From Betaproteobacteria bacterium (GTDB taxonomy: Bacteria > Pseudomonadota > Gammaproteobacteria > Burkholderiales > Rhodocyclaceae), in NCBI GenBank assembly GCA_020621405.1, contig JAHRYN010000005.1, positions 1 to 64,000 of the forward strand: a stretch of 64,000 bases of DNA, written 5' to 3'. How positions within the stretch are numbered: the stretch's first letter is position 1; every line of letters starts with the position of its first letter. The notes below the pieces were generated by a model, which made no database searches, had not been told where the DNA came from, and worked only from the letters and a program-made list of their open reading frames with translations. Positions 1-64,000 of the stretch are shown here, one piece after another. The position numbers were made by a program, and so were the translations under genes.

Positions 1-669
1 GTCGGTATCGGCGGCGTCGGATCTTGGACCGCAGAGGCAATTGCTCGACACGGCGTTTCAAGAATCTCAATCATCGACCTCGACAACGTCGCTGAGTCGA
101 ATATCAATCGACAGATTCAGGCACTGCAGCCAACCCTCGGCATGGCGAAGGTGGATGCACTGGCTGAGCGCATCGCCTTGATCAATCCGGAGTGCCTGGT
201 CACGCGCATAGAGGATTTCCTCACTCCTGAAAACATCGCCGAATTGCTTGCATCGCGGCCGGACGCTGTTCTCGACTGCACCGATCAGACTTCGGCGAAG
301 GTGGCGATGGTGGAACACTGCCATCTCGACGGGCTGGCGCTGTTCATGGCAGGTGCCGCAGGGGGGCGTACTGATCCGACACGCATCCGCCACGCGGATC
401 TCGGCGCAACGCAGGGTGACGCACTGCTCGCCCGCGTACGTTCCTTGCTGCGCAGGAACGGGCGGATGCAACTGTCGCGCAAGGAGCATTTCGGCATAGA
501 GGCGGTCTATTCCGCCGAACCCATGCGGAAGCCGGCGACCGAGGGCTGTGATGTCACGAGCGCACCGCAGGGCCTGAACTGCGCCGGCTACGGTTCCAGT
601 GTCTGCGTCACGGCAGGCTTTGGCTTCGCGCTCGCAGCGCGCGCGATCGAACATCTGCTGACACACTGA
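1..669 (+). CDS. tcdA: tRNA threonylcarbamoyladenosine dehydratase (5' truncated by window)
   Basis: This is the C-terminal 222 residues of a ThiF/E1-like adenylating enzyme. It catalyses ATP-dependent cyclisation of t6A37 in ANN-decoding tRNAs to ct6A. The frame is open from base 1 and opens with the nucleotide-binding loop VGIGGVGSW, followed by the DLDNVAESNINRQ stretch that ThiF-family enzymes use around the ATP site. The later CTDQ segment also fits the family. The start codon and roughly the first 30-40 residues lie outside the window. MoeB or ThiF are alternatives, but the NINRQIQAL segment and the length favour TcdA (CsdL). Confidence 0.85.
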   Translation, partial: VGIGGVGSWTAEAIARHGVSRISIIDLDNVAESNINRQIQALQPTLGMAKVDALAERIALINPECLVTRIEDFLTPENIAELLASRPDAVLDCTDQTSAKVAMVEHCHLDGLALFMAGAAGGRTDPTRIRHADLGATQGDALLARVRSLLRRNGRMQLSRKEHFGIEAVYSAEPMRKPATEGCDVTSAPQGLNCAGYGSSVCVTAGFGFALAARAIEHLLTH

Positions 670-715
670 GCGCAAGACTTTCCGCGCAAACACCGTTACA
701 CTGCACCCGCGTCAT

Positions 716-801
716 ACCAATAGGCGCGTTCCCTTGTCTCCCTGACAAGAGGAGGCCAGAGCCTCCCTTCCGGAATCCACCCCCTGTCTGCCTGTATTGG
801 T
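716..801 (+). promoter_or_regulatory. Structured 5' leader of rhlE: closing stem around two hairpins
   Basis: ACCAATA (716-722) pairs perfectly with TATTGGT (795-801). Inside lie two perfect 6-bp hairpins: CTTGTC/GACAAG (733-749) and GGAGGC/GCCTCC (751-766). The result would be a multibranch fold ending about 40 nt before the rhlE start. No T-run follows the hairpins, so they are not a normal terminator for tcdA. Autoregulation by the helicase is an inference. Confidence 0.4.
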
Positions 802-841
802 GTCACTCAGTTTGAGCGACGGGCCGTCGCTGGAGAACTGT

Positions 842-2386
842 TTGAACACTGAAGTCGATTTCGCCGGGCTTGGCCTGGCAGAACCCCTGTTGCGCGCCAT
901 TTCCGAAGAAGGCTACACGCAACCCACCCCCATTCAACAAAAGGCCATCCCCCTCGTGATGGCCGGACGCGATCTGCTCGCCGCTGCCCAGACCGGGACC
1001 GGCAAGACGGCGGGATTCACGCTGCCCATCCTGCACACGCTGATGAACCGTCCGGCGAAAATTCCGCCTGGCCGGCCGCGCGTGCTGGTGCTGACCCCGA
1101 CACGGGAGCTCGCCGCCCAAGTCGAGGAGTCGGTGCGTACCTACGGTGCCCACACCGATCTGCGTTCGATGGTCATTTTCGGTGGCGTCGGCATGAATCC
1201 GCAGTTGCAGGGGCTGAAGCAGCGCGTCGACATCCTCGTTGCCACGCCGGGCCGCCTGCTCGATCACCTCGGCGAAAAGACGCTCGACCTTTCTGCAGTC
1301 GAGATTTTCGTGCTCGACGAAGCGGACCGCATGCTGGACATGGGTTTCATCCGTGACATCCGCAAGGTGATCGCGGCATTGCCGAAGTCGCGTCAGACGC
1401 TGCTGTTCTCGGCCACTTTTTCGCCGGAAATCCGCGAACTGGCGCATGGCCTGCTGAACGATGCGGCAGAAGTCGAGGTTGCTCCGCGCAATACGACGGC
1501 GGAACGGGTGGACCAGAGCGTCTACCTGATCGAACAGAAGCAGAAGCGCCACCTGCTCGCCCACCTGATCAACAAGGGCGAATGGTCGCAGGTGCTGGTA
1601 TTCACCCGTACCAAGCACGGCGCCAACCGTCTGGCTGAGCAGCTCGACAAGCAGGGCATCACGGCGGCCGCGATTCACGGCAACAAGAGCCAGAATGCGC
1701 GTACCCGTGCGCTTGCGGATTTCAAGAGCAATTCGCTGCGCGTACTGGTGGCGACCGACATCGCGGCGCGTGGTCTGGACATCGACCAATTGCCGCAGGT
1801 CGTCAACTTCGAACTCCCGAGCGTGCCGGAAGATTATGTGCACCGGATTGGTCGTACCGGTCGCGCGGGCGCCAGCGGTGCTGCCGTGTCGCTGGTGGAT
1901 CGCGAGGAAATCAAGCTCTTGTCCGCGATCGAGAAGGTGACGCGACAGTCCATCACGCGTGTCAGCACCGATGGGTTCACTCCGGTCGCGACTGCCGATG
2001 AACCGGATCGTGGCCCGCGTCCGCAGGGCCGTGGCAGTCGTCCGGAAAGCGCTCCGCGCAGCCGGCCTGCAGCCGGTGCCAAGCCGCGTCCGTCGGGCGA
2101 CCGTCCGGCTCGTTCTGCGCAGGGCAAGCCGGCAGGTCCAGGCAAGCCCATGGGACAGGGCGCTGCCGGTCGGCCCTCGAACCGCAATGGCAATACTGTC
2201 GGCGGCAATCGTGCGCCGGCTCGCGTGCAGGACGATGACGACAACCGCGGTAACCGCCTGCAGCCTCAGGCCGCGCCGCCGCGCGAGGTCAATGGCAACG
2301 TGATGCCGCGCAGCGGTGACGGACGCAGGCCGCAGACGCCGGCGCTGTTCTCGTCGCGCAGCCGCTCGGGCCAGAATTCGCGCTGA
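842..2386 (+). CDS. rhlE: DEAD-box ATP-dependent RNA helicase
   Basis: 514-residue RhlE-type helicase that unwinds short RNA duplexes in rRNA maturation and RNA turnover. The order is Q motif ([10 protein letters not shown]), Walker [19 protein letters not shown] in [16 protein letters not shown], then the helicase C domain with ARGLDI and [10 protein letters not shown]. After about residue 395 comes a basic, Arg/Pro/Gly-rich low-complexity tail, typical of RhlE and used for RNA contact. I chose the TTG at 842 because GGAG (832-835) sits 6 nt upstream and the protein then begins right before the Q motif. A TTG at 797 would add 15 residues without a good ribosome site. The upstream leader is structured. 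Confidence 0.9.
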
Positions 2387-2432
2387 TCCGGCTTTACGCG
2401 CTTCTTTCATTCGGATGACCAGGGACGACCCG

Positions 2433-4241
<1,809 letters not shown>

Positions 4242-4256
4242 CGCACTGGCGCAGGT

Positions 4257-4805
4257 TCATTCGATGCGAATGAACCCGTCCCGGTTGGGCATGCGTATCG
4301 CCGGCAAAGTGTGCGCATCGATCACGGCATCGGCCTGAACGATGCCGTTGGCGTGCAGCAGCCACGCGCACAATGCATACACTTCGTCTGCCTCGAGCGT
4401 GCCCGGCGCATTCATCGGCTTGGTCCGCCGGATGAAATCGAACAGCGTTGTCGCGTACGGCCAGTAGCTGCCTATCGTCTTGTCTGCATCGACACTGGTC
4501 AGCGGGCGCGTGGCGCCGGTCAGTTCGTCGGCGCTGCCGCCGCGTCCGTCGCGGCCGTGACAGCCTGCGCAATGCTGCGCGAACAGACGCGCTCCGTCGG
4601 CGACCGTACCGCGCCCCGGCGGCAAACCGCGCCCATCCGGAAATACGTTGAGCAATTGCCGGCCGAGCAGGTCAGGATCGGCGGCAACGCCCAGCTGCGG
4701 CCGGTCGGTCGTCGGTGTCGCGGGTGCCGTGCACGCCGGCAGCAGTGCCAGCAGCACCAATGCAAGCACCCGTTCAGTAGCTGTGCGATACCAGTCCGTC
4801 ATCAT
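4257..4805 (-). CDS. Monohaem c-type cytochrome, sulfite dehydrogenase electron acceptor (lipoprotein)
   Basis: 182-residue exported cytochrome c. A short hydrophobic N-terminal segment ends in a lipobox-like LLPAC, followed by one haem site (CAGCH) and a likely axial Met in TKPMNAPG. It overlaps the 3' end of the molybdenum sulfite dehydrogenase gene by 32 nt, so the two are translationally coupled. It should act as the SorB/SoxD-like subunit that takes electrons from sulfite oxidation. It has only one CXXCH, unlike classic dihaem SoxD. Two adjacent ATG codons (4805, 4802) are possible starts. Confidence 0.7.
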   Translation of the reverse strand: MMTDWYRTATERVLALVLLALLPACTAPATPTTDRPQLGVAADPDLLGRQLLNVFPDGRGLPPGRGTVADGARLFAQHCAGCHGRDGRGGSADELTGATRPLTSVDADKTIGSYWPYATTLFDFIRRTKPMNAPGTLEADEVYALCAWLLHANGIVQADAVIDAHTLPAIRMPNRDGFIRIE

Positions 4806-6045
4806 CGACCGCCCAGGCAACGATTGCGTTGTAGTGGAAATAACCCGCCCGTCCACGCTCTGCCAGCAGTGCCACCCGCTCCGGCTGCACATGTCCGGCT
4901 TCATCGGTAGCACGGCTCTTCAGCAGGGCCGGCCTGCCATCCCAGCGCCATGGCATGCGAAAGCGCGTGAAGCAGCGGGGCTGCGCCGGTGACTGCAGCA
5001 CCGCATCGGCCCAGGTCATGCCGCCGTCGACCGATACCTCGACCCGCGCGATGCGGCCATGACCGCTCCAGGCAAGCCCGCTGACCTGATGAACGCCGGA
5101 TCTGCTCAAGGCCTGTCCGTGCGATGGCGACGTGATCAGGGACTTGCAGTCCATCGTGAAGGTGAACTGCCGCGCCTTGCCCGATGGCTGCAGCTCGGTG
5201 TACTTCGATGTTTCGTTGCGCGACATCACCGGCTGGTCGGCGAGTTCGAGCCGCTGCAGCCATTTCACATGCAGCACGCCTTCCCAGCCGGGCACGATCA
5301 GGCGCATCGGGTAACCGTTCTCCGGACGCAGACGCTCCCCGTTCTGGTACAGCGCCACCATGCAGTCGTCGCGCATCTTGGCCAGCGGAATGCTCATGTT
5401 CATCGCACCGGCATCTGCGCCCTCGGCGATGACCCAGCTCGCGCTGTCATCGACGCCCGCCTCGTCGAGCAGGATGGACAGCGGCACGCCGGTCCACTCC
5501 GCACACGACACCAGGCCATGCACCGAGCCGACCGGCCGCTGTATGGGTTCGGCATGCCAGCCGGCGTTGCTGTTGCCGCCACATTCGATGAACAGCATCT
5601 GCGAGCGCATCGGATAGCGCAGCAGCGACTTCATGTCGAAGCTCAGCGGCTGGCGCACCCGGCCGTGCACGGTCAACCGGTGGCGTTCCGGATCGATCTG
5701 CGGAACGCCGTTGTGGTGCCGTTCGAAGTGCAGGCCGTTCGGCGTGACCGTGCCTTCCAGTTCTTCCAGCGGCGTGAAGGACACGCCATTGCCTGCGACC
5801 GCGCGGTTGGAACTGATGCGCCGTGCGGTATAGCGCTCGTACGGGGAAGGCTGGCCATAGGTGGAAAACGGCTGTCCGGGCACGTGCAGCCAGGGCAGAT
5901 CGCCGGGGTTCTGCGCAAGGGTGTCCGCCGCACTGGTTGCGCCGGCAAGTATCAGCCCGCGACGCAGGAACCGCCGTCGCTCCGGCAGTCCGCTGCCGGC
6001 GGCCACCGGAAACTGTTCGAGCGACTCGTCGCGACTGCGCTTCAT
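4774..6045 (-). CDS. soxC: Molybdopterin-dependent sulfite dehydrogenase, SoxC/SorA family, Tat-exported
   Basis: 423 residues. A twin-arginine signal (RRRFLRRGLILAG) sits around residues 23-35, so the enzyme is folded with its cofactor before export to the periplasm. The oxidoreductase-Mo domain holds the molybdenum-ligand Cys in LVSCAEWTGVPL and substrate-site motifs such as IECGGNSN. The C-terminal Mo-co dimerisation domain starts near residue 290 with VSGLAWSGHGRIARVEVS. It oxidises sulfite to sulfate and passes electrons to a c-type cytochrome, here probably the overlapping downstream gene. No soxAXYZB is in the window, so a stand-alone SorAB-like role is more likely than the full Sox cycle. 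Confidence 0.82.
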   Translation of the reverse strand: MKRSRDESLEQFPVAAGSGLPERRRFLRRGLILAGATSAADTLAQNPGDLPWLHVPGQPFSTYGQPSPYERYTARRISSNRAVAGNGVSFTPLEELEGTVTPNGLHFERHHNGVPQIDPERHRLTVHGRVRQPLSFDMKSLLRYPMRSQMLFIECGGNSNAGWHAEPIQRPVGSVHGLVSCAEWTGVPLSILLDEAGVDDSASWVIAEGADAGAMNMSIPLAKMRDDCMVALYQNGERLRPENGYPMRLIVPGWEGVLHVKWLQRLELADQPVMSRNETSKYTELQPSGKARQFTFTMDCKSLITSPSHGQALSRSGVHQVSGLAWSGHGRIARVEVSVDGGMTWADAVLQSPAQPRCFTRFRMPWRWDGRPALLKSRATDEAGHVQPERVALLAERGRAGYFHYNAIVAWAVDDDGLVSHSY

Positions 6046-6053
6046 GCCCGCCT

Positions 6054-7157
6054 CTACAGGAAAAGGGTCAGTACGCCGGTGTAACCGTACAGCTGGTCAT
6101 GCGAAATTTCGCCGCCGGCGAAGAATCCGGCTATCGGCAGGCCGGGAAAGACCTCCTCCAGCATTGCCGGTTCCGCGTTGTCGTTGCCGAACATATTGGC
6201 ACCGCGGGCGGCACAGGATACGTAGAGTGCAGCACGCGGCGGCTGTTCCAGCGAGTCCCGCAGTTCGTGCAGCGTGCGCATCATGTCGACGCGGGCACAG
6301 TCGGCGTCGCGCCGGAAGAACTGGATGCGCTGACCAAGGTGGACCGACTCGCTGACCGCGAGCAGTCCGTTTGCCGGATCGATACCGGTGACGTTGCGTA
6401 CGCGAAACTCGGCATTGTCGCGGCCCGCCACGCCAAGACCCGGCAGGATGTAGCGAGCCGCCCGCCTCATGTCCTGGCCGAGCGAGGTGCCGGCAGCTTC
6501 GAGAAACGCATCCAGCGCCGGACGCCCGTCGATTTCAGCGATCACGTTCTGGTCGCAGGCGGTGATGACGCGCACCTCGCCGACTGCGCAGCAGCCCTGC
6601 GTCAGGCGGGTGGCGATGGCGACCTGTTCATTGAAGGCGACACCGCTGATGCCGCCGTAGAAAGCGCCATTGGCGATCATCGGCGCTTGTCCGCGGGCGA
6701 TTGCCAGACCACCGGTGACGAAGCCGCTGGAGACCTTGGTGGCCATGTCGGCAACCAGATCAGCCATGTCGGGTGTGTTCGGATCGGCGTGAACCACGGC
6801 GAAATAAGGTTGTTCGCGTGCCTGGTCGGTGCCCAGAGCATTGGGCAGGCGGTCGCGCCCGGAAAAGACCTGGAAACTGCCATCGGGCAGGCTTGCCACC
6901 AGCAGTGCCATGCCCGGATGATTCTGTGCACCGGTGGCACGGCCGATCACGCCGAGCGAACTGGTGCCGACCCAGTCGCGGATGCCGGTCAGCATCGTGA
7001 GCCGCTCGACCATGGCGTCGACATCGCTGCCGTACTGGTCAGTGAAATAGGCGAAACCGAGATTGGCGCCGTCGGGTATGTCGAGCGCAGCCAGCGCCCG
7101 GTCCATCGCGACCGGCCAGTCTTCGTGGAAGGCGGTGCTCGCGGCGAATCTGTGCAT
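6054..7157 (-). CDS. FIST-domain sensory protein (FIST N + FIST C)
   Basis: 367 residues covering the whole FIST_N and FIST_C architecture, a small-molecule sensing module predicted to bind amino acids or similar ligands. FIST features include the Gly-rich VGTSSLGVIG in the N half and the C-terminal stretch around AALYVSCAARGANMFG and LPIAGFFAGGEI. It has no signal peptide or membrane segment, so it should be cytoplasmic. It starts 12 nt after phaM and ends 8 nt before the sulfite dehydrogenase gene, so all four genes are probably one transcript. The ligand is unknown. Confidence 0.8.
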   Translation of the reverse strand: MHRFAASTAFHEDWPVAMDRALAALDIPDGANLGFAYFTDQYGSDVDAMVERLTMLTGIRDWVGTSSLGVIGRATGAQNHPGMALLVASLPDGSFQVFSGRDRLPNALGTDQAREQPYFAVVHADPNTPDMADLVADMATKVSSGFVTGGLAIARGQAPMIANGAFYGGISGVAFNEQVAIATRLTQGCCAVGEVRVITACDQNVIAEIDGRPALDAFLEAAGTSLGQDMRRAARYILPGLGVAGRDNAEFRVRNVTGIDPANGLLAVSESVHLGQRIQFFRRDADCARVDMMRTLHELRDSLEQPPRAALYVSCAARGANMFGNDNAEPAMLEEVFPGLPIAGFFAGGEISHDQLYGYTGVLTLFL

Positions 7158-7169
7158 GTGGTGAGTCTG

Positions 7170-7577
7170 TTATCCGGCGCTTGGCGGCGGTGGCGGAGGA
7201 TCACTCGCCGCCGGTGCGCCAGGCGGGGTTGCCGGGTTCTGCATCAGGGTCCATGGCCACATTGCGGCATTGCCGAAAGCCTGCATCGGGTTGTGGGACG
7301 AATCGGGCTGGGCACTCCCGGCCTGGCTGGCGCCTGCGGCCATGGCCTGCATTGTGGCCAGCGTCGCGCGCTGCATTTCCAGGCCTTGGATGCTCGTCTG
7401 CAGCATGCCGAGGTTCATGCGCAGCCAGCCCTCGACTGCCTTGAGGTCGGCGATGCGCTTGTCCAGTTCGCCGACATCCAGCGTCGGCGTGACGAAGCCC
7501 GGCACCGGGAAGGGCATCTGCCCCCATACCGATCGGAGAAATTCCATCGGGTCGTACTGTGAAGAATCGCCGGCCAT
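7170..7577 (-). CDS. phaM: PhaM-type polyhydroxyalkanoate granule-associated protein
   Basis: 135 residues. The N half carries the PhaM-like core: a WGQMPFPVPGF segment, then DVGELDKRIADLKAVEGWL and a Leu/Met-rich helix (NLGMLQTSIQGLEMQR). In Cupriavidus, PhaM activates PHA synthase and tethers granules to the nucleoid with a Lys/Ala/Pro-rich tail. Here that basic tail is absent; the protein ends in a short acidic/Pro-rich run (ASDPPPPPPSAG). The start is set by GGAGG 7 nt before ATG 7577. It is first in the FIST-soxC-cytochrome operon. Confidence 0.65.
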   Translation of the reverse strand: MAGDSSQYDPMEFLRSVWGQMPFPVPGFVTPTLDVGELDKRIADLKAVEGWLRMNLGMLQTSIQGLEMQRATLATMQAMAAGASQAGSAQPDSSHNPMQAFGNAAMWPWTLMQNPATPPGAPAASDPPPPPPSAG

Positions 7578-7652
7578 GTCGTCACCTCCGTGGATCGATG
7601 TGAGCCAAGCATAGCAGCGGGGATGTTTGGAGGGGCAGCGCATCCGTCGTGT

Positions 7653-7686
7653 TCAAAAAGAAAACGCGGTCTCTCGAGACCGCGTT
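7653..7686 (-). terminator. Intrinsic terminator downstream of the hybrid kinase gene
   Basis: Perfect inverted repeat: an 11-nt arm AACGCGGTCTC at 7663-7673 and its complement at 7676-7686. The A-rich run to the left (7655-7664) becomes a T-rich tail on the minus strand. It lies about 100 nt past the stop of the kinase gene and before phaM, separating the two minus-strand units. Confidence 0.75.
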
Positions 7687-7699
7687 AAGGAGACACAAC

Positions 7700-7780
7700 G
7701 TGCACAACGATTTCATTGTCGTGCTGCGGGAAGGCTCGCGGCAATCGTCCGTTCGGACTAGGCCGCGATTCAGTCCGTGA
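7700..7780 (+). CDS. Possible 26-codon small ORF
   Basis: GTG start with AAGGAG 7 nt upstream (7687-7692) and 26 codons ending in TGA; the product begins VHNDFIVVLREGSRQS. The ribosome site abuts the terminator hairpin on its right. It is on the strand opposite to both flanking genes and no promoter is obvious. It could be chance; I report it only because of the strong Shine-Dalgarno. Confidence 0.2.
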   Translation: MHNDFIVVLREGSRQSSVRTRPRFSP

Positions 7781-7786
7781 TCCTGC

Positions 7787-9655
7787 TCAGGTATTCGCTG
7801 CCGTGGCCTCGCGCAGCTTGAACTGGATCAGCGTGCGCAGCTTGGCCGGCATCACCGGCTTGAGCAGCAGGTGATGGCCGAGGTCGCGCGCTTCCTCCAG
7901 TCGTTCGGGCGTGGCGCTTCCGGTGACCAGAATGGCCGGTATGTCGATGCCGAAATGCTTCCTGACCGCGGCAACCACCTGCGGACCGATCTCGCCGTCG
8001 CGCAACTGGTAGTCGGCGATGATCAGATCCGGCGGGCCGGATCTGTCGGCGATCTGTGCCAGGGCTTCCGCTGCCTGGCCGGCGGTCAGCGTCTGCGCGC
8101 CCCAGCTGCCCAGCAGGGCGGCCATGCCATCGACGATGCTGGCTTCGTCATCGATTACCAGGATGCATCGTCCATTGAGGTCGGCGTGGCTGCGCTCGGT
8201 ACGTGCCGCGGCAGCGCGCACGACCGGCGCACGTCCCAGCGGCACGTCGATGCGGAAAACGGTGCCGCGGCCCGGGCGCGAGGCGAGCCGGACCCGGTGA
8301 GCCAGCAGCGCGGACAGGCGTTGTACGATGGACAGACCGAGTCCCAGTCCCTTGCGGCGGTCGCGTTCGGCGTTGGCCAGCTGCACGAATTCCTCGAAGA
8401 TGCGCGTCTGATCATCGGCTGCGATGCCCAGGCCGGTGTCCCACACTTCGAAGCGAAGCCCGTCGCCGTGCAGCCGGGTACTCACCAGTACGCCGCCAGC
8501 GCGGGTGTAGCGCATCGCGTTCGAAATCAGGTTGCGCAGTATGCGTTCAAGCAGTACCGGATCGCTGCGCACCCAGACGTTGCGTGAACGCATGCGAAGT
8601 GCCAGGCCGCGATCGAATGCCTCGGGTTCGAAGTCCATGCGCAGTCGGTCGAACAGCGCAGTCACCGACACATCAGTGACTTCCGGCTTCACCTTGCCGG
8701 CGTCGATCTTGGAAATGTCCAGCAGCTCGTTGAACAGCCCCTCGAGCGCCTCGACCGAACTGCTGATGCTGGTCACCAGGTTTGCAACGTCGGGTTCATG
8801 TGCCTTGGCCGACAGCGCAGCGGCGAACAGGCCCATCGCGTGCAGCGGCTGGCGCAGGTCGTGGCTGGCGGCCGCGAAGAACTGGCTTTTCGCGCGGCTT
8901 GCCTGGTCGGCCCGGTCCCTGGCCTGCAGAAGTTCGACGTTCTGCGCCTCGAGCCGTTGGCTCAGCACCTCGTTGGCGTAGCGGCTGCGCAGTGCGCGCT
9001 CGATCAGCGCATTGAAACTGCGGCCGACCTTCCACAGCGCGACCAGCAGCACGGATACGATGAACGCGATCAGCAGGTCGTAAGGTCCGCCCTCCCACAG
9101 GTAGCGCGCGATCACCGGCAGCAGTGTCGCGAACAGGAATGTGTAGTAGCTGGGCAGGTGCATGGACGTCAACGCCACGGCGACACCGCACACCGACACC
9201 AGCAGCGACATCAGCACGATCTGCTGCTGCGGTGCGTCCGGGCTGAAGAACAGCCACAGCGTCGAACTCCACAGCACGCCGGATACCGCGGCGCCGACCA
9301 GCCAGTAGGTGCCCCAGCGCCCGGCGTCGTCAGCCGCCGGACCGGTACGGTTGTAAAGGCGGAGCAGGATCAGGCGGGAAATCTGGTTGGCGATCGAAGC
9401 GATGAACCACAGCGCCACCGACCACAGCGGGAAGCGCGAAAAGACGGTCAGCGTGACCAGTACCGCGCCGAGCACCTGGCCGCCGAAGGCGGTGCCGAGA
9501 TTGGCGTAAAGCATCTCGATCTGTGTGGCCCGGACCTGACTGTCCAGCGCCGCCTGTTCTGCCGGGGCGAGTCGTGCCGCCGCATCACCGCGTTCGCTGG
9601 TGAGCGACTCGATCGTGGTCTTTTCGACGGGGGGCAGCGTCGGCAAGGCACTCAT
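7787..9655 (-). CDS. Membrane hybrid sensor histidine kinase with C-terminal receiver
   Basis: 622 residues. About six hydrophobic segments lie between residues 55 and 215 (the N-terminal sensor). A coiled linker precedes the HisKA dimerisation domain with the phosphoacceptor His in SHDLRQPLHAMGL. The HATPase_c domain follows (NLISNAMRY, DTGLGI, GLGLGLSIV), then a receiver domain in the last 120 residues (ILVIDDE, phospho-Asp in IIADYQL, LLLKPV). The SHDLRQPL H-box subfamily is often paired with LuxR-type regulators, and such a gene overlaps its start by 4 bp. The signal sensed is unknown. Confidence 0.88.
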   Translation of the reverse strand: MSALPTLPPVEKTTIESLTSERGDAAARLAPAEQAALDSQVRATQIEMLYANLGTAFGGQVLGAVLVTLTVFSRFPLWSVALWFIASIANQISRLILLRLYNRTGPAADDAGRWGTYWLVGAAVSGVLWSSTLWLFFSPDAPQQQIVLMSLLVSVCGVAVALTSMHLPSYYTFLFATLLPVIARYLWEGGPYDLLIAFIVSVLLVALWKVGRSFNALIERALRSRYANEVLSQRLEAQNVELLQARDRADQASRAKSQFFAAASHDLRQPLHAMGLFAAALSAKAHEPDVANLVTSISSSVEALEGLFNELLDISKIDAGKVKPEVTDVSVTALFDRLRMDFEPEAFDRGLALRMRSRNVWVRSDPVLLERILRNLISNAMRYTRAGGVLVSTRLHGDGLRFEVWDTGLGIAADDQTRIFEEFVQLANAERDRRKGLGLGLSIVQRLSALLAHRVRLASRPGRGTVFRIDVPLGRAPVVRAAAARTERSHADLNGRCILVIDDEASIVDGMAALLGSWGAQTLTAGQAAEALAQIADRSGPPDLIIADYQLRDGEIGPQVVAAVRKHFGIDIPAILVTGSATPERLEEARDLGHHLLLKPVMPAKLRTLIQFKLREATAANT

Positions 9656-10326
9656 GTCGACGAGCCGGGGGCGCCGAGCTGCAGCCCGATGCGGCTGGCC
9701 GCCAGTACCGCCTGGGTGCGGTTGGCGGCACCGAGCGCCTTCAGGATGGCCGTGATGTGTACCTTCACGGTGCCCTCTGCCAGATTCAGCTCGCGGCAGA
9801 TTTCCTTGTTCGGCTTGCCCTGGACCATCAGTGTCAGCACTTCGGCCTGGCGCTCGGTCAGCCCGATGTCCGACGCGGTCTGCGGCCGGCGTGGAACTTC
9901 CTCCTGCCGCGGCGCGCCCAGACCGAATTCACCGGCGATCGCCTGTCGCGGCACATAGACACCGCCCGACAGCACCAGCCGCAGGGCACCCAGCAAAACT
10001 TCGTTGGTGCTCGATTTCGGAATGAACCCCATGGCGCCTTCGTCGAGCGCTGCGACGACGGTGTCCGAGTCATCGAAACCGGACAGCACGACGATGGGCA
10101 GCGCCGGTTGCGCCGAGCGAAAGCTCTGCAGTGCGCTCATGCCGCGGCACCCGGGCAGTGTCAGGTCGAGCAGCACCAGATCGAGATCCGGATGCTGTTC
10201 GGCCAGCGCCAGACCGGCGTCGCAGCCGGGCGCGTCGTAGATGTGGACGTCCGCCGCAAGACCGGGCAGTACGTGTCGCAGCGCTTCGCGGATCAACGGG
10301 TGATCATCGACGATCAGTATCTTCAT
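9652..10326 (-). CDS. LuxR/NarL-family response regulator (AgmR/MxaB-like)
   Basis: 224 residues: receiver domain (ILIVDDHPLIREAL, phospho-Asp in LVLLDLTLPG, Lys in FIPKSS) and a C-terminal LuxR helix-turn-helix (LTERQAEVLTLMVQGK, NLAEGTVKVHI). Its stop overlaps the start of the hybrid kinase gene by 4 bp, so the two are a coupled two-component pair. Related regulators (AgmR/ErbR, MxaB) control PQQ-dependent alcohol oxidation; transfer of that role here is an inference from family resemblance. The ATG at 10326 is preceded by AAGG and begins exactly at the receiver domain. Confidence 0.85.
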   Translation of the reverse strand: MKILIVDDHPLIREALRHVLPGLAADVHIYDAPGCDAGLALAEQHPDLDLVLLDLTLPGCRGMSALQSFRSAQPALPIVVLSGFDDSDTVVAALDEGAMGFIPKSSTNEVLLGALRLVLSGGVYVPRQAIAGEFGLGAPRQEEVPRRPQTASDIGLTERQAEVLTLMVQGKPNKEICRELNLAEGTVKVHITAILKALGAANRTQAVLAASRIGLQLGAPGSST

Positions 10327-10557
10327 TTCAGCCTTGCAGGAGGGCGGCGGGCAGATCCATTCGCCGCAAGTCGTCATGATGTCCGAAACTGCGGGTGGCC
10401 GGATCATGGATTATCACTTTAGTCGTAGTCCGCTTGGATGAACCAGCAAGGCTGCCGGCGCAAGTAGACTGCGCGCGCAGCGCCGCGGGACGCACATGGC
10501 GGTCCGGTCAGCGTCGGCGGGGCAACCGTCCCGGGCGAATCACTTGGGGAGCCGAGA

Positions 10558-11217
10558 TTGAGCAGTCTGCTCATTGTCGAAGATCACGCACTGGTGCGCG
10601 AGGGCATGGCGCAGACGCTGACTCGCCTGGGCAGCGACTGGCGGATCATCGAAGCACCCGATGCGACCAGTGCGATTGCGCTGATCGATGAGGGCGTCGA
10701 GTTCGATCTGGTCGTCACCGACCTCATCCTGCCCGGCATGAACGGCTTTTCGCTGCTGGCGATGCTGCGCGAGCGGGATCCGTCACTGCCCGTGGTCGTG
10801 GTGTCGGCGCTGTGCGACAAAGTGACTGTCTCCCGCGCGATGCGCCAGGGAGCGTCGGGCTTCGTATCCAAGTCGGATTCCGGTGACCAGCTGATCCAGG
10901 CGGTCCGCACTGTGCTTTCAGGCGGCCTCTACACGCCGCCTGAAAGACGGACTCCCGCGCCGCGCATCGGCCGCACTTCCGCCATCTGCGCGTCCTCTCC
11001 CACGGTCGGGCACGGCCTGACCAATGCACAGACGCGCGTGCTCGCGCTGCTGGTGGAAGGTCGCTCGAACCGGGAAGTGGCTGAATCGCTGGGGCTGGCC
11101 GAAGGCACCGTCAAGGTGCACGTTACGCGCATCTTCCGCGCGTTCAAGGTCGGTTCGCGTGCGCAGCTGCTGACGCTGCTGTCGCACAACGGCAGCCGCA
11201 GGCCGGGCGCCGGCTGA
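10558..11217 (+). CDS. LuxR/NarL-family response regulator
   Basis: 219 residues with receiver (LLIVEDHALVREGM, phospho-Asp in LVVTDLILPG, Lys in FVSKSDSG) and LuxR helix-turn-helix (LTNAQTRVLALLVEGR, GLAEGTVKVHV). It is transcribed away from the neighbouring kinase/regulator pair. The start is TTG 10558 with GGGGAG 6 nt upstream. No dedicated kinase lies downstream, so it may share the hybrid kinase at 7787-9655. The two regulators resemble each other and may be paralogues. Confidence 0.85.
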   Translation: MSSLLIVEDHALVREGMAQTLTRLGSDWRIIEAPDATSAIALIDEGVEFDLVVTDLILPGMNGFSLLAMLRERDPSLPVVVVSALCDKVTVSRAMRQGASGFVSKSDSGDQLIQAVRTVLSGGLYTPPERRTPAPRIGRTSAICASSPTVGHGLTNAQTRVLALLVEGRSNREVAESLGLAEGTVKVHVTRIFRAFKVGSRAQLLTLLSHNGSRRPGAG

Positions 11218-11251
11218 GCCGGGCGCCGTCCGGCGCGCCCGGTTGCACGTG

Positions 11252-11956
11252 TCAGTGAGTGGTGCCGACCGACGCTGTATCCGACGTCGGCTGCAGGGGT
11301 GCGTGGATGCCATCTTCCATCGTGTCTTCGGCGTCGATATCGACGTCCTCGTGCTCGATGCGCAGGATGTCGAGGATGGGCGCCGCAACCCGGCGGCAGG
11401 CATTGGCTAGCGGTGACGGCAGATTGTCCGGAATGCGCTTCTGCAGCAGCAGCTTGGACGACGAGATCGCGAACACCGGCTCCAGGATGCGGTTGCGGTA
11501 GTTGCCCAGCTGGCTCTCTATCATGCGGTCGGCCGCCTCGCGTGCCCACGGATTGGTCGGCCACTGCATCGGCAGCGCCAGCGCGCGCGGAAAAGTTTCC
11601 AGATCCTGCTGCACGGTACGGATGTCTTCGTGCGAATCGCGGAAGGGCAGCAACACCAGATGCGCCAGACTGTAAAGATGACGGTCCATGTCGCTGCGGT
11701 TCGCACCGCCGTCGATGACGCCCATCCACTTGTTCAGTCCGCGCACCTTTTCGACCACCTTGGTCAGCGCCTCGCGTGATCGCGCGTCGGCGGTCAGGTA
11801 GCGCCGGCCTTCGGGATCCAGCGGCTCGCGCCCCAGATCGGTGAGTACGCAGACCGAACGCTGGTTCAGCAGCCCCAGCCCCTGGCAAAGCATGTGCGAC
11901 AGCGTGGTCTTGCCGGTGCCGCCCTTGTTGCCGATGACACAGATGATTTCTGCCAT
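11252..11956 (-). CDS. Orphan ParA/MinD-like P-loop ATPase
   Basis: 234 residues starting almost at a deviant Walker A (VIGNKGGTGKTTLSH), the signature of ParA/MinD/CobQ ATPases. A Walker B-like VIDGG follows near residue 80. There is no ParB partner beside it, so it is not an obvious plasmid or chromosome partition pair. The C-terminal 40 residues are acidic and low in complexity. A good ribosome site (GGGAG, 7 nt spacing) precedes ATG 11956. Cargo and partner are unknown. Confidence 0.7.
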   Translation of the reverse strand: MAEIICVIGNKGGTGKTTLSHMLCQGLGLLNQRSVCVLTDLGREPLDPEGRRYLTADARSREALTKVVEKVRGLNKWMGVIDGGANRSDMDRHLYSLAHLVLLPFRDSHEDIRTVQQDLETFPRALALPMQWPTNPWAREAADRMIESQLGNYRNRILEPVFAISSSKLLLQKRIPDNLPSPLANACRRVAAPILDILRIEHEDVDIDAEDTMEDGIHAPLQPTSDTASVGTTH

Positions 11957-11996
11957 GTTCGTGCTCCCTGCCCGAATGACGTTTTCCGGAAGCTGA

Positions 11997-12821
11997 TTAT
12001 TCCGCGATCAGGCCGGCGGCGTCAGTGGGAACTGCGACCGGAATCGGCGTCATTTCTCCGACCGGGCGGCCATTTCTGCCGGGGCGACCGGCAAAACTGT
12101 ACACAAAGAGCGGGCGGGCGGCAGGATCTTCATCGACGATCCGGTCCACGCCCAATCCGGGAATTTCGAAGCTGTTGGCGATCAGCAGTGCGTCGGGGCG
12201 CATTTCGATGGCCGCCTTGCGGCCGAGTCTGGGCATCGGCACCGGTGACAGGAATGCATAGACCACGTCGAACTGGCCGAGATGCACCGACCACAGGTCG
12301 TCGCGCCGTATCGTCACGTTGCGCAGGTTGCGGTTGCGCATGCGCGCGATCAGCCAGGGCAGCGGCGCATTCTCGACCCCGGTGAAGCGGCAGTCCGGCC
12401 GTGACATCGCCAGTCGGCGCAGCAATTCGCCGGTGCCGCAGCCCAGATCGACCAGATGGACTGCCCGATCCTGCGGCAGCGCGAGCAGCAGCGCGCGGGC
12501 GGTGGCCTTGTTGGTCAGGAACAGCGGTACGCGCGTGCGGAAGGTGGACCAGAACACTGCGGACAGCGCCAGGAAGCCGAGCAGATACCAGGCCGGTGCG
12601 ATGCCGAGCACGCGTGCGCCGACCACCAGCGGCGAGAACAGCAGGTGGATGACCACCCACCAGCGCGGCGCCCGTGTGGCCAGCGCGAATGCACCGGCGA
12701 TGCCAGCCTGCATGATGACGATGGCGGTCAGTCCGCCCGGCGGCGTGACGGTGTAGCGCAGCGCGAAGATCGCGACCGCCCAGGCGACGAACTGTATGGT
12801 CAGGGCGCGGAACAGATGCAT
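11997..12821 (-). CDS. Membrane-anchored class I SAM methyltransferase
   Basis: 274 residues. The first 110 hold three to four hydrophobic segments; the remainder is a Rossmann methyltransferase with motif I VDLGCGTGELL, an acidic loop (TGVENAPLP), and motif IV-like FDVVYAFLSPVPM. The substrate cannot be told from sequence. The small domain after four helices resembles membrane-bound lipid or quinone methylases, but no family-specific motif is seen. The start at ATG 12821 drops 11 unlikely residues from a longer open frame. Confidence 0.65.
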   Translation of the reverse strand: MHLFRALTIQFVAWAVAIFALRYTVTPPGGLTAIVIMQAGIAGAFALATRAPRWWVVIHLLFSPLVVGARVLGIAPAWYLLGFLALSAVFWSTFRTRVPLFLTNKATARALLLALPQDRAVHLVDLGCGTGELLRRLAMSRPDCRFTGVENAPLPWLIARMRNRNLRNVTIRRDDLWSVHLGQFDVVYAFLSPVPMPRLGRKAAIEMRPDALLIANSFEIPGLGVDRIVDEDPAARPLFVYSFAGRPGRNGRPVGEMTPIPVAVPTDAAGLIAE

Positions 12822-12956
12822 GGTCAGGCAGCCTGCTCGGAATGGGACGGACATACCTTACGCCCGCGTACCTGCCTTCAGGCGGGGATAAGCGCCAGCA
12901 ATCTGCCGCATTCCCGTGTTTTGGGGCACGTCGTGCCGCATGGCCGGAAAAGGCCT

Positions 12957-13235
12957 CTAGTCGCTCCGGGTGGCGACTTCCAGCCGGGAGAGCCAGAGCA
13001 ATGCATGGGGGCGGTCGTCACCGCACATGTCGGCCGCCGGCTGCAGGCCGGAACAGCATGTCGGGCGATCGGGCGAACCGAAGATGGCGCAACGCATGTC
13101 GTCGGTGAGCTGCACGCAGCGCTCGCCGGCCGGCTTGCCGTGCGGCATGCCGGGAATCGGGCTGGATATCGACGGTGCGATGCAGCAGGCACCGCAACCT
13201 TCACGGCACTGCAGGGGCTGCGCGGTGGCGTTCAT
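12957..13235 (-). CDS. YkgJ-family cysteine-cluster protein
   Basis: 92 residues with a Cys pattern typical of the YkgJ (UPF0153) zinc/iron-chelating family: CREGCGACC near the N-terminus, then C40, C49 and CC at 60-61. It overlaps the mutY stop by 4 nt (ATGA), so it is translated with it. MutY carries a 4Fe-4S cluster; a link between the two is only suggested by the coupling. Confidence 0.75.
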
Positions 13236-14317
13236 TCGATGTCCGTCCGGCCGAGCAACCGGCGCACCGGTGCCGGCAGTGCTGCGTCGTGCGCATCGGT
13301 CAGCGGCAGCCACTGCAGCGCAGTCTCGCCGGCGATGGGCGCCGGTGCCGGGATGCGCAGTCGCAGCGGCACCAGATGCAGCTCGAAGTGGGTGAAGCCG
13401 TGGATCACCGGCGTCATGGTTTCCGGCTCGCCAGCCATCAGCCCGCGGGTCGCCAGCCAGCGGGCCGCTTCGATGACGGCATCCGACGGCGTCTGTGCCG
13501 CCAGTTCGGGCAGGCTCAGCAGGCCGCCCCAGATGCCGTGGCCCGGCCGGCGCTCGAGCAGTATCTGTCCACGGCTCAGCAGCAGCAGCGCGAAACGCAG
13601 TCGCTGCGGCCGCACCTTTGCCGGACGGGGCGCCGGCAGTTCGCGCTGGCGACCGCTCGCCCGCGCCACGCAGGCGGTGCCGACCGGGCAGGCATCGCAG
13701 CGCGGGCGGCTGCGCGTGCACACGGTGGCACCCAGGTCCATCAGCGCCTGCGTGTAGATGGCGCCGTCGCAGGCGGGCATCAGTTCGCTGGCCAGGGCCC
13801 ACATCCGCAGTTCGACCGCGCGGATGCCGGGGAAGCCGTCGATGCCGAAGACGCGCGCGAAGACGCGCTTCACGTTGCCGTCGAGTATCGGTTCCTGTGC
13901 ACCGAAGCAGAAGCTGGCGATCGCTGCGGCGGTCGACCGGCCGATGCCGGGCAGGCTTTCAATGTCCTCGACCGCCGACGGAAAGCGGCCGCCGAAGCGC
14001 GTCATCACCTCGCGCGCAGCGCGGTGCAGGTTGCGTGCGCGGGCGTAGTAGCCCAGCCCGCTCCACACTTCCATCACCGCGGCTTCCTCCGCGTCCGCCA
14101 GCGCAGCCAGTGTAGGAAAGCGCGCCATGAAGCGGCCGTAGTAACCGATCACGGTCTGCACCTGGGTCTGCTGCAGCATGATTTCCGACACCCACACGCC
14201 ATAAGGCTCGCCATGCTGCCAGGGCAGGTCGTGACGACCGTGCGTCTTCTGCCAGGCGATCAGCCGGGCGGGGAAATCGGCGGTTGGGGACGGTGTCGGA
14301 GGTTCGCAGGGTTTCAT
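13232..14317 (-). CDS. mutY: A/G-specific adenine DNA glycosylase
   Basis: 361 residues. It removes adenine mispaired with 8-oxoguanine. The helix-hairpin-helix region ([18 protein letters not shown]) is followed by the catalytic Asp in LDGNVKRV. The 4Fe-4S loop has Cys spacing C-X6-C-X2-C-X5-C ([18 protein letters not shown]). The C-terminal NUDIX-like domain recognises 8-oxoG ([19 protein letters not shown]). The ATG at 14317 gives the usual family length; the frame stays open a further 106 codons upstream without conserved sequence. Confidence 0.93.
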
Positions 14318-14406
14318 CGCGGACGGATTGTAGGCATGCGCGCGTCGGCACGCCAAAAGCGGCGATAATCCACCCACTCCAATCGTCGCTTCATTGCAGC
14401 CTCCCG

Positions 14407-14511
14407 ATGACATTTCCCCCTGTGCCGGTCCGGTGCGCCTGCGCACCGGCGGAGACCGCCCCGATGACCTGCCCGGCCCGCTGCATGCGTGCGGCGGGTG
14501 GCGCTCGATGA
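14407..14511 (+). CDS. Possible 34-codon Cys-rich upstream ORF
   Basis: ATG 14407 opens a 34-residue frame whose TGA overlaps the ATG of the flavin reductase gene (ATGA). The peptide has four Cys (CAC and CPARC). The exact start/stop overlap suggests translational coupling or a leader peptide, but no strong ribosome site is seen and codon use is uninformative at this length. Confidence 0.3.
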   Translation: MTFPPVPVRCACAPAETAPMTCPARCMRAAGGAR

Positions 14512-14999
14512 GCAATCCCGAGCGGGACAGCCGTTCCTTCCGCGATGCACTGGGGCTGTTCGCGACCGGCATCACCATCCTGACCGCACGTGCGCCCGGT
14601 GGCGAGCCGGTCGGCCTGACCGTGAATTCGTTCAATTCGGTCTCGCTGGAACCGCCGCTGGTGCTGTGGAGCCTGATGCTGGGTTCGCCCAGCGTGGAGG
14701 CCTTCCGTACCTGCTCGCACTATGCGATCCATGTGCTGGCCGACAGTCAGAAGGCGTTGTCGCAGAAGTTCGCCGGCGCCCGCGAACAGCGTTTCGCCGG
14801 GCTGGACACGACCGACGGGCTGGGCGGGGCGCCGCTGATCGAAGGCTGTCTCGCGCGCTTCGAATGCCGCAACGACGTCCAGTACGCCGGTGGCGACCAC
14901 CTGATCTTCGTCGGCCGGGTTGAGCGCTTCGAACGCAGCGTTGGCCAGCCGCTACTGTATTTCGGCGGTGCCTACCGCACGATAGGGCGCGCGGACTGA
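14508..14999 (+). CDS. Flavin reductase-like, FMN-binding protein
   Basis: 163 residues of the flavin_reductase_like fold: GLFATGITILTA, then the FMN-site stretch GLTVNSFNSVSLEPPLV and the later GGDHLIFVGRVE. Members reduce FMN/FAD with NAD(P)H, often feeding a two-component monooxygenase; none is next to it here. It is transcribed divergently from mutY. ATG 14508 starts right before the domain. It is the last core gene before the AT-rich island. Confidence 0.8.
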   Translation: MSNPERDSRSFRDALGLFATGITILTARAPGGEPVGLTVNSFNSVSLEPPLVLWSLMLGSPSVEAFRTCSHYAIHVLADSQKALSQKFAGAREQRFAGLDTTDGLGGAPLIEGCLARFECRNDVQYAGGDHLIFVGRVERFERSVGQPLLYFGGAYRTIGRAD

Positions 15000-15261
15000 G
15001 TCCGGTTCCGGGTCGCAGCGAGATCGGGAACAGACGGCTGAAATGTGAGACAGGCACCATAAACCTGCAGTAGCGACGAAGAAATTCGTTGCATTATGCC
15101 TACCCAAAATCGCACTTTCGTCCGGATGAAATTTAAGGAAAGAGCGCATATTTTTGCAGTTTGTCCCCAAAAGCCCCATGCCCATCGAAAGCGAATTGGC
15201 GCGCTCAAACTGGGAGCGTTGATGATTCAGTGAAAGAAGACATGATACCGAGGAGCTGAGT
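15000..15261. other. Left junction of the accessory island, non-coding
   Basis: 262 nt without a credible gene. Composition shifts from GC-rich to AT-rich inside this stretch. It holds a small hairpin with a GAAA loop (15073-15092) and one copy of a 12-nt direct repeat (15227-15238). Any promoter for the NYN gene should lie here, but I cannot assign clear -35/-10 boxes. Confidence 0.5.
15227..15238 (+). repeat. 12-nt direct repeat, left copy (TCAGTGAAAGAA)
   Basis: The identical 12-mer recurs at 18489-18500. The two copies bracket the NYN-NACHT cassette. This could mark an insertion boundary or be chance. Confidence 0.4.
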
Positions 15262-15996
15262 GTGCCGGCCTTATTGGTGCTTGTTGATTACGACAATGTC
15301 GACCGAAGTCATACGGTAGCAGGGCCGGTTGGCCTGGCGAAAATGCTCGTCACACTGCTGCCAAACACGATTGTCGCCCGGCATCAAGGGGTGACTGTGC
15401 GGCTATATGGGGGTTGGCGAAACAACGGAACGTTGACGAATTTTGCCCAAAATCTAGTACCGGACATTCATCGTCAATCCCCAACCGTTGTGGCGATTTC
15501 GAATTCAGGTTTTTTGCAGAACGTTCGGCTGACAGTAGAGCTCGCTCAGGGTCCGATTGGCTCAAGCACTTCGCTCGAACAAACCTACGTAAAAAATAGA
15601 GGATTACGCAATTTTCGATCTTGCAGTTCACCACGACCTGGGTGCGCGAATCCTTCATCGTGCGGCCTGCAGATGTTTTCTGGTCTAACGCATGCAACAC
15701 CATGTGGCAATCACAAATGCAATTCGAAGCTGGCTGATGTATTTACTCGCGACGAGCAGAAAATGGTCGATACGCTGATTGTTGCTGACATGGCGCATCA
15801 GGCCTTTGCCGCCAAGGCTTCCGATATTGTTGTTGTGTCTTCTGATACCGATATGTGGCCTGGTGTTTTGTTGGCTCTTCGCGCCGGTTGTGCGGTAACA
15901 CATGTACATACGAAACGCGGTCTACGGACTCAACAGCACTTGATGAATACGCTTGCCGGGCAGTTGTCTCGCAATTATCAGCAATTGAGCGTTTAG
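15262..15996 (+). CDS. NYN-domain (PIN-like) nuclease with Cys-rich insert
   Basis: 244 residues. The fold is read from acidic motifs of NYN/LabA-like RNases: an N-terminal strand LVLVDYDNV (D9, D11), a central KMVDTLIVADM (D170) and VVVSSDTDMWPG (D195, D197), which together form the metal site of PIN-like nucleases. Between them, residues 118-155 hold five Cys and a His (C121, C128, C134, C148, H151, C153), which could bind zinc and is not part of the basic NYN core. GTG start with AGGAG 6 nt upstream. The next gene begins 9 nt after the stop, whose TAG is part of that gene's ribosome site, so both are made together. Composition is AT-rich relative to neighbours, suggesting transfer. A toxin or effector role is an inference. 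Confidence 0.75.
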   Translation: MPALLVLVDYDNVDRSHTVAGPVGLAKMLVTLLPNTIVARHQGVTVRLYGGWRNNGTLTNFAQNLVPDIHRQSPTVVAISNSGFLQNVRLTVELAQGPIGSSTSLEQTYVKNRGLRNFRSCSSPRPGCANPSSCGLQMFSGLTHATPCGNHKCNSKLADVFTRDEQKMVDTLIVADMAHQAFAAKASDIVVVSSDTDMWPGVLLALRAGCAVTHVHTKRGLRTQQHLMNTLAGQLSRNYQQLSV

Positions 15997-16005
15997 GAGA
16001 TTTGT

Positions 16006-18303
16006 ATGGATGCCAGTGAATTTAAACGCGTACTGACTGCATTCGCTGATGTTCCTTCAGATGTTGATGTGCGGCTTGGGAAGGTCGTCGCCCAAATCCG
16101 GGACGAGGTCCTTGATGTTGATATTGCCTACTCGAAAACCCCGGATCAGCAGCTCCTAGTCATTGAGAATGAGCAACAATATCCGGCACGGGTTTGGTTG
16201 TTAAATCGCGTTGCTCGGTTGCCGCAATTGGCCGATCGATTGATTGCCAGCACGGCCCTAACCGCTGAGGTGGCTGCCCGGTCTCCATTCGTAACCCCGT
16301 CAGGAAGTATCTCTCAGAATCTATCTGAAACAAGTGATTCATTCGCGGATGTGCAAGTTTCCAATGCCGTCGAAGCACTGTTGGAAAGAGCCAATAGCCC
16401 GTTTCCGGGTGCGACTTCCGTTCTTTACGTTACGTCCGATGCAGGGGAGGGAAAAACTACGGTAATCGGACATGCGGCACGCCTTCAGGCTCAGCGATTT
16501 AAAGAAAAAAAAGTTGGATCACTCGTTGTTCCTATTCCTCTGAGTGGAAGAGCATTCTTGAATTTCGATGATGCGGTTATTGCCGCTCTAGTCAATAAAT
16601 TGCGCTTCAACTATCTTTACTTTGACGCATTTATAGAGTTGGTTCGCATGGGGGCCGTTGTTCCAGCATTTGATGGATACGAAGAAATGCTGGTTGAAGG
16701 ATCGAAAGGGGAGGCTATCTCTGCCCTCGGTAATTTAGTTCAGGCATTGAATTCATCCGGAACGATTTTTATCGCAGCGCGAAGGGCGTTCTTTGATTAC
16801 CTAAGCTTCAAGACACAGGCGCGACTGCTGGATGCCATTGGAGATCGTTCAGCATCGTTTTCTCGCCTTGAGATTTCGAGATGGAACAAAGAGCAGTTTT
16901 GCGAGTACGGAAAACTACGCAAGGTTGAGCAGCCGGAAGATATCTATCAGACGGTTTCCGCCAGGCTGGGAACGGATCACCCTCTTTTAACTCGCGCTGT
17001 CTTGGTAAGGCGTCTCTATGACGTGGCGGGCGGGTGTAAAGCTCAATCCGAGCTGGCGGCAATGCTCGGGAGCAATGCACATGATTATTTCTATACTTTT
17101 GTCGATGCGATAGTAAAACGCGAGGCTTCAGAGAAATGGCTGGCAAACGTTACCGGTGAGGTAATGGAGCCTCTACTAAGCATTGATGAGCACCACGAAT
17201 TGTTGGCTCAAATCGCGCAAGAAATGTGGCAGTCGTCGGTGAACTCACTTCGGTATGATGTTCTTGACGTAATTGTCGATATTTTTACTGATGGCAGAGG
17301 CAAGAGCGCAACTATCAACCGGCAGATCAAAGAACGCATAAAGCAGCACTCTTTGCTGGCCTCGGAGACAACAAAGGGCCTCGCTGTCTCCTTCGATCAT
17401 GAGGACTTCCAGAATTTTTATCTTGGTGAGGCTCTCGGCCGTTTATTGGCGAAAATGGTTCGGTCTGACTTACAGACATTCATTTCGGCAAACTTATTGG
17501 CGACCGCTACCATAGAACAGTCGGTTCAGTATCTCAAAAGATGTCATGCTGACATGTCTGCGGTAGCTACCGCGCTGATGACCATAAATTCGTCCGAGAC
17601 CGGATTCTCCTTCTGCAAGGAAAACTGCAGCGCACTAGCTATTCGTGTTGCTGAGTGCACACCTAATTTCGGCGAGCCGCTTCTATTGCAAGCCATGTTT
17701 TTTCCAGTGGATGTGCTTGCTGGTAGGCATCTTCGGAAGATGGTTTTCGAGCGTTGCCATTTCCAACCTACATCCACATCGAAAAGCACTTTGGCAGAAC
17801 TTGAGTTTAACTACTGTGAGTTTGAGAGAATCGAGATTGACAATGCCGAACGAGTTTTCGAAGGCTGCATGTTTTCGAATTGCACAATTGACTCTCTGGT
17901 CCTGAACAATGAAGACGACTACTCATTCAATCCGGTACAAATCGCCGAGTGGCTAGAAGGCGCTGGTGCCAGTTTCGGCGGTTCTGCGGCGATGGCCGCA
18001 AGCGGCGCAACACAAAAAGACGAACGCCTCAAAGTTCTCGAACGGTTTTTGCGAGTTTTTTTGCGGAGCACGCAAGTTGATGAGGAGATAATCCGCCTCC
18101 GCCTTGGCAACGCAGCAACCCCAAGATTCTTTGATGAAGTGCTTCCCGTGCTTTTGGATAACGGGGTTCTGGAGGAAGTGCCCTGGAAGGGCCGGGGCAT
18201 TCAGCGTCGTTACAAATTGATGCGTCAAATGTCCGATATCAGCGATGCCTTGGAGGTCGCGCATGGCTCCTTCGACAATTTTCTGTCTGGCTTGCGGCGT
18301 TAA
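16006..18303 (+). CDS. NACHT/STAND-type P-loop NTPase with pentapeptide-like and winged-helix C-terminus
   Basis: 765 residues. An N-terminal 120-residue region of unknown fold precedes the NTPase. Walker A is DAGEGKTT (145-152), Walker B AFDGYEE (D223, E226-E227), and a sensor-1-like TIFIAARR lies at 253-260. SFDHEDFQNFYLGEAL (462-477) matches the His/Phe helix motif that closes the NACHT winged-helix region. Residues 577-635 show spaced F/L-x-x-C-x-F units like pentapeptide repeats. Residues 672-750 look like a winged helix (LLDNGVLEEVPWKGRG). STAND NTPases act as ligand-triggered switches in immunity and signalling. Paired with a nuclease gene, this could be a defence module; that is inferred, and no cognate trigger is known. 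Base composition is foreign to the neighbourhood. Confidence 0.75.
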   Translation: MDASEFKRVLTAFADVPSDVDVRLGKVVAQIRDEVLDVDIAYSKTPDQQLLVIENEQQYPARVWLLNRVARLPQLADRLIASTALTAEVAARSPFVTPSGSISQNLSETSDSFADVQVSNAVEALLERANSPFPGATSVLYVTSDAGEGKTTVIGHAARLQAQRFKEKKVGSLVVPIPLSGRAFLNFDDAVIAALVNKLRFNYLYFDAFIELVRMGAVVPAFDGYEEMLVEGSKGEAISALGNLVQALNSSGTIFIAARRAFFDYLSFKTQARLLDAIGDRSASFSRLEISRWNKEQFCEYGKLRKVEQPEDIYQTVSARLGTDHPLLTRAVLVRRLYDVAGGCKAQSELAAMLGSNAHDYFYTFVDAIVKREASEKWLANVTGEVMEPLLSIDEHHELLAQIAQEMWQSSVNSLRYDVLDVIVDIFTDGRGKSATINRQIKERIKQHSLLASETTKGLAVSFDHEDFQNFYLGEALGRLLAKMVRSDLQTFISANLLATATIEQSVQYLKRCHADMSAVATALMTINSSETGFSFCKENCSALAIRVAECTPNFGEPLLLQAMFFPVDVLAGRHLRKMVFERCHFQPTSTSKSTLAELEFNYCEFERIEIDNAERVFEGCMFSNCTIDSLVLNNEDDYSFNPVQIAEWLEGAGASFGGSAAMAASGATQKDERLKVLERFLRVFLRSTQVDEEIIRLRLGNAATPRFFDEVLPVLLDNGVLEEVPWKGRGIQRRYKLMRQMSDISDALEVAHGSFDNFLSGLRR

Positions 18304-18328
18304 AAGACTTACGCTGTCCTCTTTTAAC
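18299..18328 (+). terminator. AT-rich hairpin at the end of the NTPase gene
   Basis: GTTAAAAGA (18299-18307) pairs perfectly with TCTTTTAAC (18320-18328) across a 12-nt loop, and the TAA stop lies in the left arm. There is no T-run after it, so termination is uncertain; it may be an mRNA-end stabiliser. Confidence 0.35.
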
Positions 18329-18611
18329 CCGCACCACGTTCTTGCTGCTTGCTAGCGTTACTGCTCCGGCTGAGAGTGACCAATTAGCGTAATTTAATTA
18401 GGTCGGGTATCTCCGCAGGGCCAGCAATCTGCGCCTCAACTGCCATTCAACTAAGTTGACTCCAACGTCCGAAAAGGCCGAAAAACGGTCAGTGAAAGAA
18501 AAACCCCACCAGATATTGATGGGCCTTAATCGATTTGGATAGGAACGATATCTCTGCAATCACTGCAAATTATGCTGTCAGTCTCAAAATGAGGCAGGAA
18601 GCGGTGGTGGC
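18329..18611. other. Right flank of the accessory island, non-coding
   Basis: About 280 nt with no credible gene. It contains a short palindrome CAACTAAGTTG (18448-18458) and the right copy of the 12-nt repeat (18489-18500). It ends at the 3' end of tRNA-Gly. No integrase remnant and no duplicated tRNA 3' end were seen. Confidence 0.5.
18489..18500 (+). repeat. 12-nt direct repeat, right copy (TCAGTGAAAGAA)
   Basis: Same 12-mer as 15227-15238, about 190 nt beyond the end of the NTPase gene. Confidence 0.4.
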
Positions 18612-18685
18612 TGGAGCGGGTGATGGGAATCGAACCCACGTATGCAGCTTGGGAAGCTGCCGTTCTACCATTGAACTACACCCGC
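18612..18685 (-). tRNA. tRNA-Gly (anticodon CCC)
   Basis: On the minus strand the acceptor stem GCGGGTG pairs with CACCCGC. The D-arm segment is TAGTTCAATGGTAGA, the anticodon loop is TTCCCAA (anticodon CCC, reading GGG), and the T arm contains GGTTCGATTCC. The 3' CCA is encoded (18612-18614). Its 3' end faces the AT-rich island, the side on which elements often integrate. Confidence 0.93.
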
Positions 18686-18783
18686 GAAGGCGGGATTGTA
18701 CGCCGGAACGACTGCGCTTCCCAAGGGCTCCGCGGAGCTGCGATCACCGGGTGTGGGGCGGGCAATACCGGTAAACTACGGGC

Positions 18784-19005
18784 GTGAGCACGCAACCCGC
18801 ATCTACATCCATATTCCTCAATGGCCAGCCCCACCCGGTCACGCCGGGCCAGTCCGTGGCCGACCTGATCGAAGCCCTTGCGCTGGCCGGCAAGCGCGTG
18901 GCGGTCGAGCGCAATGGCGAAATCGTGCCGCGTGCGCTGCACTCGGGCACTGCGCTGCAAGCCGGCGACCGGCTCGAGATCGTCGTCGCGGTCGGCGGCG
19001 GCTGA
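18784..19005 (+). CDS. thiS: Thiamine biosynthesis sulfur carrier ThiS
   Basis: 73-residue ubiquitin-like protein ending in the required Gly-Gly (VVAVGGG). The C-terminus is adenylated and thiocarboxylated, then donates sulfur to ThiG for the thiazole ring of thiamine. thiG follows after 18 nt. The start is GTG 18784; a TAAACT hexamer ends 6 nt before it, which could be a -10 box placing the transcript start at or near the start codon. No thiamine riboswitch is seen upstream. Confidence 0.88.
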
Positions 19006-19023
19006 ACCCAACCGGATCCGCAC

Positions 19024-19812
19024 ATGAGCAACGACATACTGAAAGTGGGCAACCGGACCTTCTCGTCCCGGCTGCTGGTCGGTACCGGCAAGTACCGCGA
19101 TTTCGACGAAACGCGCGAGGCGGTGGATGCCTCCGGCGCGCAGATCATCACGGTGGCGATCCGTCGCACCAATATCGGCCAGGAGCCGGGGCAGCCCAGC
19201 CTGCTCGACTTCCTGCCGCCGGACCGCTACACGTTGCTGCCCAATACCGCCGGTTGCTATACCGCGGACGACGCGGTGCGCACATTGCGGCTCGCGCGCG
19301 AACTGCTCGATGGCCACAATCTGGTCAAGCTGGAGGTGCTGGGCGACGCCGAAACGCTGTTCCCGGACATGCAGCAGACGCTGGTCGCCGCCGAAACCCT
19401 GGTGCGCGACGGCTTCGACGTGATGGTCTATTGCTCGGACGACCCGATCATGGCCAAGCGGCTGGAGGAAATCGGCTGCGTCGCGGTGATGCCGCTGGCC
19501 AGCCTGATCGGTTCCGGCATGGGCATCCTGAATCCGTGGAACCTGCGCCTGATCATCGACAACGCCCGTGTGCCGGTCATCGTCGACGCCGGTGTCGGCA
19601 CCGCGTCGGACGCGGCCATCGCGATGGAACTCGGCTGCGACGGCGTGCTGATGAACACCGCGATCGCCAAGGCGCAGAATCCGGTGCTGATGGCCGGCGC
19701 GATGAAGAAGGCCGTCGAGGCCGGGCGCGAAGCCTTCCTCGCCGGCCGCATGCCGCGCAAGCTGTACAGCGGCTCGCCCAGTTCGCCGACGTCCGGCCTG
19801 ATCACCGGCTGA
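19024..19812 (+). CDS. thiG: Thiazole synthase
   Basis: 262 residues, full length, TIM barrel. It forms the thiazole phosphate of thiamine from 1-deoxyxylulose 5-phosphate, dehydroglycine and ThiS thiocarboxylate. The family segments [19 protein letters not shown] (probable Schiff-base Lys), [15 protein letters not shown] and [18 protein letters not shown] are intact. It is read with thiS and probably trmB. Confidence 0.95.
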
Positions 19813-19863
19813 TTTTCCCTTCCACGCGCGGCGCCGGATGCGTCGCGCAGCAGGACTTTCTTG

Positions 19864-20592
19864 ATGAACGAAGAACACACGCCCGACTCCGTCGATGATG
19901 CGGATGGCGCCGGCGACGCGCGCCAGCACCGCCACATCCGCAGCTACGTGCTGCGCCAGGGCCGCATGTCACCGGCGCAGACGCGCAACATCGAGGAAGG
20001 CATGCCGCGCTGGGGTATTCCCTACGCTGCGCAGCCGCTGGACGCCGCCGCCGTGTTCGGCCGACGCGCGCCGGTGGTGCTGGAGATCGGTTTCGGCATG
20101 GGTTTCACCACGGCCGAGATCGCGGCCGCACGGCCGGACACCGATTTCATCGGCATCGAGGTGCATGGCCCCGGGGTCGGCTCGCTGCTCAAGCTGATCA
20201 CCGAGCAGGGACTGGCCAACATCCGGGTGATCCAGCATGACGCAGTCGAAGTGCTGCGCGACATGATTCCCGACGGTTCGCTGGCCGGCGTGCATGTCTA
20301 CTTCCCGGACCCGTGGCCGAAGAAGCGCCACCTGAAGCGGCGGCTGATCCAGCCACCACTGGTGGCGCAGCTCGCAGCCAAGCTGGCGCCGGGCGGCTAT
20401 CTGCACTGTGCGACCGACATCGAGGACTACGGCCAGCAGATGCTGGACGTGCTGGGCGCGGAGCCGCTGCTGGAAAACACCGCCGACGGTTTCGCACCGC
20501 GCCCCGACTACCGTCCGCTGACCAAGTTCGAGGCGCGCGGCCTGCGGCTCGGCCACGGTGTCTGGGACGTTATCTTCCAGCGCAAGGGCTAG
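19864..20592 (+). CDS. trmB: tRNA (guanine-46-N7)-methyltransferase
   Basis: 242 residues. It methylates G46 in the variable loop of tRNAs using SAM. Motif I is [15 protein letters not shown], and the family signature [17 protein letters not shown] is complete, with a C-terminal [19 protein letters not shown] 19864 has AGGA 8 nt upstream; the TTG just before it (19861) is a less likely start. It follows thiG by about 50 nt. Confidence 0.95.
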
Positions 20593-20636
20593 CACCGGCC
20601 GGCGGTGCCGTGCCCCGCCTGCTGCGTCCCCCTGCA

Positions 20637-20717
20637 GGAGCGAGCACCGCTCGCGATCGGGCGTCCGAACAGCCGCCTGCGATCATTGAAGGCCGTATCG
20701 CGAGCGGTGCTCGCTCC
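20637..20717. repeat. REP doublet (REPIN-like inverted repeat) between convergent genes
   Basis: Two perfect 21-nt arms in inverted orientation (20637-20657 and 20697-20717) flank a 39-nt centre. Each arm carries GGAGCGAGCACCGCTCGCGA, itself partly palindromic, close to the GGAGCGAGC..GCTCGCGA core of known pseudomonad REP sequences. It sits between trmB (+) and hemW (-), the usual extragenic setting, and could stop transcription from both sides. No REP-associated tyrosine transposase (RAYT) is in the window. Confidence 0.75.
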
Positions 20718-20755
20718 AACATGAAGGAAGCCCCAGCCCCCCGCTCCTGAACGCC

Positions 20756-21967
20756 TCAGTCCAGGAAGCGCTGCAGCAGCTCGTTGAGGAAGCGCCGCCC
20801 GCGCAAGGTCGGGCGCACGCGCCCCTGCTCCAGTTCCAGCAGGCCGTCGGCGCGGGCGTCGAGCAGCCGGGGCATCAGCACATCGACCGGCAGCGCGGTG
20901 TGCCGGGCGAACAGGTCGATGTGGAAGCCGTCGTTCAGCCGCGCCGCGTTCATCATGAATTCGAACGGCAGTTCCGCCGCGCCGACTTCGCGCGATTCCT
21001 GCACGAATTCGCCGCGCGCCGCACCCTCGAGATAGGCGCCGGGGTGCTTGTGCCGCATGTCTCGGCGCACCCGGTCGTGGAAACTCAACTTGCCGTGCGC
21101 GCCGGCACCGATGCCGAGGTAGTCGCCGAACTGCCAGTAGTTCAGGTTGTGCAGGCACTGCTTCCCCGGCCGGGCGAAGGCCGACGTTTCGTAATGCATG
21201 AAGCCGGCGTCGGCCAGCCGTGCCTCGATCGCTTCCTGCATGTCGGCCGATGCGTCGTCGTCCGGCAGTTCGGGCGGTCGTGCGGCGAACGGCGTGTTCG
21301 GCTCCAGCGTCAGGTGATAGCAGGACAGGTGACTGACGCCGGTAGCCAGTGCGCAGTCCAGATCGTGCATCGCCTCGGCCATGGTCTGCCGGGGCAGTGC
21401 GTACATCAGGTCGATGTTCACCCGCTCGAAGGTACGCTGCGCCAGCTCGATCGCGCGCTGTGCTTCGGACGCGTCGTGGATGCGTCCGAGTGCTTCGAGA
21501 TGGCGGTCGTTGAAGCTCTGCACGCCGATCGACAGGCGGTTCACGCCGGCATCGCGGAAGCCGGCGAAGCGCCCGGCTTCGACCGTGCCGGGATTGGCTT
21601 CAAGCGTGATTTCGGCTTCCGGCGACAATTGCACCCGGGCGCGCACTGCGGTCAGCAGGCGGTCCAGCGCGTCTGGCGTCATCAGGCTGGGTGTGCCGCC
21701 GCCGAAGAAGACGGTGTGCACCCGCCGACCCCATATGTCGGGCAGCGAGTGCTCAAGGTCGGCGATCAGCGCCGCGATGTAGGCGTCTTCGGGGATGCCG
21801 TCGCGTACCGCGTGCGAGTTGAAGTCGCAGTAGGGGCACTTGCGCACACACCACGGAAAGTGGATGTACAGCGCCAGCGGCGGCGGTATCGTGAATTGCA
21901 GCGAGGCCTCGCCGCTGCCTGCCGGGCGCGCTGACCGGGCGGGCATCAGCGGGATGATGCGGCTCAT
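20756..21967 (-). CDS. hemW: HemW, radical SAM haem chaperone / CPDH-like protein
   Basis: 403 residues. Radical SAM core with the cluster motif CVRKCPYCDF, then FFGGGTPSLM, EANPGTVE and RLSIGVQSFNDRHLEALGR, and a C-terminal HemW domain. Formerly annotated as oxygen-independent coproporphyrinogen oxidase, the HemW subgroup binds and hands on haem. The extra Cys of true HemN (CX3CX2CXC) is replaced by Phe here, which supports HemW. It overlaps the rdgB stop by 4 bp. Confidence 0.9.
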   Translation of the reverse strand: MSRIIPLMPARSARPAGSGEASLQFTIPPPLALYIHFPWCVRKCPYCDFNSHAVRDGIPEDAYIAALIADLEHSLPDIWGRRVHTVFFGGGTPSLMTPDALDRLLTAVRARVQLSPEAEITLEANPGTVEAGRFAGFRDAGVNRLSIGVQSFNDRHLEALGRIHDASEAQRAIELAQRTFERVNIDLMYALPRQTMAEAMHDLDCALATGVSHLSCYHLTLEPNTPFAARPPELPDDDASADMQEAIEARLADAGFMHYETSAFARPGKQCLHNLNYWQFGDYLGIGAGAHGKLSFHDRVRRDMRHKHPGAYLEGAARGEFVQESREVGAAELPFEFMMNAARLNDGFHIDLFARHTALPVDVLMPRLLDARADGLLELEQGRVRPTLRGRRFLNELLQRFLD

Positions 21968-22566
21968 CCGGCCACCAGTGCCTGCAGTCGTGCCAGCAGG
22001 TGGCGCATGGCGGCGGCGCGGTGCGACAGCGTGTTCTTCAGCTCAGGCGCCAGTTCGGCGGCGGTCTGTTCGAGCGAAGGCACGAAGAAGTGCGGGTCGT
22101 AGCCGAAACCGCCCTCGCCGCGCGGCGCCTCGACGATTTCGCCATGCCACTCGCCGTCGGCGATCAACGGTTGCGGATCGTCGGCCGAGCGCACCAATAC
22201 GATGACCGAGTAGAAATGCGCGCGACGGTCTTCGATGCCGTGCAGATCGGCGATCAGCCGAGCGTTGTTGGCGAGATCTGATTTGGGTTCGCCGGCGTAG
22301 CGCGCCGACAGCACGCCCGGCCTTCCGCCGAGCGCTGCCACGCACAGGCCGGAGTCGTCCGCCAGCGCCGGCAGGCCGGTTTCGGCTGACGCATGGCGAG
22401 CCTTGGCCAGCGCGTTCTCGACGAAGGTGATGTGGGGTTCTTCCGCCTCGGCTACGCCGAGCGATGACTGCGTCACCACCTCGATGCCCAGTGGCGCCAG
22501 CATGGCCGACAGTTCGCGCAGCTTGCCGGAGTTGTTGCTGGCGAGCACCAGGCGTTCCATCTTCAT
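21964..22566 (-). CDS. rdgB: dITP/XTP pyrophosphatase
   Basis: 200 residues. It hydrolyses non-canonical purine triphosphates (ITP, dITP, XTP) and keeps them out of nucleic acids. Visible motifs are the N-terminal [51 protein letters not shown] and SHRAAAMR. The start overlaps the rph stop by 4 nt (ATG 22566); a second in-frame ATG at 22560 is possible. It belongs to the chain rph-rdgB-hemW. Confidence 0.95.
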
Positions 22567-23291
22567 GACAGTCCCAGTGCCCGGCGCTGTGCGGCGATCA
22601 GACCGTCGATGCCGGCCTGCGCCATGTCCATCAGCGCGTTGAGTTCATGGCGCGAAAAGGGCGCACCCTCGGCCGTGCCCTGCACTTCGCACAGGCCGCC
22701 GCTGGCGGTCATGACGACGTTCATGTCGGTGTCGCAGCCGGAATCCTCGGGGTAGTCCAGATCGAGCACCGGCGTGCCTTCGAAGATGCCGACCGATACC
22801 GCTGCCACCAGTTCGCGCAGCGGGTTGTGCGGAATCAGTTCCTTGGCGACCAGACCGGTCAGCGCGTCATGCAGCGCCACGCAGGCACCGGTGATGGACG
22901 CGCAGCGCGTGCCGCCGTCGGCCTGCAGCACGTCGCAATCGATCGTGATCTGGCGCTCGCCCAGCGCGACCAGATCGGTCACCGAGCGCAGGCTGCGCCC
23001 GATCAGACGCTGGATCTCTTGGGTGCGGCCACTCTGCTTGCCCTTGGCGGCTTCGCGTGCGCTGCGGGTATGCGTCGAGCGCGGCAGCATGCCGTATTCG
23101 GCCGTCACCCAGCCCTGGCCCTTGCCGCGCAGGAATGGGGGCAGGCTCTCCTCGACGCTGGCGGTGCACAGCACATGCGTGTCACCGACCTCGATCAGCA
23201 CCGATCCTTCGGCGTGACGCGTGAAGTTGCGGGTGATGCGCAAGTCGCGCGCCTGGTCGGGCCTGCGGCCACTGGGTCGGGTCACTGTCAC
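22563..23291 (-). CDS. rph: Ribonuclease PH
   Basis: 242 residues, phosphorolytic 3'-5' exoribonuclease that trims tRNA 3' ends. It has family blocks RPSGRRPDQ at the start, [41 protein letters not shown] and [16 protein letters not shown]. Full length, and its ATG overlaps the PP2C gene stop by 4 nt. Confidence 0.96.
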
Positions 23292-24205
23292 TGTCCTTTG
23301 GAATACTTGTTGATGGCGGAATTGATTTCGGAGATGGCCGCCTCGATCGCCGACTCATCCCAGTCCTCGCGGATCGGCACCCGGTCGCCGAAGCCTTCGA
23401 GCACGGTCGTGTGACGGTCCAGCGGAAGGGTTTTCGTGGTCACCGAGCCGCGCGGTTCTTCAGCATAGCTGTCATGCCAGTTCAGCGCGATCATGGTCAG
23501 GTTGTCGCAGGTGTCGCCGCCGGCGGTCTCGGCGTGGTCCATGACGCGCGGCACCGCCTGCATCACCTTGGTGTCCTCGAACAGCTTGAGCAGCGTTTCG
23601 TTGCCCAGCGGTCCCCATACGCCATCGCTGCACAGGAAGAGCGTATCGCCGGCCAGCAGCGGTGTCTTGCGCGAGTACTCGATCTGCGGAGCGATCGGAC
23701 CGCCGAGACAGCTGTAGATCCGGTTGCGATGCGGGTGGGTCATCGCGCCGTCCTCGTCGAGCAGTCCGCGGTCGATCATGCGCTGCACGCGCGAGTGGTC
23801 GCGTGTCTGCGCCATCACATGGCCGGCTCGCAGCACGTACAGCCGCGAATCTCCGGCGTGCGCCCAGTAGGCGACCGAGTCCTGGATCACGCAGGCGACG
23901 CAGGTGGTGCGCGGGCCGTCCTCGATGTCGCGTTCGTCCGCGTAGTCGAGGATGGCGCAATGTGCGTTGGTCAAGCCGCGCGACAGGAACAGGAAGGGGT
24001 CGTTCAGACGCGGCTTGGCTTCGCGCTGGAAGGATTCGACCAGATACTGGACGGCGATCTGCGCCGCCACCTCGCCCTGCAGGTGTCCGCCCATGCCGTC
24101 GGCCACGACCATCAGCAGTGCGTCGCGCGAGTACGAATACGCCATGCGGTCCTGGTTGGACTTGCGGCGTCCGATGCGGCTTTCCTGGAAGATCGTGAAT
24201 CTCAT
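23288..24205 (-). CDS. PP2C-family Ser/Thr protein phosphatase
   Basis: 305 residues. PP2C metal-site motifs are present: [42 protein letters not shown], and a DNLTMIAL near residue 245. It follows the Ser/Thr kinase gene with a 4-bp overlap and very probably reverses that kinase's phosphorylation. The ATG at 24205 was chosen for this overlap; the frame continues upstream inside the kinase gene without homology. The last 55 residues after the catalytic domain are acidic and of unknown role. Confidence 0.88.
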
Positions 24206-25173
24206 TTGCCCACCAGCGCGCTCAGGCGGGCGCGCATGCGGCCCAGCCAGTTGTTTTCGGAGTTTGCGGCCGGTGCGGCCATGTCGGATTCCTCGCTGCG
24301 GTCCCACGTGGCGAGTGCCTTCTGCAGCGCGAACACGCTCTGCGGCCGCTTCAAGTGATTCAGCTCCATGCACCAGTCTATGGTTTCGAGCAGCTGTGGC
24401 GAATACTGGCCGATCCAGCGCTCCGCGGCGCGGATCACGCTGTCATTCTCCAGCCGCTGATCTGCCGCCTGCGGCGGACCGCCCGACAGGCAGGCGTACA
24501 TGCTGGCGCCAACGCTGTAGATGTCGCTCCACGGGCCGAGCAGGTCGCGGTTGCGGTAGTGCTCGGGGGCGGCGAAGCCCGGGGTGTACATCGGCTTGAG
24601 CATCGGTGTGTCAGCCATCAGGGTGGTGCGTGCAGCACCGAAATCGATCAGTACCGGGGAGCCGTTGTTGCGCAGATAGATGTTCGACGGCTTGAGGTCC
24701 AGATGCAGCAGCTTGTGTGCGTGGACCTCGCGCAATCCGTTGAGCAGGCGCGTGAAGACATAGCGGATGAAGCTTTCGCGGATTTCGCCGCGCCGCTTCG
24801 TGATGTAGTCCTGCAGCGTCCGGCCGCGCTCGTACTGCATCACCATGTATACGGTCTCGTTGGCGCGGAAGAAGTTCAGCACACGCACGATGTTCGGGTG
24901 ATTCAGGCCGGCCAGTGCGCGGCCTTCCTCGAAAAAGCACTTCATGCCGTAGCGGAAGGCCGGCAGGTACTCCTCGGGGATGTTCGGTTTGGTGTGCCCT
25001 TCCTCGCGCAGCGCGAGTGCGTTGGGCAGGTATTCCTTGATTGCGACCGGCGTGCCGTCGCGGTCATGCGCGAGATAGACGATCGAGAACCCACCCAGAC
25101 TCAGTTGGCTGTGGATGCGGTACTGATCGAGTTCGAAGCCCGCCGGCAGGGCGCAATTGACTTGTGGGGGCAT
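24202..25173 (-). CDS. Soluble Ser/Thr protein kinase (PknB-like)
   Basis: 323 residues: a eukaryotic-type kinase domain from about residue 17 to 280. The Gly-rich loop is somewhat divergent (LSLGGFSIVYLA), with VK-type Lys in PVAIKEYLP. The catalytic loop is HLDLKPSNIYL, the metal loop IDFGAAR, and the APE-like AAPEHY is present. A short C-terminal tail has no membrane segment or PASTA repeat, so it is cytoplasmic. It heads an operon kinase-PP2C-rph-rdgB-hemW, all coupled by 4-bp overlaps, tying a signalling pair to RNA and nucleotide quality control genes. Substrates are unknown. Start ATG 25173. Confidence 0.85.
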   Translation of the reverse strand: MPPQVNCALPAGFELDQYRIHSQLSLGGFSIVYLAHDRDGTPVAIKEYLPNALALREEGHTKPNIPEEYLPAFRYGMKCFFEEGRALAGLNHPNIVRVLNFFRANETVYMVMQYERGRTLQDYITKRRGEIRESFIRYVFTRLLNGLREVHAHKLLHLDLKPSNIYLRNNGSPVLIDFGAARTTLMADTPMLKPMYTPGFAAPEHYRNRDLLGPWSDIYSVGASMYACLSGGPPQAADQRLENDSVIRAAERWIGQYSPQLLETIDWCMELNHLKRPQSVFALQKALATWDRSEESDMAAPAANSENNWLGRMRARLSALVGK

Positions 25174-25307
25174 TCTGCGGGCCGCTATGATCCTTGTTTG
25201 GGCGCGATTCTGGGCGTTTGGCTGCGGGCTGTAAAGCTGACCGCAAGCCAGGCGGACAAGCGGATATCGCGCAGATCCTGATCGACAATCATGTAGGGGA
25301 ATCGCGC

Positions 25308-26180
25308 GTGGGCAGCATACACAGCATGACGGGTTTTGCGACAGCTGCAGTTGCTGTCGGCCAGGCAACGCTCAATCTTGAGTTGCGGACTGTGAATTCT
25401 CGTTTCCTCGACGTGCACTTCCGGCTGCCCGACGAACTGCGCGTGATCGAGCCGCTGTTGCGCGAGCAGATCACCGGCGCCCTGTCGCGCGGCAAGGTGG
25501 ATTGCCGTGCCGGCCTGCAGACCACGGGCGAAAGCACGCGCGAACTTGCGCTCAGTGCGCCACTGCTGGCGCAACTGGTGGCGCTCGATGCCAGCGTGCG
25601 GGCCGCGCTGCCGCAGGCGGCATCGCTGTCGGTGGCCGAGGTGCTGCGCTGGCCCGGCATGCTGGGCGACGATGCGCTGCCGGCCGAGGCTTTGTCCGAG
25701 GCGGGTGCGCGCGCCGTGCGGCAGGCGCTGGCTGACCTGACGGCGTCGCGCCAGCGCGAAGGCGTACGGCTGGCCGCCATGCTTATGGATCGCGTCACGC
25801 GCATGCGCGAACTGGTTGTCCTGGTCACGCCGCGCGTACCCGAAGTCGTGCAGGAGTATCAGGCGAAGCTGACCCAGCGCCTGCAGGACGCCATCGGCAG
25901 CGCCGACGACGAACGCATCCGCACCGAAGTCGGCCTGTTTGCGGTGCGCATAGACGTTGCCGAGGAACTCAATCGCCTGTCGGCACATCTCGACGAGGTG
26001 GAGCGCATCCTGTCGCGCGGCGGCGCAGCCGGCAAGCGGCTCGACTTCCTGATGCAGGAGCTGAACCGCGAAGCCAACACGCTGGCGTCCAAGTCGGTGG
26101 CGCCGGATGTCGGCAATGTGGCGATGGAGCTGAAGCTGCTGATCGAGCAGATGCGCGAGCAGGTGCAGAACATCGAGTAG
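25308..26180 (+). CDS. yicC: YicC-family endoribonuclease
   Basis: 290 residues, usual family length. The N-terminal MTGFATA and LRTVNSRFLDVHFRLPDELR are characteristic, as is the C-terminal run GKRLDFLMQELNREANTLASKS and VAMELKLLIEQMREQVQNIE. Members are RNA endonucleases implicated in sRNA turnover. GTG 25308 has AGGGGA 7 nt upstream and adds six residues to the ATG at 25326. It is divergent from the kinase operon, so promoters of both share 25174-25307. Confidence 0.93.
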   Translation: MGSIHSMTGFATAAVAVGQATLNLELRTVNSRFLDVHFRLPDELRVIEPLLREQITGALSRGKVDCRAGLQTTGESTRELALSAPLLAQLVALDASVRAALPQAASLSVAEVLRWPGMLGDDALPAEALSEAGARAVRQALADLTASRQREGVRLAAMLMDRVTRMRELVVLVTPRVPEVVQEYQAKLTQRLQDAIGSADDERIRTEVGLFAVRIDVAEELNRLSAHLDEVERILSRGGAAGKRLDFLMQELNREANTLASKSVAPDVGNVAMELKLLIEQMREQVQNIE

Positions 26181-26213
26181 CGGGGCGCGGTACGTCACTC
26201 TGCGTCGCCCCCT

Positions 26214-26243
26214 GCAAAAAGCCCGTATCAACGGGCTTTTTGC
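26214..26243 (+). terminator. Intrinsic terminator after yicC
   Basis: A perfect 12-bp stem GCAAAAAGCCCG/CGGGCTTTTTGC (26214-26225, 26232-26243) with a 6-nt loop; T-runs on both strands let it work in both directions. Confidence 0.9.
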
Positions 26244-26699
26244 ATTTCAGTCTGCAGCCGTCGTGTCGCGCGAGGGCAGATGGTTTTGCGGCGTTGCAAG
26301 CCTGCTTTCAGGTGAGGTACTTCCGGGAATCCGGTCTGCCCTGGCTGCGGTCCCGTTCGGTGTGGGGTCGGCGCGCGATGCCGCTCTGCGATAAACAGGC
26401 ATAAATCGCCGGATCGCATCTGTCCGTTTGCATCGGCACCGGTCCAGACCGGAATCACCCTGATTGAGCGACTGCCTGACGGCCCTGAGCCTCGAAGCGT
26501 GCGCTGCCGACACCCCGGATTCAATTCTTCCCTGAATGCCACGGCGCTGCCTGGACGGTGGTCCGGCCGGGGGCGAAAAGCGCGGTTATTTAACAAACCG
26601 ATAGTGGAGAAAGCCGCGATATATCCGTAATTGAATCAGATCCTCAAGAAAACAATCCATGTCCCGCAACCTGTTTGCTTCTCGAGCCAAGTGGCGTAC
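26244..26699. other. Long non-coding gap between yicC and an outer-membrane protein gene
   Basis: About 455 nt. A minus-strand frame (26228-26596) runs through it but overlaps the terminator and looks like chance for GC-rich DNA. I see no RNA gene or clear promoter. The right 120 nt are more AT-rich and should hold the promoter of the following gene. Confidence 0.4.
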
Positions 26700-26711
26700 G
26701 GAGGCCGATAG

Positions 26712-27563
26712 ATGACGAATGTCTTGAGCCACGGCATTCGTTGCATCGAGAAAATCCTGCGCACGTGCTCGACTTGTCCGCGATATCTGATCGCTGCGCT
26801 CAGCGCATGTCTTTGTGTGTTCATCAGTATCGAATCGCGGGCGGACGATGACCCTAGCGTGCTTCCGTACCGTCCGTCGGTATCCAATCCGGCTGCCTTG
26901 CCGGAGCCCGGCTGGATGGAATTCGAAATCGGCTTGTTCAGGGAGTCGCAAGGCAGCCACAGTCGTGATACGACCGTACCCTTCATGCTCGAATACGCTT
27001 TCACGCGTGATCTGGGCATCATTCTGGCCGGTGACGCACAGATGGTTCATACCGACCCCACCAGTGGGCGGCATAGCGGCCAGGGAGACACCACGCTGCT
27101 TCTGAAGCACCACTGGAGCCTGGATGACGGCGACGACGCACCGGCCGTGGGCCTTGAATGGGGCTTCACCGCACCCACCGCAAGACGCGGAATGGGGTGC
27201 GGCAAGTCCGACTACGTCATCACCGGCATCTTCAGTGGACAGTTGCAGGACAACTCGCTGGACATCAATGTCGGCGCCCGCAGATTGGGCGAGGTCGAAG
27301 CCGGGGCTGATCGGGTGCAGTGGGGGTGGGCCGTCACGCTTTCGCGTTCGCTGAATGACCGCTGGAGCGTTGCCGGCGAGCTGTCCGGCATAACGCGGAG
27401 CGGCGCCGCACCGAAGGGCCAGGCGCTTTTTGCTGTGGGCTACACGGTGAGCAAACGACTGGTCATCGACGCCGGCTTTGCCATCGGTACCAATGCAGCC
27501 GCACCGAATCACAGTGTGTTCGTCGGTCTGGCCTACCTGTTCGGGCCTTTGCATGGGCATTGA
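26712..27563 (+). CDS. Outer-membrane protein, possible phenol MetA-type transporter family
   Basis: 283 residues. A signal-like hydrophobic segment (residues 24-43, YLIAALSACLCVFISIESRA) precedes a mature part made of alternating beta-strand-like stretches. The pattern of short hydrophobic/polar strands with EFEIGLFRESQ and GLEWGFTAPTARRG resembles Phenol_MetA_deg-type beta barrels. The protein ends YLFGPLHGH instead of a terminal Phe, but Phe is close to the end. GGAGG 7 nt before ATG 26712 fixes the start. Substrate unknown; the family call is tentative. Confidence 0.55.
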   Translation: MTNVLSHGIRCIEKILRTCSTCPRYLIAALSACLCVFISIESRADDDPSVLPYRPSVSNPAALPEPGWMEFEIGLFRESQGSHSRDTTVPFMLEYAFTRDLGIILAGDAQMVHTDPTSGRHSGQGDTTLLLKHHWSLDDGDDAPAVGLEWGFTAPTARRGMGCGKSDYVITGIFSGQLQDNSLDINVGARRLGEVEAGADRVQWGWAVTLSRSLNDRWSVAGELSGITRSGAAPKGQALFAVGYTVSKRLVIDAGFAIGTNAAAPNHSVFVGLAYLFGPLHGH

Positions 27564-27636
27564 TGTTCTGGCAGCTGTTTGTCGCGCAAACAGAAAAATC
27601 GCGTTTTATAGTTCGGCTTTTACTCCCGAGACTCAG

Positions 27637-28518
27637 ATGACTCAGCACCAAGCGGGCATCCTTGCCGACGTGCCATCCCAGGCGCGTCATCTTTACTTCG
27701 CACTGGAATCGCCGGCCGGCCTTGCGGCGGCCCTCGATGCCTTGAGCCGCGTGGTGGATGGCGAGTCGCTGGTGGTGGGGCTTGGCGAATCGTTGACAAA
27801 GGCGCTGGATGCCAGGGTGCACGGATTGAGGGCATTCCCGGCCTTGACTGGTGCCGGGGTCGATGTGCCGTCCACCCAGCATGCGCTCTGGTGCTGGCTG
27901 CGCGGCGATGACCGGGGTGAGCTGTTGCACCGCGCCCGCGAACTCGAAGCGGCGCTGGCCCCAGCGCTGCGCCCGGTCCGCGTGACCGAGGCCTTTCGCT
28001 ACGGGATCGGGCGCGATCTGACGGGTTATGAGGACGGTACCGAAAACCCCGAAGGCGAGGATGCCGAGGTGGCCGCGATTGTCGGTGCCGGTACGGAACA
28101 TGTGGCCGGGGGGAGTTTCGCCGCCGTGCAGCACTGGCTGCACGACCTGGATGGTTTTGCGGCTCTGCCCGGGACCGAACGGGACAATATCATCGGCCGC
28201 CGCCAGAGCGACAACGAGGAGCTTGAAGACGCGCCCGCGTCGGCCCACGTCAAACGCACGGCACAGGAGAGTTTCTCGCCCGAAGCGTTCGTGGTGAGGC
28301 GTTCGATGCCTTGGGCCGAAGGCGGACAGGCTGGATTGGTTTTTCTCGCCTTCGGACATTCCCTGGACGCCTTCGAAGCCCAGATGCGGCGCATGGCGGG
28401 GCTGGAAGACGGCATCGTCGATGCATTGTTCCGCTTCAGCCGGCCGTTTGCCGGGGGCTATTACTGGTGTCCGCCGCTGCGTGACGGCCGCCTCGACCTG
28501 ACTTCACTCGGGCGCTGA
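27637..28518 (+). CDS. DyP-type haem peroxidase (YfeX-like)
   Basis: 293 residues. The DyP signature is in LTGYEDGTENPEGED (GxxDG with catalytic Asp), the proximal haem His in SAHVKRT, and the distal Arg in FVVRRSMPW. The C-terminal GGYYWCPPLRDGRL is also family-like. There is no Tat signal, so it should be cytoplasmic like YfeX and not like EfeB. Typical reactions are peroxidation of dyes or porphyrinogens; the natural substrate is unclear. A terminator follows at 28605. Confidence 0.85.
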   Translation: MTQHQAGILADVPSQARHLYFALESPAGLAAALDALSRVVDGESLVVGLGESLTKALDARVHGLRAFPALTGAGVDVPSTQHALWCWLRGDDRGELLHRARELEAALAPALRPVRVTEAFRYGIGRDLTGYEDGTENPEGEDAEVAAIVGAGTEHVAGGSFAAVQHWLHDLDGFAALPGTERDNIIGRRQSDNEELEDAPASAHVKRTAQESFSPEAFVVRRSMPWAEGGQAGLVFLAFGHSLDAFEAQMRRMAGLEDGIVDALFRFSRPFAGGYYWCPPLRDGRLDLTSLGR

Positions 28519-28571
28519 TCGAGGCACACTCCGTCTTCCGCTCCGGCAAGGACCGGTGGGTTACAGATGTG

Positions 28572-28586
28572 ATTGACCCGGTCAAT
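28572..28586. promoter_or_regulatory. 15-bp palindrome upstream of gmk
   Basis: ATTGACC-C-GGTCAAT is a perfect dyad between the DyP stop and its terminator. It has the size of a repressor operator. No matching promoter boxes were found around it, so its role is open. Confidence 0.3.
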
Positions 28587-28604
28587 AAAGCAGCGGCGAG
28601 CAGC

Positions 28605-28626
28605 AGCGGACAGTTCCGCTTTTTTT
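28605..28626 (+). terminator. Intrinsic terminator after the DyP gene
   Basis: AGCGGA/TCCGCT stem (28605-28610, 28615-28620) with loop CAGT, followed directly by six T (28621-28626). It ends 20 nt before the gmk start, so gmk transcription must begin past it or read through it. Confidence 0.8.
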
Positions 28627-28646
28627 CAATCATTCCGACAGTTTCC

Positions 28647-29267
28647 ATGGCAACACGCGGCGTACTTTTCATCGTCAGCGCACCGTCCGGTGCCGGCAAG
28701 ACCACTCTGGTGCGCGAGCTGCTGAAGCGCGATCCACAGATCGGGCTGTCCATCTCGCACACCACGCGCGCGCCGCGTCCGGGTGAGGTGGACGGTGTGG
28801 CCTACCATTTTGTCGGTTCCGCGCAGTTCGATGCGATGCGCGCTGCCGATGATTTTCTGGAGTGGGCGCAGGTGCACGGCAATTTCTATGGCACTTCCCG
28901 GCGCTGGCTGGAGGAACGTCTGTCCGCCGGCCACGACGTGCTGCTGGAGATCGACTGGCAGGGCGCGCAGCAGGTGCGCCGGCTTTTTCCGGACGCGGTG
29001 GGCATCTTCATCCTGCCGCCGTCGCTCGAGGCGCTCGCCACCCGGCTGACCGGGCGTGGCCAGGACGCAGCTGACGTCATAGAGCGCCGTCTGGCCGCGG
29101 CGCGCGACGAGATACGTCATCTGGACGAATTCGATTTCGTTATAATCAACAACATACTTGGCCAAGCGCAGGACGACTTGGTGACGGTCACGCGCGCCGC
29201 GCGGCTGCTCCGTACCAGTCAGATGGCACGGAGCCCCGAATTTTTCAAATCCCTGGGAATCAACTGA
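28647..29267 (+). CDS. gmk: Guanylate kinase
   Basis: 206 residues, converts GMP to GDP. P-loop [18 protein letters not shown]-binding [14 protein letters not shown] and [15 protein letters not shown], lid region and DFVIINN are intact. It sits in the common gmk-rpoZ-spoT order. Its product feeds the GDP/GTP pool from which the SpoT homologue makes (p)ppGpp. rpoZ begins 1 nt after its stop. Confidence 0.97.
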
Positions 29268-29268
29268 T

Positions 29269-29475
29269 ATGGCACGCATTACTGTCGAAGACTGCCTCAA
29301 GCGCATTCCGAACCGTTTCCAGCTGACGCTGGCAGCGACCTACCGTGCTCGCCAGCTGGCAGCCGGCAGCACTCCGCAGGTCGACGGCGAGAAGGACAAG
29401 CCGACCGTGGTCGCACTGCGCGAAATCGCCGCCGGCAAGGTCGGCGTAGAAATCCTGAACCGGGGCCAGGTGTGA
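29269..29475 (+). CDS. rpoZ: RNA polymerase omega subunit
   Basis: 68 residues: [21 protein letters not shown] and ATYRARQL, then a divergent C-terminus. It helps assemble beta' and forms part of the ppGpp site 1 on RNA polymerase. It follows gmk by 1 nt and precedes spoT by 35 nt. Confidence 0.96.
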
Positions 29476-29510
29476 TCCGGCCTCGCACCGTCAACTGATC
29501 GACGCGGCCG

Positions 29511-31787
29511 GTGGACGACATACTCATGCCTGCCCCGGTCGCCCAACCTTCGCCTGCAGTTCCTGTTGTCAGCCGTGGTGCGGCCGACAACGATCCCCTT
29601 CCGGTCATCCCGTCCGCCACCGGTTCCGTCGCCGCAGACCTCGAACGGCTGATTGCCAGCGTGTCGACCTATCTGCGCGAAGAGGACGTGCAGCGGGTGC
29701 GCGATGCGCACGAAATGTCGGCCAGCGCCCACGCCGGGCAGTTCCGCATGAGCGGCGAGCCCTATGTGTCGCATCCGGTTGCGGTCGCGGAAATCCTCGC
29801 CGGCTGGCAGCTCGACAGTCAGGCCTTGTGTGCGGCGTTGCTGCATGACGTGATGGAAGATACCGCCATCACCAAGGTCGAGATCGCCGATCGCTTCGGC
29901 AAGGTCGTCGCGGAACTGGTCGATGGCGTGTCCAAGCTCGACAAGATCGAGTTCCAGTCCAAGGAAGACGCGCAGGCCGAAAATTTCCGCAAGATGCTGA
30001 TGGCGATGGCGCGCGACGTGCGCGTCATCCTGATCAAGCTGGCCGACCGTACGCACAATATGCGCACGCTTGGCTGCGTGCGGCCGGACAAGCAGCGGCG
30101 CATTGCGCGTGAAACACTGGAAATCCACGCGCCGATTGCCAACCGGCTCGGCCTGCATGCGGTGTATCGCGAGTTGCAGGATCTGTCCTTCCAGGCCATG
30201 TACCCGGTGCGCTACCGGGTGCTGGAGCGCGCAATGAAGGCGGCGCGCGGCAATCGGCGCGAGGTGGTCGGCAAGATCACCGATGCGATCCGCACCCGTC
30301 TGCCCGAGCGCGGCATCGAAGCCAATGTGTTCGGCCGCGAGAAGAGCCTGTATTCGATTTTCCGCAAGATGCGCGACAAGCACCTGACGTTTTCCCAGGT
30401 GCTCGACATCTACGGCTTCCGCGTCGTCGTCAAGGATGTCGCTTCCTGTTACCTGGCACTCGGTGCGCTCCACGCGCTGTACAAGCCGGTACCTGGAAAG
30501 TTCAAGGACTACATCGCGATTCCGAAAGCCAACGGCTACCAGTCGCTGCACACCACGCTGATCGGGCCGTTCGGCACGCCGGTCGAGGTGCAGATCCGTA
30601 CCGCCGAAATGCACCAGATCGCGCAGAACGGCGTGGCTTCGCACTGGCTGTACAAGGACAGCGAGCAGTCGCTCGACGACCTTCAGGCCAACACCCATCG
30701 CTGGCTGCAGTCCTTGCTGGAGCTGCAGAGTTCGGCGCCGGATTCCGCGGAATTCCTCGAGCACGTGAAGATCGACCTGTTTCCGGGCGAGGTTTACGTG
30801 TTCACGCCCAAGGGCAAGATCATGTCGCTGCCGCGTGGTGCCACAGCCGTCGATTTTGCCTACGCGGTGCACACCGATGTCGGCCACTGCTGTGTTGCCT
30901 GCCGCATCAATCACGAACTGATGCCGCTGCGCAGCGAGCTCAACAGTGGCGATCAGGTGGACATCATCACCGCGTCGCATCCGAATCCGAATCCGTCCTG
31001 GCTCGGTTACGTGAAGACCGGCAAGGCACGCGCGCAGATACGGCATTTCCTGAAGAACATGCAGGTCGAGGAATCAGCCCAGCTGGGCGAGCGGCTGCTG
31101 ACACAGGCGCTGCGGCAGTTCGGTGTCATGCCGGACGAAATCGGCGACGCCACGTGGGCGCAGTGGCTGGAAGGCGCGGAACTGAAGAGCCGCAAGGAAG
31201 CGCTCGCCGACGTCGGGCAGGGCAAAAGTTCGGCCACCTATGTCGCACGCAGCCTGCTCAAGCTGGAGAACGCGCGCGGCGCCGGTCGTCCGCCGGAAAA
31301 GCCGGAAAGCGCGCTGCTGATACGCGGTGCCGAAGGCATGGCGGTGCAGATTGCGCGCTGCTGCCAGCCGATACCGGGAGATCCCATCGTCGGCCAGCTG
31401 CGCAAGGGCGCCGGCCTGATGATCCACGCACACGATTGTCCGACGCTGCGTCGCAACCGCAAGGAAGGCGACCAATGGGTCGATGTCGAGTGGGAGCGCG
31501 ACAGTGGCCGCGTGTTCGACGTCGGCATCCGCGTGGTGTCGGCCAACCGCCCGGGCGTACTGGCCAAGGTTGCCTTCGAGATAGCCGAATGCGGCGCCAA
31601 CATCCAGGATGTCGGGATGGAGGAGGATGGCAGCCTCTACACCCAGATTCATTTCACCCTGCAGGTCAGTGATCGCGTGCATCTGGCACGCATCATGAAG
31701 GGCCTGCGCCGCGTGCCCGAAGTGGTGCGCATCAACCGCGTGCGTGCCGGCGACAAGGCCGAGGAAGCACGCAGCAAAACCCACTAG
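29511..31787 (+). CDS. spoT: Bifunctional (p)ppGpp synthetase/hydrolase
   Basis: 758 residues. The N-terminal HD hydrolase domain keeps its metal motif (LLHDVMEDT, then ADRTHNMRTL). The synthetase domain shows GREKSLYSIFRKM and DIYGFRVVVKD. TGS (VYVFTPKGKIMSLPRGATAVDFAYAVH), a zinc-finger/CC domain (ARCCQPIPGDPIVGQL) and a C-terminal ACT domain (VVSANRPGVLAKVA) complete the long RelA/SpoT form. With both catalytic sites intact it sets (p)ppGpp levels in starvation. GTG 29511 or ATG 29526 may be the start. Confidence 0.95.
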   Translation: MDDILMPAPVAQPSPAVPVVSRGAADNDPLPVIPSATGSVAADLERLIASVSTYLREEDVQRVRDAHEMSASAHAGQFRMSGEPYVSHPVAVAEILAGWQLDSQALCAALLHDVMEDTAITKVEIADRFGKVVAELVDGVSKLDKIEFQSKEDAQAENFRKMLMAMARDVRVILIKLADRTHNMRTLGCVRPDKQRRIARETLEIHAPIANRLGLHAVYRELQDLSFQAMYPVRYRVLERAMKAARGNRREVVGKITDAIRTRLPERGIEANVFGREKSLYSIFRKMRDKHLTFSQVLDIYGFRVVVKDVASCYLALGALHALYKPVPGKFKDYIAIPKANGYQSLHTTLIGPFGTPVEVQIRTAEMHQIAQNGVASHWLYKDSEQSLDDLQANTHRWLQSLLELQSSAPDSAEFLEHVKIDLFPGEVYVFTPKGKIMSLPRGATAVDFAYAVHTDVGHCCVACRINHELMPLRSELNSGDQVDIITASHPNPNPSWLGYVKTGKARAQIRHFLKNMQVEESAQLGERLLTQALRQFGVMPDEIGDATWAQWLEGAELKSRKEALADVGQGKSSATYVARSLLKLENARGAGRPPEKPESALLIRGAEGMAVQIARCCQPIPGDPIVGQLRKGAGLMIHAHDCPTLRRNRKEGDQWVDVEWERDSGRVFDVGIRVVSANRPGVLAKVAFEIAECGANIQDVGMEEDGSLYTQIHFTLQVSDRVHLARIMKGLRRVPEVVRINRVRAGDKAEEARSKTH

Positions 31788-31801
31788 ATACGGAGTCTGA
31801 A

Positions 31802-32008
31802 TTGGCTGAATACGAGTCGGATCACACGCGTTTCATGCGCGAATACCTGGAAAAGCACCCGGAGCAGCTCGAAGAGCAGCGGCGCGGCCGCGCGCTGTGG
31901 TGGGACAAGCCGCAGGATCTGGAAACCCAGCGCCGCTTCAACGAAGCACGCGTGGCGCAGAAACCCTACCCCTACCAGACCGACCTGACACCGCACGACA
32001 CGCACTGA
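31802..32008 (+). CDS. DUF3460 family protein
   Basis: 68 residues, charged, with EYESDHTRFMREYLEKHP and RRGRALWWDKP, a pattern I recognise from the betaproteobacterial DUF3460 family of unknown function. TTG 31802 has GGAG 6 nt upstream. It follows spoT by 14 nt and is probably on the same transcript. Confidence 0.8.
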   Translation: MAEYESDHTRFMREYLEKHPEQLEEQRRGRALWWDKPQDLETQRRFNEARVAQKPYPYQTDLTPHDTH

Positions 32009-32027
32009 GTTTGTCCGGTAACGCTGC

Positions 32028-33473
32028 ATGAGCCTGTTCGAGCAGCCGCTCGCGATCGTCGATCTGGAAACCACCGGCGGCGATCCGCGGATGGACCGCA
32101 TCACCGAAATCGGTGTGGTGCTGGTCGACGGACCGCAGCGGCGGGAATGGTCCAGCCTGGTCAATCCCGGCGTGGGCATTCCGCTGACCATACAGCGCTT
32201 CACAGGCATCACCGATGCCATGGTGGCCGGGGCTCCACGTTTCGAGGCGCTTGCCGAAGAGCTGGCCGCGTTGCTGCATGACCGCCTGTTCATCGCGCAC
32301 AACGCGCGCTTCGACCACGGTTTCCTGCGCAACGAGTTCGCCCGGCTCGGGCTGAACTTCGCGCCGCGCGTGCTGTGTTCGGTCAAGCTGTCGCGTGCGC
32401 TGTATCCGGCCCATCCGCGACACGGGCTGGACGCGCTGATCGAACGTTTCGGTCTCGGATGCGATGCGCGCCATCGGGCGCTGGGCGACGCACGCGTGGT
32501 GCGGGACTTTCTCGACATCGTGGCCCGCGACTTCGCCGGGCCGCAGATCGTGAAGGCCATGGAAAAGGCGGGGCGTACGGCTGCTGCCCCGCCCGGCATG
32601 GTGCCCGGCGCGATGGACCACATTCCGGACGTGCCCGGCGTCTATCTGTTCTACGGCGCGCCGCCGGAATCGACGGATCTGCTGCCGCCGTCCGAGCTTC
32701 CTCTGTATGTCGGCAAGAGCCGCAACCTGCGTTCCCGTGTGCTGGCGCACTTCACCGGCTCGCACAAGGGCGGGCAGGCGGCGCGCATGCTGCGCGAGAC
32801 CCGGCGCGTCGACTGGATAGAGACGGCGGGCGAGCTGGGGGCGCTGCTGCTCGAGGCGAAGCTGGTGAAGCAGCTGCAGCCGCTCTACAACAAGCAGCTG
32901 CGCGCGTCCGGTCCGGCCGTCGCGCTGGCGTTGCGCGGTGGGCCGGGTCAGGAGGTCGCGGCCGGCGAGGCGGCATTGACCATTGTCGAGATCGATCGCG
33001 TGGCGCCGCGCATGCTCAACGGGCTTTTCGGCCCGTTCCGTACGCGCCGTGACTGTCTGGCGGCGTTGCGCGAACTGGCGACGGCATGGCAGCTGTGTCC
33101 GAAACGGATAGGCCTGCAGGGGTTCGAGCGCCGCACGGCGGCCTGCTTCAACGTGCAGATCAAGCGTTGCCGGGGCGTGTGCTGCGGGCGCGAGGACGTG
33201 CGCCAGCACGATATGAGGCTGATGAGCGCACTCGATGACCTACGCATGCCCGACTGGCCATGGCCGGATGTGGTGGCGCTGCACGAACGGCGTGCAGACG
33301 CTTCACGCGCGGAGCGTCACTGGCTCGCGCACTGGTGCTATCTGGGCAGCGAATCCGGGCCGGGCGGAGCGGAGCGGGCGGGGCGAGGCGAACCGCGTTT
33401 CGACTACGACAACTACCGCATCCTGCGTCGTCATCTCGACGGTCTGCCGCTGGATGCGGTCGAGCCGGCGTGA
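32028..33473 (+). CDS. DnaQ-like 3'-5' exonuclease fused to a UvrC-type GIY-YIG domain
   Basis: 481 residues. Residues 1-175 form a DEDDh exonuclease (IVDLETTGGDP, TEIG, HNARFDHGFL, HRALGDARVV). Residues about 195-285 form a GIY-YIG nuclease like the N-terminus of UvrC/Cho (IPDVPGVYLFYG, LYVGKSRNLRSRVLAHF), followed by a 200-residue region with Cys pairs (CRGVCCG). The UvrB-binding and helix-hairpin-helix parts of UvrC are absent. Such fusions are annotated as DNA polymerase III epsilon-like or Cho-type excinucleases; a repair role is likely, but its partner is unclear. Confidence 0.88.
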   Translation: MSLFEQPLAIVDLETTGGDPRMDRITEIGVVLVDGPQRREWSSLVNPGVGIPLTIQRFTGITDAMVAGAPRFEALAEELAALLHDRLFIAHNARFDHGFLRNEFARLGLNFAPRVLCSVKLSRALYPAHPRHGLDALIERFGLGCDARHRALGDARVVRDFLDIVARDFAGPQIVKAMEKAGRTAAAPPGMVPGAMDHIPDVPGVYLFYGAPPESTDLLPPSELPLYVGKSRNLRSRVLAHFTGSHKGGQAARMLRETRRVDWIETAGELGALLLEAKLVKQLQPLYNKQLRASGPAVALALRGGPGQEVAAGEAALTIVEIDRVAPRMLNGLFGPFRTRRDCLAALRELATAWQLCPKRIGLQGFERRTAACFNVQIKRCRGVCCGREDVRQHDMRLMSALDDLRMPDWPWPDVVALHERRADASRAERHWLAHWCYLGSESGPGGAERAGRGEPRFDYDNYRILRRHLDGLPLDAVEPA

Positions 33474-33499
33474 GCCGGGCTGGTGCACCCGGAGTTGCG

Positions 33500-35187
33500 T
33501 CAGGGGGCGCCACATTCGTTGTCACGGCGTACAGCGGCCAGATGACGGCGCAGTTCGTCGACCGGCAGAGGGCGACTGAACAGAAAGCCCTGACCCTCGT
33601 TGCAGCCCAGCTGGCGCAGCAGTTCGGCCTGATCGCCGTGTTCGATGCCTTCGGCAATCATGTCCATGCGCAGTGACCGGCCCAGTGCCAGCATTGCCTC
33701 GACCATCGAGCGCGCGTCGTTGCTGTCGGTCAGGTCGACGATGAATGAACGGTCGATTTTGATGCGGTCGATCGGCAGGCCGCGCAGCACGCCCAGCGAC
33801 GAGTAGCCGGTACCGAAGTCGTCGATGCTGATCGAGATGCCGAGCTGTTTCAGTGATTCCAGTATGCCGGCGCTGCGCTCTATCACCTGCAGCGTCGATT
33901 CTGTGATTTCGAGTTCCAGCGCTTCGGCCGGAAAACCGGTTTCGCTCAGCACATCGAGTACCCGCGCAACGAAGTCATCGCGCATGAACTGGCGGACGGA
34001 TACGTTGACTGCGAGCCGCATGTGGCCGCCAGCGGTGGTGGGAAGGCCGACGATGTCGCGGCAGGCACGGCGCAGCACCCAGATGCCCAGCGTCTCGATG
34101 ATGCCGCTGTCTTCGGCGACGGGGATGAAGCGCATAGGCGAAATCATGCCCTGGTCCGGGTCTGGCCAGCGCACCAGTGCCTCTATGCCGACTACCTGAC
34201 CATCGGCGAGGCGGATCTGTGGCTGGTAGTGAACGGTCAGTCCGTCCGACTCGATGGCGCGGCGCAGGCCCTGTTCCATATGCATGCGTTCGTGCGTGCG
34301 CTCCGACATGTCTTCGGTGAAGAACTGGTAGCGATTGCGCCCTTGGGACTTGGCCGAGTACATCGCGATGTCGGCGGCGCGCATCAGCTGGCTGGCGTCG
34401 TTGCCGTGGTCCGGGAACACCGAAACGCCGATGCTGCCGGAGATGCGTATCTGTTCGTCGCCCAGATCGAAGGGCGCGCGCAGCGCGTTCAGGATTTTCT
34501 GCGCCAGATGTGATGCGTCCTCCGGTTGCGTGCTGCCGGCGAGTACGACGAATTCGTCGCCGCCCAGGCGCGCAACGGTGTCGCTGCGGCGGAGTACGTC
34601 ACCCAGCCGGCCGGCGACCACGCGCAGCAACTCGTCGCCTGTCGTGTGGCCGAGTGTGTCATTGACCACCTTGAAGCTGTCGAGATCGAGAAAGAGCAGG
34701 ATGCAGCGCTGCTGCGTTCGGCGCGCCTGCTCGATAGAGCGCTCGAAACGGTCATCGAACAGCAGGCGGTTGGGCAGTCCGGTCAGTGTGTCGTGGTGCG
34801 CCAGGTGGTTGAGTTTTTCCTCGGCGACGTGAATGGCGGTGAAGTCGGAAAAGGCGGCGACGAAGTGGGTGACGCGCAGATCGCCGTCGCGCACTGCGCT
34901 GATACTTTCCCATGCCGGGAAGGTTTCGCCGGATGCGCGCCGGCACGTGATTTCGCCCTGCCAGTACGCGCTGCCGACCGGGTCGAGCAGCTGCCGGTAG
35001 AACGATGGATCGCGGTCATGCCCGGTCCCCAGCAGCTGGTCCGGATCCTGTCCGAGTACATCGGCTTCCTGATGACCGGTGATGCGGGCAAACGCTGCAT
35101 TGGCCGCCACGACTCGCCGGCTGGCATCCGTGATGACGATGGCCTCGGCGGTGGTGCCGAAGACCACGCTCGACTGGCGCAGCTTTT
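33500..35187 (-). pseudogene. C-terminal PAS-GGDEF-EAL fragment of an IS-split c-di-GMP signalling gene
   Basis: About 560 codons continuing the gene that begins at 37274. A PAS domain (VVFGTTAEAIVITDASRRVVAANAAF context) is followed by GGDEF (active ARLGGDEFVVLAG, DIAMYSAKSQGRNRYQ) and EAL (IEALVRWPDP, NVSVRQF, DDFGTGYSSLGVL, KIDRSFI). Both the GGDEF and the EAL site look intact, so the ancestor could make and break c-di-GMP. The IS3 element at 35188 cuts it off from its receiver half. The frame stays open upstream into the IS (to 35380), so a hybrid or re-initiated product is conceivable. Confidence 0.88.
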
Positions 35188-35214
35188 TGAATCGCCCCGG
35201 GAATCGTGGAGGCT
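35188..35214 (+). repeat. Left terminal inverted repeat of the IS
   Basis: 27-nt end; 13 outermost bases and an inner 7-nt block match the right end (36479-36505) exactly, with a 7-nt mismatched stretch between. Confidence 0.85.
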
Positions 35215-35226
35215 GTTTGGTGTGAG

Positions 35227-36132
35227 TCAGGCGGTCATGGTCTGACTGGCGATTTGCCGATAGTAGTGTGCCTCGGCTTCGGCCGGCGGGATGTAGCCGA
35301 TGGGCTGCAGCAACCGGTGGTGATTGAACCACGACACCCATTCCAGGGTGGCCAGTTCGACGGATTCCTTGTTCTTCCAAGGCGCCCGACGGTGTATCAG
35401 TTCGGTCTTGTACAAGCCATTGATGGTCTCGGCCAGCGCGTTGTCGTAGCTGTCGCCCCGGGATCCGACCGACGGCTCAATGCCGGCCTCGGCCAGGCGT
35501 TCCGTGTAGCGGATGCTCACGTATTGAGCCCCCCTGTCCGAATGGTGGATCAGTGCGCCATCACGCTGCGGCTTGCGTGCATACAACGCCTGCTCCAGCG
35601 CATCGAGAACGAAATCGGTACGCATCGTCGAACTGACCCGCCAGCCCACGATGTAGCGGCTGAACACGTCAATGACGAAGGCGACATAGACCATGCCTTG
35701 CCAGGTCGAGACGTAGGTGAAGTCGCTGACCCAGAGCTGGTTCGGACGCTTGGCATGAAACTGCCGATTGACCCGGTCCGCCGGGCACGCCGCCCGGGCA
35801 TCCTGCACCGTCGTGCGCACGCGTTTGCCGCGCACAGCACCGCGCAGCCCCAACTGGCGCATCAGTCGCTCCACCGTGCAGCGGGCGACACACTGCCCTT
35901 CCCGCTGCATCTGCTTCCAGACCTTGTCGGCGCCATAGACGCGCAGATTCGCATTCCAGACCCGTTCAATGTGCGGGCGCAGGAGCGCGTCGCGCTGTGC
36001 ACGGGCTGGCAACCGCGAGACGTCCCGCCTTCTGGCCGCGTCTCGCCAATAGCCCGACGGGGCAACCTGCAGCGCTCTGCAGATCGGCTCGACCCCGAAG
36101 CGCTGACGATGCGTGTCGATGAACCGACTCAC
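35227..36132 (-). CDS. IS3-family transposase OrfB (DDE integrase)
   Basis: 301 residues. Helix-turn-helix_21-like N-terminus ([17 protein letters not shown]) and the rve catalytic core, with the DDE residues in [22 protein letters not shown] and [17 protein letters not shown] 36132 overlaps the orfA TGA (GTGA), and the two frames differ by -1. IS3 elements make an OrfAB fusion by -1 frameshifting; coupled re-initiation here is also possible. Confidence 0.92.
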
Positions 36133-36452
36133 TTCTTGTGATGGCGGTCGAGCTCCGCCTGGGCGAAATAGGCGCTGGCCAGCTTCAGGATCTCGTTGGT
36201 TCGGCGCAGCTCACGCACCTCTCGCTCCAGTTCCTTGATGCGCGCCTGCTCCGCTGTCGTCGTGCCTGCCCTCAGGCCCTGGTCACGCTCGGCCTGCCGC
36301 ACCCAGCGGCGCAGCGTCTCTGTTGTGCAGCCGATCTTGCCGGCTATCGATTCGATGGCCGCCCATTGCGACGCGTACTGGTCCTTCGCTTCAAAGACCA
36401 GACGCACCGAGCGCTCGATCACTTCGGGGGAATACTTTGGCGACTTCTTCAT
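36129..36452 (-). CDS. IS3-family transposase OrfA (DNA-binding)
   Basis: 107 residues: HTH_Tnp_1 domain ([32 protein letters not shown]) followed by a leucine-zipper-like coiled coil ([20 protein letters not shown]). It binds the IS ends and multimerises. ATG 36452 lies 53 nt inside the right terminal repeat boundary. Confidence 0.92.
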
Positions 36453-36478
36453 AGTGGCTCCATCTTCTCAAAGGTTGG

Positions 36479-36505
36479 AGCCTCCTCAAAAACCGGGGCG
36501 ATTCA
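36479..36505 (-). repeat. Right terminal inverted repeat of the IS
   Basis: Partner of 35188-35214. The stop codon that truncates the interrupted host gene (36486-36488) lies inside this repeat. Confidence 0.85.
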
Positions 36506-37274
36506 TTTCTTCGTCGCGTCGGCGCTGTGTGATGTCCTGCAGGATTCCGATGATGCGTACGTCATCAATATGGCGGCCGTAGGACTTGGCATGTGCTTCG
36601 AGGCTGCAGGCAGCACCACCGCCGGCGGTGCGGAATTCGACCCGCACCGGTTCGTCGTTGCGCAGGGCGCCGCCGAGTGCTGCTTCGACGCGCGGACGAT
36701 CGTCGGCGTCGATGCGCGCGAGGAAGGCATCCCACGATTCATCGAAGGGCATCGGCCGGTCGCCGAACAGGCTGTCGAGATGCCCGTCCCCGTGCATGTG
36801 CATCGATTTGGGATGCCATTCGAGAACGCCGAGCGAAGCGGCGTCGAGCGCCTGCTTGAAACGCTGTTCGCTGCGCTCGACGGTGACCTCGACTTCGCGC
36901 CGTGCGAGCGCCATCTGTATCGTTGCATGCAACTCACGCGCTTCGCATGGCTTGACCAGATAGCCGAACGGCCGGCTGGCCAGTGCGCGCCTGAGCGTGT
37001 CGTCCTCGGCGTAAGCCGTCAGGAAGACGACCGGAATGCTGTGCTGGGCCTGTATCAGCATGGCTGCCTCGATGCCGTCGAGCTCGCCTTCCAGATGGAT
37101 GTCCATCAGCACCAGATCCGGCGCCTCGTCCTCGATGCTGCGCACCGCCTGTTCGCCGCTGGCCAGCACCGATCCGACGCGGTAGCCAAAGGTCTGCAGC
37201 TGTTTCTTCAGGTCGAAGGCGACGACACGTTCGTCCTCGACCAGCATCAGATTGACCGGAAGTGGTGCATTCAT
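36506..37274 (-). pseudogene. N-terminal REC-PAS fragment of the IS-split c-di-GMP signalling gene
   Basis: 256 native codons. Receiver domain (NLMLVEDERVV, phospho-Asp D58 in LVLMDIHLEG, Lys in GYLVKPCE) and a PAS domain (SEQRFKQALDAASLGVLEW, then IIGILQDITQRRR). Translation now runs into the IS and ends after six foreign codons at 36486. With the IS and one TTT removed, codons read ..RRRDEE-K-LRQSS.. straight into the PAS-GGDEF-EAL half, giving 817 residues. ATG 37274 overlaps the stop of the upstream kinase gene by 4 nt, so the intact protein was probably that kinase's response regulator. The truncated REC-PAS protein may still be made. Confidence 0.88.
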
Positions 37275-38371
37275 GCCGAGCTCCTTGCGGGTGGCTGCAT
37301 TGAAAAGCGTATCGAGAAGCGGGTGTCGCACCCGGTCGGCAGCTCGAGCGTGCCGTGCAGCTGGTCGACCAGAAGTGGTACCAGCTGCAGCCCGAGCGAT
37401 TTGACTGTCGCGAGATCGAATCCTTCGGGCAGGCCGACGCCGTTGTCGGCGACCGTCAGCCGGGCGCCGTCCGTCTCATCGGTCACCAGTTCGATCAGGA
37501 TTTCACCGCGGCGCTGATCGGGGAATCCGTGCTTGAAGGCATTGGTGACCAGTTCGCTGACCAGCAGGCCGCACGGGATCGCCCGTTCCAGATCGAGATA
37601 GACCGGCTTGTCCGGACGTATCAGTCTCAGGTCTATCCGGCCGGCGCCACTGCGGTAGGCACCGAGCAGCAATTGTGCGAGGCGGTCAAGGTAGTCGCCC
37701 AGATCCATGCGCGAGAAGTCCTTGCGTTCATACAGCAGCTGATGCGTCAGCGCCATCGCCCGCACGCGGTTCTGGCTTTCGTTGAGGATGTCCTTCACGT
37801 GCGGGTCGTCAACGTTGGAAGCCTGCAGGTTGAGCAGGCTGGAAATCACCTGCAGATTGTTTTTCACGCGGTGATGGACCTCATTGAGCAGTACCGTCTT
37901 TTCCAGCAGCGCCTGCTCGAGTACCTGCTGTGCGCGCCGTCGCTCGGTGATGTCGACGATGGAAGCCAGCACCATGACGCCTTCGTGTGTGTCCATCGGG
38001 TTGAGCCCGATTTCCACCGGGAATTCGCTGCCGTCGGCCCGCCGTCCGAACAGATCGCGTCCGATGCCCATGGGACGGGGCTGCGGCTCCGCGAGGAAGC
38101 CCTCCCTGAAGGCCATGTGGTGTTCGCGTGCGCGTTCCGGCACCAGGATGTCGACAGACTGGCCTATCAAGGCTGCGCGCGGATAGTCGAACAGCAGTTC
38201 GGTCTGGGCATTGACCAGGACGATTATGCCGCGGTGATCGATCAGCACCATCGCGCTCGGGGCGTACTCGACGACGCGGCGGAATGCGTCGTCCCGCATC
38301 GACGGCACGGCCGACCTCTGCAGATCGTCGGTGGCCGGCACCGCTGTGCCATTTTCTGCACTGTCATCCAT
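37271..38371 (-). CDS. PAS-domain sensor histidine kinase, HisKA_2 type
   Basis: 366 residues. PAS domain about 25-150 (FRRVVEYAPSAMVLIDHRG, FGRRADGSEFPVEIGLN), then the HisKA_2 phosphoacceptor region (EVHHRVKNNLQVISSLLNLQ) and HATPase_c (LVSELVTNAFKHGF, DNGVGLP). No membrane segments, so cytoplasmic. GGGAG 7 nt upstream supports ATG 38371. It is coupled by a 4-bp overlap to the receiver half of the IS-split GGDEF-EAL gene, so its main output has probably been lost in this strain. Confidence 0.88.
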   Translation of the reverse strand: MDDSAENGTAVPATDDLQRSAVPSMRDDAFRRVVEYAPSAMVLIDHRGIIVLVNAQTELLFDYPRAALIGQSVDILVPERAREHHMAFREGFLAEPQPRPMGIGRDLFGRRADGSEFPVEIGLNPMDTHEGVMVLASIVDITERRRAQQVLEQALLEKTVLLNEVHHRVKNNLQVISSLLNLQASNVDDPHVKDILNESQNRVRAMALTHQLLYERKDFSRMDLGDYLDRLAQLLLGAYRSGAGRIDLRLIRPDKPVYLDLERAIPCGLLVSELVTNAFKHGFPDQRRGEILIELVTDETDGARLTVADNGVGLPEGFDLATVKSLGLQLVPLLVDQLHGTLELPTGCDTRFSIRFSMQPPARSSA

Positions 38372-38483
38372 CGCAAAGCTCCCGGAGGGGGCGAGCTGAA
38401 ATTTCAACGCGCTGTCTGAACTAGTTTGGTTGCCGATATGCCAAACGACAAGGTCGAATTTCAGTCCGGCATGCAGCGGACGC

Positions 38484-38519
38484 CGGAAAAGCAAAGCCCC
38501 CGGCGGGGCGGGGGCTTTG
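38484..38519 (-). terminator. Intrinsic terminator after the fae-like gene
   Basis: Perfect 10-bp stem CAAAGCCCCC/GGGGGCTTTG (38492-38501, 38510-38519). On the minus strand it is followed by a short T-rich stretch (GCTTTTCC). Confidence 0.75.
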
Positions 38520-38545
38520 AGGCTGCAATGCGGCTGGGGCGGCGG

Positions 38546-39082
38546 TCAGGCGTCCGGGTCGTACATGCAGTGCTTGATCTTGTGGCGGTTGGCGATCAGT
38601 TCGTCCATCGTCGGCTGGCCTGTCATCGCGCGACGGATCGCCAGCTTCATCGCCTCGTAGTTGGTGCGGTACAGATCCTTCATGTCGAGGTTCGGATCCT
38701 TGACTGCATTCGGATCCAGCCAGACGAGGTCGATGATGACCAGTTCGTCCACGAGTTCCTTCGGAATGACGCCTTCGGACACCGAGTCGACGACCGCGTC
38801 GGCGGTGGCCGACTGCACCACGCCGCCGAGCAGTTCGACCGTACGCGAATTCTTGATGGTCACCTTGGGCACCATCATGGTGGCTGGCTTTGCCATCTGG
38901 TTGCAGTCGCGCACGGCCAGCATGCGGGTGTGGCCGGCGGTCTGCCCCATCATCTGCGCGAAGGCCTGGCCGACCGGGCCGTCGATCGAACCGATGACGA
39001 TTTCAGGCATGGCGTCGGTGAACTGCCCTTCCTTGGCGAAGACGGTGGCTTCGCCGACTTTCATCACGATACGCTGGGACAT
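38546..39082 (-). CDS. Formaldehyde-activating enzyme homologue lacking the catalytic His
   Basis: 178 residues. Fae condenses formaldehyde with tetrahydromethanopterin in methylotrophs. The fold signature is clear: IVIGSIDGPVGQAFAQMM, AGHTRMLAV, MMVPKVTIKN, EGVIPKELVDELVII and YRTNYEAMKLAIRRAMTGQP. Aligned with Methylorubrum Fae from memory, its active-site His22 corresponds to Met25 here (DAMPEIVIGS in place of VAHIDLIIGP). It is therefore likely a Fae2/Fae3-like paralogue with changed or regulatory function. AAGGA 6 nt upstream of ATG 39082 supports the start. It lies 52 nt after hslR and ends at a strong terminator. Confidence 0.85.
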   Translation of the reverse strand: MSQRIVMKVGEATVFAKEGQFTDAMPEIVIGSIDGPVGQAFAQMMGQTAGHTRMLAVRDCNQMAKPATMMVPKVTIKNSRTVELLGGVVQSATADAVVDSVSEGVIPKELVDELVIIDLVWLDPNAVKDPNLDMKDLYRTNYEAMKLAIRRAMTGQPTMDELIANRHKIKHCMYDPDA

Positions 39083-39134
39083 TTATCTTCCTTTTCGGTA
39101 GGTTGCGATTCTTCGGTGGTTTGCTGCGAACGCG

Positions 39135-39548
39135 TCATTCACCGCGGATTCTGGCGCGCATGCGGTCGATTTCGCGCCGCTGCGTCTTGGTCGGACGGCC
39201 GTGCAGCATCTGCGAGGGCTCGGGCTGGATGCGGCGCCGTTCGCGCTCCGCCTCCCGCCGGGCCAGACTGTCGGCTGTCTCCTCATACAGCGTGCGTGCT
39301 TCTTCCGCCGGGCCGCGCCGGCCGGACAGCGCGCGCACGATGACGACATAGCGGACTTCACCGGTCTGGATGTCGAGCCGGTCGCCGATGCGGACCTCAC
39401 GCGATGGTTTGGCGCGCGCCTCGTTCAGATGGATGCGCCCGGCGTCGATCGAATCCGATGCCAGCGTGCGCGTCTTGAAGAAGCGCGCGGCCCACAGCCA
39501 TTTGTCCAGGCGCAGGCGTTCGTGCAGCGAGTCGGCGGCCGGGTTCAT
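39135..39548 (-). CDS. hslR: Ribosome-associated heat shock protein Hsp15 (S4 domain)
   Basis: 137 residues: S4 RNA-binding domain at the N-terminus (LRLDKWLWAARFFKTRTLASDSIDAG, written here only in part by its key LDKWLWAARFFKTR) and a basic, Arg-rich C-terminal tail. Hsp15 binds stalled 50S subunits that carry peptidyl-tRNA. It starts 4 nt after the lysA stop. Confidence 0.9.
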   Translation of the reverse strand: MNPAADSLHERLRLDKWLWAARFFKTRTLASDSIDAGRIHLNEARAKPSREVRIGDRLDIQTGEVRYVVIVRALSGRRGPAEEARTLYEETADSLARREAERERRRIQPEPSQMLHGRPTKTQRREIDRMRARIRGE

Positions 39549-39552
39549 CGCG

Positions 39553-40794
39553 TCAGGGCAGCAGGTGTTCGCCCGCGTACAGGTCGGAGATGCGCTCGCG
39601 CTCCCTGATCAGATGGCATTGCCCGCCGTCCACCATCACCTCGGCAGCACGTGCCCGGGTGTTGTAGTTGGAGCTCATCGTCATGCCGTAGGCGCCGGCG
39701 GAGAAGATCGCCACCAGATCCTCCTGTCCGAGCGCGAGGTCGCGTGCGCGACCGAGAAAGTCGCCGCTCTCGCACACCGGTCCGACCACGTCATAGCGTT
39801 CCACCGACCCACGGGGGCGCACCTCGGCGATGCGGTGCCAGGCGTCGTACAGCGCCGGCCGGGCGAGGTCGTTCATCGCCGCATCGATGATTGCGAAGTT
39901 GCGGTCCTCGCCGCGTTTCAGGTACTCGACCCTGGACAGCAGAACGCCGGCGTTCCCGACCAGCGAGCGCCCCGGTTCGAGCAGCAGGCGCTCCTTGCGC
40001 CCGGCCAGCACTTTCAGCAGCGGTGCGAGGTAGTCACGCGTCGCCGGCACCTCCTCGTCGTCGTAGCGGATGCCGAGACCGCCGCCCAGATCGAGGTGGC
40101 GCAGTTCGATGCCGTCGCGGTTCAGCGCTTCGGCCAGTGCAACCACCTTGGCTGCCGCTTCGGCCACCGGTGCCGGATCCAGCAGCTGCGAGCCGATGTG
40201 GCAGGCGATGCCGCGGATCTCGAGCTGCGGCAATTTGGCAGCGGCCAGATAGAGCGCATGGGCGCCGGAGATGGGCACGCCGAACTTGTTGCACTTCAGG
40301 CCGGTGGAAATGTAGGGATGTGTCTTCGGATCGACATCAGGGTTGACCCGCAGCGCGATCGGGGCTCGCTTGCCCAGGCTGCCGGCCACTTCGGCCAGGC
40401 GATACAGCTCGGGTTCGGATTCGACGTTGAAACAGTAGATGCCATGTTCGAGTGCAGCGCGCATTTCGTCGCGCGTCTTGCCCACGCCCGAGAAAACCAC
40501 CCGACCAGGATCGCCACCTGCCGCGACGACGCGTGCCAGCTCGCCGCCGGAGACGATGTCGAAACCGGTGCCCAGACGGGCGAATACATTGAGTATCGCC
40601 AGATTGGAGTTCGACTTGACCGCATAGCACAGCATCGTGTCGCGCCCGGCGAGTGCCGCCGCGTAGCCGGCGTGGGCTTCCTCCAGCGCCGCGCGTGAAT
40701 AGACGAAGGTCGGCGTGCCGTAGGTCGCTGCGATGTTTTCCAGCGCCACGCCCTCGGCGAACAGGGCGCCGTCACGGGTGTTGAAATGCTTCAT
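39553..40794 (-). CDS. lysA: Diaminopimelate decarboxylase
   Basis: 413 residues, PLP enzyme for the last step of lysine synthesis. The PLP Lys lies in MLCYAVKSNSNLAIL. HIGSQLLDP, LDLGGGLGIRY and EPGRSLVGNAG line the cofactor site, and the substrate motif GPVCESGDFLGR is near the C-terminus. It overlaps the lptM stop by 4 nt, the common lptM-lysA arrangement. Confidence 0.97.
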   Translation of the reverse strand: MKHFNTRDGALFAEGVALENIAATYGTPTFVYSRAALEEAHAGYAAALAGRDTMLCYAVKSNSNLAILNVFARLGTGFDIVSGGELARVVAAGGDPGRVVFSGVGKTRDEMRAALEHGIYCFNVESEPELYRLAEVAGSLGKRAPIALRVNPDVDPKTHPYISTGLKCNKFGVPISGAHALYLAAAKLPQLEIRGIACHIGSQLLDPAPVAEAAAKVVALAEALNRDGIELRHLDLGGGLGIRYDDEEVPATRDYLAPLLKVLAGRKERLLLEPGRSLVGNAGVLLSRVEYLKRGEDRNFAIIDAAMNDLARPALYDAWHRIAEVRPRGSVERYDVVGPVCESGDFLGRARDLALGQEDLVAIFSAGAYGMTMSSNYNTRARAAEVMVDGGQCHLIRERERISDLYAGEHLLP

Positions 40795-40955
40795 TGCGAT
40801 GGCGCCTTGTTATGATTCTTCGAAGCAGGTGTCGTTGCAGTTTTTGCAGCGGGGGTCACGCCATCCTTCGGCGGCATGACCAAAGGGCCTTTCGTGCCGC
40901 AACCGGCGAGCATCAGGGTCAGTGCGGCTATGCGCACGAGCGTGCAGGAAAACAT
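40791..40955 (-). CDS. lptM: LPS translocon maturation chaperone LptM (YifL-like lipoprotein)
   Basis: 54 residues. A hydrophobic signal ends in lipobox LMLAGC, followed by the family motif GTKGPLVMPPKD. LptM assists oxidative assembly of the LptD outer-membrane translocon. ATG 40955 lies only 16 nt from the divergent cyaY start. Its stop overlaps lysA. Confidence 0.85.
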   Translation of the reverse strand: MFSCTLVRIAALTLMLAGCGTKGPLVMPPKDGVTPAAKTATTPASKNHNKAPSQ

Positions 40956-40971
40956 GTCGGGTGGCCGGAAT

Positions 40972-41292
40972 ATGAACGAGAGTGAATTTAACAAATTGGC
41001 CGACGCGACGCTCGCCGCAATAGAGCGGGCCATCGAGCGCAGCGGTGCCGAGATCGACTATGAACTGCAGGCCGGCGGCGTGCTTGAACTCGAATTCGCC
41101 GACGGTTCGAAGATGGTGATCAACCGTCACGGGGTTGCCCAGGAAATCTGGGTTGCCGCACGTTCCGGCGGCTTTCATTTCCGGGCCGAGAACGGCCGCT
41201 GGATCGGCACCCGGGATGGCAGGGAACTGATGGAAGCACTCGACGCCCTTCTCAGCCAGCAGGCCGGCGAGCCTGTCCGTCTGACAGGCTGA
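40972..41292 (+). CDS. cyaY: Frataxin-like iron-sulfur assembly protein CyaY
   Basis: 106 residues, standard length. Acidic first helix (ESEFNKLADATLAAIERAIE), then VLELEFADGSKMVINRH, QEIWVAARSGGFHF and WIGTRDGRELMEAL. It binds iron and modulates IscS/IscU. The start is ATG 40972; its promoter must lie inside or across the divergent lptM-lysA genes. Its 3' end overlaps the convergent mrcA gene by 41 nt. Confidence 0.94.
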   Translation: MNESEFNKLADATLAAIERAIERSGAEIDYELQAGGVLELEFADGSKMVINRHGVAQEIWVAARSGGFHFRAENGRWIGTRDGRELMEALDALLSQQAGEPVRLTG

Positions 41293-43699
41293 CGCCGGGC
41301 CGGGTTGGCAGGCTTGCGGCGCCGGGCACGATGTGACCGGTGGGCGGTGAAATCGGTGAAACGGGTTTCTGCGATGGCGCAGCCGGTTTCTGGTACGGCT
41401 GGATTTCGCCTTCGGATGCCGGGCCCTCGGGTTCCGAAGGCAGCGAGTCGGGTGACGGCGGCAACTGTTCCTCGTACATCAGGTCGGTGCGCGGATTGCC
41501 GTGCGAGTCAGTGCCCGCATTGATGCTGATCAGCCCGTCCGGCATCGGCAGGTTTTCCTCCGGTACGCTCTTGAGTGCGTACCTCATGTAGTCGACCCAC
41601 ATCGGCAGTGCGGCAGAACCACCGGTTTCGCCGCGTCCCAGCGAGCGCGGCGTGTCGAAACCGATCCAGGACACGGTTACCCGCGAAGGCTGATAGCCGC
41701 AGAACCAGGCGTCGACGTATTCGTTGGTGGTGCCGGTCTTGCCGGCGAGGTCACTGCGCTTGAGGGCCAGTGCGCGGGTTGCGGTGCCGCGGCGCACCAC
41801 GTCCTGCATCAGGCTGTCCATCAGATAGGCGTTGCGGGCATCGATGACGCGCAGCGACTCGTCACCCGCCTTGGTCGGCGTGAAGCGCGCAAGTACGTGT
41901 CCGTCGCTGTCGGTGATCTCGCTGACGACATAGGGTTCGACCCGGAATCCGCCGTTGGCGAACACGGCATAGGCCGACGCCATCTGCCAGGGCGTGACCG
42001 ATCCCGCGCCGAGCGCCATCGTCAGATAGGGTGGGTGGCGCGCGGCCTCGAAGCCGAAGCGGGTGATGTAGTCCTGCGCGTAGTGCGTCCCGATCGAACG
42101 CAAGATGCGGATGGACACCATGTTCTTGGATTTGGCGAGTGCGGTGCGCAGCGAGATCGGGCCGTCGTACTTGCCGTCGTAGTTCTTCGGTTCCCAGCTC
42201 TGGCTGCCGGTCTCGCCAGCCGACACCACCAAGGGCGTGTCCTGCTCGACCGTGGAGGGCGAATAGCCCTTCTCCAGTGCCGCCGAGTAGATGAAGGGTT
42301 TGAAGCTCGACCCCGGCTGACGCCAGCCTTGGGTGATGTGGTTGAACTTGTTGCGATTGAAATCGAAGCCGCCTACCAGCGCTCGCACCGCGCCGTCGGC
42401 GCTGTCGATCGATACCAGCGCCGCCTCGACCTCGGGCATCTGTGCGATGACCCAGCCAAGTTTGGCGTCCTGCACGACGCGCACCAATGCACCGCGCCGC
42501 AGGCGACGGGCCGGCGGCGCCTTGTCGTCGAGCATCGTGCGCGCGAACCGGATGGCGTCGGCGCTGAGCGTCAGCACTTCGCCGCCGCGTTTGTATACCT
42601 TGAGCGAATTCGGGCTTGCCGCCAACACGATGGCGGCCTGCAGGCCCGCAGCGTCCGGAACGTCCTGCAGCAGATCGTCGAGCACTTCATCGTCGTCTGC
42701 CGTCACGTCCTTCATGTCTACAAAGGCTTCCGCTCCACGGTAGCCGTGGCGGCGATCGTAGTCGAACACGCCTTTGCGCACAGCTTCGATGGCAGCGTCC
42801 TGATCGCCCTTGCGCACTGTCGTGATAACGCGCAGCCCTTGGGTATAGGCGGTTTCCGAGAAACGCTCGACCGCAATCTGACGTGCCATCTCGGCAACAA
42901 AGTCAGCCTGCTCGCCGAACGAGGCGCTTTCCCGACGTACCTGCAGCTTCTGTTCGACTGCCTGCGTGCGCGTCGTCTCGTCGATGTACCCCAGTTCCTT
43001 CATGCGTCGCAGGACATAGGCTTGCCGGAGTGCCGCACGCTTCGGATTGACGACAGGGTTGTACTTGGAGGGTGCTTTCGGCAGGCCGGCCAGCATTGCC
43101 GACTCGGCGACGCTAAGGTCTGCCAGGTTTTTGCCGAAATAGGCTCTTGATGCCGCGGCGAAACCATAGGCACGCTGGCCGAGGTAGATCTGGTTGATGT
43201 AGAGCTGGAGTATCTGGTCTTTTGTCAGGCTGTTCTCGATTTTGAAAGCCAGCAGGGCTTCATAGACTTTGCGGCGCAGGGTGCGTTCGCTCGACAGGAA
43301 GAAGTTGCGCGCTACCTGCATGGTGATCGTGCTGGCGCCTTGACTGCGACCGCTGCTGGTCAGGTTGGCAAGCCCGGCGCGAGCGATGCCGACATAGTCG
43401 ATGCCCGAGTGCTGATAGAAGCGTTCGTCCTCGGCGGAAATAATGGCGTGCTTGAGCGATTCCGGGACGTCGGCGATCAGCACGACGGAGCGACGCTCCT
43501 CGCCGAATTCGCCGATCAGGTGCCCATCCGCGCTGTAGACCCGGAGCGGGATCTTGGGGCGGTAGTCGGTCAGGATGTCGAGCGACGGCAGTTGCGGATA
43601 GGCGAGCAGCAGGGTGATCAGCGCGAGTGCGGCACCGACCAGAAACAAGCCCGCGAGCAAGGTCAGCGGGTAGAGGAACCAGCGAAGGTTTTGGGGCAA
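41252..43699 (-). CDS. mrcA: Penicillin-binding protein 1A
   Basis: About 815 residues, bifunctional class A PBP. One N-terminal membrane segment (LTLLAGLFLVGAALALITLL) is followed by the GT51 transglycosylase (EDERFYQHSGID, QGASTITMQVARNFF) and a transpeptidase domain with SxxK in QPGSSFKPFIY, SKN in AKSKNMVSIR and KTG in AGKTGTTNEY. An OB-like insert lies between. The C-terminal tail is Pro-rich. I favour TTG 43699, just before the cytoplasmic stub; the frame is open to 43813 and the start is not certain. It is divergent from pilM, a common pairing. Confidence 0.92.
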   Translation of the reverse strand: MPQNLRWFLYPLTLLAGLFLVGAALALITLLLAYPQLPSLDILTDYRPKIPLRVYSADGHLIGEFGEERRSVVLIADVPESLKHAIISAEDERFYQHSGIDYVGIARAGLANLTSSGRSQGASTITMQVARNFFLSSERTLRRKVYEALLAFKIENSLTKDQILQLYINQIYLGQRAYGFAAASRAYFGKNLADLSVAESAMLAGLPKAPSKYNPVVNPKRAALRQAYVLRRMKELGYIDETTRTQAVEQKLQVRRESASFGEQADFVAEMARQIAVERFSETAYTQGLRVITTVRKGDQDAAIEAVRKGVFDYDRRHGYRGAEAFVDMKDVTADDDEVLDDLLQDVPDAAGLQAAIVLAASPNSLKVYKRGGEVLTLSADAIRFARTMLDDKAPPARRLRRGALVRVVQDAKLGWVIAQMPEVEAALVSIDSADGAVRALVGGFDFNRNKFNHITQGWRQPGSSFKPFIYSAALEKGYSPSTVEQDTPLVVSAGETGSQSWEPKNYDGKYDGPISLRTALAKSKNMVSIRILRSIGTHYAQDYITRFGFEAARHPPYLTMALGAGSVTPWQMASAYAVFANGGFRVEPYVVSEITDSDGHVLARFTPTKAGDESLRVIDARNAYLMDSLMQDVVRRGTATRALALKRSDLAGKTGTTNEYVDAWFCGYQPSRVTVSWIGFDTPRSLGRGETGGSAALPMWVDYMRYALKSVPEENLPMPDGLISINAGTDSHGNPRTDLMYEEQLPPSPDSLPSEPEGPASEGEIQPYQKPAAPSQKPVSPISPPTGHIVPGAASLPTRPGVSLSDGQARRPAG

Positions 43700-43867
43700 G
43701 AGAACGGGTTTCCGGGCGGGTTGCGAGCGCGAATTATAGCCGCCCGGTCGTGAGAAGCTTCCTGTTGCGCCTACCCAAAATCTGTTTACTTGTCGATACC
43801 TTGCTGCTAGCATCTTAATGTAATTTGTGAGTATTGGGTCTAATTCACTGTCTTAAAAGGAAAAAGC

Positions 43868-44947
43868 TTGGCCTTCGACCTGTCGATTTTTAATCCGGGA
43901 GCGCGCCCCCTGATGGGGTTGGACGTGTCGTCCTCGGCGGTCAAGCTGGTCGAGCTGTCCCGCACAGCGAAAGGCGAGCACCGCATAGAACGCTACGCGA
44001 CCGAGAACCTGCCGCGGGATTCAGTGGTGGACGGCAATATCGCCAAGCTCGATGACGTCGCAGATGCCGTCCGTCGAGCATGGCGGCGCATGGGGACGTC
44101 GACGCGTAACGTCGCGCTGGCGCTGCCGGCTGCGGCGGTCATCACCAAGAAGATCATCGTTCCGGCCAATCAGCGCGAGCAGGAGCTCGAAGCGCTGGTC
44201 GAGTCCGAAGCCAATCAGTACATTCCGTTCCAGCTGGACGAGGTAAACCTCGACTTTCAGGTCGTTGGCCCTGCTCCCGGCAGCCCGGATGAAGTCGAGG
44301 TGCTCATCGCAGCGTCGCGCAAGGAAAAGGTAGAGGACCGGGTGGCTGTCGCCGAGGCGGCCGGCCTGAGGGCTGTCGTGGTCGATGTCGAGTCCTACGC
44401 GGCACAGGCTGCATTCGAACTGGTCGAGCGGCAGTTGCCCGACGGCGGGCGTGACACCAATATCGTGCTGGTCGATGTCGGAGCGAACGTGATGAACGTG
44501 ATCATCCTGCGCAACGACCAGCCCGTGTATTCGCGGGAACAGGCTTTTGGCGGTTACCAGCTCACGCAGGACATCATGCGCAACTACGGCATGAGCCCGG
44601 AAGAGGCAGAAGCGGCGAAACGCACGAACACGCTGCCGGAAAACTACGAAAGCGATCTGCTGCGCCCCTTCATGGACAATCTGGCGCTGGAAGTATCGCG
44701 CGCTCTGCAGTTCTTCTTCACATCCACCCAGTACAACAGTGTCGATCACATCGTGCTTGCAGGTGGATGTGCGGTGATTCCGGGGCTTGACGAAGTGGTC
44801 GCTAATCGATCACAGGTTGAAACGCGGATCGCCAATCCCTTCGTCGATATGCAGTTGTCGCCAGCGGTGACCGCAAAGCGATTGAGTCAGGACGCGCCTT
44901 CGTTGCTGGTGGCGTGCGGCCTTGCGCTCCGGAGGTTTGACGCATGA
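43868..44947 (+). CDS. pilM: Type IV pilus inner-membrane platform protein PilM
   Basis: 359 residues, actin-like ATPase fold (LMGLDVSSSAVKLVEL, NIVLVDVGANVMNVIIL, HIVLAGGCAVIPGLDE). It binds the N-terminus of PilN on the cytoplasmic face and links the pilus machine to its motors. TTG 43868 has AAGGA 6 nt upstream. First gene of pilMNOPQ, each coupled to the next by a 4-nt overlap. Confidence 0.95.
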   Translation: MAFDLSIFNPGARPLMGLDVSSSAVKLVELSRTAKGEHRIERYATENLPRDSVVDGNIAKLDDVADAVRRAWRRMGTSTRNVALALPAAAVITKKIIVPANQREQELEALVESEANQYIPFQLDEVNLDFQVVGPAPGSPDEVEVLIAASRKEKVEDRVAVAEAAGLRAVVVDVESYAAQAAFELVERQLPDGGRDTNIVLVDVGANVMNVIILRNDQPVYSREQAFGGYQLTQDIMRNYGMSPEEAEAAKRTNTLPENYESDLLRPFMDNLALEVSRALQFFFTSTQYNSVDHIVLAGGCAVIPGLDEVVANRSQVETRIANPFVDMQLSPAVTAKRLSQDAPSLLVACGLALRRFDA

Positions 44948-45531
44948 TCCGCATCAATCTACTTCCGCATCGCGAGGAAAAGCGCAAGGCGCGACGCCAA
45001 CAGTTTTATGCATTCGCCGGAGCGGCCATTGCGGTCGGCGGGCTCATCGTCGTGCTCGTGAACAGCGTGATTGGCGGCTATGTGTCGGCCCAGGCCGAGA
45101 AGAACGCGTTCCTGAAGACGGAAATCGCAGTACTCGACAAGTCGATCGACGAAATCAAGCGCCTGCGCGAGCAGACGGATGCGTTGCTCCAGCGCAAAAG
45201 GGTGATCGAATCGCTGCAGGGAAATCGCTCCGAAGCGGTTGCACTTTTCAATGAACTCGCGAAGAACGTGCCTGAAGGTGTCTACATCAGAAAGGTGACC
45301 CAGCAGGGGGCGAAGGTCAATCTGATCGGGTACGCGCAGTCGAATGCCCGCGTTTCCAGTCTGATGCGCAATCTCGAATCCTCCCCGTTGCTTGAGCGGC
45401 CGACGCTGATAGAAATCAAGGGCTCTACGGTCGACAAGCGACGCATGAACGAATTCAACCTCGATCTGTTCATCACGCGTGCGGCGGATGATCCTGCGGC
45501 GAAGTCCGGGGCGAAAGGCAGGAAGACATGA
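44944..45531 (+). CDS. pilN: Type IV pilus assembly protein PilN
   Basis: 195 residues. The N-terminal IRINLLPHREEKRKARR is the conserved PilM-binding segment. It is followed by one membrane helix (about residues 25-45) and a periplasmic coiled coil (LDKSIDEIKRLREQTDALLQ, residues 60-80). It forms a heterodimer with PilO. Confidence 0.94.
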   Translation: MIRINLLPHREEKRKARRQQFYAFAGAAIAVGGLIVVLVNSVIGGYVSAQAEKNAFLKTEIAVLDKSIDEIKRLREQTDALLQRKRVIESLQGNRSEAVALFNELAKNVPEGVYIRKVTQQGAKVNLIGYAQSNARVSSLMRNLESSPLLERPTLIEIKGSTVDKRRMNEFNLDLFITRAADDPAAKSGAKGRKT

Positions 45532-46196
45532 AAGCACTTCAACTGCCGCAGATCGACCTGTCCCGGATTGCTGGCGATTTCAAGAATCTCGATCCCAAGG
45601 ATGTCGGCAACTGGGCTCCTGCGCCAAAGATTGCGGTGCTGCTCGGGTTTCTCGTGGCTTCGCTCGTGGCCGGCTGGTGGTTCCTCTGGGATCCGCTGAT
45701 GACCGAGCTGGAACAGAAGCGGGCCGAAGAACTGACGCTGAAGGAAGAATGGCTGAACAAGAAGCGCCAGGCCGTCAATCTGGAACAGTACCAGCAGCAG
45801 CTCAACGACATTGACCGATCGTTCGGTGCACTGCTCAAGCAGCTGCCGAACAAGGCGGAAATGGAGTCGCTTCTGGTCGATATCAGCCAGGCCGGCCTGA
45901 GCAGAGGGCTGCAGTTCGAAACCTGGAAGCCCGGCAGTGAAGCGGTGAAAGACTTCTATGCCGAACTGCCAATCACGTTGCGGGTGACGGGCGGTTACCA
46001 CGATCTGGGTAGCTTTGCCGGAGATGTAGCCAAGCTGTCGCGCATCGTCACCATCGGTTCGATTGCGATCGAGTCGGGCAAGGAAGGCTTGCTCAAGATG
46101 GACGCGGTGGCCACCACCTATCGATACCTCGACGACGAAGAACTCGCCCGTGTGCGCAGGGAAAAGGCCGAGCGCGAAAAAGGGGGTAAGAAGTGA
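45528..46196 (+). CDS. pilO: Type IV pilus assembly protein PilO
   Basis: 222 residues. One membrane helix (IAVLLGFLVASLVAGWWFLW), a coiled coil, then the periplasmic PilO domain (LPNKAEMESLLVDISQAGLS, LRVTGGYHDLGSFAGDVAKL). It partners with PilN and PilP. It overlaps pilN and pilP by 4 nt each. Confidence 0.94.
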   Translation: MKALQLPQIDLSRIAGDFKNLDPKDVGNWAPAPKIAVLLGFLVASLVAGWWFLWDPLMTELEQKRAEELTLKEEWLNKKRQAVNLEQYQQQLNDIDRSFGALLKQLPNKAEMESLLVDISQAGLSRGLQFETWKPGSEAVKDFYAELPITLRVTGGYHDLGSFAGDVAKLSRIVTIGSIAIESGKEGLLKMDAVATTYRYLDDEELARVRREKAEREKGGKK

Positions 46197-46720
46197 AGCT
46201 TGTATTGACCCTCGCCGTCCTTTGCAGCGGTCTTGCAGCCTGCAGCACCGAGGACCATCAGGACATCCGGGCATGGATGGACGAAAGCACCCAGGGTCTG
46301 AAGGGGCAGATCAAACCGTTGCCCGAGATCAAACCGTCGGTGATCGTGAGTTACGAAACCGGAGCGCTGATCGATCCGTTCAGTGCAGCGAAGATCGAGC
46401 CGGAACACAAGAAGGGCAGCGGAGGCGGTGGCATCACGCCAGACATGGACCGCCGCAAGGAACCGCTGGAGCAGTTTCCGCTTGATTCGCTCGCCATGGT
46501 CGGCGTGCTGCAGCAGGGCAAGGTCAGGTATGCCCTGGTCAGGGCGGATGCAACGCTGCATCGAGTGCGCACCGGCAATTACATGGGCCAGAATTTCGGC
46601 GTCATCACCGCGGTGGCGGATGATGGAATCACTCTCAAGGAAATCGTTCAGGACGCGGACGGCGAATGGGTCGAACGTACCAGCACGCTCCAGTTGCAGG
46701 AGCAGGAGACAAAGAAATGA
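46193..46720 (+). CDS. pilP: Type IV pilus assembly lipoprotein PilP
   Basis: 175 residues. The lipoprotein signal ends at GLAACS. After a flexible linker comes the HR domain (LDSLAMVGVLQQGKVRYALV, YMGQNFGVITAVADDGITL), which contacts the PilQ secretin N0 domain and connects the inner and outer membrane parts of the pilus. Confidence 0.94.
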   Translation: MKLVLTLAVLCSGLAACSTEDHQDIRAWMDESTQGLKGQIKPLPEIKPSVIVSYETGALIDPFSAAKIEPEHKKGSGGGGITPDMDRRKEPLEQFPLDSLAMVGVLQQGKVRYALVRADATLHRVRTGNYMGQNFGVITAVADDGITLKEIVQDADGEWVERTSTLQLQEQETKK

Positions 46721-48837
46721 ATTTCGTCCGCAAAATCGTTTTTCTGATCGTCGCGCTTGGCTCTGGCCTGGTGTCGAGCTTTGCCTTGGCTCAGGGGCAG
46801 CCCAACAGCATTGAATCCATCCTGGTTTCACAGCAGGGCGGCGAAGTGCTGGTGAAGGTCACGACCAAGACGCAGTTGGCCGCAGTACCTGCCAACTTCA
46901 GCGTTGCCTCCCCTGCCCGTGTCGCTTTCGACTTCCCGGCGACGGGCAATGCACTTGGACGGAGCTCCCAATCGGTCAACGAAGCTCACCTGCGCAGCTA
47001 CAACGTGGTCGAAGTCGGAGATCGCACGCGCCTTGTCCTGAATCTCAACAAGCTGTCCGCTTTCAATACCCGGCTGTCGGGTCGTGACCTTTACATCACG
47101 CTGGCGATGCCGGCCAGTACTGAAACGGTCGCGCAATCGGACAAGGTGTCGCGTTTTGCCGAACCGGGCGTGGCACAGGACGCTCAGACCCTGCGCAATA
47201 TCGGCTTCCGCCGCGGCAAGGATGGTGAAGGACGTGTGGTGGTCGAACTGTCCGATCCGAATACCGGCATCGACATCCGCCAGCAGGGGACCAAACTCGT
47301 GGTCGAATTCCTCCGTGCCTCGGTTGCCGATGAATTCCTGAAGCGCTACGACGTTACCGACTTCGGCACGCCAGTGACGCAGATGGAGGTGGTGCGTTCG
47401 GGCGCCAACACGCGTCTGACCGTGACGCCGAACGGCTTGTGGGAACACAACGCCTACCAGAGTGAAAACCAGTTCATTCTTGAAGTGAAGCGTCTGGTCG
47501 AAGACCCGAACAAGCTGGTTCAGGGCAGCAAACCCGGATACCAGGGCGAGAAGCTGTCGCTGAACTTCCAGAATATCGATGTGCGCTCCGTACTCCAGGT
47601 CATTGCGGACTTCACGGATAACAACATCATCACTTCCGATACGGTCGGCGGTTCGCTCACGCTGCGGCTGAAGGATGTGCCGTGGGATCAGGCGCTGGAT
47701 ATCATCCTTGACGCCAAGGGGCTGGACAAGCGCAAGACCGGCAATGTGATCTGGATTGCTCCGCGCGACGAGCTGTCGGCAAAGGAAAAGCTGGCGCTGG
47801 AAAGTCAGCAGCAGGTCAGCGAGCTTGAGCCGTTGCGGACCGAAACCTTTCAGCTGAACTATCACAAGGCGGACGTCCTCTACAAGGCGATTTCCGATGA
47901 CAAGGACAAGCGCTTTCTGTCCAAGCGCGGCTCCATTGTCATGGATACGCGGACCAACAAGCTGATCGTGACCGACATCCCGAGCAGGCTGGAAGATATC
48001 CGTCGCATCCTGAGCGAGCTCGACATTCCGACCCGTCAGGTGCTGATAGAGGCGCGCATCGTCGAAGCAAACGAGGATTTTGCGAAGAATCTGGGCGCCC
48101 GTCTTGGCCTTAATCAGAGTCAGTCAGGCTCGGCACGCCTTGGTGGCACCAACATCAATATCGGCGGTTCAGCAGGGGCGACTGGCTTTCAGACCGGACA
48201 GGTGCAGACGACCCCCAATTTCGCCACCGATTCGCTGGGCGTGAATCTGCGTGCCTCCAATATCGCCGGCCGAACGCCCGGGCAGTTGTCCTTCGTGCTG
48301 TTCAACTCGTCTGCGACCCGCTTCCTGAATCTTGAGCTTTCGGCGCTCGAACAGGACGGCAAGGGCAAGGTGATATCGAGTCCGCGCGTGATGACCTCCG
48401 ACCAGAACGAGGCACTGATCGAGCAAGGCGTGGAAATTCCGTATCAGCAGGCCACCAGCTCCGGGGCGACCAGCATTTCCTTCCGCAAGGCCAATCTGGC
48501 GCTGAAGGTCAAGCCGCAGATCACGCCGGATGGCCGGGTGCAGATGGCTCTGGATGTCAACAAGGACACGCCCAACACCCAGTTGTCGACCGGATCCGGT
48601 ATTGCCATCGACACGAAGCATGTCAAGACGGATGTGCTGGTTGAAAACGGTGGCACGGTGGTCATCGGCGGCATCTATACGCAGCAGGAGCTGCGTACCC
48701 AGACCCGCGTGCCGTTCCTGGGTGACCTCCCGTATGTGGGCATTCTTTTCCGTAATACGGAAAGCAGTGATCACAGGGCGGAACTTCTGATCTTCGTCAC
48801 GCCGCGCATCGTCAGCGATAACCTCACGCTGCGCTGA
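46717..48837 (+). CDS. pilQ: Type IV pilus outer-membrane secretin PilQ
   Basis: 706 residues. A signal peptide (residues about 1-25, ending SFALAQG) is followed by two AMIN domains, an STN/N0 domain (LNFQNIDVRSVLQVIADFT), an N1 domain (FQLNYHKADVLYKAI), and the secretin core (RQVLIEARIVEANEDFAKN, LSALEQDGKGKVISSPRV, VENGGTVVIGGIY, PFLGDLPYVGILFRN). It forms the pore through which the pilus, and DNA in competent relatives, crosses the outer membrane. The start ATG overlaps the pilP stop. Confidence 0.96.
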   Translation: MNFVRKIVFLIVALGSGLVSSFALAQGQPNSIESILVSQQGGEVLVKVTTKTQLAAVPANFSVASPARVAFDFPATGNALGRSSQSVNEAHLRSYNVVEVGDRTRLVLNLNKLSAFNTRLSGRDLYITLAMPASTETVAQSDKVSRFAEPGVAQDAQTLRNIGFRRGKDGEGRVVVELSDPNTGIDIRQQGTKLVVEFLRASVADEFLKRYDVTDFGTPVTQMEVVRSGANTRLTVTPNGLWEHNAYQSENQFILEVKRLVEDPNKLVQGSKPGYQGEKLSLNFQNIDVRSVLQVIADFTDNNIITSDTVGGSLTLRLKDVPWDQALDIILDAKGLDKRKTGNVIWIAPRDELSAKEKLALESQQQVSELEPLRTETFQLNYHKADVLYKAISDDKDKRFLSKRGSIVMDTRTNKLIVTDIPSRLEDIRRILSELDIPTRQVLIEARIVEANEDFAKNLGARLGLNQSQSGSARLGGTNINIGGSAGATGFQTGQVQTTPNFATDSLGVNLRASNIAGRTPGQLSFVLFNSSATRFLNLELSALEQDGKGKVISSPRVMTSDQNEALIEQGVEIPYQQATSSGATSISFRKANLALKVKPQITPDGRVQMALDVNKDTPNTQLSTGSGIAIDTKHVKTDVLVENGGTVVIGGIYTQQELRTQTRVPFLGDLPYVGILFRNTESSDHRAELLIFVTPRIVSDNLTLR

Positions 48838-48846
48838 CACAGATAT

Positions 48847-48875
48847 GCAGGCCCCGGATGACGGGGTCTGCGTTT
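48847..48875 (+). terminator. Hairpin after pilQ, probable weak terminator
   Basis: GCAGGCCCCG (48847-48856) pairs with CGGGGTCTGC (48862-48871) with one G-T pair and a 5-nt loop; only GTTT follows, so readthrough into aroK is likely. Confidence 0.55.
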
Positions 48876-48890
48876 CCGACAGGCGGGCGC

Positions 48891-48899
48891 TGCTAGAAT
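48891..48899 (+). promoter_or_regulatory. Extended -10 promoter immediately upstream of aroK
   Basis: TGC-TAGAAT (48891-48899) fits the extended -10 consensus TGnTATAAT; no good -35 is seen. The expected transcript start, about 7 nt downstream, coincides with the GTG start codon of aroK, implying a leaderless or near-leaderless message. The same TGCTAGAATCC string occurs upstream of glmU. Confidence 0.45.
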
Positions 48900-48906
48900 C
48901 CCGCCG

Positions 48907-49434
48907 GTGGAACATAGCGACAACATCTTTCTGGTCGGCATGATGGGTGCCGGCAAAACTACCGTCGGACGCCAGCTTGCGCGAAGGTTGCGCAAGCGTT
49001 TCGTGGATTGTGACCACGAGATCGAAGCGCGCACCGGTGTGACCATTCCTGTCATCTTCGAAATCGAGGGCGAAGTCGGCTTTCGTCGGCGCGAAAGTGC
49101 GACGATCGATGCGCTTTCGCGTGAATCCGGGCTGGTCGTGGCCACCGGTGGCGGCGCCGTGCTGGACCCCGCGAACCGCGAGCGGCTCAAGGCGGGGGGG
49201 TGGGTGGTCTACCTTGATGTTGCTCCCGACGTCTTGTGGGCTCGCACGCGAGGTGACCGCAACAGGCCGCTGCTGCAGGTTGATGACCCGCGTGCGCGGG
49301 TGCGGGAACTGCACGGACTGCGCGATCCTCTCTACCGGGAAGTGGCCGATTACATTGCCGAGAGTGGCCAGGGCAGTCCGTTGACCATCGTGCGCAGACT
49401 TGAACGGGAATACCTCAGCCGATGCGCAGTCTGA
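48907..49434 (+). CDS. aroK: Shikimate kinase
   Basis: 175 residues. It phosphorylates shikimate in the aromatic pathway. Walker [18 protein letters not shown], the shikimate-site [13 protein letters not shown] and [17 protein letters not shown] and a lid RGDRNRPLL are all present. GTG start with no ribosome site upstream. It overlaps aroB by 13 nt and forms the unit aroK-aroB-dgt, often attached to the pil cluster in betaproteobacteria. Confidence 0.95.
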
Positions 49435-50510
49435 ATGTAGCGCTCGACGAGCGCGCCTACGATATCCATATCGGCCGCGGACTGATCGACCGGGGTGATC
49501 TGCTGTCGTCCGTACTCAAGCGCAAGCGCGTGGTCATCATCAGCAATGATGTCGTCGCTCCGCTTTACGCGGCGCGTGTCCAGCAGGCACTGGATGCGGC
49601 CAGTGTGGCCCACCGGCTCGTGGTGCTGCCCGACGGCGAAGCCCACAAGGACTGGTCCACGCTTAACCTGATCTTTGATGCGCTGCTTGGCGCGCGCGTA
49701 GAGCGCTCGACCACACTGATCGCGCTCGGCGGGGGGGTGATCGGCGACATGGTCGGTTTCGCCGCGGCCACCTATCAGCGAGGTGTGCCCTTCATCCAGG
49801 TGCCTACAACGCTGCTGTCGCAGGTCGATTCGAGCGTGGGCGGCAAGACGGCGATCAATCACCCGCTCGGCAAGAATATGATCGGTGCCTTCCATCAGCC
49901 CAGGCTGGTGCTGGCCGACATCGATACGTTGGATACCTTGCCCGACCGGGAATTGCGGGCCGGCATGGCCGAAGTCATCAAATATGGGCTGATCCGCGAC
50001 CGCCTGTTCTTCGACTGGCTGGAAGTCAATATGTCGCGCTTGCTGGCGCGGGACGCCGACGCGCTGGCCTTCGCCATCGAGCGTTCCTGCCGCAACAAGG
50101 CGGAAGTGGTGATCGAGGACGAGACTGAAACCGGCGTGCGCGCGCTGCTCAATCTCGGACACACCTTCGGTCATGCGATAGAAACCGGAATGGGCTACGG
50201 CGAGTGGCTGCATGGTGAGGCGGTCGCTGCCGGCTCGCTGATGGCCGCAGAGCTGTCGCGCCGTCTCGGCTGGCTGACCGATGGCGATTTCGAGCGCATC
50301 AGGCGCATCCATGAAGTCGTCGGTCTGCCGCTGCGTGGCCCGGCGCTGGGCGCCGGACGCTATCTGGAGCTGATGTCGCACGACAAGAAGGTGGACGCCG
50401 GCAAGCTGAGGCTGGTGCTGCTTCGCGGCATCGGTGACGCAGTGATCTGGGGTGACGCACCGGTTGCCGACATATCGGCGGCGATCGAATACTGCTGCGA
50501 ACATGTCTGA
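49422..50510 (+). CDS. aroB: 3-dehydroquinate synthase
   Basis: 362 residues, NAD- and zinc-dependent enzyme turning DAHP into 3-dehydroquinate. Signature blocks include [72 protein letters not shown] (zinc His) and HGEAVAAG. It overlaps aroK (13 nt) and dgt (8 nt). Confidence 0.97.
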
Positions 50511-51624
50511 ACTCGCTCCCTATGCGGCGCGCGAGGACAATTCGCGCGGTCGTCGGATCGCCGAAGATGCGCCGTCCGAGCGCAGCCAGTTCCAGCGTGA
50601 CCGTGACCGCATCGTGCACAGCACCGCGTTCCGCCGGCTTGAGTACAAGACGCAGGTATTCGTAAATCATGAAGGCGATCTGTTCCGGACGCGTCTGACG
50701 CACAGCATCGAAGTCGCGCAGATCGCGCGCTCCATCGCGCGTGCGCTCAACGTCAATGAAGATCTGGCCGAGGCGGTTTCGCTGTCGCATGACCTCGGGC
50801 ATACGCCATTCGGTCATGCCGGGCAGGATGCGCTGAACGAATGCATGCGCGAGTTCGGCGGTTTCGAGCACAACCTGCAGAGCCTGCGCACCGTGGATGT
50901 GCTGGAAGAGCGTTACGGCGACTTCGACGGCCTGAATCTGACCTTTGAAACGCGCGAAGGCATCCTGAAACACTGTTCCCTGACGCGGGCCCGCGAACTG
51001 GGAGAGCTGGGACGCCGTTTCATCGAACGCACGCAGCCGACGCTGGAGGCCCAGATCTGCAATCTGGCCGACGAGATTGCCTACAACAATCACGACGTCG
51101 ACGATGGGCTGCGTTCGGGTCTGATATCGCTTGAACAGCTGGGCGAGGTTCCGATCTTCGCGCGCTTTCGGCTCGAAGTGGCCAACCTTTATCCGCAGAT
51201 AGCCGGTCGCCGCCTGATACACGAAACCGTGCGTCGCATGATCAATGCACAGGTGGTCGATCTGGTGGCCGAAACCCGTCGCCGGCTCGCGGACGCGGCG
51301 CCGCGCAGCATTGCGGATGTGCGTGCCGGCCCGATACTGGTTGCCTACAGTGACGCGATGCGCGCAGAGCAGCTCGCGCTCAAGCAGTTCCTGCGCGACC
51401 AGCTTTATCGCCACTATCAGGTACTGCGCATGACGGCCAAGGCCCGCCGCATCATCGCCGAGCTGTTCGACACCTTCCTGAATGATCCGCGGCTGCTGCC
51501 ACCCCAGTACCAGACCATGGCGGGCGAGGACAAGCCGCGTGCCATTGCCGATTACATCGCCGGCATGACCGATCGCTATGCGATGCGTGAACACCGCCGC
51601 CTGTTTGCGGTCGGCGAGATCTGA
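50503..51624 (+). CDS. dgt: dGTP triphosphohydrolase-like HD protein
   Basis: 373 residues. The dGTPase family HD domain is visible: [55 protein letters not shown] and [18 protein letters not shown]. It cleaves dNTPs to nucleoside and triphosphate and helps balance dNTP pools. Its ATG overlaps the aroB stop by 8 nt, ending the aroKB operon. Confidence 0.92.
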
Positions 51625-51674
51625 CCCCGGGCTCGCCCCGTTTGATCAGCGATTGCCGCACTGCCGCATAACTA

Positions 51675-51703
51675 TTGTCTGTGGCCTCCCGTGGCCGTAC
51701 AAT
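51675..51703 (+). promoter_or_regulatory. Sigma-70 promoter upstream of gltB
   Basis: -35 TTGTCT (51675-51680) and -10 TACAAT (51698-51703) with an optimal 17-bp spacer. Transcription would start near 51710, about 200 nt before gltB, leaving room for the structured leader that follows. Confidence 0.65.
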
Positions 51704-51731
51704 CCGCCGTCCACCCCTAAAGTGCCCAGCG

Positions 51732-51751
51732 CGGCTTCAACGCAGAAGCCG
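51732..51751 (+). promoter_or_regulatory. gltB leader hairpin 1 (possible antiterminator partner)
   Basis: CGGCTTC (51732-51738) pairs perfectly with GAAGCCG (51745-51751). The identical 7-mer GAAGCCG recurs at 51805-51811 inside the terminator's 3' arm, so the left strand could pair with either, giving two exclusive folds. Confidence 0.45.
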
Positions 51752-51763
51752 TCAGGCCACCCG

Positions 51764-51818
51764 AGCCGGTGCCCACCGAATCCCCTGAACAGGGGATGAC
51801 CGTGGAAGCCGGCTTTTT
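51764..51818 (+). terminator. Terminator-like long hairpin in the gltB leader
   Basis: Nested stems AGCCGG/CCGGCT, CCAC/GTGG and ATCCCCT/AGGGGAT around a GAAC loop, then TTTT (51815-51818). It lies after the 51675 promoter and 90 nt before gltB. It may end dgt transcripts, release a short RNA of about 110 nt, or act as an attenuator for gltBD. Confidence 0.65.
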
Positions 51819-51907
51819 CACGGTTGCGGCGGTGCGAATTCCCGCAGTGGCAAGCGATTGACGCGATGCCGCGCGCGGTTGGCAAACGAGTTCCGAGGGC
51901 GAATGCA

Positions 51908-56575
<4,668 letters not shown>

Positions 56576-56589
56576 CAGGAAAGACAGAA

Positions 56590-58056
56590 ATGGGAAAGTC
56601 CACCGGGTTTCTTGAGTTCCAGCGCCTGTCCGAGGCGTCCTTGCCGGTCGCCGAACGCGTCCACAACTACAGGGAGTTCGTGCTCCACCTGAGCGACGAC
56701 GAAGCGAAAGTGCAGGGTGCGCGCTGCATGGATTGCGGTATTCCGTTCTGCAACAACGGCTGCCCGGTCAACAACATCATTCCGGACTTCAATGATCTGG
56801 TGTATCGCCAGGACTGGAAGCAGGCGATCGAGGTTCTGCACTCGACCAACAACTTCCCGGAGTTCACCGGCCGCATCTGTCCGGCGCCGTGCGAAGCCGC
56901 ATGCACGCTGACCATCAACAGCGACGCGGTGGGCATCAAGTCGATCGAGCACGCCATCATCGACAAGGCGTGGGAGATGGGCTGGGTCGTGCCGCAGCCG
57001 CCGGTGGCGAAGACGGGCAAGAAGGTTGCGGTCATCGGGTCCGGTCCGGCCGGCATGGCTGCCGCACAGCAGCTGGCCCGCGTCGGCCACGACGTCACCG
57101 TGTTCGAGAAGAACAGCCGGGTCGGCGGTCTGCTGCGCTACGGCATTCCCGACTTCAAGATGGAAAAGTCGCACATCGACCGCCGCGTCGCGCAGATGGA
57201 AGCCGAAGGCGTCACCTTCCGCACCGGCGTGCTGGTCGGCAGCCTGCCGGCAGGTTCTCCTGTGCATAGCGATGCGCCGACCGTGATCAGCCCGGCACAG
57301 CTGAACGCCGAGTTCGATGCGGTGGTGCTGGCCGGCGGGGCGGAACAGCCGCGCGATCTGCCGGTGCCCGGGCGTGACCTGGAGGGTGTTCATTTCGCGA
57401 TGGATTTCCTGCCGCAGCAGAACCGTGTGGTCGCCGGCGACACGGTGCCCGGCCAGATCATGGCCACCGGCAAGCACGTGGTCGTGATCGGCGGCGGTGA
57501 TACCGGCTCGGACTGTGTCGGTACGTCCAACCGCCATGGTGCAGCCAGCGTGACCCAGTTCGAACTGCTGCCGCAGCCGCCGCAGACGGAAGACAAGCCG
57601 CTGGTATGGCCTTACTGGCCGATCAAGCTGCGTACCTCGTCCAGCCACGAGGAAGGCTGCGAGCGCGACTGGGCCGTGGCGACCAAGGAATTCATCGGTG
57701 AGAACGGCAAGGTCAAGCAGCTCAAGGCCGTACGCGTCGAATGGAAGGATGGCCGCATGCAGGAAGTGCCGGGCTCGGAAACGCTGATGAAGGCGGATCT
57801 GGTGCTGCTGGCCATGGGCTTCGTCAGCCCGGCGGCCAGCATCCTCGACAGCTTCGGCGTCGACAAGGACAGCCGCGGAAATGCGAAGGCGACGACTGAT
57901 GGCGCCGGCTGCTACGCCACCAGCGTGGCCAAGGTGTTCGCCGCCGGTGACATGCGACGTGGCCAGTCGCTGGTGGTGTGGGCGATCAGAGAGGGGCGTC
58001 AATGCGCCCGCGAGGTCGATCAGTTCCTCATGGGTTCGACCACCCTGCCGCGCTGA
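56590..58056 (+). CDS. gltD: Glutamate synthase (NADPH) small subunit
   Basis: 488 residues. N-terminal 4Fe-4S Cys sets [15 protein letters not shown] and [12 protein letters not shown] site [17 protein letters not shown] and NADPH site [16 protein letters not shown]. It passes electrons from NADPH to GltB. It lies 14 nt after gltB and ends at a strong terminator. Confidence 0.97.
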
Positions 58057-58081
58057 TTCGTATTCGACGCACGATCGGGAG

Positions 58082-58110
58082 AAAAAAGCGGGCTTCGGCC
58101 CGCTTTTTTT
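58082..58110 (+). terminator. Intrinsic terminator after gltD
   Basis: AAAAAAGCGGGC/GCCCGCTTTTTT stem with an exceptionally stable TTCG loop (58094-58097) and seven T; it also works for the opposite strand. Confidence 0.95.
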
Positions 58111-58202
58111 GTATCTCAGGTGCTGTTATGACTGATCCGGAGTCCGCATGTCTTGTCCATGACGGACGCCAAAGCGAACCTCGCGGCGAATGCCGACCGA
58201 CT

Positions 58203-58733
58203 TCAGTGTGTGTCGACCGGCCCTCGTTTCATCAACAACGGCGGCGCGGCTGGCGTCGTCGGCGGTGACGTCGGAACAACCGGTATGCCGGGCTGGTGGC
58301 GCCGCAGGATGCGCGGCGGAGCGAGGTAAATCGTGTCGTCGATCACTGCTGCCTGGTCGCAATCCACGCGCCGCTGTTCCTCACAGCGGCGGCGAGCTTC
58401 GAGGCGTGCGGCTTCCTGCCGGCGTTCCGTCGCAAGCGCGTCAGCGGCCCGTTCGCGTCGCAACGCCGACTCAACTTCCTGTCGTACCGCCTCCCGGTCG
58501 GGTGGTGCCGTTGCGGCTGATTCGGTAGGTGCTGCGGGTACGGGTTTCGCCGCAGGTGATCCGCTCACACCGAGCGGGTCGGACGTCGGTACCGGCGTTG
58601 TGCGCCGGCCTTCCGGCGGGCGGTCCCCGTAATTGACGGTGCCGTGTTCATCCACCCAGCGATGCACGGTATTGCCCGCCATGGCGAGAGTGGGCAGCGC
58701 CAGCAACAGGGCGCAAATTACGGATCTGTTCAT
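58203..58733 (-). CDS. DUF4124-domain periplasmic protein
   Basis: 176 residues. Signal peptide (residues 1-19, [12 protein letters not shown]) followed by the DUF4124 motif ([18 protein letters not shown]), a Pro/Ala linker, then an Arg/Glu-rich helical region (residues 80-120) and a Pro-rich end. Function unknown; the family is often found in cell-envelope contexts. It is divergent from glmU. Confidence 0.75.
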
Positions 58734-58914
58734 GTCGTCAATCTCCCGTTCGCAAACCGCCGGTTCGATCCTTCATTGGACAATGCTCGCTCAGGCGTGA
58801 TCCGGTCAATGCCGGCACTGCCGGGTGCTCAGCGACCGGTGGCAACAGGGGCCGAACGGACTTGCAAATCGTGGCATACGAGAACTGCTGCGCAGCGGGC
58901 TGCAATACCCCCAA

Positions 58915-58923
58915 TGCTAGAAT
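58915..58923 (+). promoter_or_regulatory. Extended -10 promoter upstream of glmU
   Basis: TGC-TAGAAT (58915-58923) with no matching -35; the transcript would start about 20 nt before the glmU ATG. It shares TGCTAGAATCC with the aroK promoter. Confidence 0.4.
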
Positions 58924-58951
58924 CCATGCGGTTTTCACCAGATTGCGTCCA

Positions 58952-60316
58952 ATGCAGATCGTCATTCTCGCAGCGGGTCAGGGCAAGCGCATGCGCTCCG
59001 CCTTGCCCAAAGTCCTGCAGCCACTTTCCGATCGTCCTTTGCTCGGCCATGTGCTGCGCACGGCGGCGTCACTCGAACCGTCGCGCACCTGCATAGTATT
59101 CGGTCACGGTGGTGACGCGGTGCGTGCCGCGTTCCCGGATGCCGGCGTCGAATGGGCGTTGCAGGCCGAACAGCTGGGTACCGGTCATGCGGTGATGCAG
59201 GCACTGCCGGCGCTGTCGCGTGACGAACCGGTGCTGGTGCTGTACGGCGACGTGCCGCTGCTGCGCGCCGACACGCTGGCCAGGCTGATCGACGCGGCCG
59301 GTGACGACAAACTTGGCATTCTGACGGTGACGCTGGACGATCCGAGCGGTTACGGACGCATCGTCCGTGATGCGGCCGGACGCATTGTGCGCATCGTCGA
59401 GCAGAAGGACGCCACCGACGGCGAACGCAAGATCCACGAGGTCAACACCGGCATCATGGTCGTGCCTGGCGTGAAACTGGCGGGTTGGCTCATGCATCTG
59501 TCCAACGACAACGCGCAGCGCGAGTACTACCTGACCGATGTGGTGGCTGCGGCAGTACGTGACGGTGTGCCGGTGGTCAGCACGCAGCCGGCGCGTGTGT
59601 CGGAGACACTGGGCGTCAACGACAAGGCGCAGCTGGCCGAGCTGGAACGCATCCACCAGCGTGAGAATGCCGATCGCCTGCTGGCCGATGGCGTCACGCT
59701 GCGCGATCCGGCCCGCATCGATGTGCGTGGCGAACTGGTGTGCGGGCGCGATGTCGAGATCGACATCGGCTGCATCTTCGAGGGGCGCGTCGAACTGGGC
59801 GACGGCGTACGCGTCGGTGCCCACTCCGTGCTGCGCAATGTCAGCGTCGCCGCCGGCACGCGCATCGCGCCGTTCTGCCACCTCGATGATGCCGAAGTCG
59901 GCGCCGACTGCCAGCTCGGGCCATATGCCCGGCTGCGCCCGGGCAGCGTGCTGGCCGAGGACGTGCATGTCGGCAACTTCGTCGAGGTCAAGAACAGCCA
60001 GATCGCCGCACACAGCAAGGCCAACCACCTCGCCTACGTCGGCGATGCGACGGTCGGCAGCCGCGTGAACATCGGTGCCGGCACGATCTGCTGCAATTAC
60101 GATGGTGCGAACAAGTTCCGCACCGTGATCGAAGACGACGTATTCATCGGTTCCGATACCCAGCTGGTTGCGCCGGTCACCGTCGGTCGCGGCGCGACAC
60201 TGGGTGCCGGCACCACGCTGACCCGCGATGCGCCGCCGGATGTGCTGACGGTTTCGCGGGCGCGCCAGGTCACCATTGCCGGCTGGAAACGGCCGGTGAA
60301 GCAGAAAAAGTCGTAA
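58952..60316 (+). CDS. glmU: Bifunctional GlcN-1-P acetyltransferase / UDP-GlcNAc pyrophosphorylase
   Basis: 454 residues. The uridyltransferase domain begins at once ([34 protein letters not shown]). The C-terminal left-handed beta-helix acetyltransferase has repeating hexapeptides ([20 protein letters not shown] region, [11 protein letters not shown]). It supplies UDP-GlcNAc for peptidoglycan and LPS. ATG 58952 lies directly at the first strand. Followed by glmS after 44 nt, so both steps of the pathway are adjacent. Confidence 0.97.
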
Positions 60317-60360
60317 TTCAACCGAAATCAAACGCGTAGCACTGTCCTGAGGATTCATCC

Positions 60361-62199
60361 ATGTGCGGCATCGTTGCGGCCATCGCCGACCAGAATATCG
60401 TTCCCATCCTGCTGGAAGGGCTGCGCAAGCTTGAGTACCGGGGCTACGACTCGGCCGGCCTGGCGGTGCTCAACGGCACAGCCGGCACCGAACTGCGCCG
60501 GCTGCGCTCGGTCGGCCGCGTCGCCGAACTGGCCGCCCAGGCGGACGAGCAGAAGCTCGAGGCTGCGATCGGCATCGCACACACGCGCTGGGCCACGCAT
60601 GGTGTGCCGTCCGAGCGCAATGCGCATCCGCACATCAGCGACGGTCTGGCCGTGGTGCACAACGGCATCATCGAGAACTTCGAATCGCTGCGTGTGCGCC
60701 TGACCGGTCTGGGCTACACCTTCACGTCGGAAACCGACACCGAGGTGATCGCTCATCTGGTGCGGCACCACCTGAATACCCGGCCCGATCTGCTCGACGC
60801 AGTGCGCGCCACCTGCAACGAACTGATCGGCGCCTACGCCATCGCCATCGTCAGCGACGGCGAAGACTCGCGCATCATCGTCGCGCGTCACGGCTCGCCG
60901 CTGGTGCTCGGCCAGTCGGAACGCGGCAACTACGCGGCGTCCGACACCTCGGCGCTGCTGCAGGTCACGCGCAACATGATCTACCTCGAAGACGGCGACA
61001 TGGCCGAACTGACGCGCTCGACGCTGCGCGTGATCCGTCTCGACGGCACGCCGGTCGAACGTCCGGTGCAGGTGAGCCAGCTGTCGGCGGATGCGGTCGA
61101 GCTGGGCAACTACCGCCACTACATGCAGAAGGAAATCTTCGAGCAGCCGGCCGCGCTGTCGAACACGCTGGAAATGCTGGCGCAGGCGCGCTCGATCACG
61201 CCCAATCTGTTCGGTACCAACGCCGACGGCGTGTTCCGCTCGGTGCGCCGCGTGCTGGTGCTCGCCTGCGGCACTAGCTATCACGCGGGTCTGGTCGCCC
61301 GCTACTGGCTGGAAGACATCGCCGGCATCGAATGCAGCGTCGAGATCGCCAGCGAATACCGTTACCGCAAGCCGGTGTCCGATCCGCAGACGTTGGTGGT
61401 CACCATGTCGCAGTCCGGCGAGACGGCGGACACGCTGGCCGCGCTGAAGTACGCCAAGTCACTCGGCATGACGCACACGCTGTCGATCTGCAACGTGCCC
61501 GAATCGGCCATCGTGCGTGAATCCAGTCTGCGCTTCATCACCCGCGCCGGCCCGGAGATCGGCGTCGCCTCGACCAAGGCCTACACCACGCAGCTCGCCG
61601 CGCTGGCGCTGCTGACGCTGGCCATCGCCAAGACGCGTGGCACGTTGACCGAAGCGCTCGAGGAAAAACACCTCGGTGCGCTGCGACATCTACCCAGTGC
61701 GGTCACCCGCGTGCTCGAACTGGAACCGCAGATCAAGGCCTGGGCCGAGCGTTTCGCGATGAAGCACCACGCGCTTTTCCTCGGCCGCGGCCAGCACTAC
61801 CCGATCGCGCTCGAAGGCGCGCTCAAGCTGAAGGAGATTTCCTACATCCACGCCGAGGCCTACCCGGCCGGCGAGCTCAAGCACGGTCCGCTGGCACTGG
61901 TCGACCGCGACATGCCGGTGATCGCCATCGCGCCGAACGACACGCTGATCGAAAAGCTCAAGTCCAATCTGCAGGAAGTGCGTGCGCGTGGTGGCGAGCT
62001 TTACGTGATCGCCGACGCCGGTACCGAGATGGAGGAGAGCGAAGGCGTGCACATCCTGCCGATGCCGGAGAATTACGGTCTGCTGTCGCCGGTACTGCAC
62101 GTGATCCCGTTGCAGTTGCTGGCGTACCATGCGGCTCTGGTCAAGGGCACCGATGTCGACAAGCCGCGCAATCTGGCGAAATCGGTGACCGTCGAGTAA
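60361..62199 (+). CDS. glmS: Glutamine-fructose-6-phosphate aminotransferase
   Basis: 612 residues, full length. Ntn glutaminase with Cys2 exposed after Met removal ([25 protein letters not shown]) and two SIS sugar isomerase domains ([43 protein letters not shown]). The terminal [13 protein letters not shown] closes the active site. First step of the hexosamine pathway. No ribozyme-type leader is possible in the 44-nt gap. Confidence 0.97.
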
Positions 62200-62245
62200 C
62201 AGGGGGCGGCGCGCATTCGCCCGGTCGGAGCACCGAGAAACATCC

Positions 62246-62581
62246 GTGATCGAAGATCTGTATTCCTATTTTCTGTACTTCCTGGCCGCCTGGCTGACCG
62301 CGCTGATCGCCTTGCTGTTCGGCGCATACGCCGGGCCCGGCGCACCGCACATCAAAGGCAGCATTGCTCCCAATCTTCTGATCTACCTTCAGGTGTGGGT
62401 GATCGTCGCGCTGTCGAAGCTCGCCTTCGGCTATTTCGGCTACCTGATGCAATGGCGCCCGACGATACAGGCCATCTATCCGGAGTTCGCGTTTCCGCTG
62501 CTGCTGGGCGCCTACCTTGCCCGCATCCTGCTGCGCATCCAGGCGCAGAAGACGGCACTGAAACGTACCGCTCAGTCCTGA
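62246..62581 (+). CDS. Small integral membrane protein, unknown function
   Basis: 111 residues with three hydrophobic segments (about 8-28, 44-66, 80-95) and a basic C-terminus. I do not recognise a family. GTG 62246 lies 46 nt after glmS on the same strand; the ribosome site is weak. The frame reads cleanly and its composition matches membrane proteins, so it is probably real. Confidence 0.6.
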   Translation: MIEDLYSYFLYFLAAWLTALIALLFGAYAGPGAPHIKGSIAPNLLIYLQVWVIVALSKLAFGYFGYLMQWRPTIQAIYPEFAFPLLLGAYLARILLRIQAQKTALKRTAQS

Positions 62582-62667
62582 GCGTCGCCTTCAATCGTGG
62601 CGTGCGCCACCGATTGAAGGTCAGCAGGCCTGAGCCCGGGACTCCCCCCGGACGGAATTGCGGGGGG

Positions 62668-63417
62668 TCAGAACTCGTATTCGGTCTGTATCCGGAAGGT
62701 GGTGCGTGCCGTGGCGTCGGTCGCGCCGAACAGCAGGGCAGCGTTGTACTTGATCGCCTGCTTCGCGCCGGTCCTGAACTTGCCGAAGATGGCCGGTCCG
62801 ACCTTGTGCTCCTGTTTCGAGGAGCGTGCCCAGTCGTCCCACTGGCCGAATGATCCGAAGGCCTGGGCGCCCCACTCGAAGCGCTCCGATTCGCGATATT
62901 TCACCTGCGCCTGGTAGTGCAGCTCGGTGTCGAAGTGCTGGCTGACGTCGATGTGCCTCTGGATCAGCAGGTTCAGGTTGCCTTGCAGCTTGCCCCATTC
63001 GGACTGCAGCAGCGGGCCATAGGTCAGTTCATAACCCTCGGAGCGGTCCTCGGGGCGCTCGATCTCGAACAGGAAGCCGATATCGATCGGGAAACGGCCG
63101 GTTTCGATCAGCTGAAAGCGGTTTTCCCATTCCCAGGCATCGAAGGAGTTCGATGAGCCCGGCTCGCGCTTGTATTTGGCGTACAGCTCGGTGAACCACC
63201 AGGACGTAGCGCCCCAGCCCAGGCCGATCGACGTGGCAGTGCCGCTGCCTTCGCCGTGGCGCAAGCGCTCTATGCCCCACTTGAAGTCGATCTCCTTCTC
63301 CCCCTCCTCCACCGTGGGCATGACGACGTATTCGTTCGGTGCTGCGTGCAGCAGCGGAGCGTGCAGCAGGACAGGGCACAGTGCGCAGAGCACTGCTGCC
63401 AGACGGGCGGGGTGCAT
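62668..63417 (-). CDS. Putative outer-membrane beta-barrel protein next to an FTR1 permease
   Basis: 249 residues. Signal peptide (1-25, cut after HAAP) then many amphipathic strands rich in aromatic residues (WWFTELYAKYKRE, ELHYQAQVKYRES), ending TEYEF with the terminal Phe typical of Bam-assembled barrels. GGAG 6 nt upstream supports ATG 63417. It follows the FTR1 gene by 43 nt, so it may serve the same metal uptake route. Family not recognised. Confidence 0.6.
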   Translation of the reverse strand: MHPARLAAVLCALCPVLLHAPLLHAAPNEYVVMPTVEEGEKEIDFKWGIERLRHGEGSGTATSIGLGWGATSWWFTELYAKYKREPGSSNSFDAWEWENRFQLIETGRFPIDIGFLFEIERPEDRSEGYELTYGPLLQSEWGKLQGNLNLLIQRHIDVSQHFDTELHYQAQVKYRESERFEWGAQAFGSFGQWDDWARSSKQEHKVGPAIFGKFRTGAKQAIKYNAALLFGATDATARTTFRIQTEYEF

Positions 63418-63460
63418 GTGAAACTCCGGATCGGAAGAGAGGTGGGGAAATGGGTGACGG

Positions 63461-64000
63461 TCAGGTACCCAGAACAGGGTTGGGGTGCCAGCGGCGCGCC
63501 TGACGCAGCCGCATCTGGCGGGTTGCGATGCCGATGATCGCAATGGCGCAGACATAGAACGCCAGCTGCAGACCTGACGGCCTCGCGTCGTAGCCGATCA
63601 GCGCGTGCAGGAAGGTGCCCAGCGGCGAATCCGCCGCCAGCAGCCAGGAGCTGTCCCACAGCGAGTCCGACCAGACCGTGACCAGTCCGGATTGAGCGAG
63701 CGTGCGGGCAAGCTGGCTGGCCAGCGCTGCAGCCAGCAAGAGCACCAGCGTGTTGGTGACGGCAAACAGGCGGTGCGGCCTGATGCGGGACAGACCGAAA
63801 TACATCAGCAGGCCGAGCAGCGAACCGGCCAGCAGGCCGAGTGCCGAGCCGATCAGCATGGTGTGCGAACCGCTGCTCGAACCGGTGACGAAGCCGGACA
63901 CGAACAGCACGGTTTCGGCGCCTTCACGCAGCACGGCCAGCCCGACCGCCAGCGCAAGCGCCCATGGCGCGCGCTCGCCGTCGCGTGTCGAGGTACCCAG
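63461..64000 (-). CDS. FTR1-family high-affinity iron permease (5' part outside window)
   Basis: C-terminal 179 residues. The REGAE motif (AVLREGAETVLF), the iron-binding signature of FTR1/EfeU, is present, with several further membrane helices and a basic end. The frame is open to the window edge, so the start and any N-terminal cytochrome or imelysin-like fusion are not visible. It probably imports ferrous/ferric iron across the inner membrane. Confidence 0.82.
   Translation of the reverse strand: MGTSTRDGERAPWALALAVGLAVLREGAETVLFVSGFVTGSSSGSHTMLIGSALGLLAGSLLGLLMYFGLSRIRPHRLFAVTNTLVLLLAAALASQLARTLAQSGLVTVWSDSLWDSSWLLAADSPLGTFLHALIGYDARPSGLQLAFYVCAIAIIGIATRQMRLRQARRWHPNPVLGT

What the first reader, a model, noticed from the sequence alone, without database searches (positions are those of the whole stretch)
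15262..18303. Two-gene NYN nuclease + NACHT/STAND NTPase cassette: candidate undescribed defence system
Seen: an AT-rich two-gene operon with a 9-nt gap between core genes, one side next to a tRNA gene. Gene 1 has NYN/PIN-like acidic motifs (D9/D11, D170, D195/D197). Gene 2 has Walker A DAGEGKTT, Walker B FDGYEE and the NACHT His/Phe helix (FDHEDFQNFYLGEAL). Known: STAND NTPases are immune switches in bacteria, and NYN/PIN proteins are RNases. Inferred: the NTPase senses an invader and licenses RNA cleavage by the NYN protein. I know of no named system with exactly this pair, but I cannot search.
Basis: partly seen in the sequence, partly recalled or inferred. Interest (0 to 1): 0.82.

Follow-up and report, generated by a model that had tools for sequence, protein, structure and literature searches.

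The report
NLR-like switch with RNA-cutting partner
Two bacterial genes that almost always travel together encode a sensor switch built like animal NLR immune proteins and a separate, probable RNA-cutting enzyme, and they look like an immune system against viruses that has not been named before.

Summary
Genes at 15262-15996 and 16006-18303 form a low-GC (49.7% against 64.4%) two-gene cassette, absent from the same site in a congener. The pair is nearly obligate: of 55 relatives of gene 2 in many phyla, 53 have the NYN gene next to it; one contig is cut off there and one lacks it. The two proteins' divergences correlate (r 0.88). Gene 2 folds with good confidence (pLDDT 87); its best solved matches are NLR proteins, NLRC4 first, NOD2 and NLRP3 among them. 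Gene 1 has invariant NYN aspartates and a four-cysteine insert. Seven of ten relatives tested pass Pfam's NYN cut-off, though no solved structure matches it significantly. Defence context is strong: hsdR or GmrSD lies within 10 kb of 9 of 44 cassettes (0.96 expected). In four loci the pair sits inside an hsd operon, one lies beside Qat genes, some in prophages. PADLOC, Pfam and NCBIfam name no such system, and ten paper searches showed none. Best reading: an NLR-like anti-phage system whose effector, an NYN RNase, acts in trans. RNase activity, phage defence, trigger and physical interaction are inferred, not tested.

The parts
15262..15996 (+). Gene 1: NYN-family (PIN-like) putative metal-dependent RNase, 244 aa, GTG start; aspartates D9, D11, D170, D176, D195, D197; four-cysteine insert (C128, C134, C148, C153), probably zinc-binding
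   Evidence: AlphaFold2 model pLDDT 94.9
16006..18303 (+). Gene 2: NACHT/STAND NTPase, 765 aa (NLR-like switch and putative sensor)
   Evidence: AlphaFold2 model pLDDT 86.9, pTM 0.80; Foldseek top matches NLRC4 and other NLRs
16006..16362 (+). N-terminal region, aa ~1-119 (W64 invariant); no Pfam match there; guessed contact surface for the NYN effector
   Evidence: role inferred
16411..17454 (+). NACHT module, aa ~136-483: Walker A G147-T151, Walker B D223-E227, sensor-like R259, winged-helix motif F463-H465-F468
   Evidence: aligned columns 129-541
17680..17925 (+). Short pentapeptide-like beta-helix, aa ~559-640, related to part of Hailong HalA; putative sensor region
18022..18303 (+). C-terminal helical/winged-helix-like domain, aa ~673-765
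   Evidence: Secondary structure of the model; name inferred
18612..18685 (-). tRNA-Gly(CCC) at the right edge of the inserted stretch; its 3' end faces the cassette; no att-type repeat of it found

Best explanation
It is a horizontally moving two-gene immune cassette. Gene 2 is an NLR-like NACHT switch: its C-terminal beta-helix and winged-helix-like region senses an invader, or damage to a first-line system, and NTP-driven opening and oligomerisation follow. Gene 1 is a separate NYN ribonuclease with a probable zinc knuckle; the activated switch recruits or licenses it, probably through the conserved N-terminal region of gene 2. It then cuts RNA in a metal-dependent way and stops phage replication, most likely at the cost of the host cell (abortive infection). 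Where the pair sits inside a Type I R-M operon it probably acts as a second line, in the position PrrC occupies elsewhere. Shown here: the pairing, conserved catalytic residues, the predicted NACHT fold, patchy spread and defence-gene association. Inferred: RNA cleavage, activation in trans, trigger, cell death.
For: Pairing: NYN adjacent in 53 of 55 loci, full-length and same strand in 50 of 55; no third gene shared by more than 7 of 55 loci; divergence correlation r 0.877 against a maximum of 0.166 in 2000 permutations. Switch: Foldseek NLRC4 E 1.9e-10, NOD2 5.7e-9, NLRP3 9.1e-8; profile match to 20 NACHT proteins prob 98%, E 6.8e-14, RecA control 1.6%. Nuclease: Pfam NYN in 28 of 49, over the curated cut-off in 7 of 10 tested; D9/D170/D195 parallel D13/D118/D143 of the active B. 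fragilis NYN RNase (passages of PMC11346440). Context; prophages; empty site in a congener; lower GC than flanks in 40 of 40 loci measured.
Against: No experiment. 35 of 44 cassettes have neither hsdR nor GmrSD within 10 kb, and the window's copy has ordinary neighbours. The NYN model has no PDB match below E 0.016. P0001 itself is under Pfam's NYN cut-off (20.6 of 24.2 bits). Pfam's NACHT model matches none of 52 gene-2 relatives at E 1e-3, and the TM-scores to NLRs are modest, 0.43 at best of the 50 listed. L042 has the NTPase with no NYN gene next to it. No homologue in the plasmid or phage-record collections. Complex formation was not modelled.
Confidence: 0.68

Rival explanations
1. It is a defence system, but the NYN protein cuts invading DNA, so the pair works as an NTP-dependent restriction-like nuclease rather than an RNase alarm.
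For: PIN-like folds include DNases (recalled). Neighbours are DNA-targeting systems: Type I and III R-M, GmrSD, Qat genes. Other bacterial NACHT proteins use DNase effectors (bNACHT25, passages of PMC12169576).
Against: The nearest biochemically tested NYN proteins are RNases (passages of PMC11346440). No modification gene is consistently linked, so self-DNA would need another safeguard.
Confidence: 0.15
2. It is a toxin-antitoxin or addiction-like stabiliser of mobile islands and prophages, with the NYN as toxin and the large NTPase as its controller.
For: Fixed order with the small nuclease gene first and tight spacing; prophage and island locations; PIN proteins such as VapC are classic toxins (recalled).
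Against: The partner is a full NLR-like switch, not a small antitoxin. It is enriched beside defence genes. L042 keeps the NTPase without an adjacent NYN, unexpected if the toxin were the reason for retention.
Confidence: 0.1
3. It is a non-immune RNA-processing or stress-regulation pair that is merely mobile.
For: The window's copy sits between ordinary genes (flavin reductase-like and thiS/thiG-like, names by reading); 35 of 44 copies are not within 10 kb of hsdR or GmrSD.
Against: Very patchy: 2 of 199 genomes in the family, 4 of 398 in the phylum. Insertion into hsd operons between hsdS and hsdR in four loci and carriage by prophages.
Confidence: 0.07

Closest known systems
Bacterial NACHT / NLR-related antiphage proteins (bNACHT) and metazoan NLRs (NLRC4, NOD2, NLRP3)
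   Same: NACHT module with Walker A/B and the winged-helix His motif; C-terminal sensor-like region; best structural matches in the PDB.
   Different: bNACHT proteins are described with an N-terminal effector domain in the same chain (passages of PMC12169576). Here no effector domain is recognised in the chain and a nuclease is encoded by a separate gene. No Pfam NACHT match at E 1e-3 in 52 members; the C-terminus holds a pentapeptide-like beta-helix, not LRR.
CRISPR-associated NYN ribonuclease (Bacteroides fragilis type III-B) and LabA/DUF88 NYN proteins
   Same: NYN family; three catalytic aspartates in the same order, the last two with the same spacing (118/143 against 170/195; passages of PMC11346440).
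   Different: A conserved four-cysteine insert and a fixed NACHT partner. The B. fragilis protein is proposed to trim crRNA and is reported not to act directly in defence.
PrrC-PrrI (anticodon nuclease embedded in a Type I R-M operon)
   Same: A nuclease controlled by an NTPase, lying inside hsdMSR in four loci, two with RhuM-like genes, as described for some PrrC-like loci (passages of PMC3710099).
   Different: PrrC is one chain of ABC NTPase plus HEPN; here NACHT plus NYN on two chains, and most copies examined are outside hsd operons.
Hailong HalA
   Same: 41 of 52 gene-2 relatives match part of the HalA model, best 2.5e-12; P0002 aa 574-647.
   Different: 33.6 of 250 bits, the shared beta-helix stretch only; no transmembrane-like segment in P0002 (highest 19-residue hydropathy 1.35).
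PADLOC HEC-09 and PADLOC 'NYN, LabA-like'
   Same: Weak matches of gene 1: HEC-09 in 11 and NYN in 9 of 49 relatives.
   Different: Best E 5.7e-5 and 1.8e-5; for P0001 partial (52 residues); gene 2 had no PADLOC match better than E 0.032.

Membership tests
NACHT/STAND NTPase | Walker A and B (DGxDE type) and C-terminal winged-helix His motif | tested here: met
   Invariant in 52 of 52; aligned to NACHT proteins
NACHT/STAND NTPase | NACHT/NLR fold | tested here: met
   Foldseek E 1.9e-10 to NLRC4; model pLDDT 86.9. TM-scores are modest (0.43 at best of the 50 listed); differing C-terminal domains may explain that
NACHT/STAND NTPase | Match to Pfam NACHT (PF05729) | tested here: not met
   No match at E 1e-3 in any of 52; nSTAND_NTPase5 in 9 of 52. 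The profile comparison with 20 PF05729-hit proteins is strong
bNACHT antiphage protein | Effector domain in the same chain | tested here: not met
   No effector domain recognised in aa 1-135; separate NYN gene instead. bNACHT clade 14 also lacks readily discernible effectors (passages)
NYN / PIN-like nuclease | Conserved catalytic aspartates | tested here: met
   D9 48, D170 49, D195 49, D197 49 of 49
NYN / PIN-like nuclease | Pfam NYN over the curated cut-off | tested here: inconclusive
   7 of 10 relatives over it, 1 under, 2 no match; the window protein just under, 20.6 of 24.2
NYN / PIN-like nuclease | Structural match to a solved NYN or PIN protein | tested here: inconclusive
   No PDB match under E 0.016; top BFVD match is a LabA-like/DUF88 protein, prob 0.99 but E 0.017
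NYN / PIN-like nuclease | Metal-dependent RNase activity | not testable with these tools
   Needs purified protein
Antiphage defence system | Enriched beside defence genes | tested here: met
   9 of 44 cassettes, 0.96 expected, P 1.8e-7; RecA control 1 of 44 within 15 kb, 0.32 expected
Antiphage defence system | Protects against phage | not testable with these tools
   Needs plaque assays
Hailong (HalA) | Membrane channel with HalB partner (as told in PMC13275509 passages) | tested here: not met
   No TM-like segment; partner is NYN; only the beta-helix stretch matches
PrrC-type R-M-linked nuclease | HEPN plus ABC NTPase chain | tested here: not met
   NYN plus NACHT; no HEPN or ABC model among the Pfam matches of either gene
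Type III CRISPR ancillary NYN | Linked to cas10/cmr genes | not tested
   No dedicated cas search was made

The most novel reading that the evidence does not exclude
A new, widely spread branch of bacterial NLR-like immunity that is split into two proteins, as an inflammasome is split from its effector: a NACHT sensor-switch and a zinc-knuckle NYN RNase recruited in trans. In Type I R-M operons it serves as a failsafe that fires when restriction fails.
Probability: 0.45. Interest if true: 0.78.

Novelty: new variant of a known kind. Interest (0 to 1): 0.66.

Why it matters
Bacterial NACHT proteins are ancestors or cousins of inflammasome sensors, and those described in the passages read carry their effector in the same chain or have none that is discernible. 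A conserved pair with the nuclease in trans would give a small, genetically separable model of how an NLR licenses an effector, and would link STAND immunity to NYN RNases and to Type I restriction as a layered defence. The main predictions can be tested with single-residue mutants in a laboratory strain.

Tried and rejected
Rejected: that the HalA match makes gene 2 an ion channel (only the beta-helix stretch matches, far under cut-off; no TM-like segment). Rejected: integrase-mediated insertion into the tRNA gene (no repeat of the tRNA 3' end, and no integrase-like ORF read in the inserted stretch). Rejected: a conserved third gene (next largest neighbour cluster 7 of 55 loci, hsdM-like by reading). 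The sister pair L007 was followed: both proteins match profiles built without it (NYN E 7.3e-11, NTPase E 9.5e-20), but the other 3 genomes that matched among 274 of its class gave only short weak matches, and the NYN profile found nothing in those 3 loci.

Led nowhere: tblastn in plasmids and phages with four versions of gene 2 (P0002, L043, L044, L007); sequence search of the PDB with gene 1; promoter and terminator scan no better than shuffles; PADLOC on 78 neighbours gives per-family counts only and was swamped by hsdS models.

Limits of counts: L002, L005 and L006 appear to be the same loci as L011, L051 and L055 and were not counted twice. L010 and L014 look like near-copies of L009, and L031 of L032; they are in the 55 but were dropped from alignments A5 and A6. 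L021 (NTPase split into several frames) was left out of A5; L035, L042, L046 and L059, with no or only partial NYN, were left out of A6. The NYN profile was built from five sequences, three of which belong to loci among the 55. The neighbour set A7 was 78 genes of 49 loci, the nearest genes only. Enrichment used 44 cassettes in 43 genomes (44 of the 55 loci were given). It assumes random placement and contigs without ends, genome sizes are rounded, and the N6_Mtase list was cut by the tool (7 of 44 within 15 kb among those listed, 1.57 expected, P 6.9e-4). GC was measured in 40 of 55 loci.

Mended: the NACHT and RecA sequences of loci matched on the - strand were taken from the wrong strand, which gave only 12 and 23 sequences, some of them junk. 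One search repeats it with the right strand (20 of 20 NACHT, 30 of 30 RecA); only one search is relied on.
Full report
What is there. Two genes on the + strand, 15262-15996 (244 aa, GTG start) and 16006-18303 (765 aa), are separated by 9 nt. The cassette is 49.7% GC in a window that is otherwise 64.4%. Left of it is a flavin-reductase-like ORF (14394-14999); right of it tRNA-Gly(CCC) at 18612-18685 on the - strand, then thiS- and thiG-like ORFs (gene names by reading). In a genome of the same genus (G641, locus L105) the reductase end and the tRNA lie about 310 bp apart instead of about 3.6 kb, so that genome shows the site without the cassette. The reductase flank could be read in only this one of the 12 other genomes of the genus; in two more (L102, L104) the 0.8 kb beyond the tRNA showed neither reductase nor cassette. 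No repeat of the tRNA end was found at the other side.

How common it is. Gene 2 is found in 2 of 199 genomes of the family including its own, and gene 1 in the same 2 of 199. In the phylum 4 of 398 genomes match gene 2, its own included. A scan of one genome per species found 55 relatives, 54 of them over at least 90% of the protein, at 34-67% identity in the best segment, in Pseudomonadota, Acidobacteriota, Bacteroidota, Planctomycetota, Verrucomicrobiota, Gemmatimonadota, Myxococcota and others (labels). Many are metagenome bins, so some taxon labels may be wrong.

The pair is nearly obligate. A profile of the NYN protein finds it next to gene 2 in 53 of 55 loci: 50 full-length on the same strand just upstream, 2 partial (L046, L059), 1 divergent (L056). 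L035 is cut by the contig end. L042 is a true exception. Pairwise identities of the two proteins over 47 loci correlate at 0.877; the best of 2000 permutations gave 0.166. Relatedness among hosts contributes to such a correlation. No other gene is shared by more than 7 of the 55 loci at the cut-off used. A more distant pair in G388 (L007) has the same order.

Gene 2 is an NLR-like NACHT switch. Family libraries alone are weak: Pfam gives no NACHT match in any of 52 members at E 1e-3, nSTAND_NTPase5 in 9, Pentapeptide_4 in 31. But Walker A (G147, K150), Walker B (D223, E226, E227), R259 and H465 are identical in 52 of 52. A profile comparison with 20 proteins that match Pfam NACHT aligns 365 columns, with Walker B DGYEE on DGFDE and the FDHEDF helix on FSHKTI (prob 98%, E 6.8e-14). 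Controls: gene 2 against 30 RecA proteins 1.6%, NYN against NACHT 0.1%, NACHT against RecA 36%, as two P-loop families may give. AlphaFold2 gives pLDDT 86.9, pTM 0.80. Foldseek's best solved structures are NLRs: NLRC4 first (E 1.9e-10), then among others NLRP2, NOD2 (5.7e-9), NLRP9 and NLRP3 (9.1e-8), followed by Cdc6/ORC, the order expected of a STAND ATPase (recalled); TM-scores are modest, 0.43 at best. The N-terminal ~120 residues match no known domain; the C-terminus is a short beta-helix plus a winged-helix-like domain. The beta-helix matches part of Hailong HalA in 41 of 52 members and pentapeptide proteins such as MfpA and Qnr.

Gene 1 is an NYN nuclease, with one caveat. Pfam NYN matches 28 of 49 relatives, best 1.7e-8, over the curated cut-off in 7 of 10 listed one by one; the window's own protein is just under it. 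D170, D176, D195, D197, Q166 and K167 are identical in 49 of 49, D9 in 48. D9, D170 and D195 correspond in order, and the last two in spacing, to D13, D118 and D143 of the B. fragilis CRISPR-associated NYN RNase, whose D13A variant did not cut RNA (passages of PMC11346440). C134 and C148 are invariant, C128 is in 48 and C153 in 43 of 49: probably a zinc knuckle inserted in the nuclease. The caveat: the model is very confident (pLDDT 94.9), yet no PDB chain matches better than E 0.016 and none of the 50 listed is named as an NYN protein. Among viral models the top match is a LabA-like/DUF88 protein (prob 0.99, E 0.017) and an NYN protein is ninth. The inserts may explain this; it is not proved.

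Defence context. Coordinates in 43 genomes show HSDR_N within 15 kb of 7 of 44 cassettes (0.77 expected, P 7.7e-6) and GmrSD_N within 5 kb of 4 of 44 (0.24 expected, P 7.9e-5); either within 10 kb in 9 of 44 (0.96 expected, P 1.8e-7). RecA, as control, is within 15 kb of 1 of 44 (0.32 expected). In L038, L039, L040 and L062 the pair sits between hsdS- and hsdR-like genes, in two of them (L038, L039) with RhuM-like genes by reading (the L038 gene is PADLOC PDC-S05). In L062 and L040 the hsdS end overlaps the NYN start by 4 and 1 nt. L047 lies downstream of QatA-, QatC- and QatD-like genes (E 4e-211, 2e-45, 7e-88), L009 near a GmrSD-like gene, L012 beside PDC-S06 (2.8e-206), L041 beside a Type III methyltransferase (3e-153); of the ten neighbours tested in that call two had no PADLOC match. 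L044/L095 and L096 are in prophages by their tail genes, L094 lies next to tail genes and L097 near an integrase-like ORF (genes read by eye). Of the five viral-contig loci, three have an intact NYN next to the NTPase, one a split NYN (L096), and L094 begins at the NTPase. In 40 of 40 loci measured the cassette is poorer in GC than its flanks, by more than 5 points in 28. The tree is not host-like throughout: 17 label changes where 10 would do, though bins weaken that.

How it most likely works. By analogy with NLRs and bNACHT proteins (passages of PMC12169576), an invader signal opens the NACHT switch. What differs is that no effector domain is recognised in the chain; the constant neighbour is a nuclease. 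The simplest reading is that the switch recruits or activates the NYN protein in trans and RNA is cut. In hsd operons the pair stands where PrrC stands in the PrrI system, which guards restriction and fires when it is inhibited (passages of PMC3710099); the same role is proposed for these copies only.

Novelty. PADLOC 2.0.0 gives only weak matches for gene 1 (HEC-09 in 11 and NYN in 9 of 49) and nothing better than E 0.032 for gene 2. Ten full-text searches were made; in the titles and abstract starts listed I saw no paper that pairs NYN with a NACHT or STAND NTPase as a bacterial defence system, nor in the passages read of nine papers (one search found none of its terms). Supplementary tables and papers outside that open library were not searched, so a code-named candidate may exist. 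NACHT-based defence with a nuclease is a known kind; a split, NYN-armed version appears new.

Noticed in passing
window 15227-15238 and 18489-18500: A perfect 12-bp direct repeat brackets the cassette, 3262 bp apart; a target-site remnant or chance.
   Followed up: no
L105 (genome G641), between tRNA-Gly and thiS: The congener with the empty site has about 0.6 kb extra between the tRNA and thiS, so both sides of this tRNA vary in the genus.
   Followed up: partly
L042:7900-10253: An intact NTPase relative (Cloacimonadota bin) with no NYN gene beside it: an orphan that may use another effector.
   Followed up: partly
L024:5810-6424 and 7058-7990: Two NYN-like ORFs upstream of one NTPase, a possible duplicated effector.
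   Followed up: no
L056:7048-7872 (-): The NYN gene is divergent from the NTPase here, the only such case seen among the 55 loci.
   Followed up: no
L047:10754-11419: Probably the C-terminal part of an RtcB-like RNA ligase directly downstream of the cassette; one of the 78 neighbours matches Pfam RtcB at E 1.2e-87 and this one reads like it.
   Followed up: no
L096:7286-7998: In a P2-like prophage the NYN gene is split into two overlapping frames while the NTPase is intact.
   Followed up: no
L002:4118-5271: Next to the cassette of this Rhodocyclales-type genome, two - strand ORFs that resemble DUF1828- and DUF6978-type proteins (by reading, recalled).
   Followed up: no
G000:C8:82968-83833: A second thiG-like region on the same contig of the window's genome; similar second matches appear in other genomes of the genus.
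   Followed up: no
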